Assembly (NCBI RefSeq): GCF_900167935.1
Contig: NZ_FUYL01000002.1
Span: 124,001-188,000, forward strand
From: Maribacter arcticus
GTDB lineage: Bacteria; Bacteroidota; Bacteroidia; Flavobacteriales; Flavobacteriaceae
Reading direction: 5' to 3'
Length of the DNA: 64,000 nt
A program made the position numbers and the translations under genes. The notes under the pieces are model-generated. The model was not told the DNA's origin, searched no databases, and saw nothing but the letters and a program-made list of their open reading frames with translations. The first letter of the stretch is position 1. Each line of letters starts with the position of its first letter. Positions 1-64,000 of the stretch are shown here, piece by piece.

Positions 1-87
1 CTACAAAATCTTAGCTTTCACAACATTTTCAGACTCCCAGTATAGCTTATAAGTACCTTTATCTCGTTGATCCCAAATCAATTAGAA

Positions 88-411
88 ATGAAAAAAATCT
101 ACTTTTTGCTATTTATGGTTCTATCTTTTGGTATTTATGCCCAAGACACAATAGATATCAATAACCTACGTAAAGATGAAATTGCCGGATTTAAATTGTA
201 TCCGAACCCTGCACTTGCAGATGTCGTCTATGTCACTACTGAAAAGAACAACTTAAAAGAAGTTAGAATCTATGATGTATTTGGCGAATTGGTATTAACC
301 GATAAATTAACGGGCAAAGCAATGAACATCTCACGACTGTCACCTGGCGTTTATGTTGTTCAAGTAACTGAGAACGATAAATCGATTACTCGAAAATTGG
401 TTGTAAAATAA
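88..411 (+). CDS. Small secreted protein consisting mainly of a T9SS type A sorting domain
   Basis: 107 aa from ATG 88; an upstream TTG at 67 would add seven residues in front of an obvious signal peptide (MKKIYFLLF, cut near YAQ), so ATG is preferred. After about 20 further residues the rest is a Por secretion tail: KLYPNP, then VRIYDVFG, LSPGVYVVQV and a C-terminal TRKLVVK. In this family the tail directs export through the type IX system and is cleaved or anchors the cargo to the surface. There is almost no cargo between signal peptide and tail, which is unusual. Its own function is unknown. Confidence 0.85.
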   Translation: MKKIYFLLFMVLSFGIYAQDTIDINNLRKDEIAGFKLYPNPALADVVYVTTEKNNLKEVRIYDVFGELVLTDKLTGKAMNISRLSPGVYVVQVTENDKSITRKLVVK

Positions 412-459
412 TACGCATACTTAATTTGGTTACCAAACCTTTAAAATAATTTGGTTCAG

Positions 460-467
460 TACCTTTG
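460..467 (+). promoter_or_regulatory. Candidate -7 promoter element (TACCTTTG)
   Basis: The octamer TACCTTTG fits the Bacteroidetes -7 consensus TANNTTTG and lies 18 bp before ATG 486. No TTG at the usual 17-23 bp spacing was found, so this rests on the -7 half only. Confidence 0.35.
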
Positions 468-485
468 CTTCAACCGGAAAAATTC

Positions 486-1463
486 ATGGAGCAAAATGCT
501 ATTTTCGATATACGTACAGAAAATGAATTTCTTATTCAAGCACTGCGTATTTTTAAGTTTCAGTATGCAAATAACAGCGTTTACCGTACTTTTTGCGACC
601 ACTTACATGTTGACCCAAATACAGTCAAATCTTTAGAGCAAATACCATTTCTACCTATAGAATTTTTTAAATCGAAAAGTGTAGTAAGCTCCCCCAAGCT
701 TGAAGAAATTATTTTTACAAGCAGCGGAACAACTGGCAGTGAAACCAGCAAACATTTCGTTACAGACTTAGGCCTTTACAAAGAAAGTTACTTACAAGCT
801 TTCAAACAGTTTTACGGGAGTATTGAAGACTATTGTATACTAGCTCTTTTACCTTCCTATTTAGAACGAACAGGCTCTTCCCTTATTTATATGGTTGAAG
901 ATTTAATAGTAAAATCTAATCACCCTAAAAGCGGATTTTTCTTAAACGAATATGAACAGCTACACCAACTTCTACTTGAGCTTCAAAAAACAGATACTCA
1001 AATTTTAATTATCGGCGTTTCCTTTGCCTTATTAGAATTTACAGAGCAATATCAGCTATCTCTAAAGAACACCATAGTTATGGAGACTGGTGGGATGAAA
1101 GGTCGCCGTAAAGAGATTGTACGACAAGAATTACATCAATTACTAAGTGCTGGTTTCGGAGTAAACGAAATACACTCGGAATACGGAATGACGGAATTAC
1201 TATCTCAGGGATATTCTAAAGGAAACGGAATATTCGATTGCCCTACTTGGATGCAGATTTTGGTTCGCGACACCGAAGACCCACTAACCTATCAAAAAAC
1301 CGGAAAAACAGGCGGAGTTAATGTTATTGATTTAGCAAATATTAATTCTTGCTCTTTTATCGCTACTCAAGATTTAGGTAAGATTAATGAAGATGGTACT
1401 TTTGAAATTATTGGAAGATTTGACAATTCTGATATTAGAGGCTGTAACTTAATGGTGCTTTAG
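486..1463 (+). CDS. LuxE-family acyl-protein synthetase / acyltransferase-like protein
   Basis: 325 aa from ATG 486; the frame is open back to a TTG at 465, but ATG lies just after a -7 element. The sequence resembles the LuxE/PaaK adenylate-forming fold: a TSSGTTGSETS nucleotide-binding loop near residue 80, METGGMKGRR in the middle, HSEYGMTEL, then a terminal IGRFDNSDIRGCN block. LuxE proteins activate or transfer fatty acyl groups; here no luxC or luxD partner is nearby, so the acyl substrate is unknown. In Flavobacteria such standalone copies are usually called acyl transferase. The stop overlaps the convergent lipoprotein gene by four bases. Confidence 0.75.
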   Translation: MEQNAIFDIRTENEFLIQALRIFKFQYANNSVYRTFCDHLHVDPNTVKSLEQIPFLPIEFFKSKSVVSSPKLEEIIFTSSGTTGSETSKHFVTDLGLYKESYLQAFKQFYGSIEDYCILALLPSYLERTGSSLIYMVEDLIVKSNHPKSGFFLNEYEQLHQLLLELQKTDTQILIIGVSFALLEFTEQYQLSLKNTIVMETGGMKGRRKEIVRQELHQLLSAGFGVNEIHSEYGMTELLSQGYSKGNGIFDCPTWMQILVRDTEDPLTYQKTGKTGGVNVIDLANINSCSFIATQDLGKINEDGTFEIIGRFDNSDIRGCNLMVL

Positions 1464-1900
1464 TTTTTACTCAGCACATAATCTAAACCAGGTCCGTCAC
1501 AGGCTTGCCATGTACTAGAGATTTTAGTGGCCGATTTGTAAACCAACAATTCATTCAACCCATCTCCGCAATTACCAACCAATTCCTCACCAGATTCAAA
1601 AGTTAAGAGCAAATAATGTTCTGTATCATTTTCAAATTCCACTACCTCAAATGTGCCATTAGCAACTGTAACAACCTCATCTCTTGTTCTAGATTTCTCA
1701 AATGTACCAGCTGGATTCAACACATAATATTCTTGCCAAGCCATGTCATCACCAGTAGTTTTAGAACCTTTATAATTTCCGGTCATTTGAATTAATTCCC
1801 ATTTTTGTTCAGAAAAAACAAATTGAGTAGATTCTAAACCGAAGTCATCTTCATTAGAACATGAGAACAACACTAGTGCAAAAGCGGCAAGTTTTCTCAT
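1460..1900 (-). CDS. Putative lipoprotein, lipocalin-like
   Basis: 146 aa. The N-terminus MRKLAAFALVLFSCSNED is a lipoprotein signal with a lipobox cysteine at residue 14 followed by an acidic stretch, as is common for surface-exposed lipoproteins in this group. The remainder (WELIQMTGNYKGS, TFEKSRTRDE, YLLLTF, a pair of cysteines near the end) has the alternating strand pattern of small beta-barrel lipocalin-like proteins. No enzymatic motif is visible. It is one of three unrelated small lipoprotein genes in a row on this strand and the function is unknown. Confidence 0.7.
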   Translation of the reverse strand: MRKLAAFALVLFSCSNEDDFGLESTQFVFSEQKWELIQMTGNYKGSKTTGDDMAWQEYYVLNPAGTFEKSRTRDEVVTVANGTFEVVEFENDTEHYLLLTFESGEELVGNCGDGLNELLVYKSATKISSTWQACDGPGLDYVLSKN

Positions 1901-1970
1901 AAAATACTAATTAAAATCTATTAAGAAGATACCATAAGACCAAAGCGTTGCGTTTAATCGGCAACGAAAT

Positions 1971-2504
1971 TTAAAGTCCTAATATCTTGGCATCCACAAA
2001 GAATGTTGAATTAACTTCTAATTCATGATCAGCGCTCATCAATTCATCTGTAACCGTATTTAAGCGTAGGCTAAATTCATCTTTCTTAATGTATTCCTTC
2101 AAATCTGTGTCTGACGTATTTAGGGTAATTCTATTTCCTGCATCTTCTGGAACTTCACTTAATGATGCTATTTGAATTTCCTCTAATCCGTCTGCAGAAA
2201 TATATACTTCTATAGAATTTAAGAAGCTAAAATCAGCAGTATCAGGAGATATAATAACCAATTCTAATTCAGTTAAGGTTATTTCTTCAATAAGGTCTTT
2301 GCGCGTATCGTTTACCGCAAACTTAGATTCAGAATTGGTCTCCATTTCTGGAGTAAAAATATCAAAAGGCAAATTTATACCCGTAGAGGAAGGAATAGTC
2401 GCTCGTTGGCTATATTCCATATCAAACTTGGTTAACTCATCTAGTTTATCACAGCTAACGAATAACGTAAATAGACAAAAAATTGAAAAATATCTCTTAA
2501 ACAT
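1971..2504 (-). CDS. Putative lipoprotein of unknown function
   Basis: 177 aa from the ATG at 2504; the open frame extends eight codons upstream, but MFKRYFSIFCLFTLFVSCDK is the natural signal with lipobox cysteine at residue 18. The mature part is acidic and predicted beta-rich (LTELELVIISPD, IEVYISADGLEEIQIA, LRLNTVTDEL). No catalytic motif or recognised domain. It probably sits at the inner or outer face of the outer membrane. It is separated by about 85 bp from the next lipoprotein gene upstream, so co-transcription is possible but unproven. Confidence 0.7.
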   Translation of the reverse strand: MFKRYFSIFCLFTLFVSCDKLDELTKFDMEYSQRATIPSSTGINLPFDIFTPEMETNSESKFAVNDTRKDLIEEITLTELELVIISPDTADFSFLNSIEVYISADGLEEIQIASLSEVPEDAGNRITLNTSDTDLKEYIKKDEFSLRLNTVTDELMSADHELEVNSTFFVDAKILGL

Positions 2505-2588
2505 AGTGTAGGGGGTTTGACCATGCAAACGTATTATTCGCTTAAATATTTCGCAATAAATCTCATGAAATGATTAGTTCATTCATCT

Positions 2589-2975
2589 TCATCTTTTAAA
2601 AAGAAAAGTTACCTCATCATCTGCAATTTCAGTACTGTCCTGAAATGTCAATGTTAGCAGTGAACCTTCTACCTCAAAACGATATACTGAGTTATCTGAA
2701 AAGCCCAATCGGTCTGCTTGACCACCATAAAAATGTTCGCCACTTTCCCTAAAAAAAGTATATCCTCCATCATGGGTGACTGTCACCAAATCTCTATCTG
2801 TGTCAAATACAACTTTGGTTAGCGAGAAATCTGTGTCTGGTTCAAAACCACAATAACAGACTACTTGTGAAAGCACCCATTCACCTTCTAAGGCAGCATC
2901 TGCAATAGCCGGTTCATCATCTGGATCACACGCCAAAAACAATATTGACAAAACAACCAAAAATCTAAGCTTCAT
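2589..2975 (-). CDS. Small lipoprotein, lipocalin-like
   Basis: 128 aa from the ATG at 2975, chosen because MKLRFLVVLSILFLACDPDDE gives a compact lipoprotein signal; the frame has an earlier start at 2990 that would place charged residues before it. Mature sequence: EGEWVLSQVVCYCGFEP, then TVTHDGGYTFFRESG, YRFEVEGSLLTLTFQD and a final VTFLFKR. This is the strand pattern of META/lipocalin-type small lipoproteins. It lies downstream of nothing obvious and about 50 bp beyond the end of tyrS on the same strand, so it may be read through from tyrS. Confidence 0.7.
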   Translation of the reverse strand: MKLRFLVVLSILFLACDPDDEPAIADAALEGEWVLSQVVCYCGFEPDTDFSLTKVVFDTDRDLVTVTHDGGYTFFRESGEHFYGGQADRLGFSDNSVYRFEVEGSLLTLTFQDSTEIADDEVTFLFKR

Positions 2976-3024
2976 ATCTAAACCTTTCAATTAAGATGAC
3001 TTAATATGGTAATGGTTGCTTAAT

Positions 3025-4320
3025 CTAGTTAAATACTAATACAAAATAGTTTTTCTTACCTCTTTGTATTAATACAAATTTGTCGTTAATCAAATCTTCT
3101 GAAGTAATTAAAAAATCTTCCTTTACCTTCTCTTTATTTACCGAAATGGAATTTTGCTTTAACTCTCTTCTAGCTTCACCATTAGAGCCTAAAAAATTGG
3201 TTTTGGCAGCTAGAGCCCCAATCATATCTAAACCATCGGTTAATTCAGATTTTGAAAGTTCTGCCTGAGGTACACCTTCGAAAATTTCTAGAAATGTCTT
3301 CTCATTTAACCCTTTTAAGTCTGATGCTGTAGACTTACCAAATAAAATTTCACTTGCGCGTACAGCATTTTCCAAATCATCTTGAGAATGTACCATAACA
3401 GTAATCTCATCGGCCAATCTTTTTTGCAATAACCTTAAATGGGGTGCCTCGGTATGTTGCTTTATTAAATCTTCAATTTCTTGCTGACCTAGAAATGTGA
3501 ATATTTTAATATACTTTTCTGCATCATCATCTGATGTATTCAACCAATATTGGTAAAATTTATATGGCGATGTTCTTTCAGCATCTAACCATACATTACC
3601 CCCTTCGGTCTTACCGAATTTAGTGCCATCGGCTTTTGTTATTAACGGACAAGTAAGTGCATAACCTTTACCGCCTGCTATTCTTCTAATCAATTCAGTA
3701 CCTGTAGTAATATTACCCCATTGGTCGCTACCACCCATTTGAAGGCTGCAGTTATGTTCGCGGTACAAATGAAGAAAATCATACCCTTGTACTAACTGAT
3801 AGGTAAACTCTGTAAATGACATGCCCTCTTTAGCCTCAGAAGAAAGTCTTTTCTTTACTGAGTCTTTCGACATCATGTAATTCACGGTTATGTGTTTCCC
3901 TACATCTCTAATAAATTCTAAAAAAGAGAAGTTCTTCATCCAGTCATAATTATTGACTAGGACCGCAGCATTTTCACCATCTCCTGTAAAATCTAAAAAA
4001 CGTGACAACTGCTCCTTTAATGCATTTTGATTATGTAATAGTGTCTTTTCATCAAGTAGATTACGTTCTGTAGATTTACCCGATGGATCACCAATCATAC
4101 CTGTAGCACCTCCAATTAGCGCATATGGCTTATGACCAGCCAATTGAAAGTGGCGTAACATCATTACACCAACCAAATGACCTATATGTAAAGAATCTGC
4201 CGTTGGGTCAATACCCACATAAGCAGATTGCATTTCTTCCATTAAATGTTCCTCTGTTCCTGGCATTGCATCATGTAACATTCCGCGCCATTGTAACTCC
4301 TTGACAAAATTTGATGTCAT
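3025..4320 (-). CDS. tyrS: Tyrosine--tRNA ligase
   Basis: 431 aa, normal length for bacterial TyrRS. Charges tRNA-Tyr with tyrosine in the cytoplasm. Class I signatures are present: HIGH as HIGHLVG at residues 45-51 and the KMSKS equivalent KFGKT at 234-238. The tyrosine pocket block [10 protein letters not shown] lies at 194-203. A C-terminal S4-like RNA-binding domain covers about residues 365-431 ([24 protein letters not shown]). A -7 promoter element lies 26-33 bp upstream. Divergent from the SDR gene at 4425. Confidence 0.97.
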
Positions 4321-4345
4321 CCTTTCCTGAATTTTAATTGAAATG

Positions 4346-4353
4346 CAAATATA
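4346..4353 (-). promoter_or_regulatory. Candidate -7 element of tyrS
   Basis: Reads TATATTTG on the minus strand, a perfect TANNTTTG match, 26 bp before the tyrS start codon. I found no TTG at the expected spacing upstream. Confidence 0.35.
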
Positions 4354-4412
4354 AATGGAATTCTTGCCAGTACACAGTAGATTAAAGCAGGAATTTATCC
4401 GCCTGTATTTCC

Positions 4413-4420
4413 TAAATTTG
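4413..4420 (+). promoter_or_regulatory. Candidate -7 element giving a leaderless transcript
   Basis: TAAATTTG ends only four bases before ATG 4425. Because this element is centred about seven bases before transcription start, initiation would fall on or next to the start codon. Confidence 0.35.
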
Positions 4421-4424
4421 AAGT

Positions 4425-5432
4425 ATGGTATTAGTTACGGGAGGCACAGGATTGTTGGGGTCGCATTTGTTATTCAAATTAGTCAATGACAATATTGAGG
4501 TTCGTGCGCTTTATAGAACTTCTGAAAAACTAGATCAGGTCAAAAAAATATTTGGCTATTACTCCCCAAATGCAAATATCCTCTTCGAAAAAATTGATTG
4601 GATTAAGGCAGATATTTTAGACATCCCATCTTTAGAACTCGCTTTTATAGAAGTAACCCATGTATACCATTGCGCAGCTTACATATCATTTAATCCATCA
4701 GATTTTAAATTATTAGAGCGCATCAATAGAGAAGGTACCGCTAACGTGGTAAATATGTGTATCGCATTAGGCGTAAAGAAATTATGCCATGTAAGTACTA
4801 TAGGTGCCATAGGTAGGCCTATTTCGAATAAAAAAGCTACTGAAGAAACCGAGTGGGGTAGACAACATGCCAACCCATATGCTATAACAAAACACCTCGC
4901 AGAAATGGAAGTTTGGCGTGGGGCTCAAGAGCAGCTGCAAACAGTAATCGTTAATCCCGGAGTGATTTTAGGACCGGGCTTTTGGGAAAGTGGTAGCGGT
5001 ACATTTTTTAAAACCGCATCTAAAGGTTATCCTTTTTATCCTCCAGGGGGTTCAGGTTTCATCACTGTCGCTGATGTAACCCGTTCAATGATTAATCTTA
5101 TGAATTCGAAAATTACCGGAGAGCGTTTTATTCTGGTTGCCAAAAATCTATCTTATAAAGAAATATTAGGCAGCATAACCTTTACGATGGGTAAGAAAGT
5201 ACCCAGCAAAGAACTAAAAATGTGGCAACTTCAAATAGGAAAATTTGCCGACCAAATAAGAAACTTAGTTACCAGAAAACCTAGAACAATAACAAATAGT
5301 ACCATTTACGGACTGCAGCATCCTACCAAATTCGACAATTCGAAAGCAATAGACGCTCTAAAATTTGATTTTGAGCCGTTAGATGAAGTAATAAAATTTT
5401 CTGCTCAACTATTTCTTGAGGAACACTCTTAA
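4425..5432 (+). CDS. NAD-dependent epimerase/dehydratase (extended SDR)
   Basis: 335 aa. Rossmann motif GGTGLLGSH at residues 6-14 binds NAD(P); the adenine-pocket acidic residue follows in KADILD, and the catalytic YxxxK is YAITK (about residues 155-159) with an upstream HVSTIGAIG serine/threonine. This is the extended SDR family that includes dihydroflavonol reductase and 3-beta-HSD-like enzymes acting on sugars, steroids or other alcohols; the substrate cannot be told. In Flavobacteria this gene often neighbours DUF4296 and dihydroorotase, as it does here. Its stop overlaps DUF4296 by four bases, convergently. Confidence 0.85.
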
Positions 5433-5851
5433 AGGGTATCAGAAACCTTGTCTGTTATTTTCAAATCTTTGCTTGCCGTTTTTTTTACAAGGTTAAGACT
5501 ATCTTTTTCCTTTTTACTTGCCTCTAATTGTATTCGCTGATTTTCCAACTTGGTTTCAACATCTTTATACATCGTTTCATATAACAAAGGTTTTGATGCG
5601 TAATAGCGGTCGCTATCTACAAACTGTGCACTGTCAATATCAAATTTTTCGAATAAATAGGTGGTTGGCTCTATGCCATTATCTTTTAAATTACCTATGT
5701 TGGTTCCTTTAGCAGCATTAACAATAGCCAATTCCTTAAAAATCAATACCATCTTGTCTTGAGGTATTAAATTTTCTGGCTTTTGTATCAACTCTTCTGC
5801 ACATGAAAAAAGCAAAAACATACATAATATGACACTTAAACTATACCTCAT
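5429..5851 (-). CDS. DUF4296 lipoprotein
   Basis: 140 aa. Lipoprotein signal MRYSLSVILCMFLLFSCAEE with lipobox cysteine at residue 17. The conserved DUF4296 core follows: a helix around NLIPQDKMVLIFKELAIV, then YLFEKFDIDSAQFVDSDRYYAS, then a charged coiled-coil-like helix VETKLENQRIQLEASKKEKDSL. No enzymatic residues are apparent. The start ATGA overlaps the stop of the upstream amidohydrolase gene, so the two are translationally coupled. This pairing is common in Bacteroidetes, but no function is established. Confidence 0.85.
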   Translation of the reverse strand: MRYSLSVILCMFLLFSCAEELIQKPENLIPQDKMVLIFKELAIVNAAKGTNIGNLKDNGIEPTTYLFEKFDIDSAQFVDSDRYYASKPLLYETMYKDVETKLENQRIQLEASKKEKDSLNLVKKTASKDLKITDKVSDTL

Positions 5852-7185
5852 GGTCTATTAAAAGTTAGTCTTTTTGCATTTCTAGTTTCTGAGAATTCAC
5901 CATTGGTATACCCTAAATGCCCATTTATTATGGTATGTACCACCTTTGAAGAAAAGGTAACATCTTCAAATGGCGACCATTTACATTTGTAAGCAATATT
6001 CTCTTTCGTAACCGTCCACGAGTTATTCAAATCGGCCACTACTAAATCGGCGTAATACCCTTCACGAATAAATCCTCTTTTATCTATCTGAAATAATATC
6101 GCCGGATTATGACACATTTTCTGCACCATTTTCTCCAACCTTATTCTACCTTCTTTCACCTTTTCTAACATTGCAGGAAGCGCATGCTGCACCAATGGTC
6201 CCCCAGATGGGGCTTTCGTGTACACACTGTCTTTTTCCTCTAATAAATGAGGAGCATGATCCGTTGCAATGACATCTATTCTATCATCTAATAAGGCATC
6301 CCACAAAAGTTCACGATCCTTTGATGTTTTTACCGCAGGGTTCCATTTAATCAATGTTCCTTTTTCGGCATAATCTGTATCAGAAAACCACAAATGGTGA
6401 ATACACACTTCAGCCGTTATTTTCTTTTGCTCTAACGGAATGTCATTTCGAAACAAATTAGTTTCTTTACCAGTCGACAAATGAAATACATGTAATCTAG
6501 CACCAGTTTTCTCTGCTAAGGCAATTGCTCTTGAAGATGATAAATAACATGCTTCTTCACTTCTTATAATTGGGTGATACTTTATTGGAATATCATCTCC
6601 GTATTTTTCTTTGTATTTGTCCAGATTTGCACGAATTGTAGTTTCATCTTCGCAATGGGCAGATATAACCATTTCCGTATTTCTGAATATACTCTCAATT
6701 ACCTTTTCATCATCAACCAACATATTACCGGTAGATGAACCTAAAAACAATTTAATGCCTGAACATGCATTCTTATCCAGCCTTTTTAATTCTTCAAGAT
6801 TATCATTGGTACCACCAAATAGAAATGAATAATTTGCAAAAGCTGAATTTGCAGCCATGGCAAATTTTTCTTCAAGCTTTTCTATGGTAGTTGTTTGTGG
6901 TGTTGTATTTGGCTGCTCCATAAAAGTAGTTATACCACCTGCAAGTGCAGCTCTACTTTCTGTTGCAATAGTACCCTTATGTGTTAGGCCTGGTTCTCTA
7001 AAATGAACTTGGTCATCGATAATACCAGGTAAAATATGCATGCCTTTTACATCTATAACCTTTGCTTCGGCATCAGTAATATCTTTCGCTATTTTTACGA
7101 TTAAATCATTTTCTATTAGAATATCATTCTCTTGAATAACCCCTTCATTTACAATAACACCGTTCTTTAGTAGAATCTTACCCAT
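5848..7185 (-). CDS. Dihydroorotase-type amidohydrolase
   Basis: 445 aa. Cyclic amidohydrolase of the class I dihydroorotase group, which closes carbamoyl-aspartate to dihydroorotate in pyrimidine synthesis. Visible: GIIDDQVHFREPGLTHKG at residues 54-71, GGITTFMEQPNT, GIKLFLGSSTG with the lysine that is carboxylated in the family, ISAHCEDE, LHVFHLSTGKE, and VIATDHAPH. One oddity: the usual D-x-H-x-H metal motif reads D-D-Q-V-H, so the first metal histidine is glutamine (residue 59). Overlaps DUF4296 by four bases, and lies two bases after the sugar-transferase gene, so the three are likely one operon. Confidence 0.85.
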   Translation of the reverse strand: MGKILLKNGVIVNEGVIQENDILIENDLIVKIAKDITDAEAKVIDVKGMHILPGIIDDQVHFREPGLTHKGTIATESRAALAGGITTFMEQPNTTPQTTTIEKLEEKFAMAANSAFANYSFLFGGTNDNLEELKRLDKNACSGIKLFLGSSTGNMLVDDEKVIESIFRNTEMVISAHCEDETTIRANLDKYKEKYGDDIPIKYHPIIRSEEACYLSSSRAIALAEKTGARLHVFHLSTGKETNLFRNDIPLEQKKITAEVCIHHLWFSDTDYAEKGTLIKWNPAVKTSKDRELLWDALLDDRIDVIATDHAPHLLEEKDSVYTKAPSGGPLVQHALPAMLEKVKEGRIRLEKMVQKMCHNPAILFQIDKRGFIREGYYADLVVADLNNSWTVTKENIAYKCKWSPFEDVTFSSKVVHTIINGHLGYTNGEFSETRNAKRLTFNRP

Positions 7186-7187
7186 AA

Positions 7188-7916
7188 TTAAAATTTATTC
7201 CTTAAAAATAGACTTCTCATTTTCATTACAAAAACACCCCAAATTGCTTCGCTTATAATTGAAGAGCTCATTTTTGATTTACCTAAAACTCGATCTCTAA
7301 AAATAATAGAGACTTCTTCTATTTTAAACTTTTTTAAATGGGCCCTAAACTTCATTTCAATTTGAAAAGCATAGCCTACAAAACGAACTGAATCTAAATC
7401 TATGGCCTCTAAAACTTGTCTCCGATAACAAACAAACCCAGCTGTTGGATCATGCACCCGCATGCCTGTAATTAGCTTCACATAAATAGAGGCGCCATAA
7501 GACAGTAGAACTCTATACAAAGGCCAATTTACAACGTTAACGCCTTTTTTGTATCTGGAACCTACGGCAACATCTGCTCCATCAATACAGGCTTTTTGCA
7601 GTCGTATCAAATCTGAAGGGGTATGCGAAAAATCAGCATCCATTTCAAAAATATAGTCATATCCTTTTGCTATCGTCCATTTAAAACCATGTATGTACGC
7701 TGTGCCAAGTCCTGATTTTTCAGTTCTTGTTTCTAAAAAAAGTGTTCCTTCAAATTCTTCTTGAAGTTTTTTTACACAATCGCCTGTTTTATCGGGAGAA
7801 TTATCATCTACAATAAGAACATGAAATTCTTTCTGCAAATCAAACACTGCCCTAATAATGGCCTCAATATTCTCAATTTCGTTATAGGTAGGTATAATTA
7901 CAATACTACTGGCCAT
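7188..7916 (-). CDS. Polyprenol-phosphate mannosyltransferase-like glycosyltransferase (GT2)
   Basis: 242 aa. Family 2 glycosyltransferase of the DPM1 type, which moves a sugar from a nucleotide donor to polyprenyl phosphate at the cytoplasmic face of the membrane. Motifs: IVIIPTYNEIENIE at the N-terminus, VDDNSPDKTG, and EMDADFSHTP with the metal-binding D-x-D near residue 94, then VGSRYKKG, DPTAGFVCYRR and FRDRVLGKSKMSSSI. There are no strong transmembrane segments, so it is the short soluble or peripheral form. Divergent from the GT39/ArnT-like gene at 8046, which could use its lipid-linked product; that link is inference. Confidence 0.9.
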   Translation of the reverse strand: MASSIVIIPTYNEIENIEAIIRAVFDLQKEFHVLIVDDNSPDKTGDCVKKLQEEFEGTLFLETRTEKSGLGTAYIHGFKWTIAKGYDYIFEMDADFSHTPSDLIRLQKACIDGADVAVGSRYKKGVNVVNWPLYRVLLSYGASIYVKLITGMRVHDPTAGFVCYRRQVLEAIDLDSVRFVGYAFQIEMKFRAHLKKFKIEEVSIIFRDRVLGKSKMSSSIISEAIWGVFVMKMRSLFLRNKF

Positions 7917-8015
7917 ATATCTTAAAAAAGTATTTCGACAAAAGTAAGGTTTTAATGGTCGTCTTAAAACGTGTAATAATACCTTTATGAAATTTTTAAA
8001 CTATGTAACTAACCT

Positions 8016-8023
8016 TAAATTTG
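8016..8023 (+). promoter_or_regulatory. Candidate -7 element (TAAATTTG)
   Basis: Perfect TANNTTTG match 22 bp before ATG 8046; no clear -33 TTG at normal spacing. Confidence 0.3.
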
Positions 8024-8045
8024 TAATTTCGCCATCAAGTATCCT

Positions 8046-9725
8046 ATGCGAATGTTGACTAAAATCCCAAAGCAGTTCTATTTTTTTCTATCTGCTATTT
8101 TCATTCTTAATATCATTCAATCTAGTTTTACGCAACTCATTTTTGACGAAGCCTATTACTGGTATTATAGCCAAAATATGGCTTGGGGTTATTTTGACCA
8201 CCCACCAATGGTCGCTTTGTTGATTAAAATCAGTAGCTACTTTTTTAATGGTGAACTTGGTGTACGGTTTATGAGCTGTGTTTTATCTGCCATTAATATC
8301 ATTTTGCTTTGGCTAATGATAGACAATCCCAAAAAGAACGATTATATAAAGCATTTTTTTGTGTTGATTTTTTCCATGACATTACTAAATGCCTATGGTT
8401 TCTTCACATTACCCGATACGCCCCTTCTATTTTTTACAAGTTGTTTTTTATTGACTTACAAGCATTTTATAAAAAACCCAAATGCAGGTATGTCTGTATT
8501 ATTAGGGATATTTATGGCCGCGTTAATGTATAGCAAATATCATGCAGTACTTGTAATATTCTTTGTTTTATTATCAAATCTAAAATTAGTACAAAACAAA
8601 TATGCTTGGCTTGCCGTTTTCGTAGCTTTAATTTCTTATGCTCCTCATTTTTATTGGCTTTATGAAAATGACCTTGTATCAATCAAATATCATCTTTACG
8701 AAAGACCAAATGGCGCTTATAGCTTCGAGAAATACACCTTAGGTTTTTTCGTGAATTTAATAGCTGTTTTCGGCCTTACTTTTCCTTTCATTTACAAAGC
8801 CCTTTTTAAAACTAAAGGCAACAATTTATTTACTAAGGCACTTATCTACCTTATCTATGGTGTAATTCTATTTTTCTTTATATCGAGTTTTAATAGAAGA
8901 GTACAGACTCAATGGATTATTATTATTTGTATTCCCTTGGTCATTATTGTCTTTAACTACATGTTACAGAATAAACAGGCATTAACATGGGTTTTTAGAT
9001 TGGGACTAATCAATACGGTGATTATCATCTATCTAAGAATGGGACTCGCTTATCAACCTCTACTTTTTAATTTCTATTACGAAACACATGGTAATAAAGA
9101 ATGGGCCCAGGCAATTGAAGATGAAGTTGGAAAAACGCCTGTTGTATTTGAAAATTCATATAGAAATGCCCCCATGTATTCTTTCTATACCGATGGTATA
9201 CCTACATTTTCTTTGAATAATTACATGTACCGTAAAAATCAGTATTCAATAGATAATTCTGAAGAACGAATACGAGGAAAAGACGTTGCTTACATTTCAA
9301 AATATATTAACGACAGCTCATTTTCTTACGAAAGGGAAGATGGCGGACTTTACAAAGGGAAGTATATACCAAATTTTCAATCTTTTCGAAAGGTTGAATG
9401 TATAGTGAAGGACACCGAAATAACTTTAAATTCGGATGAAAATATTACACTAAAGGTTTTCAACCCCTACAAGGAGTCTATAGAATTAAGCAAACTGAAA
9501 TTTGCAGTCACCTACATGGATAATTACAAAATACCAAAGGAAACTTTAAAAATAACGCCTGAAGCTGTAGATCCCAATACCGCAATACTAAAACAACAAG
9601 ACACTACTAATTTTTCATTTCACTTACCTAAAACAAAAATGGAAAACATTGGTTACTTTAGGGTAGTCATTTCAGAGAACAATCTCTATTTTGGCTTAAA
9701 CGGAAAACCAATTCCAATCAAATAA
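8046..9725 (+). CDS. ArnT/GT39-like membrane glycosyltransferase
   Basis: 559 aa. N-terminal hydrophobic segment, then the first periplasmic loop carries the GT39/GT83 acidic signature FDEAYYWYYSQ and GYFDHPPM near residues 38-58, typical of polyprenol-phosphate-sugar-dependent transferases such as ArnT and PMT. About eight to ten transmembrane helices follow to roughly residue 345, then a soluble C-terminal domain that is probably periplasmic. The acceptor (lipid A, glycan or protein) is unknown. ATG codons at 8046 and 8052 are both plausible starts. The last base is shared with the start of DUF4271, so they are coupled. Confidence 0.85.
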   Translation: MRMLTKIPKQFYFFLSAIFILNIIQSSFTQLIFDEAYYWYYSQNMAWGYFDHPPMVALLIKISSYFFNGELGVRFMSCVLSAINIILLWLMIDNPKKNDYIKHFFVLIFSMTLLNAYGFFTLPDTPLLFFTSCFLLTYKHFIKNPNAGMSVLLGIFMAALMYSKYHAVLVIFFVLLSNLKLVQNKYAWLAVFVALISYAPHFYWLYENDLVSIKYHLYERPNGAYSFEKYTLGFFVNLIAVFGLTFPFIYKALFKTKGNNLFTKALIYLIYGVILFFFISSFNRRVQTQWIIIICIPLVIIVFNYMLQNKQALTWVFRLGLINTVIIIYLRMGLAYQPLLFNFYYETHGNKEWAQAIEDEVGKTPVVFENSYRNAPMYSFYTDGIPTFSLNNYMYRKNQYSIDNSEERIRGKDVAYISKYINDSSFSYEREDGGLYKGKYIPNFQSFRKVECIVKDTEITLNSDENITLKVFNPYKESIELSKLKFAVTYMDNYKIPKETLKITPEAVDPNTAILKQQDTTNFSFHLPKTKMENIGYFRVVISENNLYFGLNGKPIPIK

Positions 9726-10378
9726 TGGAACCTATTGCCAGAACATTTTCTCAAAACGATTGGATTACTATTACACTAATGGTAAGTCTTTTGTTTCCTT
9801 TGACGGCAAAAAGCATCTATTATTCACGCTTTTTCAGCTTTATAATTCTGCCTTTTAATAGCAAATACCTTACCATGTATACCAAGAAAGAGAAACTCTT
9901 CAATTGGTTCCATATTCTGTTAAGTGTTTTTCAAATCATAAACACTACACTATTTATATTTTTTATTTGGCGTGTGTATATGCCTCTTTCACAGGTCAAA
10001 AACCCGTTTATTTTTCCGTTGTTGCTTGCAGGTGTTTTCCTATTCTTAAGCGCAAAAACAATGGCACAATTGTTCAACGGCTTTATATTTAATTCTTATA
10101 ACATCTTCAATGAACTGGTTTTTAAGAAATTAACTTATCTTAATTACTCTAGTTTTGTTCTTTTTATTGCAAATATCCTTTTAGCCTACGTCTTTATTGA
10201 CTCAAAAATCGCAATTTCTATTGCCCTAATTCTGTTCTTGGTCATTAATATAATTGGCTGGGTGACAGTACTAAGGAATTACCAAAATTTTATTAGCTCT
10301 TATTTTTTCTATTTTATTTTGTACCTTTGCGCACTCGAAATTGCACCCTTAGTTATTATGGGAAGCTTTCTAAAATAG
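9725..10378 (+). CDS. DUF4271 integral membrane protein
   Basis: 217 aa with about six to seven hydrophobic helices, starting with SLLFPLTAKSIYYSRFFSFI, then IINTTLFIFFIWRVY and IFPLLLAGVFLFLSAKTMAQLF, and ending EIAPLVIMGSFLK. This is the DUF4271 family, which in Bacteroidetes is almost always directly upstream of hemD, as here. Its biochemical role is not established. The stop lies eight bases before the hemD start, and the gene contains a candidate internal promoter for hemD near its 3' end. Confidence 0.85.
   Translation: MEPIARTFSQNDWITITLMVSLLFPLTAKSIYYSRFFSFIILPFNSKYLTMYTKKEKLFNWFHILLSVFQIINTTLFIFFIWRVYMPLSQVKNPFIFPLLLAGVFLFLSAKTMAQLFNGFIFNSYNIFNELVFKKLTYLNYSSFVLFIANILLAYVFIDSKIAISIALILFLVINIIGWVTVLRNYQNFISSYFFYFILYLCALEIAPLVIMGSFLK
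10322..10329 (+). promoter_or_regulatory. Candidate internal -7 element for hemD
   Basis: TACCTTTG inside the 3' end of the DUF4271 gene, 57 bp before hemD. Matches the -7 consensus; no -33 partner found. Confidence 0.3.
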
Positions 10379-10386
10379 CGCAGCGT

Positions 10387-11130
10387 ATGAAAGTAAAAAC
10401 GATTTTGGTTTCTCAACCAGAACCAAAAATGGAAAATTCTCCCTATTCCAAACTTATCGATAAAGAAAAGGTAAAGGTTGATTTTAGACCGTTTATTCAT
10501 GTAGAAGGAGTTGACGCAAAAAGTGTGCGTCAGCAAAAAATTGATTTGAACGACTTTACTGCCATTATTTTAACCAGTAGAAATGCAGTAGACCACTTCT
10601 TTAGAATAGCAGAAGAGATGCGCTTTAAAGTGCCAGATTCTATGAAATACTTCTGTCAATCAGAAGCCGTAGCTTACTATCTACAAAAATACGTTGTCTA
10701 TAGAAAACGTAAGATTTATGTAGGAACGCGATTATTTACAGATTTAGTGCCCTTAATCAAGAAGTATAAAGATGAAAAATTCTTGCTACCTTCTTCTGAT
10801 GTACTTAAATTAGATGTACCTGAAACTTTAGAATCTCTAAACATTAATTGGAAACGTGCTATTTTTTACAAAACGGTTATTAGCGACCTTTCCGATTTAA
10901 GAAATGTGTATTATGATATCTTAGTATTCTTTAGCCCTTCTGGGATAGAATCACTACTACAGAACTTTCCCGATTTTGAACAAAAGGAAACTAGAATTGC
11001 AGTATTTGGTAATTCTACTGTAGATGCAGCTAATGGTGCTGGTTTAAGAATAGATATTAAAGCTCCTACTCCTGAAACACCATCAATGACCATGGCGCTA
11101 CAAAAGTATATTACAAGCGTTAATAAATAA
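10387..11130 (+). CDS. hemD: Uroporphyrinogen-III synthase
   Basis: 247 aa from ATG 10387, chosen over an upstream frame extension because MKVKTILVSQPEP begins the first HemD lobe. The enzyme closes and rearranges hydroxymethylbilane to uroporphyrinogen III in heme and corrin synthesis. HemD is poorly conserved, but these signs fit: FTAIILTSRNAVDHFF, FCQSEAVAYYLQKY, DILVFFSPSGIESLL and IAVFGNSTVDAANGAGLRIDIKAPTPETPSM. Position after DUF4271 supports it. Followed by a bidirectional terminator. Confidence 0.9.
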   Translation: MKVKTILVSQPEPKMENSPYSKLIDKEKVKVDFRPFIHVEGVDAKSVRQQKIDLNDFTAIILTSRNAVDHFFRIAEEMRFKVPDSMKYFCQSEAVAYYLQKYVVYRKRKIYVGTRLFTDLVPLIKKYKDEKFLLPSSDVLKLDVPETLESLNINWKRAIFYKTVISDLSDLRNVYYDILVFFSPSGIESLLQNFPDFEQKETRIAVFGNSTVDAANGAGLRIDIKAPTPETPSMTMALQKYITSVNK

Positions 11131-11150
11131 ATGGCTCTAAAAAGTCAATA

Positions 11151-11177
11151 AAAAAGCCTTGCGATGCAAGGCTTTTT
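11151..11177. terminator. Bidirectional Rho-independent terminator
   Basis: AAAAAGCCTTGC-GAT-GCAAGGCTTTTT: 12-bp stem, three-base loop, A-tract on the left and T-tract on the right. It lies between the convergent hemD and pckA and can serve both. Confidence 0.9.
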
Positions 11178-11185
11178 TTTATGTT

Positions 11186-12802
11186 TTAGAATGCGTATCG
11201 TTGTGGTCCGCCTCTTCTAATTTCCTCCGTGGCAAAACTTTCATACTTTTTAAAGTTTTCCCTAAAGGCATTTGTTAATTTAAATGCTGTAGTATAATAT
11301 TTCTCATCATTGTTCCAAGTTGACCTCGGACTCAAAACAGATGTTGGCACACCAGGACACTCCCTTGGCTGAGCAACTCCGAATACCGAATGAATATGGT
11401 ATCTATCATAAGAATATAGGCCTAAGTCACCGTTCAAGGCTGCAGATATCATAGCTCTAGTATATTTTAACTTCATTCGTGTACCTATTCCGTAAGGGCC
11501 ACCAGTCCAACCCGTATTTACTAACCAAACGTCTACCCCAGACTCCTTCATTTTCTTGCTCAACATTTCAGCATATTTGGTTGGATGCAATGGCATAAAT
11601 GGAGCACCAAAACATGCAGAAAAAGAAGGTACTGGTTCTACTACCCCAGCTTCTGTACCAGCAACCTTAGCCGTGTAGCCAGATATAAAGTGATATGCAG
11701 CTTGACTTGGAGTAAGCTTTGATATTGGAGGTAATACACCAAAAGCATCGGCAGTTAAAAAGAAAATATTCTTAACATTCTTACCAATTGATGGCTGTTG
11801 TATATTATCAATATGATGTATAGGATAACTAACCCGTGTATTCTGAGTAATCGAGGTATCGGAAAAATCAACATTGCCTTTACCATCCAATACTACATTT
11901 TCTAAAATAGCACCAGGTTTTATAGCTCTATAAATTTCAGGTTCTTGCTCTTCAGACAAATTGATTACTTTAGCATAGCAACCACCTTCAAAATTAAAAA
12001 CGGTGTTTCTACTCGTCCAACCATGTTCATCATCACCTATTAACTTTCTATTCGGATCCGTAGATAAGGTTGTTTTACCTGTACCAGATAAACCAAAAAA
12101 GATAGCTGTATCGCCATCTTCACCTACATTCGCCGAACAATGCATTGGCAAGGTTTCTTTGTAAACCGGTAAAATAAAGTTTAACGCAGAAAAAATACCT
12201 TTCTTGATTTCACCTGTATAACCGGTACCACCAATAAGTGCAATTTTATCTGTAAAATTCAGTATTGCAAAATTATATTGCCTTGTGCCGTCTAATTCTG
12301 CATCTGCCATAAAACCTGGTGCATTGATAACAGTCCACTCAGGAGTGAAATCTTTTAGCTCAACTTCCGTAGGGCGCAAAAACATATTATGGGCAAACAT
12401 ATTAGACCATGGGTATTCATTTATTACCCTAATATTTAATTGGTATTCAGGATCTGCACATGCATAACTATCTCTTACGAAAAGTTCCTTTTCATTTAAA
12501 TAGTCAATTACTTTTGTATATAAAGAATCGAATTTTTCCTTTTCAAATGGAATATTGATATTGCCCCACCATACTTTATCTTTTGTAATATCATCTTTGA
12601 CAATAAAACGATCCATAGGGGATCTACCGGTAAATTCACCAGTATTTACAGCAAGTGTACCATTGTTAGTTTCAACTCCCATATCCATTTCTAGAGTAGC
12701 CTTCTGCAGTTGTTCAGGGTCCTCTTGGTAATGAAAATTAGAATGTGTTATCCCATATTTTTTTAGAGATATTGTATTCGCATTTGTTGTTGAGCTTTTC
12801 AT
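11186..12802 (-). CDS. pckA: Phosphoenolpyruvate carboxykinase (ATP)
   Basis: 538 aa, normal for the ATP-dependent family. Converts oxaloacetate and ATP to PEP, CO2 and ADP in gluconeogenesis. Residues 60-65 (RSPMDRF) and 193-200 (TGYTGEIK) match substrate and metal regions; the kinase-1a P-loop is GLSGTGKTT at 237-245, followed by DPNRKLIGDDEHGW and GGCYAKVINL. The C-terminal NTGWTGGPYGIG and TAFKLTNAFRENF blocks are also typical. Single gene, with about 250 bp of AT-rich upstream DNA that contains no visible gene and ends in the terminator shared with hemD. Confidence 0.97.
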   Translation of the reverse strand: MKSSTTNANTISLKKYGITHSNFHYQEDPEQLQKATLEMDMGVETNNGTLAVNTGEFTGRSPMDRFIVKDDITKDKVWWGNINIPFEKEKFDSLYTKVIDYLNEKELFVRDSYACADPEYQLNIRVINEYPWSNMFAHNMFLRPTEVELKDFTPEWTVINAPGFMADAELDGTRQYNFAILNFTDKIALIGGTGYTGEIKKGIFSALNFILPVYKETLPMHCSANVGEDGDTAIFFGLSGTGKTTLSTDPNRKLIGDDEHGWTSRNTVFNFEGGCYAKVINLSEEQEPEIYRAIKPGAILENVVLDGKGNVDFSDTSITQNTRVSYPIHHIDNIQQPSIGKNVKNIFFLTADAFGVLPPISKLTPSQAAYHFISGYTAKVAGTEAGVVEPVPSFSACFGAPFMPLHPTKYAEMLSKKMKESGVDVWLVNTGWTGGPYGIGTRMKLKYTRAMISAALNGDLGLYSYDRYHIHSVFGVAQPRECPGVPTSVLSPRSTWNNDEKYYTTAFKLTNAFRENFKKYESFATEEIRRGGPQRYAF

Positions 12803-13053
12803 ACTTTTGAAAATTTAATCGAGTAAAACTAAAAAAATAAAAGGTGAACCCTTGGTTTTCAGAACTTAATTAGCCCTAAATTTCGTCGAAATACGAATTC
12901 AACTAAATAATGATGAAATTTGAAAAAAATTCGCACCTAACTTATTCCTTTTATTACAGTATATTAAACTATAACGTGTTTAGAATGCATTATTGTAGAT
13001 TTTGATATGATATTTTAATAAATAAGTAAAATTTAATGCTTTTTAAAGCATCT

Positions 13054-14187
13054 TTATTTTTTCAATAATTTAAAATATTCAGTTGTTTTAGCAGTCAATA
13101 AACCTGCTGCATGCTTCATATTATAGCCAAGGTCATTAGCAGAATCTTGTATTTCAAATACATCAAAAAAACCTTGTATTTTCAGCTTCTCTTTTTCTAT
13201 TGCCAGTTTTCCACAAACAGCAATTACCGGAATATTTTCACGAACACCTAAGGCGACTACGCCTTGAATTAACTTCCCATTTAGGGTCTGTTCATCTATT
13301 TTGCCTTCTCCCGTAATTAAATAATCAAAACGCTCTTTACTCAATAATTCATTCACTCCTGAAAGCTCTAACACAAAATTTATCCCACTAAAATATTTTG
13401 CTCCAAGAAAAGTTTTAAGTCCATATGCTACGCCTCCTGCTGCACCAGAACCTGGCAGCTTAGCATTTTGAAGATGATACTTATCTAATACTACATTATC
13501 TAAATTTTTTAGTCCAAGGTCTAATTCATCAATCATGAGTTTTGACGCACCCTTTTGCGCAGCATAAACATGTGCAGCACCGTTTTCACCAAATAAAGGA
13601 TTGGTAACATCATTTATGGCAAAAAACTTTACTTGCTTTAAACCTTTTAAAACCCCTGTATCATCTATCGATTTAATCTGATTTAAACTACTACCAATAG
13701 CTTTTAACTTCTTACTATTTTCATCTAAGAAAGAATACCCTAAAGCTTGCGCTATACCTATTCCTCCATCGTTAGTTGCGCTTCCGCCCAAACCTATATA
13801 CACGTTTTTAATGCCTTTTTGAACTGCATCCCTTATTTGCAGCCCTGTACCAAATGTACTTGTCAATAAAGGATTTCGTTCATCGGGTTTAAGCAGTTCC
13901 ATACCCGAAGCATTGGCTAATTCGATATATGCCGAATTAGTTTCTTGATTATATAGGTAGTAAGACTGTATTGGCTTCCCTATAGGATTTTCACTAATTA
14001 CCTGAACCGATATACAAGGTCTATAATGGGCTACGGCTTGCATAAAACCATCACCGCCATCAGAGGCTTTAATGTAGTGTGAAGTAAATTCAACTCCTGC
14101 ATTTTTCACACCTGCAATAAAAGCTTTTGACACTGCTTCGCTTGTTAATGAGCCTTTAAATTTATCGGGAATAAGTAATAGTTTCAT
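13054..14187 (-). CDS. Glycerate kinase (GarK/GlxK family)
   Basis: 377 aa. Phosphorylates D-glycerate to 2- or 3-phosphoglycerate, feeding glycolysis. Family marks: LLIPDKFKGSLTSEAVSKA at the N-terminus, ASDGGDGF, SGMELL, IGLGGSATNDGGIGIAQALGY (glycine-rich nucleotide loop, about 131-151), LPGSGAAGGVAYGL, and ITGEGKIDEQTLNGK. Start overlaps the stop of the upstream DASS transporter by four bases, so uptake and phosphorylation are coupled. A weak 7-bp hairpin lies just past the stop at about 13037-13052. Confidence 0.93.
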   Translation of the reverse strand: MKLLLIPDKFKGSLTSEAVSKAFIAGVKNAGVEFTSHYIKASDGGDGFMQAVAHYRPCISVQVISENPIGKPIQSYYLYNQETNSAYIELANASGMELLKPDERNPLLTSTFGTGLQIRDAVQKGIKNVYIGLGGSATNDGGIGIAQALGYSFLDENSKKLKAIGSSLNQIKSIDDTGVLKGLKQVKFFAINDVTNPLFGENGAAHVYAAQKGASKLMIDELDLGLKNLDNVVLDKYHLQNAKLPGSGAAGGVAYGLKTFLGAKYFSGINFVLELSGVNELLSKERFDYLITGEGKIDEQTLNGKLIQGVVALGVRENIPVIAVCGKLAIEKEKLKIQGFFDVFEIQDSANDLGYNMKHAAGLLTAKTTEYFKLLKK

Positions 14188-15653
14188 TTGTTCAGATTTT
14201 GTGGGAAACTATCAATAGTAATATCCCATAATTCTGGGAGTACAAAATATACGAAAAAGGTTAATATAATTATAGATATTATGTTCATAAAAAAACCTTT
14301 ACTCACCATATCAGGAATTCTCAAATAGCCAGAACCAAAAACAACAGCATTGGGTGGTGTCGCTACTGGAAGCATAAAAGCACAAGACGCAGCTACTGCA
14401 GCACCTACCATTAATACAAATGGATGTACATCTATTGTGAGCGCCATTGGTGCTAATACAGGTAATAGCATTGCCGTAGTAGCAAGATTTGAAGTTATTT
14501 CCGTCAAAAAATTAACCGCAGTAATTAAAACTAAAACCAAAACCAAAATAGGTAATCCGGATAGGGAAATCATCTGACTTCCTATCCAAGTTGCTAATCC
14601 GCTTTCTTCAAATCCCTTTGCTAAGGCCATACCTCCACCAAAAAGCAAAATAATACCCCAAGGCATTTTAACAGCTTCTTCCCAATTTATCAATTGTTCA
14701 CCTTTTTTCTTTGAAGGAATTAAAAACAAGACAATGGCAAAAAATATAGCAATAATAGTATCATCTAAACCAGGTAATATCTTTTGAAGAAGAAAAGATC
14801 TAGTAATCCAACAAAAGGCAGTAAGCGCAAATACAAAAGCTACTACTTTCTCTTCATAACTAATCTTACCTAGCTTTGATAATAGACGTTTAATCTCTTC
14901 CTTACCACCTGGAAATGACTTTTGCTTGAAGGTAAACGCATACTTCGTTAAATATTTCCAACAGATGAAGATTAATATAACAGAGATTGGAAGCCCAAAA
15001 ACAAACCATTGCATGAACGTTATTTCATAGCCATAGGTATCTAAAACCACGCCGGCCAATACTAAATTTGGCGGTGTACCAATCAACGTTGCCAAACCAC
15101 CAATAGAAGCACTATAAGCAATAGCCAACATTAAGGCTTTACCAAAGGTCTGGTTCTCGTCTTCTATGGTATCCGGATTGTCTTGCAGTTGTTTAATGAT
15201 AGCTAAACCTATAGGCAGCATCATCACAGAAGTTGCCGTATTCGATATCCACATCGATAAAAATGCAGTTGCCACCATGAAACCAAGAATAATTTTTCGA
15301 ACATCAGAACCTATCAAACTAATAATGTTCAATGCAATTCTACGATGCAGATTCCATTTTTCAATAGCTATGGCTATAATGAAGCCACCCATATATAAAA
15401 ACACGTATTTATGGCCGAAGGATCCCGAGGTGGCCGATAAATCTAATCCTCCAGAAAGCGGAAATAATACTAAAGGCAGCAATGCAGTTACCGCAATCGG
15501 AATCGCCTCGGTTATCCACCAAATAGCAATCCAAATTGTTGCTGCCAATACGGCATTTGCCTGCTCAGAAAGTCCTTCTGGATGAAAAAAGAAAAGAATT
15601 AAGAAAAAGGAAACTGGACCCAAAACAAGCCCCAATAATTTTGTTTTACTCAT
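14184..15653 (-). CDS. SLC13/DASS-family sodium:carboxylate symporter
   Basis: 489 aa with about 11-12 transmembrane helices. DASS signatures: SNTATSVMMLPIG near residue 138-150, SIGGLATLIGTPPNLVL near 182-198 (first SNT-type loop and re-entrant hairpin), and the second half repeat LTEITSNLATTAMLLPVL and MLPVATPPNAVVFGSG. Imports dicarboxylates or related small organic acids with sodium. Because it overlaps the glycerate kinase gene by four bases, glycerate or a glycerate precursor is a possible substrate, but this is inference from context. Confidence 0.9.
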   Translation of the reverse strand: MSKTKLLGLVLGPVSFFLILFFFHPEGLSEQANAVLAATIWIAIWWITEAIPIAVTALLPLVLFPLSGGLDLSATSGSFGHKYVFLYMGGFIIAIAIEKWNLHRRIALNIISLIGSDVRKIILGFMVATAFLSMWISNTATSVMMLPIGLAIIKQLQDNPDTIEDENQTFGKALMLAIAYSASIGGLATLIGTPPNLVLAGVVLDTYGYEITFMQWFVFGLPISVILIFICWKYLTKYAFTFKQKSFPGGKEEIKRLLSKLGKISYEEKVVAFVFALTAFCWITRSFLLQKILPGLDDTIIAIFFAIVLFLIPSKKKGEQLINWEEAVKMPWGIILLFGGGMALAKGFEESGLATWIGSQMISLSGLPILVLVLVLITAVNFLTEITSNLATTAMLLPVLAPMALTIDVHPFVLMVGAAVAASCAFMLPVATPPNAVVFGSGYLRIPDMVSKGFFMNIISIIILTFFVYFVLPELWDITIDSFPQNLNK

Positions 15654-15708
15654 GTTAATGACATTACATGTTGAAAATACATCTTTCTTAGCTCTAACCT
15701 ACTTTCTT

Positions 15709-16101
15709 CTATTTTAAAACTTTTGATTTCACTATACCAGATAGCATTAAGGCCCAAGCAACTATTAAGAAGAGTCCCCCAATTGGCGTAACTATGCCAA
15801 ACATTTTAAAATCGAATTGCGTTAAATCATTCAACCCCAAAATATAAATCGAAAAGGAAAATAAAATTACTCCAATTACCACGCACAGATATATCGGCCT
15901 TTTTGATTTAAGCATGGTATCGGGCAACAAAGCCAGAACAAATAAGAAAAAGGCATGATACATTTGATAGCGAACACCAGTTTCAAATGTCGTGACAGCA
16001 TCCGAATCGACTAAATCTTTTAGCCCATGAGCACCAAAAGCACCAAGAACAACTGCGAACATACCGAATAAGCATGCAGTAATTAAAATTGTTTTTTTCA
16101 T
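15709..16101 (-). CDS. DUF423 membrane protein
   Basis: 130 aa from the ATG at 16101, since MKKTILITACLFGMFAVVLGAFGAHGLKD is the standard DUF423 start; the longer frame up to 16167 adds an untypical lysine-rich stretch and covers the inverted repeat at 16130-16160. Four transmembrane helices. The AFGAHGL motif, the YQMYHAFFLFVLAL block and the TPIGGLFLIVAWALM segment are diagnostic. Probably an inner-membrane protein; function unknown. Divergent from the dehydrogenase gene at 16183. Confidence 0.9.
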   Translation of the reverse strand: MKKTILITACLFGMFAVVLGAFGAHGLKDLVDSDAVTTFETGVRYQMYHAFFLFVLALLPDTMLKSKRPIYLCVVIGVILFSFSIYILGLNDLTQFDFKMFGIVTPIGGLFLIVAWALMLSGIVKSKVLK

Positions 16102-16129
16102 AACTTTTTCTATAACTTTCTTTATAAAT

Positions 16130-16160
16130 GTAACAATTTGATACCTTAGTAAATTGTTAC
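16130..16160. repeat. 10-bp perfect inverted repeat, candidate operator
   Basis: GTAACAATTT at 16130-16139 and its exact reverse complement AAATTGTTAC at 16151-16160, separated by 11 bases. It lies in the divergent gap, 22 bp before the dehydrogenase start and 28 bp before DUF423. There is no T-tract, so an operator is likelier than a terminator. The downstream Lrp protein is a candidate binder. Confidence 0.5.
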
Positions 16161-16182
16161 CAATCAAAAATACTGAAATCGG

Positions 16183-17556
16183 ATGATGCGAAAAATTCTT
16201 ATTATAGGTGCGGGTAAGTCTACCTCATATTTGTTAGATTATCTTTTAGGGAAAGCTGAAGAAGAAAAATTAGAAATAACCATTGGTGACATTAATCCGT
16301 CTGCCATACCAGCTGCGGTTGCCGATCATAAACACTGTTCAGTTATTGCGCTTGATATATTCAACCAAACAGAAAGAACAAATGCTATTTCCAATGCAGA
16401 CATTGTCATTTCAATGCTTCCTGCACGATTTCATATAAAAGTAGCTGAAGACTGTGTTGTTCATAAAAAGCATTTAGTCACTGCGTCTTATGTTAGCCCT
16501 GAATTACTTGCCCTTGACAAAGAAGTTAAGGCAAACAATTTGGTTTTTATGAATGAAATCGGACTAGATCCCGGTGTTGATCATATGAGCGCCATGGAAG
16601 TCATTGATCGTATTCGAGACAAAGGTGGTAAAATTATACTATTTGAATCATTCTGTGGTGGATTGGTTGCACCTGAACATGATAATAACCTTTGGAATTA
16701 TAAGTTTACCTGGAACCCGAGAAATGTTGTTCTTGCAGGTCAAGGCGGTACTGCTAAATTTATTCAAGAAGGCACATATAAATATATACCTTATCACCGT
16801 CTTTTTAGACGTAGCGAGTTTTTCGAAGTTGAAGGTTATGGCCGATTTGAAGGTTATGCGAATCGTGATTCCTTAAGCTATAGAGAAGCATACGGTCTAC
16901 AAAATGCCTTAACTATATATAGAGGAACGATGCGCCGTGTTGGTTTTTCAAAGGCATGGAATATGTTTATTCAACTTGGAGTGACCGATGACACCTATAC
17001 TATTGAGAATTCTGAAAAGATGAGCTATCGAGAATTCATTAACCTTTTCTTACCATACTCGCCAACCGATTCAGTAGAATTGAAACTAAGACACTATTTG
17101 AAATTAGACCAAGATGATATTCGCTGGGATAAATTATTAGAGCTAAATATATTTGACAGTACTAAGTTTATAAATATTCCTAATGCCACACCTGCCCAAG
17201 CTTTACAGAAAATATTGGAAGATAGCTGGACACTTAAAGCAGAAGAAAAGGACATGATTGTCATGTACCATAAATTTGGATACGAACTAAACGGAGAAAA
17301 GAAACAAATAGACTCTAAATTAGTTGTCACTGGGGAAAACCAAACTTTTACAGCGATGGCTAAAACGGTTGGATTACCTGTTGCAATGGCCGCACTTAAA
17401 ATTTTGAATGGAAAAATTACTACGCCAGGTGTACAAATTCCTATTTCGAAAGAAGTTTACGAACCTATTCTTGAAGAGTTAAAAACATACGGAGTCAACT
17501 TTAAAGAATACGAAGTGCCTTATTTAGGATATAACCCCAATTCTGTAATTAACTAA
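16183..17556 (+). CDS. Saccharopine dehydrogenase-family protein (lysine catabolism type)
   Basis: 457 aa. Rossmann motif IIGAGKSTSYLLDYL at residues 6-20 binds NAD(P). It continues with DINPSAIP, VISMLPARFHIKVAEDCV, MNEIGLDPGVDHMSAM (conserved in LYS9-type enzymes), FCGGLVAPEHDNNLWNYKFTWNPRNV, and a C-terminal VGLPVAMAALKIL helix. Saccharopine dehydrogenases interconvert saccharopine with glutamate and aminoadipate semialdehyde; related lysine 6-dehydrogenases oxidise lysine directly. The adjacent Lrp-type regulator supports an amino-acid role. Starts at 16183 and 16186 are equally possible. Confidence 0.88.
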   Translation: MMRKILIIGAGKSTSYLLDYLLGKAEEEKLEITIGDINPSAIPAAVADHKHCSVIALDIFNQTERTNAISNADIVISMLPARFHIKVAEDCVVHKKHLVTASYVSPELLALDKEVKANNLVFMNEIGLDPGVDHMSAMEVIDRIRDKGGKIILFESFCGGLVAPEHDNNLWNYKFTWNPRNVVLAGQGGTAKFIQEGTYKYIPYHRLFRRSEFFEVEGYGRFEGYANRDSLSYREAYGLQNALTIYRGTMRRVGFSKAWNMFIQLGVTDDTYTIENSEKMSYREFINLFLPYSPTDSVELKLRHYLKLDQDDIRWDKLLELNIFDSTKFINIPNATPAQALQKILEDSWTLKAEEKDMIVMYHKFGYELNGEKKQIDSKLVVTGENQTFTAMAKTVGLPVAMAALKILNGKITTPGVQIPISKEVYEPILEELKTYGVNFKEYEVPYLGYNPNSVIN

Positions 17557-17617
17557 TCCTTTTTAACTATCACATTGAAACCAAATAGGTACTTTTATGT
17601 TTAAATTGATATAAAAC

Positions 17618-18088
17618 ATGAAAGCACCTACCTCTTTGGCTAAAATTGATGGAATAGACAAAAAGATTTTACGTTTTTTAATGGCGGATGCACGAAAGCC
17701 AGTTTTAGAAATCGCAAGAAGTATCGGGATATCTGGTGCTGCCATACATCAACGTTTAAGAAAGCTGGAAGCATCGGGACTATTATCTGGTTCCAAATTC
17801 ATTGTAAACCCTAAATCATTAGGGTATACTACCATGGCCTATATTGGTATTTACTTAGACAAGGCGATGAGTAATCCTATGGCCGTAAAACAACTTGAAA
17901 AAATACCTGAAGTTTTAGAATGTCATTACACCACAGGTAACTGGTCTATTTTAATAAAAGTTTTATGTAGGGACAATGAACATCTTATGCAAGTTTTGAA
18001 CAAAGAAATACAAGCTATAGAAGGGGTTTCAAGAACAGAAACTTTCATATCACTTGCACAACAAATCGATAGGCAAATTACTATTTAA
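17618..18088 (+). CDS. Lrp/AsnC-family transcriptional regulator
   Basis: 156 aa, usual size. N-terminal winged helix-turn-helix at about residues 8-60: LAKIDGIDKKILRFLMADARKP, then IARSIGISGAAIHQRLRKLEASGLL. C-terminal RAM ligand-binding domain with GYTTMAYIGIYLD, VLECHYTTGNWSILIKVLC and the terminal GVSRTETFISLA. Such proteins sense amino acids. It follows the saccharopine dehydrogenase-type gene by 61 bp on the same strand, which makes that gene a likely target. Its stop overlaps the convergent GNAT gene by four bases. Confidence 0.93.
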   Translation: MKAPTSLAKIDGIDKKILRFLMADARKPVLEIARSIGISGAAIHQRLRKLEASGLLSGSKFIVNPKSLGYTTMAYIGIYLDKAMSNPMAVKQLEKIPEVLECHYTTGNWSILIKVLCRDNEHLMQVLNKEIQAIEGVSRTETFISLAQQIDRQITI

Positions 18089-18585
18089 GTAGAAAGTAAT
18101 AGCAGTTCTTCCGATGTTTCGCTTGGCTTTATTGTATCTATTTTCTTAAAACCCAATTTACTTAAAAGCTGAAGTGATTTTTGATTTGTTTCCATACAAA
18201 TAGCCATTACCTTTTTTAAGTCTAATTCAGATTCTCCATATTCCATAATAGCATATGTTGCTTCAAAAGCATAACCATTACCCTCATAGGCTTGTAATAA
18301 TGCGAAACCTAGGTCTGCATGTTTTAAATATTCCCTTTTTAAAAAACCACAAAGCCCAATGGAGGTCTCATCTTTTAATTTAATTATTAAAAGTCCAAAA
18401 CCGTTTTTATCATAACTATTAATTAATGTTTCTTGAATATAATCTTTTGCCTTATTCACAGTGGTAATTTTCTTATCCCCAATATATTTTATCCAACTGA
18501 TACTATTCAACAATTCAAAAATAAAATCGGAATCTTCCAATTTCGCCCGCTTTAAATACAGTCTTTCAGTTTCAATTTTCTTCAT
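18085..18585 (-). CDS. GNAT-family N-acetyltransferase (RimJ/RimL-like)
   Basis: 166 aa. Begins IETERLYLKRAKLEDSDFIFELLN, the classic opening of acetyltransferase_3 proteins. It continues with GLLIIKLKDETSIGLCGFLKR, DLGFALLQAYEGNGYAFEATYAIMEYG (the acetyl-CoA pyrophosphate loop is in the QAYEGNGYA region) and NQKSLQLLSKLGFKKID, a normal C-terminus. Transfers acetyl from acetyl-CoA to an amine; the substrate may be a small molecule or a protein N-terminus and cannot be told. Single gene. Confidence 0.9.
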   Translation of the reverse strand: MKKIETERLYLKRAKLEDSDFIFELLNSISWIKYIGDKKITTVNKAKDYIQETLINSYDKNGFGLLIIKLKDETSIGLCGFLKREYLKHADLGFALLQAYEGNGYAFEATYAIMEYGESELDLKKVMAICMETNQKSLQLLSKLGFKKIDTIKPSETSEELLLLST

Positions 18586-18605
18586 ACACTTTTGATTAGG
18601 AATAA

Positions 18606-18635
18606 AAAAACCCGTCTCAAGAAAGACAGGTTTTT
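18606..18635 (-). terminator. Rho-independent terminator of the YugP-like gene
   Basis: Stem of about 11 bp with one C-A mismatch (AAAACCCGTCT / AGACAGGTTTT) and a six-base loop; reading on the minus strand it ends in a run of seven T. Lies 30 bp after the protease stop. Confidence 0.75.
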
Positions 18636-18664
18636 AATATATACATTTCTAATCTATCATTAGG

Positions 18665-19360
18665 TTAGTCTCTTCCACCAAATACTTGTAGCCCCCAATA
18701 TACCAATGTTGCCAAAGAACCAATAGCCGCAACCAAATAAGTTCTTGCAGCCCATTTCAATGCATCTTCAGAACCTTTGTATTCTTCTGGTGTTACAACG
18801 TTTTTATTCTTCAACCATGCCAGAGCACGGTTACTTGCATCATACTCTACTGGTAAGGTTACAAAACTAAATAAGGTGGCTAAGCCCATCATCACCAGAC
18901 CTGCAACAGCAACCCAATATCCTAAACCTATACCAGCTGCTCCACCTAGGACCAAACCACCGAAAACTACCCACATAGACATACTAGAAGTTACACTCAC
19001 GATAGGAACCAATTTCGAACGCATACCCAACCACTCATAGGCCTGTGCATGTTGTACCGCGTGACCACATTCGTGTGCTGCTACTGCAGCGGCCGATGCG
19101 TTTCTTTGATTATATACACCTTCACTTAAGTTTACTGTTTTATTCTTCGGATTGTAGTGATCCGTAAGCATCCCAGGTGTAGAAACAACTTTTACATCAC
19201 GTATACCGTGATCCGATAACATTTTTTCCGCAATTTCAGCACCGCTCATTCCGTTTTTCAGATGCACCTTGGAATAAAACTTAAACTTACTTTTTAATTT
19301 CCTGCTTACTAACCAGCTCACCAAAGCAATGGCTCCGATTAATATATAATATCCCATCAT
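18665..19360 (-). CDS. YugP-like neutral zinc metallopeptidase
   Basis: 231 aa. N-terminal membrane helix MMGYYILIGAIALVSWLVS, then GMSGAEIAEKMLSDHGI, YNPKNKTVNLSEGVYNQRNASA, and the zinc site AAHECGHAVQH (HExxH variant HECGH at 96-100). Two hydrophobic segments follow, then LPVEYDASNRALAWL, which carries the third-ligand region of this family. Membrane-embedded protease related to B. subtilis YugP; substrates unknown. ATGs at 19360 and 19357 are both possible. Confidence 0.93.
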   Translation of the reverse strand: MMGYYILIGAIALVSWLVSRKLKSKFKFYSKVHLKNGMSGAEIAEKMLSDHGIRDVKVVSTPGMLTDHYNPKNKTVNLSEGVYNQRNASAAAVAAHECGHAVQHAQAYEWLGMRSKLVPIVSVTSSMSMWVVFGGLVLGGAAGIGLGYWVAVAGLVMMGLATLFSFVTLPVEYDASNRALAWLKNKNVVTPEEYKGSEDALKWAARTYLVAAIGSLATLVYWGLQVFGGRD

Positions 19361-19438
19361 AACGTATCAATTTTTAAATCAACTAAATATACTTAAAGAT
19401 TTGCTTTCTCAAGAAAATCTATTTTCATTAAAGCAAAA

Positions 19439-19471
19439 ACCCCGCCAAAATCCTTTCAGACTTTTCGGGGT
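19439..19471 (-). terminator. Rho-independent terminator of ald
   Basis: ACCCCG at 19439-19444 pairs with CGGGGT at 19466-19471 across a 21-base loop; on the minus strand it is followed by TTTTTGC. It lies 25 bp after the ald stop. Confidence 0.6.
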
Positions 19472-19495
19472 ATTTTATACTGACAAAATGTACGT

Positions 19496-20596
19496 TTATG
19501 CAATCACTTCTTCCCAACCGAAAGCTTCGATTATCTCTTGATAGAAGACCTCTCCCTTTACGATATTCAATCCTTTCTTTAATGACGCGTCTTTCTCACA
19601 AGCCGCTTCCCAACCTAGGTTCGCTAATTTTAGGGCGTAAGACAAGGTTACATTTGTCAATGCCATAGTTGATGTATAAGGTACAGCACCGGGCATATTA
19701 GCTACAGAGTAATGCACTACATCATCAATTATATAAATTGGATCTTCATGAGTTGTTGGTCTAGTAGTTTCTACACAACCACCTTGATCTACGGCAACAT
19801 CGACTATCACCGTACCAGGGCGCATTTCTTTTAACATATCTCTGGTTATTAAATTTGGTGCCTTGGCTCCTTTTAACAATACACCACCGATAATTAAATC
19901 ATGTGTTTTAATAAGCCTTCTAATATTAAACTCGTTAGAGAATTCGGTAACAACATGTGGAGGCATTACATCATTTACATAGCGTAAACGTTTCATATTA
20001 ATATCCATAATGGTAACGTGAGCACCTAAACCTGCTGCCATTTTCGCAGCTTGTACACCAACAACACCAGCACCCAACACTAAAACTTTACCTGGCGCTA
20101 CACCGGGTACACCACCTAAAAGTACTCCACGACCCTTAGCCGGCTTTTCCAAGTATTTTGCCCCTTGCTGTATGGCCATTCTACCTGCAACTTCAGACAT
20201 AGGGGTTAAAAGCGGCAATGTACCCTCTTCATCTTCTACCGTTTCATACGCTATACAAACTGCTTTTTGTTTAATCATCGCTTTAGTCAATACTTCACTT
20301 GACGCAAAATGGAAATATGTAAACAGTATTTGCCCCTCTTGAATTAAATCATATTCTTCGGCGATAGGCTCCTTAACTTTTACAATCATTTCGCTCATGG
20401 CATAAACCTGGCCAATTGTATCTAATATAATAGCTCCTGCTTGTTGGTAATCTTGATTAAAAAAACCACTGCCTTCACCTGCTTCAGACTGAACATATAC
20501 TTTGTGGTTGTTCTTTACCATTTCGAAAACTCCGGCTGGTGTCATACCTACCCTACTTTCATTGTTCTTAATTTCTTTTGGAATACCAACAATCAT
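19496..20596 (-). CDS. ald: Alanine dehydrogenase
   Basis: 366 aa, standard length. Reversibly deaminates L-alanine to pyruvate and ammonia with NAD. Opens MIVGIPKEIKNNESRVGMTP; catalytic lysine lies in IVKVKEP (residues 71-77), catalytic histidine in TYFHFA (His96), and the NAD-binding glycine loop is GAGVVG at 174-179. The VDVAVDQGGCVETT and YIIDDVVHYSVANMPGAVP blocks are diagnostic of Ald rather than of transhydrogenase. Single gene with its own terminator. Confidence 0.97.
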   Translation of the reverse strand: MIVGIPKEIKNNESRVGMTPAGVFEMVKNNHKVYVQSEAGEGSGFFNQDYQQAGAIILDTIGQVYAMSEMIVKVKEPIAEEYDLIQEGQILFTYFHFASSEVLTKAMIKQKAVCIAYETVEDEEGTLPLLTPMSEVAGRMAIQQGAKYLEKPAKGRGVLLGGVPGVAPGKVLVLGAGVVGVQAAKMAAGLGAHVTIMDINMKRLRYVNDVMPPHVVTEFSNEFNIRRLIKTHDLIIGGVLLKGAKAPNLITRDMLKEMRPGTVIVDVAVDQGGCVETTRPTTHEDPIYIIDDVVHYSVANMPGAVPYTSTMALTNVTLSYALKLANLGWEAACEKDASLKKGLNIVKGEVFYQEIIEAFGWEEVIA

Positions 20597-20737
20597 GATG
20601 TATCATTTTATGTTTCACTGCAAAATTGAAGCTAATTATGCAGATATCAAACTTAAAATCGATAAAAAGTAGGGGTTGATGGTCGAAAATATTGTTTATC
20701 AAAACACAACCCCCTATTTTTTATGGGGTATATAGTA

Positions 20738-20992
20738 TTATTTGTATTCTATTTTCGTAATTACAATCAAAACTGATAGGGTAGCTGTAATAATATTAGC
20801 CGCAATTATAGGTAGACTATTAATATAAAAACCATAAACAATCCAAAGTAAAAGCCCCATTAAGAGTACTGTATACATTGATAAAGAAATATCTTTAACT
20901 GATTTGTTTTTCCATGTTTTATATACCTGAGGAACAAATGCCACTGTAGTTAAAGTAGCGGCAACCAATCCTAATATTTCTATGTTTTCCAT
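20738..20992 (-). CDS. SemiSWEET-type sugar transporter
   Basis: 84 aa, the expected size for a bacterial SemiSWEET. Three transmembrane helices: GLVAATLTTVAFVPQVYKTW with the PQ motif at residues 21-22, MYTVLLMGLLLWIVYGFYI, and IIAANIITATLSVLIVI. These proteins form homodimers that move sugars such as sucrose or glucose down their gradient. KSVKDISLSMY after the first helix is a family signature. No operon partner; the 3' neighbour across a repeat-like gap is leuS. Confidence 0.92.
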   Translation of the reverse strand: MENIEILGLVAATLTTVAFVPQVYKTWKNKSVKDISLSMYTVLLMGLLLWIVYGFYINSLPIIAANIITATLSVLIVITKIEYK

Positions 20993-21058
20993 CGAGTATC
21001 TTTTATTATTTCCTTGCGAGTTTAGCTAAGTCATCCGTTAATCAAGTGTTCCAAAGCT

Positions 21059-21134
21059 GCAGATTACTTTGTCGTGCCTTCTCGCGAAGACGACAATAAT
21101 AAAAACGTCATTTCACGCGAGCGAAGCAATCTGT
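21059..21134. repeat. Imperfect inverted repeat, dispersed-repeat-like element
   Basis: The gap between the SemiSWEET and leuS genes holds two arms, roughly 21060-21095 and 21107-21134. Their outer ends read CAGATTACTTTG and, as reverse complement, CAGATTGCTTCG; both contain CTCGCG and end near GAC. A further AGCGAAGCGAG-type palindromic segment follows at about 21163-21173. It is richer in GC than the surroundings and codes for nothing. The arrangement resembles short REP-like elements scattered through Flavobacteria genomes. Confidence 0.5.
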
Positions 21135-21199
21135 TTCATTCGTAAACCAAACCCTCAGACCAACTCGCTTCGCTAGTGATAGCGTAACTAAAAAGATGT

Positions 21200-24178
21200 T
21201 TAACCTACGATATTTACAATTTTGCCAGGAACCACAATCACCTTTTTAGGTTCGCGCCCTTGTAATTGTTGTTGTGTTTTTTCATTGGCCATTACCGCTG
21301 CTTCAATTTCATCTTTCGACAACTCTAAAGAAAGCTCCATGGTGAATTTCATTTTCCCATTAAAAGAAATAGGATACTCTTTACTGCTCTCTACTAAATA
21401 CTTGCCTTCAAATTTTGGAAAAGGTGCCGTAGCGATAGATTCCGTATGACCTAATTTATGCCAAAGTTCTTCAGCAATGTGTGGTGCATACGGTGAAACT
21501 AAAATAGCCAAGGGTTCTAAAATTTGTCTGCTAACGCATTTCTGCGCAGAAAGCTCATTTACACAAATCATAAATGTAGATACCGATGTATTGAAACTGA
21601 AGTTTTCAATATCTTCCTCAACTTTCTTGATGGTCTTATGTAATGTTTTCCAAGATTCTTTTGAAGGCTCTTCTTCACTTACCATAAAGGAAGCATTTTC
21701 AGCTGTATGAAATTGTCTCCATAATTTCTTCAAGAAAGAATGTGTACCCGTAATACCAGCCGTATTCCAAGGTTTAGATTGCTCTAACGGACCTAAGAAC
21801 ATCTCATACAACCGCAAACTATCTGCACCGTACTCCTCACAAATAGCATCAGGATTAACAACGTTGTATTTAGATTTGGACATTTTTTCAACTTCGCGAC
21901 TGACTTTAAAAGTACGATCATCTTCTGTGATGAATATTGCATCAGCATATTCTGACCTCCATTTTTTGAAACCTTCTATATCTAATTCATCCGAAGAATT
22001 AACAAGTGACACATCCGAATGTATTTTCGTAATAGATTTTGGGGAATCAGTAATTTTAATGATTCCTTTTTCATCCCGATTACCTTCATGCTTATCCATT
22101 ATTCTAGCACGAATTACATCATAATTCTTTATTAAATCCTCAAGGAATAAAGATTCCTTTTCCATCCTTTGAGCAAGATTTGAGGAAACAAATACTGGAA
22201 ATCTTAAAATCTCAGCATCACCATTAACAACATAATCCCATCGACAAACAAAAGCACTAGTCCCCGTAATCATCCCCTGATTAATAAGCTTCTTAGCAAA
22301 TTCATCTTTAGGCACCAAGCCTTTATCAAACATGAATTTTTGCCAGAAACGAGAATACAATAAATGGCCCGTAGCATGCTCACTACCGCCAATATATAAA
22401 TCTACATCTTGCCAATAATTGATGGCTTTCTGTGAAAATATTTCTTCGCTATTCTCAGGGTCCATGTATCTATTAAAATACTGCGAACTCCCTGCCCAAC
22501 CTGGCATTGTATTCAACTCTAATGGGAATACCGTGCTATTATTTATCTCGCTGTTGTGCACTACTTTATTAGTTAAAATATCCCATGCCCATACTTCAGC
22601 ATTCCCTAATGGTGGCTCACCGGTTTCGGTCGGTAAATATTTTTCAACTTCAGGAAGCTTAATAGGTAAATGCTCAGCTTCTATCATTTGCGGCATTCCA
22701 TCTATATAATACACCGGGAAAGGTTCTCCCCAATACCGTTGTCTACTAAAAACAGCATCACGTAATCGGTAGTTAATCTTCCCTTCACCTTGCCCTAATT
22801 TTTCCAATTCGAAAATGGCACGTTTCACCGCTTTCTTGTACGGCAAGCCATTTAGAAAATCTGAATTCGCAATCACCGTTTTGTCTTTATCAGCATAGGC
22901 TTCTTCAGAAATATCAATGCCTTCAAAAATATTCGGAATCGGAATATTAAAGTGTTTTGCAAAATCATAGTCACGCTGATCCCCACATGGTACGGACATC
23001 ACAGCTCCTGTACCATAGCCTGCCAATACATAATCACCAATCCAAATGGGAACTGGTTCTTTTGTAAACGGATGTTCTGCATAAGCACCAGTAAAAGCAC
23101 CTGTAATAGTTTTTACATCGGCCATACGGTCACGCTCAGAGCGTTTTGCAGTGGCTTGAATATAATTCTCTACAGCTTCTTTTTGTTCGGCAGTTGTTAT
23201 TTTAGATACCAATTCGTGCTCTGGCGCCAAGGTCATAAACGAAACTCCGAAAATAGTATCAGGCCTGGTTGTGAATACATCAACAACGGCATCATGTCCA
23301 TTTACTTTGAATACAGCAGACGCTCCTTCGCTTCTACCAATCCAATTAGTCTGTGAATCTTTTAAAGGTTGTGGCCAATCAATTTTAGCTAACCCATCTA
23401 ACAAACGTTGTGCATAAGCAGAAATTCGCATGCTCCACTGGGTCATCTTTTTACGAATAACCGGGTGACCGCCACGTTCTGAAACGCCGTTGCCTATTTC
23501 GTCATTTGCCAACACCGTACCCAATGCCGGACACCAGTTTACTTCAGTATCCGCCAAATATGTCAGTCTATATTGTAATAAAATCTCTTGTTTTTTAACC
23601 GCTGAAAAAACCTTCCACTCATCGGCTGAAAAAGCTTCAATAGCATCATCACAAACTGCATTTACGGTAGTATTTCCATCTGTATTAAAAATACAAATAA
23701 GCGACGCTATATCTTCCGCCTTATCAACATCTTTATTATACCACGAATTAAAGATTTGGATAAAAATCCACTGTGTCCATTTGTAATATTCAGGACTAGA
23801 AGTACGCACTTCTCTGCTCCAATCGAACGAAAAACCTAATTGGTCTAATTGCCTTCTATAGGTCTTAATATTCGATGCCGTAGTTACCGCAGGATGCTGA
23901 CCTGTTTGTATCGCGTATTGCTCTGCTGGGAGCCCGAAAGAATCATACCCTTGCGGATGCAGCACATTAAACCCTTTGTGCCTTTTATACCGCGCGTAAA
24001 TATCACTAGCAATATAACCCAATGGGTGCCCAACATGCAGCCCTGCTCCTGAAGGGTAAGGGAACATATCCAACACATAGAATTTCTCTTTATCAGAGTT
24101 ATTTTCTGCTTTGAACGTTTGGTTTTCTGCCCAGTACTTTTGCCATTTGGCCTCAATTTCGTTGAAATTGTATTGCAT
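21200..24178 (-). CDS. leuS: Leucine--tRNA ligase
   Basis: 992 aa, somewhat longer than I expect for this family in Bacteroidetes (about 930-950). Charges tRNA-Leu. HIGH motif is HVGHPLGY at 48-55, the CP1 editing domain spans about 220-420 with TTRPDTIFG, and KMSKS is at 765-769. The leucine-specific and zinc-like region includes WAGSSQYFNRYMDP. Between the GMITGTSAFV block (about residue 635) and KMSKS there are about 130 residues, including a charged stretch at 665-715 that looks like an insertion. A -7 element lies 26 bp upstream. Confidence 0.97.
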   Translation of the reverse strand: MQYNFNEIEAKWQKYWAENQTFKAENNSDKEKFYVLDMFPYPSGAGLHVGHPLGYIASDIYARYKRHKGFNVLHPQGYDSFGLPAEQYAIQTGQHPAVTTASNIKTYRRQLDQLGFSFDWSREVRTSSPEYYKWTQWIFIQIFNSWYNKDVDKAEDIASLICIFNTDGNTTVNAVCDDAIEAFSADEWKVFSAVKKQEILLQYRLTYLADTEVNWCPALGTVLANDEIGNGVSERGGHPVIRKKMTQWSMRISAYAQRLLDGLAKIDWPQPLKDSQTNWIGRSEGASAVFKVNGHDAVVDVFTTRPDTIFGVSFMTLAPEHELVSKITTAEQKEAVENYIQATAKRSERDRMADVKTITGAFTGAYAEHPFTKEPVPIWIGDYVLAGYGTGAVMSVPCGDQRDYDFAKHFNIPIPNIFEGIDISEEAYADKDKTVIANSDFLNGLPYKKAVKRAIFELEKLGQGEGKINYRLRDAVFSRQRYWGEPFPVYYIDGMPQMIEAEHLPIKLPEVEKYLPTETGEPPLGNAEVWAWDILTNKVVHNSEINNSTVFPLELNTMPGWAGSSQYFNRYMDPENSEEIFSQKAINYWQDVDLYIGGSEHATGHLLYSRFWQKFMFDKGLVPKDEFAKKLINQGMITGTSAFVCRWDYVVNGDAEILRFPVFVSSNLAQRMEKESLFLEDLIKNYDVIRARIMDKHEGNRDEKGIIKITDSPKSITKIHSDVSLVNSSDELDIEGFKKWRSEYADAIFITEDDRTFKVSREVEKMSKSKYNVVNPDAICEEYGADSLRLYEMFLGPLEQSKPWNTAGITGTHSFLKKLWRQFHTAENASFMVSEEEPSKESWKTLHKTIKKVEEDIENFSFNTSVSTFMICVNELSAQKCVSRQILEPLAILVSPYAPHIAEELWHKLGHTESIATAPFPKFEGKYLVESSKEYPISFNGKMKFTMELSLELSKDEIEAAVMANEKTQQQLQGREPKKVIVVPGKIVNIVG

Positions 24179-24203
24179 GATAGTTGCTTCTTTGCGATAA
24201 GGA

Positions 24204-24211
24204 GCAAAAAT
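24204..24211 (-). promoter_or_regulatory. Candidate -7 element of leuS
   Basis: Reads TATTTTTG on the minus strand, fitting TANNTTTG, 26 bp before the leuS start. No convincing -33 partner. Confidence 0.3.
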
Positions 24212-24324
24212 AGGTTGAATCGTTGAGAGTTAAAAAAATATTGATGATTAACGGGTTTTGGTTTCGATAACCCCAAAATGATAAGCCTCTTATCTAAAAT
24301 TGGTATCTTAGGATCGTGAAAATT

Positions 24325-26193
24325 ATGCATCCCAAATCATTCTACTTTTACCTACTCCTACTTTGTATTGGTTCTACAGAACTGTCTGCGCAACTAGGTT
24401 TTTGTGGAGGTAACTCTGGTGACCCAATTTTTACTGAAGATTTTGGCTCAGGAAACACAGACGGACCTGCTTTACCAGCAGGTACAACTACATACACATT
24501 CACTACCGGAACACCAAATGACGGCTCTTACACTATTTCAAGTACCACTAACTACTTCGGTTGGAAAAATATTCAAGATCACACCCCTGGTGATACCAAT
24601 GGCAAATCTTTTATTGTAAATGCAAGTTTTACCGCAGGTGAGTTTTACCAAAGACAAGTTGAAGATTTATGCGAAAATACCTCTTATGAATTTTCATCAT
24701 GGCTCATTAACCTACAAGATGCAGGTGGTTGTGAAGGCAATAGTATTCCCGTTAATGTACGTTTTCAAATCTGGGACGAAACTGACACCATTCTACTTGC
24801 TCAAGGAGACACGAATAGTATTTTCGCGAGCTCAGGTGCCGAATGGGAACAATATGCATTGGTTTTCAAGACCGAACCTGGCCAAACGTCTGTAATTCTC
24901 AAGATGAGAAACAATAGTAATGGCGGGTGTGGAAATGACCTGGCCATTGATGATATTGTTTTTAAATCATGCGGTGACAATGTCACCGTTTCAACCAATA
25001 CCAATGAAACAAGCTTAGTCGTTTGTGACAATCAAGGCAGCGTTTCTAGAACCTTAACCGCAACGCCAGATTTTTCTATTTTCAGTACCCACGCATATCA
25101 ATGGCAACAAAGTACCGACCAACAAGTTTGGACCGATATAGCCAATGAAACCACTAGCACACTTTCTACACCTGCAATAACTACCACCTCATATTTCAGA
25201 GTCAAAATAGCCGAAGACCCAATTAATGTAAACAAAGATTTATGCAACGTAGTTTCCGATGTTTTTGACATCATTGTTTTACCCATCCCGAATACGCCTT
25301 TAAGTAGTGGAGATATTACTATTTGCGAAGGTGAAGTCGGTATACTATCAGCTTCAACAGAAAGCTCATATACCGTAAACTGGTTTGATGCCCCAACAGA
25401 TGGCAATTTACTTTTAGAAGCAAACAACAATTTTGAAACTTCCATTGCAGGCACCTACTATGCAGCAGCGAATTCACCAGAAATAGAATGTGCTTCGCTT
25501 TCAAGAACAGCTATTACATTGACTGTAAACCTGCCGCCTTCTGTGGAAGATGAGTCACTTGAATTTTGCGAAGACACTACCATGATTCTTAATGCAGATT
25601 TAAACAATGTCTCTTATGAATGGAGTACGGGTGCAACGACAAAAGAAATTACCGTTGGCGAACCAGGCACATATACTGTACTTTTAACTGATGTAAATGG
25701 TTGCTCTGCTACAAAAACAATAGAATTGGAACAAATAGATATACCTCGTATCGACACTATTATATCCGACGGGCCATCTATAATCGTTTCAACAAGCAAT
25801 GATGGAGATTTTGAGTTTTCTTTGGATGGGTTTAATTTTCAAACCAGTTCAATCTTTGAAGCAGTAGAAGGCGGACTTTACACCATTTATGTTCAAGATA
25901 CATCTGATTGTGGCGTTGTTACTCAATCTTTTTTTCATCTGGTAATACCCAAGTTTTTTACTCCGAATGGCGATAGTGTAAACGACGTTTATGAACCTGA
26001 AGGATTAGAGGTCTTCAACAATGTAGAGTTTTCCATTTTTAACCGATACGGAAAGCTACTCAAATTCGGAAACTCAAATTCTTCTTCATGGGATGGTTCT
26101 TTTCAAGGAAACCAAATGCCAGAAGATGATTATTGGTTTGTAATTAAGGCAGACACCACACAATTTAAAGGGCACTTTAGCCTTAAAAGATAA
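24325..26193 (+). CDS. Secreted multidomain protein with T9SS type B (gliding-motility) C-terminal domain
   Basis: About 622 aa from ATG 24325; a GTG at 24316 is the alternative. Signal peptide with hydrophobic [11 protein letters not shown], cut near LSAQ. N-terminal part (to about 215) contains a MAM/carbohydrate-binding-like domain: [60 protein letters not shown]. Then Ig-like repeats ([26 protein letters not shown]). The C-terminus [18 protein letters not shown] to FKGHFSLKR is the type B sorting domain for surface export through T9SS. It is probably an adhesin-like surface protein; the ligand is unknown. Confidence 0.88.
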
Positions 26194-26258
26194 CGGGATA
26201 AAATTTTAAGCCCCATTTAACTTTACTTTGCTATTTTTACTGCACTTTTAAGTGCTAT

Positions 26259-27137
26259 ATGGCGAACTCTTTCGAAAATTATCAAAGACGCAAACTCATC
26301 TCCTCCTATTTTTCTGTGGTGCTAAGTATTGCATTGGTCTTATTTCTATTAGGAATTTTAGGATTATTGGTGTTGAATACCAAAAAAATGGCCGACCGGT
26401 CTAAAGAACAAATTACGATTTCAGTCTTTTTAAAGGAAAACACCAAAGAAATAGAAATAGAACAGTTACAAAAGACACTAGCGATGTCTGAATATACCAA
26501 GTCATCTACCTATGTTTCTAAAGAAGAGGCAGCCAAGCAACATAGCGAGGAAATAGGGGAAGATTTCGTAGATTATTTAGGATATAATCCGCTTAAAAAC
26601 TCCATTGACGTAAAATTGAATGCAGATTTTGTTACTGCAGAAAAGGTTGAAGAAATCGCCTCCACACTCTCAGAAAAAGGCTTTGTTGACGAAGTAAGTT
26701 ACGACAAGGTATTAGTTAGCATGGTTGCTAAAAGTGTAGAAACCATTGGTTTTTGGATTTTAGTTGCAAGTGCCATATTTACTTTTATTGCCGTTTTACT
26801 GATTAACAGCTCTATTCGACTTTCAATATACTCCAAACGATTTATTATTAAAACCATGCAAATGGTAGGAGCTACCAAAACCTTTATTAGAAGACCATTT
26901 ATATGGCAGAACATTAAATTGGGAATGATTGGCGCAGCAATAGCACTATTAGCTATTGGCGGCGTGGTTTATTACGTAAACACTAATTTTCAAGATTTAG
27001 GGTTGTTTGATGAGCCTTATATTCTTGTAATCTTATTTGTTAGTGTTTTTCTTTTAGGCATACTTATTTCGTTCATAAGCACCTATTTTGCGACCCAACG
27101 TTTTCTAAATCTTAGAACCGACGAATTATATTATTAA
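26259..27137 (+). CDS. ftsX: Cell division protein FtsX
   Basis: 292 aa. Four transmembrane helices: near 20-40 (SVVLSIALVLFLLGILGLLVL), 165-187, 220-240 and 260-285, with an extracellular domain between the first two (EQITISVFLKENTKEIEIEQL). FtsX pairs with the ATPase FtsE to activate peptidoglycan hydrolases at division. The MQMVGATKTFIRRPFIWQN coupling-helix motif is diagnostic. ftsE is not adjacent here, as is usual in Bacteroidetes. It heads the conserved cluster ftsX-DUF3098-uppP-truB. Confidence 0.95.
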   Translation: MANSFENYQRRKLISSYFSVVLSIALVLFLLGILGLLVLNTKKMADRSKEQITISVFLKENTKEIEIEQLQKTLAMSEYTKSSTYVSKEEAAKQHSEEIGEDFVDYLGYNPLKNSIDVKLNADFVTAEKVEEIASTLSEKGFVDEVSYDKVLVSMVAKSVETIGFWILVASAIFTFIAVLLINSSIRLSIYSKRFIIKTMQMVGATKTFIRRPFIWQNIKLGMIGAAIALLAIGGVVYYVNTNFQDLGLFDEPYILVILFVSVFLLGILISFISTYFATQRFLNLRTDELYY

Positions 27138-27142
27138 ATTTG
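27135..27142 (+). promoter_or_regulatory. Candidate -7 element giving a leaderless DUF3098 transcript
   Basis: TAAATTTG overlaps the ftsX stop codon and ends four bases before ATG 27147. The spacing is the same as at 4413-4425. Confidence 0.3.
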
Positions 27143-27146
27143 CGCC

Positions 27147-27410
27147 ATGAGTAAAAACAATAAAGTAGAACAGCAAACCAAGCAAGAGTTTATTTTTCAG
27201 AAGAAGAATTATACTTTCATGTTCGTAGGTCTTGCCTTTATCGCCTTAGGTTTCATATTAATGAGCGGTGGCGGTAGTGACGACCCTAATGTTTTTAACC
27301 CAGAAATTTACAACTTTAGAAGAATTCGATTAGCTCCTACATTGGTACTAATTGGGCTAGGAATTGAAATCTATGCCATTTTATTAAACCCACACAAAAA
27401 GAAAGCATAA
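27147..27410 (+). CDS. DUF3098 membrane protein
   Basis: 87 aa. Two transmembrane helices: TFMFVGLAFIALGFILMSGG and APTLVLIGLGIEIYAILL. The loop GGGSDDPNVFNPEIYNFRRIRLAP is the DUF3098 signature. This gene sits between ftsX and uppP throughout Bacteroidetes, suggesting a link to envelope growth or division, but no function is known. Its stop is directly followed by the TTG start of uppP with no gap. Confidence 0.92.
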   Translation: MSKNNKVEQQTKQEFIFQKKNYTFMFVGLAFIALGFILMSGGGSDDPNVFNPEIYNFRRIRLAPTLVLIGLGIEIYAILLNPHKKKA

Positions 27411-28205
27411 TTGAATATACTTGAAGCAATAGTGCTTGCCATCATTGAGGGCATTACTGAATATTTACCGGTATCGTCAACTGGTCACATGATTATAACT
27501 TCCTCGTTTTTCGGTATTGCACAGGAAGATTTTACCAAACTTTTCACAATAGTGATTCAATTGGGTACTATTTTATCTGTAGTAGTACTTTATTTCAAAC
27601 GCTTTTTTCAAAGCATCGATTTTTATTTAAAATTATTGGTAGCTTTTATTCCTGCAGTAATTTTGGGATTATTGTTAAGTGATTTTATTGACTCCTTACT
27701 TGAAAATCCTATTACCGTAGCGGTGTCTCTCGTAATTGGCGGTTTTATTCTTCTAAAAGTTGACGACTGGTTTACCTATGGTGAAGAAGATGAGGTAAAA
27801 ATAATTTCTTACAGTACAGCATTAAAAATTGGTTTTTTTCAATGTTTAGCGATGATACCAGGCGTTTCTAGAAGTGGTGCAAGTATTGTTGGCGGTATGT
27901 CACAAAAGCTTTCTAGAACAACAGCAGCTGAATTTTCGTTTTTCTTAGCGGTACCTACTATGTTAGGTGCAACTTTAAAAAAGAGCTACGATTACTATAA
28001 AGCTGGTTTCACTTTAACCAATGACCAAGTAAACTTACTTATCATTGGTAATGTTGTTGGTTTTTTAGTAGCACTATTGGCCATAAAGACCTTTATTGGC
28101 TACCTAAGCAAACATGGTTTTAAGATGTTCGGTTATTACAGGATCATTATTGGTTTTATTATTCTTGCAATACACTTTTTCATACAACCCTTAACCGTTA
28201 TTTAA
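27411..28205 (+). CDS. uppP: Undecaprenyl-diphosphatase (BacA/UppP)
   Basis: 264 aa with about eight membrane helices. Removes a phosphate from undecaprenyl pyrophosphate to recycle the lipid carrier for peptidoglycan and glycans. The first active-site motif [14 protein letters not shown] is at residues 13-26 and the second, [10 protein letters not shown], near 150. The start must be the TTG at 27411: the next in-frame ATG lies inside the first motif and would destroy it. Joined to DUF3098 by a zero-base gap and to truB in the same way. Confidence 0.95.
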
Positions 28206-28910
28206 GTGACCGAAGATGATTTCCTTAACGGCCAGGTACTATTAATTGACAAGCCCTTGGGTTGGTCATCTTTTCAAGCAGTGAATAAATTAAAATGGGC
28301 GATTAGAAAGAAGTTCAGCTTAAAGAAATTTAAAATTGGCCATGCAGGAACTCTAGACCCATTGGCTACTGGGTTGTTAGTGATTTGCACAGGTAAATTC
28401 ACTAAGAAAATTACAGAGTATCAAGGTCAAGAAAAAGAATACACAGGCGTATTTACTTTAGGCGCTACTACGCCCTCATATGACCTAGAAACAGAAATTA
28501 ACGAAACATTTTCAACGGATCATATCACTCCAAATTTAATTCAGAAAACTACCGCTCAATTTATTGGTGAAATAGAACAAGTGCCACCAGTTTTTTCTGC
28601 TTTAAAAAAAGATGGAAAGCGATTATATGAATTCGCACGTGAAGGTAAAGCCGTAGATATTCCGAAAAGAAAAGTTTCAGTAAGTGCTTTTGAAATCACT
28701 AAAGTCGACAATCTAAATATTCACTTTAGAATTGCTTGCAGCAAGGGCACTTATATACGTTCTATTGCCAATGATTTTGGAGAAGCCCTTAATTCTGGAG
28801 CACATTTAACATCGCTAAGAAGAACCAAAATAGGTGATTTTAACGTAGATATAGCTGAAGACCCTTTGGTCTTTGCAGATACTTTACTAGGGCCTCAAGT
28901 AAACGAATAG
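28206..28910 (+). CDS. truB: tRNA pseudouridine(55) synthase
   Basis: 234 aa. Isomerises U55 of tRNAs to pseudouridine in the T loop. Catalytic aspartate is D51 in GHAGTLDPLATGLL; other blocks are LIDKPLGWSSFQAVNKL, TPSYDLETEI, QVPPVFSALKKDGKRLYEFAREG and CSKGTYIRSIANDFG. Starts at GTG 28206, directly after the uppP stop; no ATG lies before the first conserved block. It is shorter than E. coli TruB because the C-terminal PUA-like domain is absent, as is common in this phylum. Confidence 0.95.
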   Translation: MTEDDFLNGQVLLIDKPLGWSSFQAVNKLKWAIRKKFSLKKFKIGHAGTLDPLATGLLVICTGKFTKKITEYQGQEKEYTGVFTLGATTPSYDLETEINETFSTDHITPNLIQKTTAQFIGEIEQVPPVFSALKKDGKRLYEFAREGKAVDIPKRKVSVSAFEITKVDNLNIHFRIACSKGTYIRSIANDFGEALNSGAHLTSLRRTKIGDFNVDIAEDPLVFADTLLGPQVNE

Positions 28911-28975
28911 GGAAACAAAAGTTTACGTTATATCGATCCCCTAAAATATTTTAGTATTATTAAGGTTATATAACC

Positions 28976-29704
28976 ATGAATCTGAATCGACAACAATTAT
29001 CATTACTCATCACCTTCTTTAGCATGTCTATTGTGGTGTTGGTAATGTATAGTATTCATTTGGGTGGTGAAGAAGTGACCGAAGATGATTATGTGGTTGA
29101 GATGGTAATGGATACTGAAATTTTGGAAGAAATTTTAGAGGAAGAAAAAGCCAAAGAAGACCAGGCTAAAGCCGACCCTATTAAAAGTCATTTAGCATTC
29201 AACGAAACTGCCAAACCCAGTTATGGTAATCCTGAGCCGTTACAAACCTTAGAGGAATTGATGGAGGAACGTAGTGAAATGAGCGATGGTGATCCTTCAG
29301 AAAATGAGATTTCTGACACAGGGTATGCTGAAAGAGTGAAAGCCTTGGCAAAAAAGAGAGAAGAAAAAAAACAACTTTTAGGAGAAAAAGAAGCTCAAAA
29401 GAAAGAGTTTACTAATAATCTTGCGGCTAGAAGAACGTCTGTATCCTATTCTTTGGTAGACAGAAATAACTACAAATTACCACCACCAATCTACACATGC
29501 ATTGAAGGTGGCAAGGTCGTTATCAATATTGAAGTGAATGCTTTAGGCTATGTGACAGAAGCCGATTTCAATGAAAAAAGTTCTGGTACTTCTAATGGGT
29601 GTCTTGTTGAGAATGCCATTGCCTATGCTCTTAAAGCAAGATTTAATTCTTCTGAAAAGGAGTCTCAAAAAGGTACTATTACGTACTTATTTCAAGGGAA
29701 GTAA
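28976..29704 (+). CDS. TonB-like membrane-anchored protein
   Basis: 242 aa. One N-terminal transmembrane helix (LLITFFSMSIVVLVMYSIHL), then a long acidic and lysine-rich periplasmic linker with coiled-coil character (ILEEILEEEKAKEDQAKAD, KALAKKREEKKQLLGEKEAQ). The C-terminal domain, about 165-242, resembles the TonB C-terminal fold: GGKVVINIEVNALGYVTEADF and LVENAIAYALKARFN. It lacks a proline-rich spacer, so a canonical TonB role in energising receptors is uncertain. Follows truB by 65 bp; convergent overlap of 18 bp with the next gene. Confidence 0.75.
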   Translation: MNLNRQQLSLLITFFSMSIVVLVMYSIHLGGEEVTEDDYVVEMVMDTEILEEILEEEKAKEDQAKADPIKSHLAFNETAKPSYGNPEPLQTLEELMEERSEMSDGDPSENEISDTGYAERVKALAKKREEKKQLLGEKEAQKKEFTNNLAARRTSVSYSLVDRNNYKLPPPIYTCIEGGKVVINIEVNALGYVTEADFNEKSSGTSNGCLVENAIAYALKARFNSSEKESQKGTITYLFQGK

Positions 29705-30283
29705 ACGTAGTAAATCTTCTAACACACTTTGCCCTTTATCTTTATTATAAAACATCTGTAGGTCTTGCTTAAATTCTGGACTAAGTTTACCGTGCTCTTT
29801 TTTATAAGCCTCAACTAATTGAGTGGCATCAACTGATCTCGGACCCCACGTTGCTAAAACAACATCTTCTTCGCCAATTGAAATTAGTTTTGGGATAGAC
29901 ATAGAACCATTCGTGAGAAACTGATTCATAACGTCCAAATTCTCATCTCTAAGAATGAGAGATAATGAGATATTGGGGTTTAATTCTGTTATTTTATACA
30001 TAACAGGTATTGCCGGAGCAGCATCACCACACCAACTTTCAGTTAGCACTACCCATTTAATTTTTTGTTTTATAGATTTTATTTTCGCAACAGCCTCGTC
30101 GCTAAATTTTAAGGTTTTGTCCCACCTTCGCATGCGACTATTGTTTAAATGGGTATACTGAGCCAACTCTTCTGATTGCACAGGGCCTGTTGATTCTCCC
30201 TTTTCTGACAAATTAGAGACTAATTTTTTATATTCAAGATAAGTATAACTATTCTCTAAACTTTGCTCAATCACTTTATCCAT
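29687..30283 (-). CDS. Thioredoxin-fold protein with single active-site cysteine
   Basis: 198 aa. Matches the thioredoxin_9 group: WVVLTESWCGDAAPAIPVMYKI at about 93-115 where the usual CxxC is WCGDAA, keeping only the first cysteine; the cis-proline region is NGSMSIPKLISIG. The N-terminal 80 residues are helical. A one-cysteine thioredoxin-like protein could reduce by a monothiol mechanism or have lost redox activity. No signal peptide, so cytoplasmic. Not in an obvious operon. Confidence 0.8.
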   Translation of the reverse strand: MDKVIEQSLENSYTYLEYKKLVSNLSEKGESTGPVQSEELAQYTHLNNSRMRRWDKTLKFSDEAVAKIKSIKQKIKWVVLTESWCGDAAPAIPVMYKITELNPNISLSLILRDENLDVMNQFLTNGSMSIPKLISIGEEDVVLATWGPRSVDATQLVEAYKKEHGKLSPEFKQDLQMFYNKDKGQSVLEDLLRLLPLK

Positions 30284-30356
30284 TAATCTTACTACTTCTG
30301 GTTATTTATACTAAACGAACCCATTAGTAGTATAAATATAAAAATACTTACAAAGA

Positions 30357-31226
30357 TCACTTCTTTATCATACCACCACGGGTATCATTAATTTTACCCA
30401 TTACCACAAAAGCTTTTGAGTCTATTTTATTAATTTCAATATTAAGACGACGAATTTCTAGACGAGTTATCACTGTATATATCACATCATATTCTCTATG
30501 TGAACCCTGTTTACCATACCCGCCTTTAGCCTGATATATGGTTAATCCACGACCTAGTTTGTCGACAATCATACGCCTTATTTCTTCGCTAGAGTCTGAT
30601 ATTATGGTTACCCCTGTATATTCTTCAATACCTTCAATAACAAAATCTAATGTTTTGGATGCAGATAAATAAGTCAGCATAGAATACAAAGCTGTTTCTA
30701 AAGACAACATATATGCCGCTGCTGAAAAAACTAAAATATTCACTAATATTATGATATCGCCAATGGTAGTACCCAATTTACGACTTAGATAAATTGCCAA
30801 AACTTCAGTTCCATCAAGCACACTACCTCCTCTAACCGACAATCCTATTCCTGCACCAAGAAAGAAACCACCAAATACAGATACTAAAAGTTTGTCTTGG
30901 GTTACCTCAGGAAAATTCACAAATGCCAGAACCAAGGCGAGACCTAAAATCGCCAAACCAGTTTTCAAAGCAAATATTTTTCCTATCACCTTATATCCTA
31001 AAAACACAAAAGGAATATTCACTAAGATTATTAATATGTACAAAGGTATATCTGCAGTTTCGGCAATCAACAGAGAAATACCAGTAGCACCACCATCAAT
31101 AAAGCTATTAGGAAATAAAAAACTTTCTAAACCAAAAGCAGCAGCAAAAATACCTGTTACAATAAAAAAAGTATCCTTAGCGAGTAACCTATAGTCTACT
31201 TGCTCAATTACCTTATTTGGTGGCAT
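30357..31226 (-). CDS. YitT-family membrane protein (DUF161 + DUF2179)
   Basis: 289 aa. Five or so transmembrane helices with the family motif GGATGISLLIAETADIPLYILIILVNIPFV, then GAGIGLSVRGGSVLDGTEVLAIYLSRK. The C-terminal DUF2179 domain covers about 205-289 (GVTIISDSSEEIRRMIVDKLGRGLTIYQAKGGY, AFVVMGKINDTRGGMIKK) and is a small cytoplasmic regulatory-looking domain. Function unknown. Only 20 bp after the TolC-type gene on the same strand, so it may be the last gene of the TetR-ABC-HlyD-TolC operon. Confidence 0.9.
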   Translation of the reverse strand: MPPNKVIEQVDYRLLAKDTFFIVTGIFAAAFGLESFLFPNSFIDGGATGISLLIAETADIPLYILIILVNIPFVFLGYKVIGKIFALKTGLAILGLALVLAFVNFPEVTQDKLLVSVFGGFFLGAGIGLSVRGGSVLDGTEVLAIYLSRKLGTTIGDIIILVNILVFSAAAYMLSLETALYSMLTYLSASKTLDFVIEGIEEYTGVTIISDSSEEIRRMIVDKLGRGLTIYQAKGGYGKQGSHREYDVIYTVITRLEIRRLNIEINKIDSKAFVVMGKINDTRGGMIKK

Positions 31227-31246
31227 AAATTATTTTCTTTGATTAT

Positions 31247-32650
31247 TTACAAATTCTGCGGATTGACAGCCAAACTATTGAACAGCTTCGCCTTAGCGGT
31301 AAAATATTTGTTCTCTACTTGATTTTGCTTTAAAACAGCATCTATCAATTTACTTTCCCTGGAATTAATTAAGAAAAGAGAACTTTCTCCGAAGCTAAAT
31401 TTTCTCTCCTCAGCAGCTAATAAAGCAGCATATCCAGACACAATTTCATCAATCAATACATTCTGATTTTCGAAAGAATCCAATTCATTATAAATGGCTA
31501 CTATTTTATTCTGAATCTGAACCTCTGCATTATCTAATTCAAATTCTGCATCTCTCAATTTCAATTTCGCCAATTTCAAATCTCCTCGTTCTTTTCGTAA
31601 AAAAAGTGGTAATTCAAAATTCAATCCGCCTTTATAGTTCTGTGTTTCAAAAGAATCAAAACTATCTGGAGAATCACTAATGAAATTATACTCTACATCT
31701 ATTCTAGGCAATAACTTATTGGTCTTTAGACGTTTGTCTACAACCAAGCCATCTATTTTATATCCTAATGATTTTAACTTAGGATGGTTTTCGAGAGAAA
31801 AACTATCTAACGGTTTGCCTAATATCTCTAATGATTGGTCAATCTCAGTATCTAATGACAAATCTGGTATTACTTGAGGTTGTAATTCCATAGGAATATT
31901 GTCACCCATCCATAGATAGTTAGAAAGTTCTAACCGAGCATTTTGCAAAGACACTTTAGCCTGTTCCATTTCTAATGCTCTATTCTGTACCGCTATCTTC
32001 GCTTCTACCGTGTCAATTGCCGCAACTTCACCTGCCGCAGCACTGCGACCAACACCCTTAAGCCTTACTTTCGCATTTTTCAAAAAATCATTAAAAACCT
32101 GACTATTGCGATATGCTTGCAACCAATTAAAATATGCTAAAGAAGCATCGAACAATATTTGATTTATTAATAGATCCCTATCGGCATTAGATTGTTCTCT
32201 AAAGAATTTAGCCTTTTTAACGGTGGCCATTCTATCATTCATCCAAGAACCACGGCCTAATGAAAGTGAAACACCAGCACTATACAGCCCGTCAACAGGC
32301 ACATTGCGCTCGGCATTGACATATTCACCCGAGTATTGCTCAAAGTTTCCTTTAAACTCAATACCATACCATGTTGGTATTTTAAAAGTTGTATTGAGTA
32401 AATCGTAATATTCTGTTCCCTTGAATTCTTTGGTGGAATAATCGACTGCCACTTTTGGGTCAAAACCCCCTCTTGCTTTCATAAGATTCGCTTGACCCAC
32501 GCTCAAAACCATCTCAGCTTGTTTAGCTATAGGGTGGTACTTTTTCACATACCCCAAATATTCCCTAAAATTCAATTGAATAGAATCTGTGTTTTGAGCA
32601 TTGGCTAGTAAGCCAACAAAAAAATAAAACAGAAAAATAATTTTTCTCAT
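31247..32650 (-). CDS. TolC-family outer-membrane channel
   Basis: 467 aa. Signal peptide MRKIIFLFYFFVGLLANAQ. The mature protein is largely long helices with two TolC/OEP repeats, such as LSVGQANLMKARGGFDPKVAVDYS, QAKVSLQNARLELSNYLWMGDN and KLAKLKLRDAEFELDNAEVQIQNK, and beta strands in between. It would form the outer-membrane exit duct of the export machine encoded with it. Two bases after the HlyD-type gene, so tightly coupled. Cargo unknown. Confidence 0.9.
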   Translation of the reverse strand: MRKIIFLFYFFVGLLANAQNTDSIQLNFREYLGYVKKYHPIAKQAEMVLSVGQANLMKARGGFDPKVAVDYSTKEFKGTEYYDLLNTTFKIPTWYGIEFKGNFEQYSGEYVNAERNVPVDGLYSAGVSLSLGRGSWMNDRMATVKKAKFFREQSNADRDLLINQILFDASLAYFNWLQAYRNSQVFNDFLKNAKVRLKGVGRSAAAGEVAAIDTVEAKIAVQNRALEMEQAKVSLQNARLELSNYLWMGDNIPMELQPQVIPDLSLDTEIDQSLEILGKPLDSFSLENHPKLKSLGYKIDGLVVDKRLKTNKLLPRIDVEYNFISDSPDSFDSFETQNYKGGLNFELPLFLRKERGDLKLAKLKLRDAEFELDNAEVQIQNKIVAIYNELDSFENQNVLIDEIVSGYAALLAAEERKFSFGESSLFLINSRESKLIDAVLKQNQVENKYFTAKAKLFNSLAVNPQNL

Positions 32651-32652
32651 CT

Positions 32653-34005
32653 CTATTTCTTTATAGGTTTACCTTGAGCGCCTTCTGGTTGGTAATAATT
32701 GGGCGGAAAGCCATTTAACTGCCTCCATAATTCGTACCAAATGGGCACATCTTCCAATAACGCAATGGTACTAGCACCAGAACCTACACGCAAAGCACTC
32801 GGCCAAGGCTGGTCTCCTTCTTCTGGCGATAATAATACCCTATACTTACCATTCGAATTTATAAACGTTTCAATCGCAACAACCTCACCTGCATAGGTAC
32901 CATAAGAAACATTTGGCCAACCGCTAAATATTATCGCAGGCCAACCATCGAACTGAATTCTAACTTTCTCACCTAAATGAATTAGCGGTAAATCAATCGG
33001 ACTCACAAAAGTCTCTACTGCCATATCATAATCTGCTGGCATAATACCCACTAATGGTGTACCTTCTTTAAAAGTTTCACCTATACCTGCAGTTATTACG
33101 GTATTGATATACCCATTTTGTGGGGCTTTTATATAGTGAAGCTCATTACGCATTTGGTAATTGGTGTAGTCGTTCTCTAATTTACTTACTTGCGCTTCTG
33201 AGTCATATTGATTTGACATTGCCGTAAACTTATCACTTTGGGCTTTTGAAATTTTATCGGTGTATGAGGCTTGAACACTATTAATTTCTACCTCAGCATT
33301 GATAATCTCATTTTTGGCCGCTAGTAATTTATTTTCCTGCGAAAGTAATTTTGCTTGTGTTTCTTGTAGCTTTAACCTTTTCTCTTCTACATCGGTAACC
33401 GCTTTAAGCCCTTCGCTTTCTAATTGTGCCGTTCGCTCATATTGGCGCTCAGCAATTTTAATGTTCGTTTTTGCCGCTTCAAAGTCAATGCTATCACTTT
33501 GTGCTTTCAACTTTGATTGTAATAATTTGTTTTTGGCCTGCTCAAGTTTTAACCTTTTTTCAATGAAAAGTGCTGCTACCTGGTTGTCTAATGACTTTAC
33601 CTTTTCACCATAAGACACTACTGATGAACTTTTTGATTTCAGTTGTTCTCCTGTACGCTCCACTAAATTAGGATCGAAATACTCTGACTTAATTTCTGAT
33701 ATAAACAGAATAGTATCACCCTTTTCAACATAATCGCCTTCTCTAACAAACCATTGCTCTATTCTACCTGGTATTTGAGATTGAATCGTTTGTGGTCTTT
33801 GCCCTGGAGTTAAAGTTGTCAAGAACCCTTTAGAATTGATAGTTTGTGTCCATGGTAGAAACAGAACAATAACACCTACTACTGCGAAAGCGAACAAAAA
33901 GCGATTAAAGTGCTTATAATGCCTTTGGTGGTTTACTTTTTGAACGGATTTAAAACGCTCAATAGAAACCTTTTCATTTAGTTTTTTGTGCGATATATTA
34001 AGCAT
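32653..34005 (-). CDS. HlyD-family periplasmic adaptor (membrane fusion protein)
   Basis: 450 aa. One N-terminal transmembrane helix (FNRFLFAFAVVGVIVLFLPW, about 35-55). Lipoyl half-motifs flank a long coiled-coil hairpin, about 130-290, beginning PGRIEQWFVREGDYVEKGDTILFI and returning with HYIKAPQNGYINTVITAGIGETFKEGTPL. The C-terminal barrel includes VRIQFDGWPAIIFSGWP. It bridges the inner-membrane ABC protein and the TolC-type channel. Start overlaps the end of the ABC gene by eight bases. Confidence 0.92.
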   Translation of the reverse strand: MLNISHKKLNEKVSIERFKSVQKVNHQRHYKHFNRFLFAFAVVGVIVLFLPWTQTINSKGFLTTLTPGQRPQTIQSQIPGRIEQWFVREGDYVEKGDTILFISEIKSEYFDPNLVERTGEQLKSKSSSVVSYGEKVKSLDNQVAALFIEKRLKLEQAKNKLLQSKLKAQSDSIDFEAAKTNIKIAERQYERTAQLESEGLKAVTDVEEKRLKLQETQAKLLSQENKLLAAKNEIINAEVEINSVQASYTDKISKAQSDKFTAMSNQYDSEAQVSKLENDYTNYQMRNELHYIKAPQNGYINTVITAGIGETFKEGTPLVGIMPADYDMAVETFVSPIDLPLIHLGEKVRIQFDGWPAIIFSGWPNVSYGTYAGEVVAIETFINSNGKYRVLLSPEEGDQPWPSALRVGSGASTIALLEDVPIWYELWRQLNGFPPNYYQPEGAQGKPIKK

Positions 34006-35680
34006 CCTTTCCCTCTATTTCGTTTATAATTCTTCCTTTATCCATCGTAATGATTCGTGAACACTTCTTAATCCATTTATCATTTTCGCTTACAACCAAA
34101 AGCGCCCACCCATTAGATGAATCGCTTAAAAAACTTAAAATTCTGTCGGCTTCTTCACTATTAAATTGATCTAATGGATCCTTTAAAATAAGTAGCTTAG
34201 GCTTTCTTACAATACTTCTCGCTAGTACAATTTTCTTAGAAATGGTATGAGGTATTTGTTTCCCCTCAGGATAAAGCACTGTATTCAATCCTTCGGGTTG
34301 TTTTTTAACAAACTCGGTAAGTCCTACTTTATCTAAAGCCCAATACACTTGCTCATTTGTGGTTTCCTTATCCCCAAAAGTTATATTATTCAAAATTGTA
34401 CCCTCAAAAGGTGATTCTTCGGGCAATGACTGACCCAAATGAGACCGATAATAGTTTAAGTTCATTCCTTTTAAAGAAACTCCATTCACATAAACACCAC
34501 CACTATCTGGCTCCAATATTCCCGCTATAATTCTTAACAATGTATTTTTTCCAGAACCACTTTTCCCTCTTAATAAAATGGTGCAATTTGGTGTAATTGT
34601 CAAATCAAGATTTACAATGATTTCTCTTTTCGGCTCTGGAACACTGTAAGAAATATCACTAAGCTCAATTGTAAAAGATTGGTTTTCCATGAATGGTTTT
34701 TCTCCTTCTTGTGGCTCTAATTCCTTATCGACCACTTGACCCATTTTCTCTAATGACGTCAATAAATCATAAAAAGTCTCTAAGCCGAGAATTAGTTTTT
34801 CAACCGAATTTATCACTAATAAGATGATGATTTCTGCCGCTACAAACTGCCCAATATTCATTTCTTGATTTAAAACCAACAATCCACCTATCAGCAAAAG
34901 TCCGCCAGTAACTAGAACCTTAAAGCCAATCATTTGAATAAATTGAAGTACCAATACCCTAAAATGACTTTCCCTTGCGTTCAAATACCCTACCACCAGT
35001 GTATCGTTTTTGTCTAATGCGTGAGAAGTTTTTCCCGAAAGTTTGAAACTAACTATTGAACGTGCAACCTCTTGTATCCAATGCGCTACCTTGTATTTAC
35101 TTTTAGATTCATCTAAGCTCGTATCTAAACCTCTTTGTGCAGTAAACTTAAATACCACATATATCAATAGGAGGAGAAGAATACCATATACGATGAAAAA
35201 TGGATGATAAAATGACAATAATAATAACCCGAATACAATTTGCAATAAAGCGGCAGGAAAATCTATCAATACCTTTGATAATGATTTTTGTATAGTCAAC
35301 GTATCAAAAAACCTATTTGCCAATTCAGGTGGATAATAGTTATGAAGTTCACTCATCTTAATTTTAGGAAATCTGTACGCAAATTCAAATGAAGACCTAG
35401 TAAATATTTTTTGTTGAACATTTTCGATAATCCTAATCTGCATCAACTGAAGTATCCCTACAAAAGCCACCCCTAACGTTACCAAAACTACAAGAACAAT
35501 CCACGAAGTGCTAATTTGAGCTCCTTGCATTAAATTTATAATTGCTTGTATACCTAATGGAAGAGATAAGTTGACAACACCCGCAAAAATGGCGTAATAA
35601 AAAACTTGAAAAACGTCTCTTTTATCAAGCTTGAGCAACCCAATGAAACGTTGCCATGACGTTAATATATTTTTACTCAT
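33998..35680 (-). CDS. ABC exporter subunit with degenerate nucleotide-binding domain
   Basis: 560 aa. Residues 1-310 form a type IV exporter transmembrane domain with about six helices; residues 335-560 form one ABC domain. The ABC fold is recognisable but every catalytic motif is altered. Walker A is GKSGSGKNT (372-380) with N379 for Ser/Thr. The Q-loop glutamine position reads PEE. The LSGGQ signature reads HTISK. Walker B ends LLILKD with K500 in the aspartate position. The H-loop reads VSEN. It probably binds nucleotide poorly or not at all. No N-terminal peptidase domain. Cargo unknown. Overlaps the TetR gene by eight bases. Confidence 0.88.
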   Translation of the reverse strand: MSKNILTSWQRFIGLLKLDKRDVFQVFYYAIFAGVVNLSLPLGIQAIINLMQGAQISTSWIVLVVLVTLGVAFVGILQLMQIRIIENVQQKIFTRSSFEFAYRFPKIKMSELHNYYPPELANRFFDTLTIQKSLSKVLIDFPAALLQIVFGLLLLSFYHPFFIVYGILLLLLIYVVFKFTAQRGLDTSLDESKSKYKVAHWIQEVARSIVSFKLSGKTSHALDKNDTLVVGYLNARESHFRVLVLQFIQMIGFKVLVTGGLLLIGGLLVLNQEMNIGQFVAAEIIILLVINSVEKLILGLETFYDLLTSLEKMGQVVDKELEPQEGEKPFMENQSFTIELSDISYSVPEPKREIIVNLDLTITPNCTILLRGKSGSGKNTLLRIIAGILEPDSGGVYVNGVSLKGMNLNYYRSHLGQSLPEESPFEGTILNNITFGDKETTNEQVYWALDKVGLTEFVKKQPEGLNTVLYPEGKQIPHTISKKIVLARSIVRKPKLLILKDPLDQFNSEEADRILSFLSDSSNGWALLVVSENDKWIKKCSRIITMDKGRIINEIEGKDA

Positions 35681-36359
35681 TTAAATTTTGATTTAGCGTA
35701 TTAAAAACAAGGTGAGTCAAGTATTGGGTAGGTGTTACATTATCATTACAATCGGTAAGTGATGAAAAATGGTCTTTTAAAAAATGTTGATGCAAACCAC
35801 TTTCTAAGATGGTGCTAGCCAAACTAGATGGGTATACATACCCAGGGTTAACCTCTTTAATCATATCACGAAGCCTACTTACGAGCCTCTTATAAACAAC
35901 AAAATATCCTTCCTTATTTTCTTCATCGACCTCTTTGGTCAAATATGATTTTGAATATTCATTGACTACAATCTTATTCAACAACACCTCATTAATATGA
36001 GAAAATGCGGAATCCTCTTTAATTTCTCTTGTAATTATAAGTATCGATTTTAATAATTTTTCCTTTGGATTTTTTATACTATTGGTAGCGAAAACCAGCT
36101 GATACTCTAACCAGCTCCAATACCACGAGGTTAAATACAATAAAAGTTTGTGTTTATTTTCGAAATACCGGTAAATAGAACTTTCGTTCGAACCAATGTT
36201 CTGACCCAACTTTTTAAAGGTGAAACTCTCAGACCCTATCTCATTAATCATTTGAATACTTAACTCAATGATTTTTTTACCTAGCTCTGAGGATTCAGGA
36301 TCTTTAAGAAACAACTTGTTGTTAATTCTAATTTGCACTCCTTGCAATAACCTATCCAT
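35673..36359 (-). CDS. TetR/AcrR-family transcriptional regulator
   Basis: 228 aa. Helix-turn-helix at about residues 30-75: GKKIIELSIQMINEIGSESFTFKKLGQNIGSNESSIYRYFENKHKLL, a clear TetR N-terminus. The C-terminal ligand domain is divergent and gives no inducer clue. First gene of the TetR-ABC-HlyD-TolC operon (eight-base overlap with the ABC gene). A 25-bp perfect palindrome starts 28 bp before its ATG and is the expected kind of operator, so the operon is probably autorepressed. Confidence 0.92.
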   Translation of the reverse strand: MDRLLQGVQIRINNKLFLKDPESSELGKKIIELSIQMINEIGSESFTFKKLGQNIGSNESSIYRYFENKHKLLLYLTSWYWSWLEYQLVFATNSIKNPKEKLLKSILIITREIKEDSAFSHINEVLLNKIVVNEYSKSYLTKEVDEENKEGYFVVYKRLVSRLRDMIKEVNPGYVYPSSLASTILESGLHQHFLKDHFSSLTDCNDNVTPTQYLTHLVFNTLNQNLNE

Positions 36360-36386
36360 AAAAACGCAATATTTAAATCAGTTGCA

Positions 36387-36411
36387 AATATAATAGTATT
36401 ACTATTATATT
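36387..36411. promoter_or_regulatory. Candidate TetR operator palindrome
   Basis: Two perfect 12-bp arms, AATATAATAGTA (36387-36398) and TACTATTATATT (36400-36411), around a single central base. A further partial copy (TATAATAGTT) follows immediately. Position just upstream of the tetR start fits an autoregulatory operator overlapping the promoter. Confidence 0.6.
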
Positions 36412-36585
36412 ATAATAGTTTAACATTTATTAACGAAAGTATTGCTGCCTTTTTTGAGATTTTTACTATTTTAGATAAAATAGAAAAATATTTGATGCTA
36501 ATATTTCTGTGTTTGATGAAAAAAACATTAATTAAATAGATGTTTCAAATGATGAAATCAACGTTTAACCCTTAAATGAAGTAAT

Positions 36586-36948
36586 ATGAAGTATACAATT
36601 GTACTGCTTACATTTTTAATGTTCTCATATAGCAGTTTTAGCCAAAACGAAGTCAGAGATATGAAACCTGGTGATATATTATTTATAAGTAAAGATTCAA
36701 ACACTCCATTTAAACATCTCTATTTTCCAAAGCCCAATTTTATAATTAAACGCGGTTCCATTGCCAATTACAAAGGCTTAAATGGAATGCATGTACAAAT
36801 TGAAGCCATAACAGACGAATCTATTGCTAGACTCATCCCTTTAAATGGTAAAAAATTCTTTAATATATTTTCATACGTGAATGCTGACCTAAAAAGCGCG
36901 TTGAACAATAAGGAGCTAAAGCAATTAAACTCTAGTCAAAAATCTTGA
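36586..36948 (+). CDS. Small secreted protein of unknown function
   Basis: 120 aa. Signal peptide MKYTIVLLTFLMFSYSSFSQ cut after residue 20. The mature protein begins NEVRDMKPGDILFISKDSN, then FPKPNFIIKRGSIANYKGLNGMHVQIEAI, and reads like a single small beta domain with a basic, helical tail. I do not recognise the family. Divergent from the tetR operon by 226 bp and followed by a strong terminator, so it is a single-gene transcript. Confidence 0.75.
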   Translation: MKYTIVLLTFLMFSYSSFSQNEVRDMKPGDILFISKDSNTPFKHLYFPKPNFIIKRGSIANYKGLNGMHVQIEAITDESIARLIPLNGKKFFNIFSYVNADLKSALNNKELKQLNSSQKS

Positions 36949-36973
36949 TTTAATAAATCAATAGAAATTGATG

Positions 36974-37020
36974 AAAATCCTAAACGGCACTTTTTATTAC
37001 AGACCATTTAGGATTTTTTT
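36974..37020 (+). terminator. Rho-independent terminator
   Basis: Perfect 11-bp stem AAAATCCTAAA (36974-36984) with TTTAGGATTTT (37007-37017), 22-base loop, followed by more T. Follows the secreted-protein gene. Confidence 0.8.
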
Positions 37021-37087
37021 TGCTAATTAATGCACACTAAAATAACATTAACCGATACAAGTAAAATGTCGTCAAAATATTTAAGAT

Positions 37088-37405
37088 ATGATATTAGGGT
37101 ACATTGCGGTGAAAAATAAAAAGCAAGCTAAAGAGATAGCAAAATTACTTTTAGCACAAGATTTAATTTATAGCGCAAGTATTTCAACTAAAAAAGTATT
37201 TAGTAAAAATTTAGATGCGGGTGAAATAAGCTATGAAAAACAAACAATCATAGAAGGGAAGACGAAGGCTTTATTATTTAGTGCTATTAATCAAATTCTT
37301 AGAATCACTTATCCAGAAAATATGCCTATGCTTTATGCCGTACCAATTGTTTATATGGATGCAGAACAGACCCAAACTTTACGTGATCAAACAGCCAAAG
37401 TATAG
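37088..37405 (+). CDS. CutA/PII-like small protein in the SbtA locus
   Basis: 105 aa. Ferredoxin-like alpha-beta pattern of the CutA/PII superfamily: ILGYIAVKNKKQAKEIAKLLLAQDLIYSASI, EKQTIIEGKTKALLFSAINQILRITYPENMPMLYAVPIVYMD. CutA proteins form trimers. In cyanobacteria the bicarbonate transporter SbtA is controlled by the trimeric PII-like SbtB of similar size, so a regulatory role for this protein toward SbtA 1.5 kb away is a reasonable inference. The stop is TAG immediately followed by TAA. The last 80 bases overlap the 3' end of the LysR gene on the other strand. Confidence 0.65.
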   Translation: MILGYIAVKNKKQAKEIAKLLLAQDLIYSASISTKKVFSKNLDAGEISYEKQTIIEGKTKALLFSAINQILRITYPENMPMLYAVPIVYMDAEQTQTLRDQTAKV

Positions 37406-38189
37406 TAATAATTGGCAGTGCTTTGACCGGGATAATTTGAGCACTTTTGTTCATGAGTTCATTTTTTAACCCAATAATAGGCAATATTGAAAAACCTAAA
37501 CCAGCAATAACCGCCTGCTTTACCGCTTCATTTGAAGTAAGCTCTATTTTTTTTCGAACGTCAAACTTATTCTTAATTATAAATTGCTCCATGGCAACTC
37601 TTGTTGCAGATCCCATTTCCCTATAAATTAAAGGCGACTGTTCAACAATATTCTTTTTGGTAAGTCGGGCTTTATTCAAGCCACGTTTACCTGCAATTAA
37701 ATAAAGTTTATTCTGCATCAACTCTACACGTTCAATATTTAATTTTTTAGGCAACATAGAGACCATTCCGAAATCAACCTTGTTCAACTCTAAACTTTCA
37801 ATTACCTGAGCCTTATTTGTAACGGCTATCATTAAGTCGACACCTTTATTATTACTCATAAAATTAGATAACATATAAGGCAATACATATTTACCGGTAG
37901 ATACTATTGAGAATTTTAATTTACCAACCAACTCACCTTTGTAAGCGAGCGTCTTATAGTTTATCGCATCTACCTCATTTAATATTTTTTCCGCATCTAA
38001 CGCAATTTCTTTTCCGAAATCTGTTACATAAAGCTTTCTACCAACAACCTCGGTAAGTGGAATGGAAAATTGGTCTTGAAAGTTTTTTAACTGTATCGAT
38101 ACTGCTAACTAAGTTAAATGCAGCTCCTCATAAGCTTTCGTAATACTTTGGTTTTCAAATATTTTTAACTAATGCAAGGTATAATTCAT
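37326..38189 (-). pseudogene. LysR-family regulator with two in-frame TAG codons
   Basis: From the ATG at 38189 the frame reads MNYTLH, TAG (38169-38171), LKIFENQSITKAYEELHLT, TAG (38109-38111), then LAVSIQLKNFQDQF, PLTEVVGRKLYVTDFGKEI and a full LysR ligand-binding domain to 37326. Both TAGs sit where LysR proteins normally have glutamine (LHQL and LTQPAVS). Between LKIF and ENQS about four residues usual for the family are missing, and the C-terminus is short and unlike the family end. The simplest reading is a decaying gene. LysR regulators control inorganic-carbon genes in cyanobacteria, so this one may have governed the neighbouring sbtA. Confidence 0.8.
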
Positions 38190-38285
38190 AAATTATTTTT
38201 ATGCCTAACATAATAGATATAAATAATAATTTATGAATTAAAAATGTAAGATTTGCGTCAGCATTTAAATAATAAAAAACATTTT

Positions 38286-38600
38286 ATGAAATCAGCAGTA
38301 AAAAATCCTGTTCAAACAATTAGAACAAAACAAAAAATTCAACTTATTGATGGACAATTTACCGTCTCAGAAGCCAATGATGTTATTCAATCATTAATCA
38401 ATGAAAAAATAAATTTTCACAAACTACAACGCTTAACTATGTGCGAAGGTTTTTCTGGAGCCAACACCAAATTTCCTGATAGTAGAATTACAGAATTAGA
38501 GAATGATAAATTGGCAGCAAAACAGTTTTTTAAACAAGCGTAGTCTAAAGGGGCTACTATTAAAATAAATGGTGTTTTAGAAATTTCAATCAACGAATAA
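38286..38600 (+). pseudogene. Small conserved protein of the SbtA locus, interrupted by TAG
   Basis: From ATG 38286 the frame gives 85 residues (MKSAVKNPVQTIRTKQKIQL, FTVSEANDVIQSLINEKINFHK, RITELENDKLAAKQFFKQA), then TAG at 38541-38543, then 18 more in-frame residues SKGATIKINGVLEISINE before TAA at 38598. The tail looks coding and completes a helix-strand ending, so the TAG probably interrupts a protein of about 104 aa. If the TAG is the true end, this is a normal short CDS 38286-38543. Function unknown. Divergent from the LysR gene. Confidence 0.55.
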
Positions 38601-38638
38601 AACGAGACTCTCAATTATATTATTACTAACAATACTAT

Positions 38639-38803
38639 ATGCATAAAAAGGCAAACCTCTCTAGAATAGCAACATTTTTAATGATGAGCATATTAATCCT
38701 TGCCTCATATAAAAATAACGGACTCTTTTTAAACCATATATTATTTTCTTGTGGCATTATTTCCTTAATTCTCTTTATTAAAACAAGAGGAAACGACCAA
38801 TAA
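38639..38803 (+). CDS. Tiny two-helix membrane protein upstream of sbtA
   Basis: 54 aa from ATG 38639 to TAA 38803. Sequence begins MHKKANLSRI, followed by a first hydrophobic helix (TFLMMSILILAS), a short polar YKNNG turn and a second helix (HILFSCGIISLILFI), ending KTRGNDQ: a basic N-terminus and basic C-terminus with two membrane segments. No known domain. It sits between the interrupted small gene and sbtA on the same strand, 103 bp before sbtA. Could be a small transporter-associated subunit, but this is a guess. Confidence 0.5.
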   Translation: MHKKANLSRIATFLMMSILILASYKNNGLFLNHILFSCGIISLILFIKTRGNDQ

Positions 38804-38817
38804 ACCTTGATTAATTC

Positions 38818-38880
38818 AACTCCTCTATATTTTAATTACAAGGGAGTTTTCATTTCATGAACATTATTCCAAACTCCCTT
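38818..38880 (+). promoter_or_regulatory. Competing hairpins in the sbtA upstream region
   Basis: AAGGGAGTTT (38840-38849) can pair perfectly over 10 bp with AAACTCCCTT (38871-38880), or over 6-7 bp with upstream AACTCC (38818-38823). The upstream pairing followed by TTTT would act as a terminator for the tiny gene; the downstream pairing would sit in the sbtA leader, 26 bp before its ATG. Confidence 0.4.
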
Positions 38881-38906
38881 TCACCTTTCTTTTTCAATAT
38901 AATTTT

Positions 38907-39869
38907 ATGGATTTAAACTTATTGTTAGATAACCTGACCAACCCCGCTCTGCTCTTTTTCTTTCTAGGTGTGATAGCAGTTCAATTAAAGAGCGACTTAG
39001 AAATACCCCCAAATTCATCAAAATTCATTTCTCTGTATTTAATGTTCTCCATAGGGTTTAAAGGTGGATTAGAACTTTCTCACAGCAATTTGGATATAGA
39101 AATATTATGGTCTCTATTATTCGGGGTCTTTCTAGCACTTTTTGTACCCATCTATACTTATTTTGCACTAAGAACAAAATTTAGCGTTGCCAATTCTGGC
39201 GCAATAGCGGCTTCATACGGCTCTGTTAGCGCAGTAACCTTTGTAACTGCCGTTTCATTCTTAGAATTGGAGCAAATAGAATTTGGCGGGCATATGGTTG
39301 CAGTTATGGCGCTAATGGAAGCTCCCTCAATAATAGTGGGTGTATTACTCATGTCATATTTTCAAAAAAATAAGGAATACAAAATTTCATTACCAAGTGT
39401 ATTTAAACATTCACTCACTAACGGTAGTGTACTATTAATCATAGGAAGCTTAGTTATTGGGTTCTTGGCAAGCGATCAACACGCAAGAGGAATTGAGCCA
39501 TTTACTACAGATATTTTTAAAGGATTCTTAGCTGTTTTTTTATTGGACATGGGAATTACAAGTGGCAAAAAATTGGCTGATTTCCTTAAAAAAGGCTGGT
39601 TTGCATTCTTATTCGCAATAATTATCCCTTTAATAAACGGTTGCGTAGTAGCTGTAATAAGCTCTGTATTTACCGAAAGTATTGGTAATCGATTTTTGTT
39701 TGCTATACTAGCCGCTAGTGCATCTTATATAGCGGTGCCGGCTGCCATGAGATTGGCCGCCCCCAAAGCGAATCCTAGCTTATATTTACCAATGGCTCTC
39801 GCAATCACTTTTCCCTTTAATATTACCATAGGTATGCCCTTATATTTATATATTGTTAATTTATTTTAA
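38907..39869 (+). CDS. sbtA: Sodium-dependent bicarbonate transporter (SbtA family)
   Basis: 320 aa, family-typical, with about ten transmembrane helices. Opening LLDNLTNPALLFFFLGVIAVQLKSDLEIP and LYLMFSIGFKGGLELS are strong SbtA marks, as are AASYGSVSAVTFVTAVSFLE and, in the second half, VFLLDMGITSGKKL and ASASYIAVPAAMRLAAPKANPSLYLPMALAITFPFNITIG. SbtA imports bicarbonate with sodium; in heterotrophs it may feed carboxylases in anaplerosis. The gene looks intact, unlike its LysR neighbour. Competing hairpins lie in its upstream region. Confidence 0.9.
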   Translation: MDLNLLLDNLTNPALLFFFLGVIAVQLKSDLEIPPNSSKFISLYLMFSIGFKGGLELSHSNLDIEILWSLLFGVFLALFVPIYTYFALRTKFSVANSGAIAASYGSVSAVTFVTAVSFLELEQIEFGGHMVAVMALMEAPSIIVGVLLMSYFQKNKEYKISLPSVFKHSLTNGSVLLIIGSLVIGFLASDQHARGIEPFTTDIFKGFLAVFLLDMGITSGKKLADFLKKGWFAFLFAIIIPLINGCVVAVISSVFTESIGNRFLFAILAASASYIAVPAAMRLAAPKANPSLYLPMALAITFPFNITIGMPLYLYIVNLF

Positions 39870-39904
39870 TTTGACCGCACAGCAATATATAGTACTTTTA
39901 AATC

Positions 39905-40468
39905 ATGGGAAAACATCGCTGTGGTTGGTGCAAAGGTGATTCGCTTTACGAAGCATATCATGACGAAGAATGGGGAGTTCCCGTTAAAAATGATGATTTA
40001 TTATTTGAATTTTTAGTTTTAGAAACATTTCAAGCAGGATTAAGTTGGATTACAATTCTACGCAGGCGTGAAAATTTTAGAACAGCATTTGATAATTTTG
40101 ATTATAAGAAAATTTCAAAATACCCGGAAGCTAAGATTCTAGATTTATTACAAGATGAAGGCATTATTCGCAATAAATTAAAAGTTCGTGCAACTGTTAG
40201 TAATGCTCACGCTTTTATGGCCATTCAAATAGAATTTGGCACATTTAGCAATTATATATGGCAATTTGTTGAAGGTGTATCTGTAAAAAACAAAGTTCTC
40301 AACTATAAAGAAGCTCCTGCAAATACAACAACTTCTAATGCAATAAGCAAAGACCTGAAAAAGCGTGGTTTTAAATTTGTTGGCAGCACTATAATATATG
40401 CGTTTATGCAAGCCACTGGCATGGTTAATGACCATGAGATTGAATGCTTTAGATACCACGAAGTGTAA
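39905..40468 (+). CDS. tag: DNA-3-methyladenine glycosylase I
   Basis: 187 aa, normal. Excises 3-methyladenine from alkylated DNA. Zinc ligands in the expected spacing: C6 (HRCGWC), H19 (YHDEEWGVP), and H177 with C181 at the C-terminus (DHEIECF). The base-recognition segment ETFQAGLSWITILRRRENFR and FDYKKISKY follow the Tag family. Single gene; start ATG 39905 is 35 bp after sbtA, so read-through from sbtA is possible. Confidence 0.96.
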   Translation: MGKHRCGWCKGDSLYEAYHDEEWGVPVKNDDLLFEFLVLETFQAGLSWITILRRRENFRTAFDNFDYKKISKYPEAKILDLLQDEGIIRNKLKVRATVSNAHAFMAIQIEFGTFSNYIWQFVEGVSVKNKVLNYKEAPANTTTSNAISKDLKKRGFKFVGSTIIYAFMQATGMVNDHEIECFRYHEV

Positions 40469-40491
40469 TTATCAATTTAAACCTACTACAG

Positions 40492-41079
40492 TTGAAAAAA
40501 ATATATGTTTATCTTTTTTTAGTTTCAGTTTTTGCATGCTGTCAATTGAGCTTTGCACAATATACTTATGAACGAGAATTTCGCATTAGAAAATCTCAAT
40601 TTCCTTCAGCTGCTCATGCTGTTATTGATGACTACGTTGAAGGTGCTAAACGCTTAAAGTTTTATCAAGAAACCGATAGTAACAAAGTAAGTTTTAAAGC
40701 TAAACTTAAGAAAGATAAGCTTTGGTACAGTATAGAATTCGACAAGGAAGGCGCTTTAGAAAAAATAGAAATATTGATTAATACTACAGATATCCCAAAC
40801 GATACTTATTCAAATATTGAAAAGTATTTGAACAATAATTTCTATAAATATCGAATCAATAAGCTTCAACAGCAATATTATTTAAATAGTGACACTTTAG
40901 AAGAAACATTTAAAAATGCTTTTCAAAATCTAATTTTATCCTCTAACATGTATGAAATTGTTATTGCCGGGAAAAAAGAAAAAGGATATTTAGACTATGA
41001 AATTCAATTTGATGCAGATGGTAATTTCAAAAAAAAGAGAAAAGTGCTTCCGTCAAATTATGACCATATTCTTTATTAA
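40492..41079 (+). CDS. Secreted protein of unknown function
   Basis: 195 aa starting at TTG 40492; no in-frame ATG occurs before residue 140, and the TTG opens a good signal peptide (MKKIYVYLFLVSVFACCQLSFAQ). The mature part has two similar halves: RIRKSQFPSAAHAVIDDYVEGAKRLKFYQE with WYSIEFDKEGALEKIEI, and FKNAFQNLILSSNMYEIVIAGKKEK with DYEIQFDADGNFKKKRKV. The strand pairs resemble PepSY-like domains, weakly. 23 bp after tag. Confidence 0.7.
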   Translation: MKKIYVYLFLVSVFACCQLSFAQYTYEREFRIRKSQFPSAAHAVIDDYVEGAKRLKFYQETDSNKVSFKAKLKKDKLWYSIEFDKEGALEKIEILINTTDIPNDTYSNIEKYLNNNFYKYRINKLQQQYYLNSDTLEETFKNAFQNLILSSNMYEIVIAGKKEKGYLDYEIQFDADGNFKKKRKVLPSNYDHILY

Positions 41080-41098
41080 CAGAAAAAGTTTAGCTAAT

Positions 41099-41752
41099 TC
41101 ACTTTAAGAGTTTCAAAAACTCTATTCGAGATATTTCTTGTGCTCCCAAACTCTCTAAATGATCTGTGTGTAATTGGCAATCGATAAATTTATATTCCTT
41201 TTCTTGTAATTCTTGTGCCAGTTTTATGAAGGCGAATTTAGAAGCGTTCGATGTTAAACTAAACATACTTTCCCCACAAAACACATACCCTAAATCTATT
41301 CCGTAGAGCCCTCCTACCAACTTATCGCCTTCCCATACCTCATATGATTTGGCAATTCCTTTTTCATGCAATTTCAAATATGCCATTTTCATTTGTTCCG
41401 TAATCCAGGTACCATCTTGACCTGGTCTATCTACTGAAGAACAATATTCTAATACATCTTTAAAACACGTATTTTTCGTTAACCTGAATTGATTATCTCG
41501 AAGCACTTTTCTCATGCTTTTAGATATTTTAATCTGCTTTGGATATAAAACCATTCTTGGATCAGGACTCCACCATAATATAATAGAATCTTTATCGAAC
41601 CAAGGAAAAATACCCTGCTGATATGCCAACAATAAGCGCTCAGAAGAAAGATCACCACCAACCGCCAAAAGCCCATCTGAATTTGCAGTATCCACTGGTG
41701 GAAATACTAAGGCTTCGGTTAAAAAAAACAATCTGTGTTGCGGCTTTTCCAC
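41099..41752 (-). CDS. aat: Leucyl/phenylalanyl-tRNA--protein transferase
   Basis: 217 aa. Adds Leu or Phe from aminoacyl-tRNA to proteins with N-terminal Arg or Lys, marking them for ClpAP degradation. Motifs: FPPVDTANSDGLLAVGGDLSSERLLLAYQQGIFPWF, WWSPDPRMVLYP, GQDGTWITEQMKMAYLKLHEKG, SYEVWEGDKLVGGLYGI, GESMFSLTSNASKFAFIKL and DCQLHTDHLESLGA, all canonical Aat blocks in order. Single gene. Confidence 0.96.
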   Translation of the reverse strand: MEKPQHRLFFLTEALVFPPVDTANSDGLLAVGGDLSSERLLLAYQQGIFPWFDKDSIILWWSPDPRMVLYPKQIKISKSMRKVLRDNQFRLTKNTCFKDVLEYCSSVDRPGQDGTWITEQMKMAYLKLHEKGIAKSYEVWEGDKLVGGLYGIDLGYVFCGESMFSLTSNASKFAFIKLAQELQEKEYKFIDCQLHTDHLESLGAQEISRIEFLKLLK

Positions 41753-41789
41753 TTTTAGTTTCCAAATTAATTAAAAGGTCATAAAACAA

Positions 41790-41824
41790 AAAACTTGTTT
41801 AACCATAAAAGTTAAACAAGTTTT
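41790..41824 (-). terminator. Rho-independent terminator of the DUF3127 gene
   Basis: Perfect 14-bp stem AAAACTTGTTTAAC (41790-41803) with its reverse complement (41811-41824), seven-base loop. On the minus strand it ends in TTTTG and lies 44 bp past the DUF3127 stop. Confidence 0.8.
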
Positions 41825-41867
41825 AAAATTTTAAAAACAATACGTTTATCTATGATTCTCTAACCAA

Positions 41868-42242
41868 TTAAAATGGCAAATCATCATGGTCTTCTTCGTT
41901 TAAATCATCTGCTGGCTCAAATGCTTCCATAGGTGGTACCGGTGGCATACCTGCTGGCTGTGCTTGAGATGAACCTTCTATACGCCATCCTTGAATAGAG
42001 TTAAAGTATTTAACTTCTCCTTGAGGATTCGTCCATTCACGACCTCTTAGATTAATACTGACTTTCACATCTTGCCCAACCTTATAAGAATTCAACAAAT
42101 CGCACTTATCTTGAACAAACTCAACCATAATATGTTGTGGATATTGTTCGTCTGTAGTCACTACCAATTCTCTTTTTCTAAACCCATTAGAACCAAAGGT
42201 TTGGGTTTCTCCGATCAATTTTACTTTACCTTCTATTTCCAT
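41868..42242 (-). CDS. DUF3127 protein (SSB-like OB fold)
   Basis: 124 aa. MEIEGKVKLIGETQTFGSNGFRKRELVVTTDEQYPQHIMVEFVQDKCDLLN is the DUF3127 core, followed by VGQDVKVSINLRGREWTNPQGEVKYFNSIQGWRIE, and an acidic, proline-rich tail ending DDLPF. The fold and the acidic tip resemble single-stranded DNA-binding proteins, whose C-terminal DDIPF recruits partner proteins. Nucleic-acid binding is inferred, not shown. Divergent from the histidine kinase gene. Confidence 0.9.
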   Translation of the reverse strand: MEIEGKVKLIGETQTFGSNGFRKRELVVTTDEQYPQHIMVEFVQDKCDLLNSYKVGQDVKVSINLRGREWTNPQGEVKYFNSIQGWRIEGSSQAQPAGMPPVPPMEAFEPADDLNEEDHDDLPF

Positions 42243-42368
42243 CTTGAACTCTTTTTACAATAAAGTTCAAAAATAGGTAAAATGAAGCGGGAATAAAACA
42301 ACCTGTGCAGATAACAACACAACAATTATTTACATTTTAGGTTATCTTTAGTGTGAGACAACTATTGG

Positions 42369-43517
42369 ATGAACTTTATTCCTAAAAACAAGATTTCCAA
42401 CATTTTTCTATTGATAGGCTCCTTTATTGTTGTGAGCCTTATCTTATGGAACACTAATAGTTTTTTTAAACAGTTTAAAGAGGAGGAACGGTTAAAAATG
42501 GAGATTTGGGCAACCGCACAATCAGAATTTTTACAATCTTCTGAAACCGTAGACTTAGGAAGCCTTCATTTAAAGGTTTTTCAAAACAACACTTCTACCC
42601 CAATGATTCTTATTAATAAGGATAAAACCATAAGGGTCAATAATTTTCCACCGAACAAAGCCAAAGATTCCATTTACATACAAAATCAGCTAAATAAATT
42701 TAAAAACGAAAATATTCCTATTTCCATAGATCAACAAGGGGAACATTTGGCAACGCTATACTACGGTAACTCAGAAGTGCTGAATAAATTAAAGTTTTAT
42801 CCTATTGCATTATTACTTATTATTTTTCTTTTCGCCGCAGTTATTTACTTTCTGTTCAAAACGAACAAGGCCGCCGAACAAAATAAATTATGGGCAGGTA
42901 TGGCCAAGGAAACGGCTCATCAAATCGGAACTCCGTTATCATCGCTTTTAGGATGGAACGAATTATTGAAAACCGAATCAATAAACCCCAGTATCACTAA
43001 AGAGATTGAAAAAGACATTGACAGGCTACAAACAATTACCGAACGATTTTCGAAAATTGGCTCATTGCCTAAACTTGTAGAGAGTGATATTGTTAAAGAA
43101 ACGCAAGACGCATTTGACTATTTAAAAAGAAGAAGTTCTAAACTAATTCATTTTTCATTTAGGTCAAAAGTAAATCAACTACCTGTTTTACTAAATAGCT
43201 CTTTGTATAACTGGACCATTGAAAATTTGGTTAAAAATGGTATTGATGCTATGCGAGGCAAAGGAAGTATCGCGATAGAAATTGTACCCGATGGCAAATA
43301 TGTGAATATCTTAATTGCAGATACGGGACATGGTATTCCTAAGAGCAACTATAATAGTATCTTTACACCTGGTTTCACTTCTAAAAAAAGAGGCTGGGGC
43401 CTAGGGCTTTCTTTGGTTAAGCGTATTGTTGAAGAATATCATGATGGCAAAATTAAAGTGCTATCATCTGGCAAAGAAGGTACTATTATGCAAATTTCTC
43501 TAAAAGTGTACCACTGA
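42369..43517 (+). CDS. Membrane sensor histidine kinase
   Basis: 382 aa. Two transmembrane helices (about 10-27 and 145-163) enclose a periplasmic sensor region of about 115 residues with no recognised domain. There is no HAMP. The dimerisation/phospho-acceptor helix is MAKETAHQIGTPLSSLLGW with His184. The ATPase domain has NLVKNGIDAM (N box), DTGHGIPKSN (G1) and GWGLGLSLVKRI (G2). No response regulator gene is adjacent, so it is an orphan. Two bases separate it from the next gene. Confidence 0.92.
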   Translation: MNFIPKNKISNIFLLIGSFIVVSLILWNTNSFFKQFKEEERLKMEIWATAQSEFLQSSETVDLGSLHLKVFQNNTSTPMILINKDKTIRVNNFPPNKAKDSIYIQNQLNKFKNENIPISIDQQGEHLATLYYGNSEVLNKLKFYPIALLLIIFLFAAVIYFLFKTNKAAEQNKLWAGMAKETAHQIGTPLSSLLGWNELLKTESINPSITKEIEKDIDRLQTITERFSKIGSLPKLVESDIVKETQDAFDYLKRRSSKLIHFSFRSKVNQLPVLLNSSLYNWTIENLVKNGIDAMRGKGSIAIEIVPDGKYVNILIADTGHGIPKSNYNSIFTPGFTSKKRGWGLGLSLVKRIVEEYHDGKIKVLSSGKEGTIMQISLKVYH

Positions 43518-43519
43518 TT

Positions 43520-43876
43520 ATGGCTAAGGAAAAACTAGTAGTTATCAAAGAAACCGGATTGAACAACAACTGTCCTGAGTGTTTTAACCAAGATTTGAAG
43601 CTAACTTTTTATCAAAAACATACTTACGGTAGTTTTTTTCACAAAACCACTGCTGAACTAAGTAACAAACTGGTATGTAACACTTGTCATTCAACAATCT
43701 ACCCTGTAAGCTGGACCGAAGATATTGAACGCATGTTCAATTATTATAAAAAGACAGCCATACCAGAAAAAAAATCTTCTAAACCAACCCTACTTTTCTA
43801 CGCTTTGTTATTAACTTTAATTGCGCTAGTTGCAGGTGCTGTTTATTTATTTATTTCTGGGGCTATTCAATTTTAG
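43520..43876 (+). CDS. Zinc-ribbon membrane protein of unknown function
   Basis: 118 aa. Two CxxC pairs, NNNCPECFNQ near residue 18 and LVCNTCHS near 51-54, form a probable zinc ribbon on the cytoplasmic side. A lysine-rich linker leads to a C-terminal transmembrane helix (LLFYALLLTLIALVAGAVYLFI). It is translated directly after the histidine kinase (two-base gap) and may be its partner. Its end overlaps the HIT gene by 14 bases on the opposite strand. Not recognised beyond these features. Confidence 0.75.
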   Translation: MAKEKLVVIKETGLNNNCPECFNQDLKLTFYQKHTYGSFFHKTTAELSNKLVCNTCHSTIYPVSWTEDIERMFNYYKKTAIPEKKSSKPTLLFYALLLTLIALVAGAVYLFISGAIQF

Positions 43877-44255
43877 CACTTATTGCTTTTGCTAGTTTAG
43901 TTAACTCTTGGTCAGTTAATTTCACCTTATGTTGAAAAGTAGCATCTTTCATTTCATTTAAAGGTATTAAATGAACATGTACATGAGGTACTTCTAACCC
44001 AATAACACTCATACCAATGCGCTTGCAATCGACCGTTTTTTCTAAAGCTTTACCAACTTTTCTTGAAAATGACATTAATCCTAAATAAGCATCTTCATCA
44101 AGGTCTAATATCTTGTTCACTTCCTTTTTTGGAATACAAAGTGTATGACCTTTTGCATTCGGATTAATATCTAAAAAAGCCAAATAATTTTCATCTTCGG
44201 CAACCTTATAACAAGGTATTTCTCCATTAATAATTTTGGTAAAAATAGTCGGCAT
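43863..44255 (-). CDS. HIT-family nucleotide hydrolase
   Basis: 130 aa. Histidine-triad motif HVHVHLIP at residues 91-98. Opens TIFTKIINGEIPCYKVAEDENYLAFLDINPNAKGHTLCIPKKE, the Hint/protein-kinase-C-inhibitor type. Such proteins hydrolyse purine nucleoside phosphoramidates and related adducts. It follows greA by 74 bp on the same strand, with a terminator between, an arrangement common in Flavobacteria. Confidence 0.95.
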   Translation of the reverse strand: MPTIFTKIINGEIPCYKVAEDENYLAFLDINPNAKGHTLCIPKKEVNKILDLDEDAYLGLMSFSRKVGKALEKTVDCKRIGMSVIGLEVPHVHVHLIPLNEMKDATFQHKVKLTDQELTKLAKAISAKIE

Positions 44256-44275
44256 AGTTTAAATTTAGTGGATAT

Positions 44276-44308
44276 AAAAAATCCTACCCTTTTAATAAGG
44301 ATAGGATT
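44276..44308 (-). terminator. Rho-independent terminator of greA
   Basis: AATCCTA pairs with TAGGATT, one C-A mismatch, then CCTT with AAGG and a five-base loop; the minus strand ends in TTTTTT. Lies 22 bp after the greA stop. Confidence 0.7.
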
Positions 44309-44329
44309 AAATATAGTTATTTTAAAAAT

Positions 44330-44806
44330 CTAACCTCTTGAAATTTCAAGAATTTCAAATTTCAATGCTCCATTAGGCACAGTGATTTCTGCAGTGTCTC
44401 CTACTTTTTTACCTAGTAAACCTTTGCCTATTGGCGAATTAACCGAAATTTTACCCGATTTTAAATCGGCTTCGCTTTCCGCGACCAATTTATAGGTCAT
44501 TTCCATGCCGTTATTTTGATTTTTTAACTTCACGCTAGAAAGCACCAATACTTTTGAAGTATCTAATTGCGATTCATCAATTAATCGTGCATTCGCTACA
44601 GTATTCTCTAATTTAGCAATCTTCATTTCAAGAAGACCTTGTGCTTCTTTCGCAGCGTCATATTCAGCATTTTCTGAAAGATCACCTTTATCTCTCGCTT
44701 CTGCAATTGCCTGAGACGCCTTTGGCCGCTCAACATCTCTAAAGTGATTTAGTTCTGCTTTAAGTTTCTTTAAACCTTCTACAGTATAGTATGATACGTT
44801 ACTCAT
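44330..44806 (-). CDS. greA: Transcription elongation factor GreA
   Basis: 158 aa, canonical. Rescues backtracked RNA polymerase by stimulating transcript cleavage. N-terminal coiled coil: YYTVEGLKKLKAELNHFRDVERPKASQAIAEARDKGDLSENAEYDAAKEAQ, with the acidic tip D-L-S-E-N-A-E-Y that inserts in the secondary channel. C-terminal FKBP-like domain: SPIGKGLLGKKVGDTAEITVPNG. The 5' leader is structured and its promoter has a good -7 element, suggesting control in the leader. Confidence 0.97.
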   Translation of the reverse strand: MSNVSYYTVEGLKKLKAELNHFRDVERPKASQAIAEARDKGDLSENAEYDAAKEAQGLLEMKIAKLENTVANARLIDESQLDTSKVLVLSSVKLKNQNNGMEMTYKLVAESEADLKSGKISVNSPIGKGLLGKKVGDTAEITVPNGALKFEILEISRG

Positions 44807-44830
44807 AACATCCTCGTTTAATAAATAAAC

Positions 44831-44877
44831 AAATCCTCTGCAATTGCCTTTTAGTCTGGCTTTTTAAGAGAGGATTT
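44831..44877 (-). promoter_or_regulatory. Structured greA 5' leader (attenuator-like)
   Basis: AAATCCTCT (44831-44839) and AGAGGATTT (44869-44877) are perfect 9-bp reverse complements enclosing 29 bases that contain a GCC/GGC inner pairing and a GCAATTGC palindrome. On the minus strand the stem is followed by TTTGTTTATTTATT, so it could act as a terminator ahead of greA. Confidence 0.45.
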
Positions 44878-44881
44878 AACA

Positions 44882-44889
44882 CAAATATA
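44882..44889 (-). promoter_or_regulatory. Candidate -7 element of greA
   Basis: TATATTTG on the minus strand, 75 bp before the greA start; a TTG lies 23 bp upstream of it, slightly beyond the usual spacing. Confidence 0.4.
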
Positions 44890-44938
44890 CATAATTTTTA
44901 CGCACATTTGTCCAAGTTTCTCAAAACAAAATTATAGC

Positions 44939-45385
44939 ATGACCCGTTATATAAGCATCCTAATCTTACTGATAATCACTGCTTGCAGCAATGATGGCAC
45001 TAACAGAAATCCCTATTTATTAGAGGTGAATTTTCGGTTTGACGCCAATTTAAATTTACCTTTATATAGCCCTCTTACCAATATAGGCAGTGCCGTTTTT
45101 GTTAAAAGTGATGGTGTCGGCACTAGAGGTATCTTTATAATTAACACAGGTTTTACCGGTAGCACTAAATATATGGCATGGGAGGCAAGTTGCCCTAATC
45201 ACGCTCCCAATGAATGTTCTACCATGACCTTAAATGGACAGGTAGCTACTTGTTCTTGTGAAGATTATGAATATAGTCTTATTACTGGGCAACTACTAAA
45301 CCGCCCGGATGATGGTAAACGTTATTATGATATGTTAAATTACCGAACAAGTTCTAGCGGAAACATTGTTGTTATATCGAATTAA
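44939..45385 (+). CDS. Rieske-like lipoprotein lacking canonical cluster ligands
   Basis: 148 aa. Lipoprotein signal MTRYISILILLIITACSNDG with lipobox cysteine at 16. The C-terminal half aligns with the Rieske fold: ASCPNHAPNECSTM, ATCSCEDYEYSLITGQLLNRP. Canonical Rieske proteins use C-x-H and C-x2-H; here the first site is C-P-N-H and the second reads C-S-C-E, so the second histidine is replaced by glutamate. An iron-sulfur cluster is doubtful, and the protein may keep only the fold. Single gene. Confidence 0.75.
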   Translation: MTRYISILILLIITACSNDGTNRNPYLLEVNFRFDANLNLPLYSPLTNIGSAVFVKSDGVGTRGIFIINTGFTGSTKYMAWEASCPNHAPNECSTMTLNGQVATCSCEDYEYSLITGQLLNRPDDGKRYYDMLNYRTSSSGNIVVISN

Positions 45386-45387
45386 AC

Positions 45388-46053
45388 TTATTCTTCTAAT
45401 CGATACCTATCCATTATTTCTTTAAAAAGCTCACCTGTACTCGGTGGCGTATAAGAAATTGCATTGGCACCAGCCTCTATGGCCATCATTATAGTTTCAT
45501 CGGTTTTACCGCCTGTAGCAATAATAGCTACATCTGCATTTAAATCTCTTATTTTCTTTATAATATCTGAAGTTTTTCCTGCTCCAGAAACATTAAAAAT
45601 ATCAACTCCGGCTTGCAGCCTTCCTTTAATATCTTCTTTTTCAGATACCACCGTAATGGTGACAGGAATATCAATTTTCTCTTTTAACAGACTAATAAGG
45701 CTATTTGGGGTGGGCTTGTTTAAAACCACCCCCAAAGCTCCTTGAAATTCTGCATGAATAGCCAACTCTAAAGACCTTACCCCTGTTGTTATTCCACCTC
45801 CTACACCGCAGAAAATAGGTTTATCGGCAGCTAAAATCAATGCATTTGAAATAACTGGCTGAGGCGTAAAAGGGTAAACTGCAATAATAGCATTGGCATT
45901 TGTATTTCTAATTATAGCAACATCGGTACTAAATAAGAACGATTTTATAGATTGCCCAAAAACCCGTATTCCAGAACATTGCGAAATTACCTCTGGAACA
46001 GTAACAATATTATTTCTCAATCTGCTACCAAATACAGGAATATTACGATCCAT
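45388..46053 (-). CDS. TIM-barrel protein, conserved hypothetical (often called hydrolase)
   Basis: 221 aa. Alternating strand-helix sequence of a small TIM barrel: VAIIRNTNANAIIAVYPFTPQPVISNALILAADKPIFCGVGGGITTG, GALGVVLNKPTPNSLI, VTITVVSEKEDIKGRLQAGVDIFNVSGAGKTSDIIKKIRDL, DVAIIATGGKTDETIMMAIEAGANAISYTPPSTGELF. The two glycine-rich ends resemble a phosphate-binding site (as in phosphoribosyl or ThiE-like enzymes). The reaction is unknown. Convergent with the Rieske-like gene, two bases apart. Confidence 0.75.
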   Translation of the reverse strand: MDRNIPVFGSRLRNNIVTVPEVISQCSGIRVFGQSIKSFLFSTDVAIIRNTNANAIIAVYPFTPQPVISNALILAADKPIFCGVGGGITTGVRSLELAIHAEFQGALGVVLNKPTPNSLISLLKEKIDIPVTITVVSEKEDIKGRLQAGVDIFNVSGAGKTSDIIKKIRDLNADVAIIATGGKTDETIMMAIEAGANAISYTPPSTGELFKEIMDRYRLEE

Positions 46054-46158
46054 TACCCTAGAATTTAATTAACTAAAATTAGAATTTTCTTCCTTACTTC
46101 ATACGTAATAAACAAATATTTAAGATAAAATAACTATGCTTTAAGTTGGCTTTATATT

Positions 46159-48321
46159 TTAAAAACTAAGTGTCGCTCCTATTAAAAAATTTGTACCGGC
46201 TTGTGGATAAAACCCTTGCACTTCAAAAGTATTTCCAGGTGTTGACCAAGAATCTAAATACGTATATCCGTTAGAAACATATTTCTCGTTTAAAATATTA
46301 TTCACCAACCCAGAAATTACGATGGACTTTAAAATTCTGTTCATTTTAATTTCATAAGTAATATTGAAATCTGTAGTAAAATAAGAATCTAATTTTGATG
46401 CTTCGGTATCTGTATTACTAAGATATTGCTCACCTACATATTTTGAGAAAAGTGATAAATTCATTGCTTCACTTGGTGTATAGCTAAGGATATTAGCTGC
46501 AACTAAAGATGGTGAAAATGCAATGTTTGTATTCCCCAAATCTTGCAACACATCATCTCTATCAATAAAAAAGTCAACATTTTTATTGGTGCTTAAAGCA
46601 ACGTTCGGTCGAATACTAAACTTATCATTAATTCGAATGTTTGCATCTATTTCAAGTCCTAATCTATAACTATCACCTATATTTTCCCTTAATGGTGCCC
46701 CAACATCATTCAGTTCTCCAGTAAGAACCAACTGATCCTTATAGCTCATATAGTACACATTCGTATTAAGCTGTACATCGGTCGATACATACCGCCATCC
46801 TAATTCAAAATCGTTCAACTTTTCTGGTTTCGGATTTCCGCTTTCGTAATCATTTCTATTTGGCTCTCTGTTCGCTACTGCGTATGACAAATAAAAATTG
46901 TTATTCGCATTCAAGTCAAAAGTAATCCCAGCTTTTGGATTGAAAAAATTGAAGGTATCATCTACAATTCCTGTATCGCCACCATTCGCTTTGTAACCTA
47001 CAGTTCTATATTGTAAATCACCATATAATGACCATTGGTCGGTTAATTGATAATTTACTTTGGTATACAAATTGAAATCAGTCTTAGACGAACTATCATC
47101 ATAATAACGGTCTTTATAACTACTATTACTTGCATACCTTGCCCAAATTACTTCGCCAAAATGGTCACCTTCATACTTATTGAAACCACCGCCCATAATT
47201 AGATTAAGACTCTTCTTTTTATAGGTTGCAGAGAACACTGTACCATAAAAGTTATTATCTAACCAACGCCTTCTTATTACATCTGTAGTATTCACTACTT
47301 CCCCCTCAAAAGTTATGGGCTCAAAACCATAGGTAGAAAAATCATCTGCTTCTTTATATTGTTCAAAGAAACCCCTACCTCTAGTATAGTGCAAAGCAAT
47401 ATTGGTACTCCAGAAATTTGAAATCTTTTCATTCCATAATAACTGGGCATGATCCTGCTTATAATTATCTACCTCGTTGTCATAAAACTGGGTATTACCA
47501 TCTAAATCAGTATAAATTCCTGAAGGATTAAATGTTCTATCATCCTGTAAAGTTTGAGCATCAATCCCATTCCAAGCTTGATAAGTAATCTCATGACCGC
47601 CAAATAGCAGTCCTTTAATTAGTGTGTTATCATCTCTAAAAGCTCCTTGTAAAAAATAAGAATCTAAATCTGACTCGGCCCGGTCAATGTACCCGTCTGA
47701 ATTAATTTTTGATAATCTGCCGGAAATTTCTACTTGATTATTTAAAAGTCCAGTACTGAATTTTAAATTATTTCTCAACGTTTTGAAACTACCAATAGAG
47801 GTACTTATTTGACCATAGGCATTTTCAGAAAAACCATCTGTCAATACATTTAAGCTAGCCCCAAAAGCACCTGCGCCATTGGTAGAAGTACCCACACCTC
47901 GCTGTAGTTGCAAACTTTCTGTAGAAGAGGCAAAATCTGGCATATTAACCCAAAATGTACCTTGAGACTCAGCGTCATTATAAGGTATACCATTTATAGT
48001 AACATTGACACGCGTAGCATCGCTACCCCTAACTCTAATACCAGTATACCCTACACCGGCACCTGCATCTGTTGTAGTTACTACGGATGGTAAAAAATTC
48101 ATTAAAACAGGAATATCTTGCCCCAAGTTTCTGGGCTTAATATCCTCTTTTGTAAGATTGGAAAATGTTACTGGTGATTCTTTGGTCACCCTAATGGCCG
48201 AAACGAAAACCTCGTCTAGCACTACTTTTTGACCCTCTAAAGAGTCAGCTTCCTGTTCTTGGGCCTGTAGCCCCATACTCAGCGTAAAGCACGCTGTAAT
48301 TGCGAAAATAGATAGTTTCAT
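46159..48321 (-). CDS. TonB-dependent receptor under a TPP riboswitch (thiamine uptake)
   Basis: 720 aa. Signal peptide MKLSIFAITACFTLSMGLQAQ. Plug domain about 50-160: LDEVFVSAIRVTKESPVTFSN, VLMNFLPSVVTTTDAGAGVGYTGIRVRGSDATRVNVTINGIPYND. Twenty-two-stranded barrel follows, ending in the usual aromatic C-terminal strand (FLIGATLSF). It imports a ligand across the outer membrane using TonB energy. The TPP riboswitch just upstream points to thiamine or its phosphates, as in the known OMR1 receptors of Bacteroidetes; that is inference from regulation. The ATG is covered by an 8-bp hairpin. Confidence 0.92.
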   Translation of the reverse strand: MKLSIFAITACFTLSMGLQAQEQEADSLEGQKVVLDEVFVSAIRVTKESPVTFSNLTKEDIKPRNLGQDIPVLMNFLPSVVTTTDAGAGVGYTGIRVRGSDATRVNVTINGIPYNDAESQGTFWVNMPDFASSTESLQLQRGVGTSTNGAGAFGASLNVLTDGFSENAYGQISTSIGSFKTLRNNLKFSTGLLNNQVEISGRLSKINSDGYIDRAESDLDSYFLQGAFRDDNTLIKGLLFGGHEITYQAWNGIDAQTLQDDRTFNPSGIYTDLDGNTQFYDNEVDNYKQDHAQLLWNEKISNFWSTNIALHYTRGRGFFEQYKEADDFSTYGFEPITFEGEVVNTTDVIRRRWLDNNFYGTVFSATYKKKSLNLIMGGGFNKYEGDHFGEVIWARYASNSSYKDRYYDDSSSKTDFNLYTKVNYQLTDQWSLYGDLQYRTVGYKANGGDTGIVDDTFNFFNPKAGITFDLNANNNFYLSYAVANREPNRNDYESGNPKPEKLNDFELGWRYVSTDVQLNTNVYYMSYKDQLVLTGELNDVGAPLRENIGDSYRLGLEIDANIRINDKFSIRPNVALSTNKNVDFFIDRDDVLQDLGNTNIAFSPSLVAANILSYTPSEAMNLSLFSKYVGEQYLSNTDTEASKLDSYFTTDFNITYEIKMNRILKSIVISGLVNNILNEKYVSNGYTYLDSWSTPGNTFEVQGFYPQAGTNFLIGATLSF

Positions 48322-48340
48322 TCGTAAAATTATTACGAAT
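48320..48340 (-). promoter_or_regulatory. Hairpin covering the TonB receptor start codon
   Basis: ATTCGTAA (48333-48340 in minus-strand order) pairs perfectly over eight bases with TTACGAAT, whose last two bases are the AT of the start codon; five-base loop. It could block translation initiation as part of the riboswitch output. Confidence 0.5.
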
Positions 48341-48462
48341 AAAAGGGGCTATTATTCTAAGTTAGAATTGATTTTTGAGCATCTAAGCTCGGTTTCCAAA
48401 AGACTTAATACAAACAAATCGTTCATATGCCATCTTACTCCAAAATTTATAAACTAAATTTT

Positions 48463-48556
48463 GAATTGTCCCTTGGCAGCATTACCCGCCCAGGTTCTTT
48501 GGGTATAATCTCAGCTTTGTTCTAAATGAATATTCAGAATTCGGCACCCCTTTGAG
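48463..48556 (-). promoter_or_regulatory. TPP (thiamine pyrophosphate) riboswitch
   Basis: On the minus strand the THI-box landmarks occur in order: GGGGTGCC (48550-48543), GCTGAGATTATACCC (48514-48500), GAACCTGGGCGGGTAATGC (from 48497), then CAAGGGA. The CTGAGA and GAACCTG cores that contact TPP are intact. The outer P1 stem is weak as far as I can pair it. It lies about 145 bases upstream of the TonB receptor start, which it presumably represses when thiamine is plentiful. Confidence 0.92.
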
Positions 48557-48656
48557 ATGCTGCAAATGTAATGCAGTAATTTCATCTCACATAAAGAATT
48601 TCATAAAAATAACAACTTGCTTAATTAAGATCATTTAAGAACTTATTATCTGAGTT

Positions 48657-48794
48657 ATGCTACGTTCAGATAATCACTTTATGAATTCGAAAAAGAATAA
48701 ATTCACTTTTAAGATTACTATCTGTTATTTGCTTACGGTTATTTTAGGTGTGATCGCCTCTTATTATATTTTTAATGAAAATAGAAAAAGGTAG
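48657..48794 (+). CDS. Small single-helix membrane protein
   Basis: 45 aa from ATG 48657, or 37 aa from ATG 48681, which I slightly prefer because it starts MNSKKNKFTFK directly before the helix (ITICYLLTVILGVIASYYIF). Ends NENRKR. The stop codon lies inside the left arm of a terminator hairpin, which supports a real short transcript. No known domain. It starts about 100 bp beyond the TPP riboswitch on the opposite strand. Confidence 0.45.
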   Translation: MLRSDNHFMNSKKNKFTFKITICYLLTVILGVIASYYIFNENRKR

Positions 48795-48811
48795 CATATA
48801 GCTACCCTTTT
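48785..48811 (+). terminator. Rho-independent terminator overlapping a small-ORF stop
   Basis: GGTAGC (48790-48795) pairs with GCTACC (48801-48806) around five bases, flanked by AAAAA and, after one C, TTTT. The TAG stop of the upstream small ORF is within the left arm. Confidence 0.65.
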
Positions 48812-48968
48812 CTGACCAAACCAACTTGAACAAATAAGCATTTTTATAATTACATATCTAACCAATTATTTAAACAAATTTTCATCAATGGGTGATTATG
48901 TGTCTTTTGTGCGCTACTGTATATTTATCACATAGTAAACAACTATTATTTTAAAGAACTTTTAAATT

Positions 48969-48995
48969 AAAAAAAGGAGCTGCAAACGCAGCTCC
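48969..48995 (-). terminator. Strong minus-strand terminator with no assigned gene
   Basis: Perfect GGAGCTGC / GCAGCTCC stem (48976-48983 with 48988-48995), four-base loop, followed on the minus strand by seven T. No annotated gene ends just before it; the only candidate is a 28-aa ORF at 49167-49253 or a non-coding RNA. Confidence 0.75.
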
Positions 48996-49166
48996 CTCCA
49001 ACCACCTATCAAACTTCTGTCTTAAAATCGTAAATTAACGTCTCTATTTGTTTTAAAAATCAAATAAAGTAATGCCAATTTGGGGGCTATTTCAAAAACA
49101 ATTTCTTCTTGGTGGCACCTTCATAGTTAACGGTTAGTGTTTACGCGAAAGTGATATTTTGATTTT

Positions 49167-49253
49167 TTATTTTTTCCAACATATTTTTGAAATCATAGCT
49201 AATGCTAAAATTAAAATTGTTGTTGTGATTGAAATAAAAACTATAGTAACCAT
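49167..49253 (-). CDS. Possible 28-aa membrane peptide
   Basis: Minus-strand ATG at 49253 reads MVTIVFISITTTILILALAM, then ISKICWKK: one hydrophobic helix with a basic end. It lies between two minus-strand terminators (49317-49344 and 48969-48995), consistent with an independent small transcript. The in-frame codons upstream continue without ATG, so the start is uncertain. The rest of the 48996-49316 gap shows no other recognisable feature. Confidence 0.25.
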   Translation of the reverse strand: MVTIVFISITTTILILALAMISKICWKK

Positions 49254-49316
49254 TGATTCATAACTTGCTTCATATATTAAGACACCACTTTTTTTGGTTG
49301 GTCACATTTTTAAATA

Positions 49317-49344
49317 AAAAAAAACCGCATTTTGCAGTTTTTTT
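49317..49344 (-). terminator. Weak Rho-independent terminator
   Basis: AAAAAAACCGC and GCAGTTTTTTT form an AT-rich stem with one C-A mismatch and a five-base loop, 22 bp after the stop of the small secreted protein gene at 49366. Confidence 0.5.
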
Positions 49345-49365
49345 CAAAAGCTAAGAATCTAAGCC

Positions 49366-49671
49366 TTATTTTTTATTGATCCAATTACCATGTTGGTCTA
49401 TATACACAGTTCTTCTAGTTCCACTTTTTAGAACCATAACCAATTTAAATTCTCCTTTATCATTCTTATATGCAGCTCCAAGTTTAGATGTCGGATATTG
49501 TTTTAATATCTCCTCTATGACCGGAGGGGTTAGTTCATTTGATTTGATTTTCACATATTCGTCAACCGTATTCATTACTGCTTCTATTTCTACTGTATTT
49601 GAAACAGTCATTGCCGTAACATTAAACATCATCCCCAAAGCCAATAAAACAAGTGTCGCGTAATTTTTCAT
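49366..49671 (-). CDS. Small secreted PepSY-like protein (paralogue A)
   Basis: 101 aa. Signal peptide MKNYATLVLLALGMMFNVTA. The mature part ends LTPPVIEEILKQYPTSKLGAAYKNDKGEFKLVMVLKSGTRRTVYIDQHGNWINKK in pattern: a helix with Pro-x-Val-x-x-x-Ile, then three strands, the layout of PepSY/BLIP-like domains. It is clearly related to the protein at 49825-50079 (shared V/I-P-P-I/V-I-E, AY, D-x-x-x-K/Y-K-L, W at the end). Probably periplasmic; function unknown. Single gene with its own weak terminator. Confidence 0.7.
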   Translation of the reverse strand: MKNYATLVLLALGMMFNVTAMTVSNTVEIEAVMNTVDEYVKIKSNELTPPVIEEILKQYPTSKLGAAYKNDKGEFKLVMVLKSGTRRTVYIDQHGNWINKK

Positions 49672-49771
49672 CCTAACTATTTTAATCGTTAATACATTTT
49701 TAATCTTAATTATTTACGGAGTAAACCTGCAAATGGATTACCCAATAACTAAATTTTAAAGTTTTAGCTGT

Positions 49772-49793
49772 AAAAAAAGCTGCCGAAGCAGCT
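49772..49793 (-). terminator. Rho-independent terminator (TTCG loop)
   Basis: On the minus strand: AGCTGC-TTCG-GCAGCT followed by seven T, a stable tetraloop hairpin 31 bp after the stop of paralogue B. Confidence 0.8.
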
Positions 49794-49824
49794 CTTTATT
49801 AATAACTAAATTGAATAGGGGGAA

Positions 49825-50079
49825 TTACATTTCTAGCCAGTTATTATTGGCATCTGCATAAAGCACCATCGAAGTACCATCTTCCATTGACACTTCTAAC
49901 TTATACTTATTTTCATCATCAACATACGCTTTATTGAACATCGCCTCAACATAATCTGTCTCTAATGCTTCTATAATTGGCGTTGGCACATCAGAAGCGG
50001 CTACTTCAGTATAATCTTGTGAAAATACATCTTCCATTATACCTTCATTAAATATAATTGGAGTAGCTGCAGTTCTCAT
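49825..50079 (-). CDS. Small PepSY-like protein (paralogue B), 5' end damaged
   Basis: 84 aa from the only available ATG (50079). The body PTPIIEALETDYVEAMFNKAYVDDENKYKLEV with SMEDGTSMVLYADANNNWLEM parallels paralogue A. Upstream of the ATG, the same frame encodes KLVFATALAIGSLI (50080-50121), a signal-peptide core, but it begins directly after a TAA (50122-50124) with no ATG, GTG or TTG. So the secretion signal appears to have lost its start codon. As it stands the product would be partly truncated at the signal. Confidence 0.55.
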   Translation of the reverse strand: MRTAATPIIFNEGIMEDVFSQDYTEVAASDVPTPIIEALETDYVEAMFNKAYVDDENKYKLEVSMEDGTSMVLYADANNNWLEM

Positions 50080-50264
50080 TATTAAACTACCTATTGCTAA
50101 AGCTGTTGCAAAAACTAATTTTTAAATTAAACAATCTTATAAACCGTATTAGAAAAATTATGCCAAGACATCTTACGGCTCAATGTTTACCTTAAAACAT
50201 TAACCATCAACAATCTGCAATAATATCCGTTGACTTAAAAACTGGTTAAAAGTGTGCGTAAATG

Positions 50265-50293
50265 AAAAAAGCGTGTAGAAACTACACACTTTT
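50265..50293 (-). terminator. Rho-independent terminator of the thiamine operon
   Basis: GTGTAG (50273-50278) pairs with CTACAC (50282-50287), extended by G-C and four A-T pairs past one mismatch; minus strand ends in TTTTTT. 21 bp after the DUF4301 stop. Confidence 0.7.
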
Positions 50294-50313
50294 AACTCTA
50301 ATGTTTATTTTAA

Positions 50314-51852
50314 TTATGCCTGATGTGAATCTTTCAAAAGATCAACCACACTTTTAACAGGATTAAAGGTTACTAAAGGTACTTCCACAAAAATGGTATT
50401 CCAGAATGCCATTGCTCCGTTCCAAAGACCTGGAAGTTCTAATGCTTTTAATTCTTTGCCATCTTTTGTTTTATCGGTAATAAATCCTTGTTTATCATCT
50501 ACGAACTTTATAAGGTCATATTTCTCTCCTTTATAATTACGTACGCCACACACCAAATCAACGGGATTAAAGTGTGTTGAGTTCTTCATAATATCTGCTT
50601 GTGCATTATTGCTCATATCTATTTGAGCAGATTCAATAATTTGTAAAGAAACCTCCCCTTTTGCATTTGACACCCAAAACGGACCACCCCCAGGCTCACC
50701 TTCATTTTTAACCATACCACCTATGCGAATGGGCCTATTGATTTTATCTTTAAGAATTCCTGTTTTTTCTGATCTAGATTTTGAATCGAAATTTTTAGTA
50801 AACCTAACATTTAGGTGCTCGTTTAAAAATGCTTTAATTTTAGAAATATTTGCATCCGATAAGTCTCCCCTATCTAACTGCCCGGCATAATCAAATGCCT
50901 TTTGCTGAACTTTTAATAGAATCCCTGCTAATACCTTCTTACTGTCCGCTACAGCCTTAGCATCTTTCATGACAGCAACATTATCTATATTTTTAATAAA
51001 AATAATATCTGCATCTTGGTCGTTCAAATTTTCAATTAATGCGCCATGGCCTCCTGGTCTAAATAATACTGTCCCATCATCATTTCTAAAGGGCTTATTA
51101 TCCACATCTACCGCCAAGGTATCGGTAGATGATTTTTGAAAAGAATAAACAATTTCATATTCCAAGCCTGTATCTTTTGAAACTCTAGGTCCGGCATGTG
51201 TAAATTCATCTTTGAACATTTCTTCATGTTGTTCAGAAACCGTAAAATGAAGTTTTGCTTTACCATTACTACTGGCGTACAAAGCTCCCTCTTTCAAATG
51301 CTCCTCAAAAGGAGTGGCGGCAACATCTTTATAATCATGGAATGGTAATAATCCTTTAGGATAAAAACCATAGTTAAGTGCATTCTCACCCATTAACTCT
51401 GATACAAATCGGTGTACTTTTTTACCAGTAGAACCATTATGGTTTTGCAACCTTTCTATAACCTTCTTATAGAAAGGCAAACGTTCTAACCCTTCTGAAA
51501 AGACCTTTAAATCCTTATCGTTTGTTCTTTCAAAATATGCTTCAAGGGTTTCTTCCTCTGGATTATAAACTTCTAAAAAATTAAATAATGCCTTGAACAT
51601 GCGTGAAGCAGCACCAGAAGCTGGCACAAATTTCAAAATATCTAAATCTTCTAATTTGGAATCATACAATTTTATTAACTCCTTTTCCTCTGCTTCAGTA
51701 AACTTGAGAATTCCATTTCCAATAACAGCTGCATTTTTTAGTTGAACAAAAGGAATACCTTCTTTAAAAGTGTTGACTTGGTCTATCACCTTTTCTTTTG
51801 AAATTCCTTTTTCCCTTAATTGCTTTTCGTCGTTCTCTGTAAGTTGTATCAT
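50314..51852 (-). CDS. DUF4301 protein
   Basis: 512 aa. Family-specific blocks: VIGNGILKFTEAEEKELIKLYD, DILKFVPASGAASRMFKALFNFL, FRNDDGTVLFRPGGHGALIENLNDQDADIIFIKNIDNVA, GGMVKNEGEPGGGPFWV and NSTHFNPVDLVCGVRNYKGEKY. The GGHGALIENLN and KNIDN elements resemble sugar-nucleotide pyrophosphorylase/UDPGP-like folds, so a nucleotidyltransferase role is conceivable but unproven. Last gene of a five-gene operon; overlaps the NadR-like kinase stop by four bases. Its place in this operon suggests a part in cofactor or nucleotide metabolism, by inference only. Confidence 0.85.
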   Translation of the reverse strand: MIQLTENDEKQLREKGISKEKVIDQVNTFKEGIPFVQLKNAAVIGNGILKFTEAEEKELIKLYDSKLEDLDILKFVPASGAASRMFKALFNFLEVYNPEEETLEAYFERTNDKDLKVFSEGLERLPFYKKVIERLQNHNGSTGKKVHRFVSELMGENALNYGFYPKGLLPFHDYKDVAATPFEEHLKEGALYASSNGKAKLHFTVSEQHEEMFKDEFTHAGPRVSKDTGLEYEIVYSFQKSSTDTLAVDVDNKPFRNDDGTVLFRPGGHGALIENLNDQDADIIFIKNIDNVAVMKDAKAVADSKKVLAGILLKVQQKAFDYAGQLDRGDLSDANISKIKAFLNEHLNVRFTKNFDSKSRSEKTGILKDKINRPIRIGGMVKNEGEPGGGPFWVSNAKGEVSLQIIESAQIDMSNNAQADIMKNSTHFNPVDLVCGVRNYKGEKYDLIKFVDDKQGFITDKTKDGKELKALELPGLWNGAMAFWNTIFVEVPLVTFNPVKSVVDLLKDSHQA

Positions 51853-52412
51853 TTATTTAATAACTGATCTATATGGTTAATGGCTTTCTCTAAACGTGTT
51901 TTCTTGTTCCCTTTCAAGGTAATAAAATTTTTACCGTATTTTTCTAAAGTGCCTTTAAAATAAGAAAACATTTCTTCTCGTTCGCCAGGCTTATCTCTTA
52001 AATCATCAGCCTCCCAAGGAATATCAATATACGTAAGCAAATACAGATTATACGTATTCTCTAAGGCATACTTTTCTAAAATTGGATCACAATTTCCAAT
52101 ATAATACGCTTCCGAATATACTTTTGTTTCTAATAAATCAGTGTCGCATATCAAAATTTTACTTGCTTTTTTGGTCAACTCGTTTTCTAGTCGCATCTGC
52201 CCTTCTGCAATTGGAAGCAAATCGTGAGGTTCGCAGGTTTTACGTTCGTCATTCCATTTATCTTGTAAATATTCTCTAGCATACTCTGGCACCCATACTG
52301 TATTATAATATCGCGCCAATTGCTCAGATAATGTAGTTTTACCTGTAGATTCGGGTCCAAAAAGTACGACTTTTAAGATGTTTGAAGGTTGCTGTCTATA
52401 TTTTTCTTCCAT
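51849..52412 (-). CDS. NadR-like nucleoside/thiamine kinase
   Basis: 187 aa. P-loop GPESTGKT at residues 19-26, lid and acceptor blocks VWVPEYAREYLQDKW, ICDTDLLETKVYSEAYYIG and LTYIDIPWEADDLRD. This matches the ribosylnicotinamide kinase domain of NadR. In Bacteroidetes such stand-alone kinases next to PnuC-type transporters phosphorylate the imported vitamin and trap it. With a PnuT candidate and thiamine-binding gene in the same operon, thiamine is as likely a substrate as nicotinamide riboside. Overlaps the transporter gene by 40 bases. Confidence 0.82.
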   Translation of the reverse strand: MEEKYRQQPSNILKVVLFGPESTGKTTLSEQLARYYNTVWVPEYAREYLQDKWNDERKTCEPHDLLPIAEGQMRLENELTKKASKILICDTDLLETKVYSEAYYIGNCDPILEKYALENTYNLYLLTYIDIPWEADDLRDKPGEREEMFSYFKGTLEKYGKNFITLKGNKKTRLEKAINHIDQLLNK

Positions 52413-53005
52413 GCGTAATAACCATAAACGGCCAATATTGTAAAAATTAGGTATTGAAAGCTAGTAAACGTAAATCCTTTATAGAAATATAATGGAACGG
52501 ATATTATATCACCAATGATCCAATATATCCAATTTTCTACTTTTCTTTTGGCCATTAACCACATCCCCACAAAAAAGATAGCAGTTGTTACCGTATCGAC
52601 ATAGGCAGTCCAACTAGTCCACTTATCAAAAATTTGATAAACGATAAACACAAATACTATGGTACCTATAAATATTAAAGAAGAAATTTTATGTTCCTTT
52701 TTTGTAGCACTAGTAATTGGTGTAAAATGTTCGGCGTCCACCTTTCTCGTCCAAATATACCAACCATACAAACTCATTATAAAGTAGTATATATTAATAA
52801 GCATATCGCCAATCAAACCCCATTTTAAAAGTAAGTATACGAAAATTGAAGTACTTAGCAACCCCGTAGGATATACCCAAATATTATTTTGCTTGGAAAA
52901 CCAAACAGAAAAAAGACCGAAAATTACAGCAATAATCTCAAGAGTGATATCTAAAGTGTCATACGTACTGTATTGACCAAAAAAATAATCAAAAATGGGG
53001 CTCAT
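52373..53005 (-). CDS. PnuC/PnuT-family vitamin transporter
   Basis: 210 aa with seven or eight transmembrane helices. Family marks: ITLEIIAVIFGLFSVWFSKQNNIWVYPTGLLST, INIYYFIMSLYGWYIW (the W-x-x-W region at the substrate site), and WIYWIIGDIISVPLYFYKGFTFTSFQYLIFTILAVYGYYAW. PnuC proteins carry nicotinamide riboside; the PnuT branch carries thiamine and is often grouped with TPP-controlled receptors in Bacteroidetes. The adjacent thiamine-binding-type gene and the TPP-controlled receptor 4 kb away favour thiamine. Overlaps both neighbours. Confidence 0.88.
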   Translation of the reverse strand: MSPIFDYFFGQYSTYDTLDITLEIIAVIFGLFSVWFSKQNNIWVYPTGLLSTSIFVYLLLKWGLIGDMLINIYYFIMSLYGWYIWTRKVDAEHFTPITSATKKEHKISSLIFIGTIVFVFIVYQIFDKWTSWTAYVDTVTTAIFFVGMWLMAKRKVENWIYWIIGDIISVPLYFYKGFTFTSFQYLIFTILAVYGYYAWKKNIDSNLQTS

Positions 53006-53249
53006 AGTCGCTTCTATCCGATTTTACGATTTTCATAAACAAAAGACCGCGATCCATTAATTCAAATGCTATTTTGATTTCTTGGTTCAGCACTTGCATC
53101 ACCGTATCATAAGATCCGAATACTTGAGTACTAAGCGGATTTTCAAGAATAGTCAAGCCAGATGCTCTAAGTTTTTTAATAAATTGAATAATATGTTCCT
53201 CAAAATCGTCTTGTAGTGGCGAAAAAGTTAATTCTACTGAAATTTCCAT
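52989..53249 (-). CDS. Thiamine-binding-type protein (YkoF/DUF77 family)
   Basis: 86 aa from the ATG at 53249; the longer frame to 53306 overlaps the transferase gene and adds an unlikely basic stretch. Sequence MEISVELTFSPLQDDFEEHIIQFIKKLRASGLTILENPLSTQVFGSYDTV and the remaining helix-strand match the small YkoF/MTH1187 (Thiamine_BP) ferredoxin-like fold, which binds thiamine or similar hydroxymethylpyrimidine compounds. Overlaps pnuT-like by 17 bases. It strengthens the thiamine assignment of the operon. Confidence 0.78.
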   Translation of the reverse strand: MEISVELTFSPLQDDFEEHIIQFIKKLRASGLTILENPLSTQVFGSYDTVMQVLNQEIKIAFELMDRGLLFMKIVKSDRSDYEPHF

Positions 53250-53275
53250 AAATAGTCTATTAATATAATGATTTC

Positions 53276-53914
53276 TTATGCTTTGTTTTTTGTAGCATAT
53301 ACACAAGTAAAATCTTCAAATTCTAAAAAGTGTATACCATAATTTGATAAGATACCTTTATAAATTATTTGTGCTGATGTTTTATTATCATCAAATGAGA
53401 AGTCATGCACATTTATATGATGTAAAAAACTTAACCCTCGCTCCCCATAAATTTTATACAGCGATTCTTTAGCTCCCCAAACAATTGTCAATTTTCTAAT
53501 AATTGCAGCAGTATTCGCTAAGGTTCGGTACTCTTCAAATGGCGTAAACTTATGTGCTATGCGAAGAATCTTATCTCGTTGCATTTCAATATCGATACCT
53601 GCCTCCTCAGAGGCACTTACAATTATTCCTGTAAAATTATGTGAATGTGTAATAGAAATAAATTTACCATCCTTCAAGTGTGGTTTTCCGTTTGTATCAT
53701 AAATCAAATCAAAATCGGTATACCCATATGTAGTTAATAAATGCCGTATGCTCAAAAAAGCCCTTCGATGTAACTCTGACTTCATACCATCGAATCTTTT
53801 TTGGCAATGTGTAGTAAGTTCAATATTCTCCCAAAGCTTATCTTCAGTCTCGTCAACCTTCCAAATTGCTAAGGAAGTTTCTTCATTTAATGTTATAGTT
53901 TTGTAAAGCGGCAT
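53276..53914 (-). CDS. 4'-phosphopantetheinyl transferase (Sfp superfamily)
   Basis: 212 aa. Attaches phosphopantetheine from CoA to carrier proteins. Metal and catalytic motifs: AGIDIEMQRDKI (D-x-E) near residues 107-118 and VWGAKESLYKIYG (W-x-x-K-E-S-x-x-K) near 145-157. N-terminal FLSIRHLLTTYGY and GKPHLKDGKFISITHSHNFTG blocks are typical. Length suits the Sfp rather than the AcpS type. First gene of the minus-strand run; 26 bp before the thiamine-binding-type gene, divergent from ahcY. Confidence 0.92.
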   Translation of the reverse strand: MPLYKTITLNEETSLAIWKVDETEDKLWENIELTTHCQKRFDGMKSELHRRAFLSIRHLLTTYGYTDFDLIYDTNGKPHLKDGKFISITHSHNFTGIIVSASEEAGIDIEMQRDKILRIAHKFTPFEEYRTLANTAAIIRKLTIVWGAKESLYKIYGERGLSFLHHINVHDFSFDDNKTSAQIIYKGILSNYGIHFLEFEDFTCVYATKNKA

Positions 53915-53934
53915 GAGATTATTAGGGTTATTCG

Positions 53935-53942
53935 TACCTTTG
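53935..53942 (+). promoter_or_regulatory. Candidate -7 element of ahcY
   Basis: TACCTTTG, consensus match, 55 bp before ATG 53998. No -33 TTG at normal spacing found. Confidence 0.35.
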
Positions 53943-53997
53943 TGGCTTATTAAAAATTGCTTATCACAGATAAACGAAAGTATAAAATAATAAAGAT

Positions 53998-55314
53998 ATG
54001 AGCACGAAAACTATTCCGTATGTGCCTTATAAGGTTAAGGATATTTCCCTTGCTGACTGGGGAAGAAAAGAAATTGAATTGGCAGAAGCAGAAATGCCAG
54101 GACTAATGTCGTTAAGAGAAGAGTATAAAAACGAGCAACCTTTAAAAGGGGCCCGTATTGCCGGATGTCTTCACATGACAATTCAAACAGCTGTATTAAT
54201 TGAAACACTAACGGCTTTAGGTGCTGAAGTAACTTGGAGCTCATGTAATATATTTTCCACTCAAGACCAAGCTGCTGCTGCAATTGCAGCAACAGGTGTA
54301 CCTGTTTATGCTTGGAAAGGAATGAATGAAGAAGAATTTGATTGGTGTATAGAACAGACCTTATTTTTTAGTGAAGACAGAAAGCCATTAAATATGATTT
54401 TAGATGACGGTGGTGACCTTACTAATATGGTATTGGATAAATACCCAGAAATGGCTGTTGGCATTAAAGGGCTTTCAGAAGAAACCACTACCGGTGTTCA
54501 CCGATTGTACGAGCGCGTTAAAAAAGGTACACTACCTATGCCCGCAATAAATGTTAATGATTCTGTTACTAAATCGAAATTTGATAATAAATATGGCTGT
54601 CGTGAAAGTGCTGTTGATGCCATTCGGAGAGCTACAGATACAATGCTCGCGGGTAAGCGTGTTGTTGTTGCAGGTTATGGTGATGTAGGTAAAGGTACTG
54701 CTGCATCATTCAAAGGAGCTGGGTCAATTGTTACCGTTACAGAAATCGACCCAATTTGCGCATTACAAGCCTGCATGGACGGTTTCGAAGTTAAGAAGCT
54801 TGAAACGGTTATTGGTAATGCCGATATCGTTATTACTACTACTGGAAACAAAGACATTATTAGAGCTGAGCATTTTGAAGCGCTTAAGGATAAAGCCATT
54901 GTTTGCAATATTGGTCATTTTGATAATGAAATCGATATGGGTTGGTTAAATAAGAATCATGGTAATACCAAAGATGAAATTAAACCTCAGGTAGATAAAT
55001 ACACTATTAAAGGAAAAGACATTATCATTTTAGCCGAAGGTAGATTGGTAAACTTAGGTTGTGCAACTGGCCACCCAAGTTTTGTAATGAGTAATTCCTT
55101 TACGAACCAAACTTTGGCTCAAATAGAACTTTGGAAGAATAGTGATAACTATGACAACAATGTATATATGCTACCAAAGTATTTAGATGAAAAGGTAGCT
55201 AAACTTCACTTGTCCCGCTTAGGTGCTGAACTTACCGAATTAAAGCAAGAACAAGCTGAATATATTGGCGTAACTGTTGAAGGGCCTTATAAACCAGAGT
55301 ACTACAGATATTAA
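53998..55314 (+). CDS. ahcY: Adenosylhomocysteinase
   Basis: 438 aa. Hydrolyses S-adenosylhomocysteine to adenosine and homocysteine, clearing the product of methylations. Opens [95 protein letters not shown] and NAD loop [18 protein letters not shown] are all present, as is the C-terminal PYKPEYYRY. Standard long form. Single gene with a strong terminator. Confidence 0.98.
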
Positions 55315-55331
55315 AATATCGGTTATAAATT

Positions 55332-55366
55332 AAAAAGGTCCTGATTTTCATCAGGACCTTTTTTTG
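55332..55366. terminator. Bidirectional Rho-independent terminator
   Basis: AAAAAGGTCCTGA and TCAGGACCTTTTT form a perfect 13-bp stem with a six-base loop and a T-tract on both strands. It separates convergent ahcY and the DUF3332 gene. Confidence 0.92.
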
Positions 55367-55382
55367 TTTAAAATTCTTAGTT

Positions 55383-55967
55383 TTAGTTGTTTTCAGCCAA
55401 CATACCATTTAAGTAATAACAATCGGTTTGTTCTTTAATTTGAGCTAAACCTTCTTCTTTTGAACTCAACGGATTAATCTTAACCTCTTTTCCGTTAGGC
55501 ATGTAAACAATATAAAATCCTTCTTCAAAAGAAGATAGTTTTATTATTTCTCCATTTGGACGAACTGCATTCCATGATTTTTCACTTGGCTTATACACCA
55601 AATCAATTTTCTTATCTTTCTTAGGACCCTCTACCACTGTTACTTGCAATCTATTTTTGGTAGCGGTCATTTCAAATGTATTACCATCTCTTTCTACCAT
55701 TTGGGTTTCTATATCACCTTCTTCCATCGCAATTGGGTTAGATCCACTCCAAAACTCTATAACGTTAAAAATAATAGCATCACCTAAAAAGAAAAGACCA
55801 TATACCGGAATAATGTTCAATCCCCAAAATACAAGGTTATTAACAAACTTACTATCTGATAAGCCTTGATTCCAGTCTTTTAAATTATTAAAAGCGCTAA
55901 AAGAACCCAAACAACTAGAGAATAATAACGTACTAGCCATTGCAACACAAATGATTGATTTTTTCAT
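55383..55967 (-). CDS. DUF3332 lipoprotein
   Basis: 194 aa. Lipoprotein signal MKKSIICVAMASTLLFSSCLGS with lipobox cysteine at 19. Two hydrophobic patches follow (NNLVFWGLNIIPVYGLFFLGDAIIFNVIEFW), as in DUF3332, then a beta-rich soluble part: DGNTFEMTATKNRLQVTVVEGPKKDKKIDLVYKPSEKSW. Function unknown; probably in the periplasm or outer membrane. The 231 bp before its start and the next gene contain nothing recognisable. Confidence 0.82.
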   Translation of the reverse strand: MKKSIICVAMASTLLFSSCLGSFSAFNNLKDWNQGLSDSKFVNNLVFWGLNIIPVYGLFFLGDAIIFNVIEFWSGSNPIAMEEGDIETQMVERDGNTFEMTATKNRLQVTVVEGPKKDKKIDLVYKPSEKSWNAVRPNGEIIKLSSFEEGFYIVYMPNGKEVKINPLSSKEEGLAQIKEQTDCYYLNGMLAENN

Positions 55968-56198
55968 GATTAAGATTGTTTAAAATTATATTTTAAAGTA
56001 GCTAAAATTTATAGAGAAACCTATGCTGATATAATTATATTATTGACTTCATACCGATTTTCAATAAATATTAGGCCTTAGATTATTCGCTTCTAATAGT
56101 CCTGTCTATAAGTATATCGTAAACATTAAGTAATAACTTTATAATTTTCATTTTCTCATTAAAAGCGTTTTTCCGTACTTCGTTAAAAATAAAATTAT

Positions 56199-56720
56199 AT
56201 GATACTATTTGTAGATATGGATGAGGTAATTGCTGACACCTATGGTGCTCATATAGAGCTTTACAATGCCGAATTCAATGGTGAACTAACTTCGGAATTA
56301 TGCTCTGGATCAGAAGTATGGCGAATGGTACCTGAAGCGCATCAAGATAGTGTTAGAAAACATGCTACTAGAAGAGGTTTTTTCAGAAACCTTAAACTTA
56401 TACCTGGCAGTCAAGAAATCTTATCAAAATTAGCAAGTAAACATGAAGTTTATATAGCATCTGCAGCAATGCAGTTCCCAAATTCTCTTGAAGAGAAGAG
56501 CGAATGGCTAGATGAGCATTTTCCTTTTATACCATGGCAAAATCGAATTCTTTGTGGACATAAGCATGTTTTAAAGGGTGATATATTAATTGATGATAGA
56601 AATTATAACCTAGAGAATTTCGAGGGTCGTGGCTTACAATTTACATCACCACACAATGTTAATACAAAAGGTTTTGAACGTGTAAACTCTTGGTTTGAAA
56701 TTGGAGAGAAACTTTTGTAA
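56199..56720 (+). CDS. 5'(3')-deoxyribonucleotidase (NT5C-like, HAD family)
   Basis: 173 aa. HAD motif I is DMDEVIADT at residues 6-14, motif II/III regions IASAAMQFPNSLEEKSEWLDEHFPF and CGHKHVLKGDILIDDRNYNLENF. Dephosphorylates deoxyribonucleoside monophosphates to balance nucleotide pools in the cytoplasm. No signal peptide. Followed by a strong terminator; convergent with rpmA. Confidence 0.9.
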   Translation: MILFVDMDEVIADTYGAHIELYNAEFNGELTSELCSGSEVWRMVPEAHQDSVRKHATRRGFFRNLKLIPGSQEILSKLASKHEVYIASAAMQFPNSLEEKSEWLDEHFPFIPWQNRILCGHKHVLKGDILIDDRNYNLENFEGRGLQFTSPHNVNTKGFERVNSWFEIGEKLL

Positions 56721-56758
56721 TAGTAGTATTATATTATACTTCAAAAATTATTAAACAC

Positions 56759-56790
56759 AAAAAACCTCTTCATTTCTGAAGAGGTTTTTT
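56759..56790. terminator. Bidirectional Rho-independent terminator
   Basis: Perfect CCTCTTCA-TTTC-TGAAGAGG hairpin flanked by six A and six T, between the deoxyribonucleotidase gene and convergent rpmA. Confidence 0.92.
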
Positions 56791-56807
56791 ATAATGTGCT
56801 ATTTAGT

Positions 56808-57068
56808 TTAAGCTTCGAAAGGATCAATGGAAACAAATGATTTTCCACCAGCTTTTTTCGTAAACTTTACTAAACCATCTACACGTGCGTGTAATGTATG
56901 ATCTTTTCCTGCGTAAACATTTTCACCAGGATTGTGTCTTGTTCCTCTCTGTCTAACTAAAATGTTACCAGCGATTGCAGCCTGACCACCAAAAATCTTA
57001 ACACCTAATCGTTTTGATTCTGACTCTCTACCGTTTTTCGAACTACCTACACCTTTCTTATGTGCCAT
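56808..57068 (-). CDS. rpmA: 50S ribosomal protein L27
   Basis: 86 aa. [28 protein letters not shown] is the invariant L27 start whose N-terminal tail reaches the peptidyl-transferase centre, and [31 protein letters not shown] follows. Starts with MAHKKG, so there is no cleavable extension as in Firmicutes. 40 bp after rplU; one operon. Confidence 0.98.
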
Positions 57069-57108
57069 TGTCTAAGGTTTTAAATATTATTATACTTAAT
57101 GGGTCAGC

Positions 57109-57774
57109 TTATTTAGCCACACCACCATCTAATTCGTCTTGCCATTTCTGTAACTCGTCCCATTTACCATCAGCAGCTAATTGTGCTTGCTTTGGCCAAG
57201 TATCTGTTACATGATTTCCACGTACATCAGCAATAATTTCAGAAATTTTTGCTGAATCAGTTTTTGCTAGCTCTGCAAAAGTAGAAATACCTGCAGCACT
57301 TAAAGTTTCGGCAATTTTTGGTCCGATACCTTCAATCTTCTTCAAATCGTCACCTTTACCTGTAGCTTTTTTAGCTTTTGGCTTAGCTGCAACTGGAGCG
57401 GCTTTAGCTTCTTCTTTTTTAGCTTTTGGTTCAGCTTTCTTAGCTTCTGCTTTTTTAGCTCCTTTTGAAATGATAGATTCAATTACAATCTCAGTTAAAG
57501 ATTGACGATGTCCATTTTTCTTTCTGTAACCCTTACGTCTTTTCTTATGAAAAACGATTACTTTGTCACCTCTAAGGTGTTTAACGACTTTAGCCTCTAC
57601 TGCGGCTCCGTCTATAGCCGGGGCGCCAACAGTAACGTTCGATCCATCAGCCAAAAGAAGTACATTGTCAAAAGTGACTTTCTTACCTTCTTCTACCTGT
57701 AAACGGTGAACGTACACTTTCTGGTCTTTTGCAACTTTAAATTGCTGCCCTGCCATCTCTACAATTGCGTACAT
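57109..57774 (-). CDS. rplU: 50S ribosomal protein L21 with helix-hairpin-helix extension
   Basis: 221 aa; ordinary L21 is about 100. Residues 1-103 are normal L21 (YAIVEMAGQQFKVAKDQKVYV, VIVFHKKRRKGYRKKNGHRQ). Residues 104-145 are a lysine/alanine/glutamate/proline linker, and 146-221 a helix-hairpin-helix domain (LKKIEGIGPKIAETLSAAGISTFAELAKT) with a helical end. Such extensions occur in Bacteroidetes L21. The extra domain could contact RNA or DNA. rpmA follows; a canonical promoter lies 50-80 bp upstream. Confidence 0.95.
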   Translation of the reverse strand: MYAIVEMAGQQFKVAKDQKVYVHRLQVEEGKKVTFDNVLLLADGSNVTVGAPAIDGAAVEAKVVKHLRGDKVIVFHKKRRKGYRKKNGHRQSLTEIVIESIISKGAKKAEAKKAEPKAKKEEAKAAPVAAKPKAKKATGKGDDLKKIEGIGPKIAETLSAAGISTFAELAKTDSAKISEIIADVRGNHVTDTWPKQAQLAADGKWDELQKWQDELDGGVAK

Positions 57775-57823
57775 ATTGTTAAATGTAAAAATTAAACCTG
57801 ATGGATTTTTTCCATAGGCGGGT

Positions 57824-57854
57824 GCAAATATAATTCTTAATCATGAATTTACAA
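57824..57854 (-). promoter_or_regulatory. Bacteroidetes promoter of rplU-rpmA (TTG-N19-TATATTTG)
   Basis: On the minus strand, TTG at 57854-57852, exactly 19 bases, then TATATTTG at 57831-57824. Both halves and spacing match the -33/-7 consensus. It is the best promoter match in the window. The transcript leader includes an ATGGA/TCCAT hairpin at about 57800-57814. Confidence 0.65.
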
Positions 57855-57870
57855 GCGTTTTTTAAGATTT

Positions 57871-58326
57871 TTAATTACGCTTATTTTTGGTGGTATTTGA
57901 ACTTTTGAAAAGTTGCATAAATGATAGTGTCAACACCAAACTAGTCGTAAAACCCATAGTTGCAACAACTAAAAATACAATGGCCTCAAAACTTCGATAC
58001 GTATTTGCCCAACGCGTTGATAGTTCTTCTAGAAAACCCGGCTGAAGCTCAGTAGAATATATCGCGAAAAATATGGTGAATATTAATGTCGCAACCCCAC
58101 CTGTAATTAAACCAGCCATAAAACCAGTTGCATAAGAAAAAGAGCCCCCTTTTTTTAGTTTAAAATACTTGATGGCTTCAAAAATTGCAAATCCAGTAAT
58201 GATTGTATTAAAAAGACTGTAAAACACGTTGGTATGCAATCCCAGTAGAGATAATATTAAAAAGTAAGCAATTAAACACCCACTAGCTGCAACTCCAAAT
58301 CGAATAGGTAAGGCATAGTTATTCAT
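57871..58326 (-). CDS. DUF4199 membrane protein
   Basis: 151 aa. Four transmembrane helices: IRFGVAASGCLIAYFLILSLLG, FYSLFNTIITGFAIFEAIKYF, SYATGFMAGLITGGVATLIFTIFFAIYS and AIVFLVVATMGFTTSLVLTLSFM. The FKLKKGGSFSYATGFMAGL motif is diagnostic of DUF4199, a family found widely in Flavobacteria. Function unknown. It is the minus-strand neighbour upstream of rplU and reads in the same direction, but the rplU promoter lies between them. Confidence 0.88.
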   Translation of the reverse strand: MNNYALPIRFGVAASGCLIAYFLILSLLGLHTNVFYSLFNTIITGFAIFEAIKYFKLKKGGSFSYATGFMAGLITGGVATLIFTIFFAIYSTELQPGFLEELSTRWANTYRSFEAIVFLVVATMGFTTSLVLTLSFMQLFKSSNTTKNKRN

Positions 58327-58494
58327 CTTTGAAAATATTTTTTTTGTTTAGACATTTAAGATAATGAATAAACAACAATAACTTTGATAAAAATTGTTAA
58401 AGAATACATATCTTGAGGATTGTTCCTACAAAATGGCTTTTTGACGTAACAAAACGATAATAATACCTACTAATAGTTCGGAATATTTAAAAAA

Positions 58495-59823
58495 ATGCTA
58501 ATGAAACACAAACTACTATTGGTCACGGCCATATTATTTAATGGATTATTAGCCTTCGCACAAGAGGTTAATTTTGAAGAGTATGACTTAAATAATGGCC
58601 TTCACGTAATTTTACATCAAGATAATACGGCACCTATTATCTCAATTTCTGTTCTTTATCACGTAGGCTCTAAAGATGAGGACCCAGAACGCACTGGTTT
58701 CGCACATTTTTTCGAGCATCTACTTTTTGAAGGTACTGAAAACATAGAAAAAGGAAAATGGGATCAAATCGTATCATCAAATGGCGGTTCTGGAAATGCC
58801 ACTACAGATGAAGACAGAACATATTATTATGAGGTTTTCCCATCAAACAATTTACAATTAGGCCTTTGGTTAGAATCAGAAAGAATGTTGCATCCTGTCA
58901 TTAACCAAAAGGGGGTCGATACGCAGAATGAAGTTGTAAAGGAGGAAAAAAGGCTGCGTGTAGATAATTCACCTTATGGTAAGTTTATTGAAAACATAAA
59001 GAAGAATCTCTTTAAAAATCATCCTTATAAGGAAACCGTAATTGGCAAAATGGACCATTTAGATGCTGCTACTCTAGAAGAATTCATAGCATTTCAGAAA
59101 AAATTCTATGTCCCTAATAATGCCGTATTGGTGATTGCAGGCGATTTTAAAAAAGAGAATGCTAGAAAGCTGATTTCAGATTATTTCAGCACCATCCCTA
59201 AAGGTCAAGAAATTTCTAGAAACTTCCCTAAAGAGGAACCTATTTTAGAACAAATCAACGCAAAAACTTACGACCCAAATATTCAAATTCCGGCTACAAT
59301 GATTGCTTATAGAACTCCCGGACTTAAAAATAGAGACAGTCAGGTATTAGATATGATATCTACTTATTTAAGTGATGGACCTTCATCTAAACTCTACAAG
59401 AAAATAGTTGACGAACAAAAGCAAGCATTACAGGTAGGCGCTTTTCCTGCTACACAAGAAGATTACGGCATGTATATTGTTTTTGCCTTGCCTGTAGGGG
59501 AAACCAGCTTGGAAATGCTTAACACAGAAATGGAGGAAGAAATCGAGAAATTGAGAACTAATCTTATATCTGAAAATGATTATCAAAAACTACAGAATAA
59601 ATTTGAAAATCAATTTGTGAACAGTAATTCTAGTGTTGAAGGCATCGCAAATTCTTTAGCTGAATACTATATGCTTTATGGCGATACTTCTTTGATAAAT
59701 AAAGAAATAGAAGTTTACAGATCTATCACTAAAGAGGAAATAAAAGAAGTAGCCAACAAATATTTAAATCCTAATCAAAGATTGGTGTTAGAATACCTAC
59801 CTGAACAAAATACTGCAAACTAA
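58495..59823 (+). CDS. M16 zinc peptidase, catalytic subunit
   Basis: 442 aa from ATG 58495; ATG 58501 (MKHKLLLVTAILFNGLLAFAQ) gives the same signal peptide and may be the real start. Catalytic inverted motif HFFEH at 71-75 (H71, E74, H75) and the downstream glutamate in TQNEVVKEEKRL near 150. Typical processing-peptidase fold with N- and C-terminal lobes (PGLKNRDSQVLDMISTYLSDGPSSKLYKK). Periplasmic or outer-membrane protease. Its inactive partner follows seven bases later, so the two likely form an M16B heterodimer. Confidence 0.93.
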   Translation: MLMKHKLLLVTAILFNGLLAFAQEVNFEEYDLNNGLHVILHQDNTAPIISISVLYHVGSKDEDPERTGFAHFFEHLLFEGTENIEKGKWDQIVSSNGGSGNATTDEDRTYYYEVFPSNNLQLGLWLESERMLHPVINQKGVDTQNEVVKEEKRLRVDNSPYGKFIENIKKNLFKNHPYKETVIGKMDHLDAATLEEFIAFQKKFYVPNNAVLVIAGDFKKENARKLISDYFSTIPKGQEISRNFPKEEPILEQINAKTYDPNIQIPATMIAYRTPGLKNRDSQVLDMISTYLSDGPSSKLYKKIVDEQKQALQVGAFPATQEDYGMYIVFALPVGETSLEMLNTEMEEEIEKLRTNLISENDYQKLQNKFENQFVNSNSSVEGIANSLAEYYMLYGDTSLINKEIEVYRSITKEEIKEVANKYLNPNQRLVLEYLPEQNTAN

Positions 59824-59829
59824 AAAATT

Positions 59830-61902
59830 ATGAAAACTACATATATATTATTATTCACCCTTTTCTGCTTCTTCGCCTTACAAGCGCAAGTAGACCGTTC
59901 TATTATGCCAACACCGGGTGCGGCGCCAGAAATTAATTTAGGCGAACCCGAAACTTTTAATCTAAATAATGGCTTAAAAGTCTTAGTTGTTGAAAATCAT
60001 AAATTACCTAGAGTATCCATTCAATTGTCAATAGATAATCCACCTATTTTAGAAGGTGATAAGGCTGGCGTTGCCAGTTTAACAGGAAGCCTACTAGGCA
60101 AGGGCTCTAAAAACATTGCCAAAGATGAATTCAACGAAGAAATTGATTTTTTAGGCGCTCGACTTAGCTATAGTTCACAAGGTGCTTACGCTCAATCTCT
60201 TTCTAAATATTTTCCTAGGATGATGGAACTTATGGCCGATGCTGCTATATATCCAAACTTCACACAAGAAGAATTTGACAAGGAAAAAGATAAAATTCTT
60301 GCAGGACTTAAAGCTGAAGAAAAGGTAGTTTCTGCTATATCAGGTAGAGTACAACGCGCACTAGCCTATGGGAAAAACCACCCATATGGGGAATTCGCTA
60401 CTGAGAAAACTGTAAATAATGTTACCCTTGCTGATGTAGAGGAATTTTACAGGGATTATTTTGTGCCTTCAAATGCCTATCTAATTGTAATTGGAGACGT
60501 AACCTTAGATGAAGTCAAGACATTGACAGACACCTTTTTCACCTCATGGACGAAGGCCGTACCGCCAAGTTTCAGCTATTCGGAACCTAAAAACGTACCG
60601 AACACACAGATAAATTTAGTTGACATGCCCAATGCTGTACAATCTGAAATTACCGTACAGAATATTGTTACCCTAAAAATGAAAGATGATGATTTTATTG
60701 CCGCATTATTAGCAAATCAAATTTTAGGAGGCGGTTCTGATAGTAGGCTAAACCTAAATCTTAGAGAAGATAAAGGGTTTACCTACGGAGCATATACTTC
60801 ATTAGGAAATGACAAATACGCTCCTTCAAGATTCACAGCTTCAGCAGAGGTAAGAAACATGGTTACCGACAGTTCAATAGTAGAAATATTAAAAGAACTT
60901 GAGCTTATTAATGCTCAACCGGTCACTGAAAAAGAGCTTAAAACCACTAAAGCATTATATGCCGGAAGTTTTATAATGGCTTTAGAAAACCCACAGACCA
61001 TTGCAAGGTATGCTTTGAATGTAGAAAAGGAAGATTTACCAAAAGACTTTTATAAATCATTTTTAGAAAAACTAGAGAACGTTAGTAAAGCGGATGTAGA
61101 ACTAGCTGCCAAAAAGTATTTCAATGTTAACAATGCACGCGTTGTAGTAGTAGGAAAAGGAAGTGAAATTTTATCGAGTCTTGAAAATATTGATTTCCAT
61201 GGTAAAAAATTACCTGTTTTGTCTTATTCTAAAACAGCCGATAGAATCGAAACTCCTGATTATAAAGCATCGGCACCTGAAGGCATTACAGTCAAAACAG
61301 TTATTGAAAAATACATTAAATCAATCGGAGGCAAAGCCAAATTGGAAGCCGCTAAATCTTACGCCATGACTGCTGCTGCAGAAATGCAAGGAATGAAGCT
61401 TGAGCTAGAAATGAAGAAAACCACTAATAATCAATTTATGCAGGATGTAAAAATGATGGGGAATTCGATGAGCAAGCAAGTACTTAATGGTGATAGTGGC
61501 TATATGGTAGCACAAGGCCAACGTAAAGATTTCTCAGAGGAGGAAGTCATGAAAATTAAAGAGGAGTCAGCACTTTTTCCTGAACTAAACTATGCGACAC
61601 TTGAAGGAATATCATTAGAAGGCATGGAAATGGTTGGCGACAAAAATGCATACAAACTAAAGGTAAACGACAATAAATTGGCCTTTTACGATATAGAAAC
61701 CGGACTAAAACTGCAAGAGGTTAATATAACCGAAATGCAAGGACAGCAAATGACAAGTACTTCTAACTTTGAAAATTACCAAGAAGTAGACGGAATTTTA
61801 TTCCCATTTAAATTAATTCAAACAGTGGGGCCTCAAAATTTTGAGTTCATAGTTTCTGAAATTAAGATTAATGATGGTGTTTCCGCTATTGATTTTGAAT
61901 AA
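59830..61902 (+). CDS. M16 peptidase partner (inactive) with C-terminal lipoprotein-like domain
   Basis: 690 aa. Signal peptide MKTTYILLFTLFCFFALQAQ. Residues about 35-460 are an M16 pair of lobes; the position of HxxEH reads AGVASLTGSLLGKGS without the zinc ligands, while the R/Y pair of the non-catalytic subunit is kept (LREDKGFTYGAYTS). Residues about 480-690 are a separate beta-rich domain (IKSIGGKAKLEAAKSYAMTAAAEMQGM, GLKLQEVNITEMQGQQMTSTSNFENYQEVDGILFPFKL) like LolA/outer-membrane lipoprotein-sorting proteins. Such fusions are common in Bacteroidetes. Works with the preceding gene. Confidence 0.9.
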   Translation: MKTTYILLFTLFCFFALQAQVDRSIMPTPGAAPEINLGEPETFNLNNGLKVLVVENHKLPRVSIQLSIDNPPILEGDKAGVASLTGSLLGKGSKNIAKDEFNEEIDFLGARLSYSSQGAYAQSLSKYFPRMMELMADAAIYPNFTQEEFDKEKDKILAGLKAEEKVVSAISGRVQRALAYGKNHPYGEFATEKTVNNVTLADVEEFYRDYFVPSNAYLIVIGDVTLDEVKTLTDTFFTSWTKAVPPSFSYSEPKNVPNTQINLVDMPNAVQSEITVQNIVTLKMKDDDFIAALLANQILGGGSDSRLNLNLREDKGFTYGAYTSLGNDKYAPSRFTASAEVRNMVTDSSIVEILKELELINAQPVTEKELKTTKALYAGSFIMALENPQTIARYALNVEKEDLPKDFYKSFLEKLENVSKADVELAAKKYFNVNNARVVVVGKGSEILSSLENIDFHGKKLPVLSYSKTADRIETPDYKASAPEGITVKTVIEKYIKSIGGKAKLEAAKSYAMTAAAEMQGMKLELEMKKTTNNQFMQDVKMMGNSMSKQVLNGDSGYMVAQGQRKDFSEEEVMKIKEESALFPELNYATLEGISLEGMEMVGDKNAYKLKVNDNKLAFYDIETGLKLQEVNITEMQGQQMTSTSNFENYQEVDGILFPFKLIQTVGPQNFEFIVSEIKINDGVSAIDFE

Positions 61903-61923
61903 CATTTGAATTATTAAGTATAG

Positions 61924-61950
61924 AAAAACCCGCTATCTAGCGGGTTTTTT
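61924..61950. terminator. Rho-independent terminator
   Basis: ACCCGCTA and TAGCGGGT form an 8-bp stem flanked by AAAA and TTTTT, between the M16 operon and the convergent GIN-domain gene. Confidence 0.88.
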
Positions 61951-61974
61951 GTTTTTTCCTGAAAGGCTAAATTA

Positions 61975-62718
61975 CTATCCTATCTTTCTTATTCTCGCTT
62001 CGCCAAAAATTAATCCTTTATCTACCTCTGGGTTACCTGAATAGTTTACATTAGTTTCACCATAGCATGTAACTTTTAATCGGTCCACAACATTCACCCT
62101 AAAGTTACTTTCACCGTAGGCGGTAATTTTAGTTTCGTCAGCAACCATACCTTCGGTATTTACTTCGCTTTCTCCATATGCTCTAAACACTTGGCGTGAT
62201 ACCGTGCCTTCACCAATTTCCAAATAACTGCTACCATAAATTGCAACGGTCATTTCATCTATAGAAACCGAGTCAAAATAAACTTTTGCCTCACCATACA
62301 AGGACATTTTAAAATCATCGGCATTAAAAAGATTTTTACATCTTACTATCTCTTCGCCTCTAATAGATAAATTCTCGAGCTTTCTATAGGTTACTGTAAC
62401 CGATGCCATGGTACCATTATATAATGGCTTACTGCCTCGCCATTGATTACTAGATATACGCTCAGACTTTGTTACCATCTTAGCACCATCTAAGTACAAT
62501 CGTAAGGTTCTACCCTCTACTTCTACGTTTATTTTATCTAATGAAATTTTTGCATTATCAATTACAACGCTTTCTTCATCACCTTCAACAAGGTTTACTT
62601 CAATATGCGGACTTACAATTAACTTATCAAATGATTTAACGTTATATGTTTTTTCTTGAGCTTGAATTCCGCCTATAATGAATACCAAGGTTAAAGCAGT
62701 AAAAATTAATTTTTTCAT
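61975..62718 (-). CDS. GIN-domain (DUF2807) secreted protein
   Basis: 247 aa. Signal peptide MKKLIFTALTLVFIIGGIQAQ. The mature protein is a head-GIN domain: KSFDKLIVSPHIEVNLVEGDEESVVIDNA, VTYRKLENLSIRGEEIV, then repeated short strands of the FKMSLYGEAKVYFDS, MTVAIYGSSYLEIGEG, TKITAYGESNFRVNVV, KVTCYGETNVNYSG type. The repeats of Y-G-E/S give a right-handed beta helix. Thought to be surface or periplasmic; function unknown. Single gene. Confidence 0.88.
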   Translation of the reverse strand: MKKLIFTALTLVFIIGGIQAQEKTYNVKSFDKLIVSPHIEVNLVEGDEESVVIDNAKISLDKINVEVEGRTLRLYLDGAKMVTKSERISSNQWRGSKPLYNGTMASVTVTYRKLENLSIRGEEIVRCKNLFNADDFKMSLYGEAKVYFDSVSIDEMTVAIYGSSYLEIGEGTVSRQVFRAYGESEVNTEGMVADETKITAYGESNFRVNVVDRLKVTCYGETNVNYSGNPEVDKGLIFGEARIRKIG

Positions 62719-62806
62719 GAGTTCTAGTTTTTAATCTAATTACTTCTGTTAAAAGACAATACTATATTTTATTTGTTACAGTTGTTTTTGATTTAACCCC
62801 CACTAA

Positions 62807-63682
62807 TTATTGTTTTTTTCGATTTACAAGCCATACACCAAACAAAATAATCAGTCCGCCTAATAACTGAACCATTGAAATTCGTTCACCATCTAAAAAG
62901 CCCCATAATACTGCTACAAGAGGTATTAAGTATGTTACGGACGCTGCAAAAACCGGGCTAGAAAGCTTGATAAGCTTATTAAATAATATGTTCGCCAATG
63001 CTGTACCCAATAATGCCAATGCCAACAGATACCAAACTGCTTGCTGCATAGCAGCACTATCTACAAAATGACTGAAAACCCCTGAATATATAAGCAAAAT
63101 TAAAGCTGGAAAAAAAGATACTCCAAAACTTGCAGTCGTTACCGCCAATGGGCTTAAATGTGATAAGTGCTTTTTAATGATATTGATATTAAAGGCATAG
63201 CCTAATGCAGAAAAAATAATAAAGAACGAATACCAATAGTTTTGATTGATGTTATTCTCCATTCCTGCAGCGATAAGCACTACAGTTCCTAATAGCCCAA
63301 TAAACACCCCCAGAATCTGCCGGCCTTTTAAGGCTAGTCCAAAAAGAGCAATTCCGACCAAAGTGGTGAACAATGGCGCAACAGAATTTAAAATCGATGT
63401 AATGCCACTACTTATTTCCGTTTGCGCTAAAGCAAAGAAAAATGGAGGAAAAAATGAACTACACAGACCAGCAACAACCACCCATTTCCAATCGGCTTTT
63501 TCTAGAGTTTTCAATGACTTAAAGCCTATTAAAAAAAGTAAAAGGGAAGCAAATAAAATACGTAGCCCCCCAACTTGAATAGGTGTAAAGCCCAACAATG
63601 ATTTTTTAATCAGAATAAAAGATGAACCCCATATCATTGATAGAATAATAAGGTAACCCCACTTTTGATCAATATTTTTCAA
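62807..63682 (-). CDS. EamA/DMT-family transporter
   Basis: 291 aa with ten transmembrane helices in two EamA repeats: the first runs from WGYLIILSMIWGSSFILIKKSL to VLIAAGMENN, the second from YWYSFFIIFSALGYAFNINIIKK to the C-terminal LLGGLIILFGVWLVNRKKQ. Motifs WGSSFILIKKSLLGFTPIQVGGLRILFASLLL and ITSILNSVAPLFTTLVGIALFG are typical. Such proteins export amino acids or other metabolites; the substrate is unknown. Single gene. Confidence 0.92.
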   Translation of the reverse strand: MKNIDQKWGYLIILSMIWGSSFILIKKSLLGFTPIQVGGLRILFASLLLFLIGFKSLKTLEKADWKWVVVAGLCSSFFPPFFFALAQTEISSGITSILNSVAPLFTTLVGIALFGLALKGRQILGVFIGLLGTVVLIAAGMENNINQNYWYSFFIIFSALGYAFNINIIKKHLSHLSPLAVTTASFGVSFFPALILLIYSGVFSHFVDSAAMQQAVWYLLALALLGTALANILFNKLIKLSSPVFAASVTYLIPLVAVLWGFLDGERISMVQLLGGLIILFGVWLVNRKKQ

Positions 63683-63839
63683 CTCCTTAAATTTTAAGCA
63701 AAAGTGGCTTTTTTTCTAAGATAATGATTGGTCTAAGCTCTTATTTTAATAATTGTTTACGGTATGCATTTTCGATATTTGCTATCTTTACAAAAGCATC
63801 TTTTTAAGTATTACTTTTTATTAACCATAAAATGTTAAA

Positions 63840-64000
63840 ATGAAAATCAACTATTTACTTCTAAACATTATTATGTTCTGTTTAACAGCAAATATTTTGG
63901 TAGCTCAAGACACTTCTAACACAATTACTGTAATTAAATCTGCCTCATCTACAGTCGTTACTCTCGAAATTGATGGTATGGCTTGTCAAGAAGGTTGTGC
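63840..64000 (+). CDS. Secreted protein with HMA-type metal-binding domain (partial, cut by window edge)
   Basis: 53 codons visible from ATG 63840. Signal peptide MKINYLLLNIIMFCLTA, cut near LVAQ, then a short linker and the start of a heavy-metal-associated domain: VTLEIDGMACQEGC, where GMxCxxxC is close to the copper/heavy-metal binding GMxCxxC but has one extra residue between cysteines. The remainder lies beyond the window. Probably a periplasmic or outer-membrane copper- or cation-binding protein. Confidence 0.65.
   Translation, partial: MKINYLLLNIIMFCLTANILVAQDTSNTITVIKSASSTVVTLEIDGMACQEGC

Follow-up and report, generated by a model that had tools for sequence, protein, structure and literature searches.

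Beside the sbtA gene of Maribacter arcticus, two neighbouring genes carry three in-frame TAG codons, two of them in a LysR gene and one in a small gene. The question is whether these codons are recoded or whether the genes that carry them are decaying next to an intact transporter gene. A reading of the sequence alone had favoured decay of the locus by C-to-T changes and had named local amber suppression and sequencing error as alternatives. We conclude that the LysR gene is a pseudogene and that the small gene has a recent-looking truncation, that this is not recoding, and that the locus is a clear setting for the replacement of a regulator. A candidate for stop-codon recoding is thereby removed, and a testable case of regulator replacement stands in its place.

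The window is the whole stretch of 64,000 nucleotides that was analysed. It belongs to a genome (G000) of 4.21 Mb in 22 contigs, rated 100% complete and 0.09% contaminated, and the sister genome is that of M. orientalis DSM 16471 (G019). The gene order at the locus is CutA-like (+), LysR (-), small gene (+), 54-aa ORF (+) and sbtA (+), with the following features.

37088-37405, + strand: CutA-like gene, intact, convergent with LysR (Pfam CutA1, 8.3e-06)
37326-38189, - strand: frame of the LysR (CbbR/CcmR-type) pseudogene (Pfam LysR_substrate, 8.7e-23, in the open part)
37405-37406, - strand: junction of the 128-nt LysR deletion (relative to M. orientalis), C-terminus gone; abuts the stop codon of the CutA-like gene
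38106-38108, - strand: LysR codon after the second TAG, TTA; Pro in 29/29 relatives with a residue there
38109-38111, - strand: second in-frame TAG of LysR, in a Gln column (29/29)
38156-38157, - strand: junction of the 12-nt LysR deletion in the helix-turn-helix, common to M. orientalis
38169-38171, - strand: first in-frame TAG of LysR, in a Gln column (29/29)
38199-38223, + strand: putative operator TTATG-N5-CATAA-N3-ATATAAA, 9 nt off the LysR start codon
38286-38540, + strand: small partner gene, 85 codons up to the TAG (96% identity to M. orientalis over 85 aa)
38541-38543, + strand: in-frame TAG of the small gene; a stop in no aligned homologue, AAG in the sister
38544-38600, + strand: remnant of the small gene past its TAG, 18 codons and TAA, the second beta strand in the model of an intact relative
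38639-38803, + strand: 54-aa ORF, shared by several SbtA loci of Maribacter; absent from M. orientalis, not found in G013
38907-39869, + strand: sbtA, intact gene for a Na+-dependent bicarbonate transporter (Pfam Sbt_1, 1e-115; dN/dS 0.055)

Lesions of the LysR gene

The sequence-only reading had placed the start codon of the LysR gene at 38189 and its TAG codons at 38169-38171 and 38109-38111, where LysR proteins normally carry glutamine. Both the coordinates and the glutamines were borne out. All 29 homologues that reach the two columns have Gln in both, encoded by CAA in 18 and CAG in 11 at the first column and by CAG in 18 and CAA in 11 at the second. The alignment has 30 homologue rows, one of which is a contig fragment without the N-terminus, so that 29 are informative; outside these rows, among the 35 LysR places listed, stand the window itself, the dead M. 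orientalis copy, G084, and fragments of G020 and G009. The window LysR is 81-83% identical to seven intact Maribacter orthologues. The missing residues that the earlier reading had remarked on correspond to the 12-nt deletion, by which four residues of the helix-turn-helix are gone. The odd C-terminus, also remarked on there, corresponds to the 128-nt 3' deletion relative to the sister, which takes about the last 41 codons, and it is odd because the frame runs on into the antisense of the convergent CutA-like gene. With the frame broken at sense-codon columns and further disabling deletions beyond the stops, the LysR gene of the window is well shown to be a pseudogene. At 38106-38111 there are adjoining C-to-T changes relative to the relatives, including a CC-to-TT pair, too few to test. 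CC-to-TT pairs are often linked to UV damage.

The M. orientalis orthologue of this LysR has the same 12-nt deletion and neither of the window TAGs. Its private lesions are a one-base insertion near the start, through which the frame meets a TGA, a GGA codon turned into TGA, and a frameshift within a run of A; it still has the C-terminal stretch that the window LysR has lost. One common lesion with private lesions on top of it indicates that the damage predates the split of the two species and then continued separately. As a partly different set of lesions killed the orthologue in the sister, the death of LysR is not a sequencing artefact.

The transporter gene has been retained. In the comparison with M. 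orientalis, dN/dS is 0.055 for SbtA and 0.267 for LysR (186 codons), and finite values for intact neighbours run from 0 to 0.316, the last being that of a 195-aa ORF beside tag, which lies above the dead LysR. Nonsynonymous to synonymous differences are 33:29 in LysR vs 7:33 in SbtA (Fisher p = 4e-4), and LysR against five pooled flanking genes gives p = 2e-6, with the 195-aa ORF, the TetR gene (dS saturated), a 120-aa gene and a 124-aa gene outside the pool. Since the LysR dN/dS is below 1, LysR was under some constraint for part of the time since the split. Synonymous divergence is low, 0.16-0.19, in the 120-aa gene, the small gene and sbtA (window 36586-39869), and the values for ABC, tag and aat are 0.45-0.58. 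This unevenness hints at recombination between species, which may blur dN/dS rates in adjoining genes. The proposal that the locus was decaying by C-to-T changes stands for LysR only. Decay of the entire SbtA locus is rejected, since it still has an intact and strongly constrained SbtA, an intact CutA-like gene and the operator.

Two smaller genes of the locus can be followed in other Maribacter genomes. In many SbtA loci the CutA-like gene is convergent to LysR, and in G021 and G035 it looks split or incomplete (L069, L070, L113 and L114). The CutA fold is similar to those of PII and SbtB, and the CutA-like gene may be an SbtB-like partner of SbtA. The 54-aa ORF (38639-38803) has 66-77% identity in six other Maribacter loci; in M. 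orientalis the gap between the small gene and sbtA is 81 nt and lacks this ORF.

The small partner gene and the question of recoding

The small gene was read correctly from the sequence, with ATG at 38286, TAG at 38541-38543 and 18 further codons before TAA at 38598-38600. The accompanying claim that every TAG is one transition from CAG is true of the two LysR codons and not of this one. From the 33 listed places of the small gene, 30 were fetched, one being the window itself. In the 29 aligned rows, the TAG column has R 15, Y 5, K 4, F 2, L 1, T 1 and E 1, that is, Lys, Arg or Tyr in 24/29, with AAG in the sister, and neither Gln nor a stop in any row. The T row (L029), an isocitrate-dehydrogenase-like reading in a wrong frame, should not be counted, and the homologue in the E row (L030) is a weak one. 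Because the column is never Gln and the sister has AAG, a uniform change from CAG to TAG fails as an account of the three codons; the C-to-T route holds for LysR, with its two Gln columns turned into TAG and the adjoining Pro codon turned into TTA, and not for the small gene. We looked for homologues that end at the same TAG, and no aligned homologue does. A programmed stop in the small gene is rejected on this ground.

Modelled with a mean pLDDT of 87.8, the intact protein of the sister has a strand at residues 15-26, helices at 27-53 and 62-86, and a strand at 91-101. The TAG takes away this last predicted strand, with I94 and G96, which are invariant in 30 rows. Up to the TAG, the small gene differs from that of the sister by 3 nonsynonymous and 8 synonymous changes, giving a dN/dS of 0.085 from only 11 differences, and this constraint makes the truncation look recent. 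One TAG is the sole disabling change seen, and the stop is unique to the window. The aligned relatives indicate that a 104-codon partner gene was shortened here by a nonsense mutation.

The family to which this protein belongs is about 104 aa long, with a beta-alpha-alpha-beta model and a KINFHK motif invariant in 30 rows. Its members accompany SbtA as well as dab modules (window 38286-38600, L111-L190), and some loci have two copies (L121, L125, L128 and L129). Two intact relatives gave zero NCBIfam matches up to E 1, two of four members had Pfam matches, both of them below threshold (0.016 and 0.034), and Foldseek gave no match in the PDB better than 0.14. A known family is rejected for the members tried, which have zero Pfam or NCBIfam matches over the cut-off.

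Could the three codons still be read through? If TAG were decoded, locally or genome-wide, both proteins would be made whole, and the LysR frame is indeed open for 260 codons past its second TAG, with Gln at both TAG columns in the relatives. Clustering of TAG is above chance: nowhere else in the 64 kb does a TAG split a frame with at least 60 open codons on each side, and this at the same time speaks against general decoding of TAG. As the earlier reading had maintained, TAG is a normal stop elsewhere, ending 10 of the 59 window ORFs that reach 120 aa or more, and genome-wide recoding is unlikely. Local amber suppression, its proposed alternative, is contradicted on several sides. The search for a tRNA with a CUA anticodon found 0 among 37 tRNAs (ARAGORN typing), which come from 150 scored of 318 candidates and so leave room for an aberrant tRNA, and RF1 is present, with prfA over the cut-off. 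No aligned orthologue has a stop at the TAG columns of LysR or the small gene, and the small-gene column is never Gln. With parts of the helix-turn-helix and the C-terminus deleted, readthrough would still give a defective LysR, and the sister orthologue is dead without these TAGs. Recoding is rejected on the tRNAs found, on RF1, on the use of TAG as a stop and on the residues in the three columns, and readthrough is extremely unlikely.

Errors of sequencing or assembly are highly improbable as the origin of the stops. The genome is 100% complete with 0.09% contamination in 22 contigs, LysR has several independent lesions, one of them common to a separately sequenced species, and TAG splits no other frame in the window. 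The small-gene TAG is one base off the sister sequence and a second assembly of the species was not found, so that an error deserves somewhat more weight for the small gene alone. Alternatively, the pieces may still work, as an effector-domain-only LysR fragment starting at TTG 37931 and an 85-residue small protein. This would agree with the 201-aa open frame with its substrate-domain match and with the constraint on the small gene up to its TAG. However, a frameshift breaks the same LysR domain in M. orientalis, and the small protein would lack the predicted beta strand bearing the invariant I94 and G96. We regard working pieces as very unlikely.

A second LysR gene and a putative operator

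The same genome has an intact LysR, 69% identical to that of the window, with a partner gene at G000:C13 386507-387829, followed by dabB and dabA. M. orientalis has a matching intact LysR-partner pair with dabB-dabA. The dabA gene has a Pfam DabA match, and the membrane protein gene of this second module is presumably dabB. Genes that flank the module are adjacent in G013, G005, G006, G007, G014 and G030, and the module, of about 6.4 kb, separates them in G000 and G019; in G003, G016, G018 and G021 the 1.5 kb that were fetched showed no downstream flanking gene. In a LysR tree of 75 rows, made by a quick method with SH-aLRT supports only, the dead copies lie within the Maribacter SbtA clade (9 rows, support 100) and are joined to each other at 76, and the dab-linked LysR of this genome pairs with the M. 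orientalis dab copy at 99. By path, the next nearest to that pair are Eudoraea, with two rows, and Pareuzebyella, followed by a Maribacter MAG (L118), and the dab copies of G005, G007, G010, G014, G029, G030 and G034 group with Allomuricauda. We read these data as pointing to gain of the dab module in the common ancestor of both species. Elsewhere, at G010:C1 809315-811530 in a one-contig, 81% complete genome, DabA lies in three pieces, either a broken gene or a sequencing error.

Two LysR genes in one genome are the exception. This LysR (E 1e-60) was found in 73/299 genomes of the family sample, and only G000 has it in two places. An internal stop occurs in 3 of the 74 LysR places: G000 with 2 TAG, G131 with 1 TAG (C514 12832-13749) and G122 with 1 TAA (C295 8762-9679). 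Among 100 relatives, LysR is open in 10 SbtA-only and 7 dab-only Maribacter with a match (in G020 in two contig pieces). The seven genomes found with both transporters and this LysR (G000, G019, G006, G130, G205, G213 and G247, the last with a partial SbtA) all showed exactly one intact copy of it, and G079 has both transporters without a LysR of that kind. G009, a MAG that is 85% complete, was counted apart. Its SbtA-linked LysR is complete, and a second LysR is present as an open C-terminal piece, 73% identical to the dab type and ended by the contig edge; DabA was not found in this incomplete MAG, which may have two live LysR copies or be contaminated. As two LysR places are rare (1/73 LysR genomes, plus G019), it is a single lineage that links redundancy to loss.

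The putative operator gives the two modules a common element. Its best match is 9 nt off the LysR start codon in 76/78 loci, a count without the two M. orientalis loci. With a weight matrix trained on 77 other loci, excluding the window and M. orientalis, the window operator scores 32.1 vs 3.2 for the best match elsewhere in the 64 kb; the M. orientalis SbtA operator scores 39.0 and the own dab locus 38.9, and the best of 40 shuffled 5-kb stretches reaches 4.7. Dab modules without an adjoining LysR also carry the operator in G006 (36.1), G130 (41.8), G205 (29.1) and G213 (35.4). Modules in genomes without this LysR (two in G079, one each in G073 and G090) do not have it, with scores of -10.6 or less. 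For the orphan SbtA of G247 the score is weak, at 7.8, and the second DabA of G006 has no operator by the matrix. The comparisons that use the four LysR-less dab modules are small, with Fisher p = 0.03 to 0.05. The operator pattern was built from relatives and two own sites, so its two exact hits in the genome arise by construction; with one mismatch it has 5 genome matches vs 3 for a reversed control. Best pattern scores are 12 to 17 in real loci and up to 14 in shuffled ones, and because these overlap, it is the fixed 9-nt offset, more than the score, that carries the operator result.

We consider it likely that the SbtA-linked LysR was made redundant by the gained dab-linked paralogue, which probably now controls SbtA in trans. 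The ancestor of this strain and M. orientalis would have gained a LysR-partner-dabB-dabA module at another site. With two LysR copies acting on one operator, the SbtA-linked copy would have become spare and lost its value. A 12-nt deletion would then have hit its DNA-binding domain, and each species would have broken it further, while SbtA and its operator were retained and the intact dab-linked LysR probably drives SbtA in trans. The lesions, the intact second copy, its insertion between genes that adjoin each other in six relatives, the constraint on SbtA and the conservation of the operator sequence are observed, and from them we infer a causal role of redundancy in the loss of LysR and binding of the SbtA operator by the dab-linked copy.

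Alternatively, LysR may have decayed when regulation of SbtA was no longer needed, with constitutive expression and no handover. Loss of LysR and its small partner gene together while SbtA stayed would fit this, but the operator is kept in both species, with scores far above the shuffled best, and four other genomes with one LysR carry it at a LysR-less dab module. We rate decay of LysR without a handover as rather unlikely. The reading that we prefer, replacement by the dab-linked LysR, can be taken further. The gained LysR may have recognised the SbtA operator and taken over in trans, the resident dying and the operator being selected, and a single LysR per genome that serves SbtA and DAB through one 25-bp operator may be a common rule of Flavobacteriaceae. 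This extended proposal is tentative and in our view slightly more doubtful than secure. Counting against a handover are the possible two live copies of G009, a window operator that scores below that of M. orientalis, the weak site of SbtA in G247, the second DabA of G006 without a site, the support of only 76 for the dead copies, and a LysR dN/dS that is below 1 and below that of the intact 195-aa ORF. What the analysis does offer is a defined putative operator through which a single LysR is linked to the inorganic-carbon modules of Flavobacteriaceae, SbtA as well as DAB.

Comparison with known systems

A bias of sbtA towards genomes that carry proteorhodopsin has been reported for marine Flavobacteriia (PMC5932025). 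One known system close to the second module is that of the MpsAB inorganic-carbon pumps (PMC6689103). DAB is the name for pumps of this type. Like DAB/MpsAB, the second module has a dabA gene and a gene for a membrane protein that we take to be dabB; unlike a plain DAB/MpsAB, the Maribacter module (contig C13, outside the window) brings its own LysR.

Bacterial pseudogenes can form after the gain of a redundant copy. The window LysR resembles ordinary pseudogenes in its nonsense codons, in the in-frame and frameshift lesions, in private lesions over a common one and in the intact paralogue elsewhere. It differs from them in that the target gene and the putative operator have been retained, so the death of a resident regulator need not unplug the transporter.

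The intact paralogue matches the PDB sequences 5y2v (5e-47, 'Rubisco operon transcriptional regulator') and 5z49 (CmpR, 9e-24), which are among 4 PDB sequences under 1e-20. Its best NCBIfam is CbbR at 171.9 bits, below the cut-off of 450, so that it is not the CbbR equivalog itself. By these matches, the LysR is of the CbbR/CcmR/CmpR kind. Among the open-licence titles and abstract openings listed, none describes such a LysR regulon in Flavobacteria, which is weak evidence of absence. In Synechocystis, CcmR/NdhR is a repressor of its own gene, of sbtA and of dispersed carbon-uptake operons (PMC3401165). By analogy with this precedent, one flavobacterial LysR could serve SbtA and DAB through one operator. 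As with CcmR/NdhR, the LysR is tied to SbtA and to distant carbon-uptake modules through a site beside its own gene. Unlike CcmR/NdhR, it is found in a Bacteroidota host, its modules are sbtA and dabBA, it is accompanied by an unnamed small partner protein, its control through the operator is putative, the sign included, and in the Maribacter lineage the copy linked to SbtA is dead.
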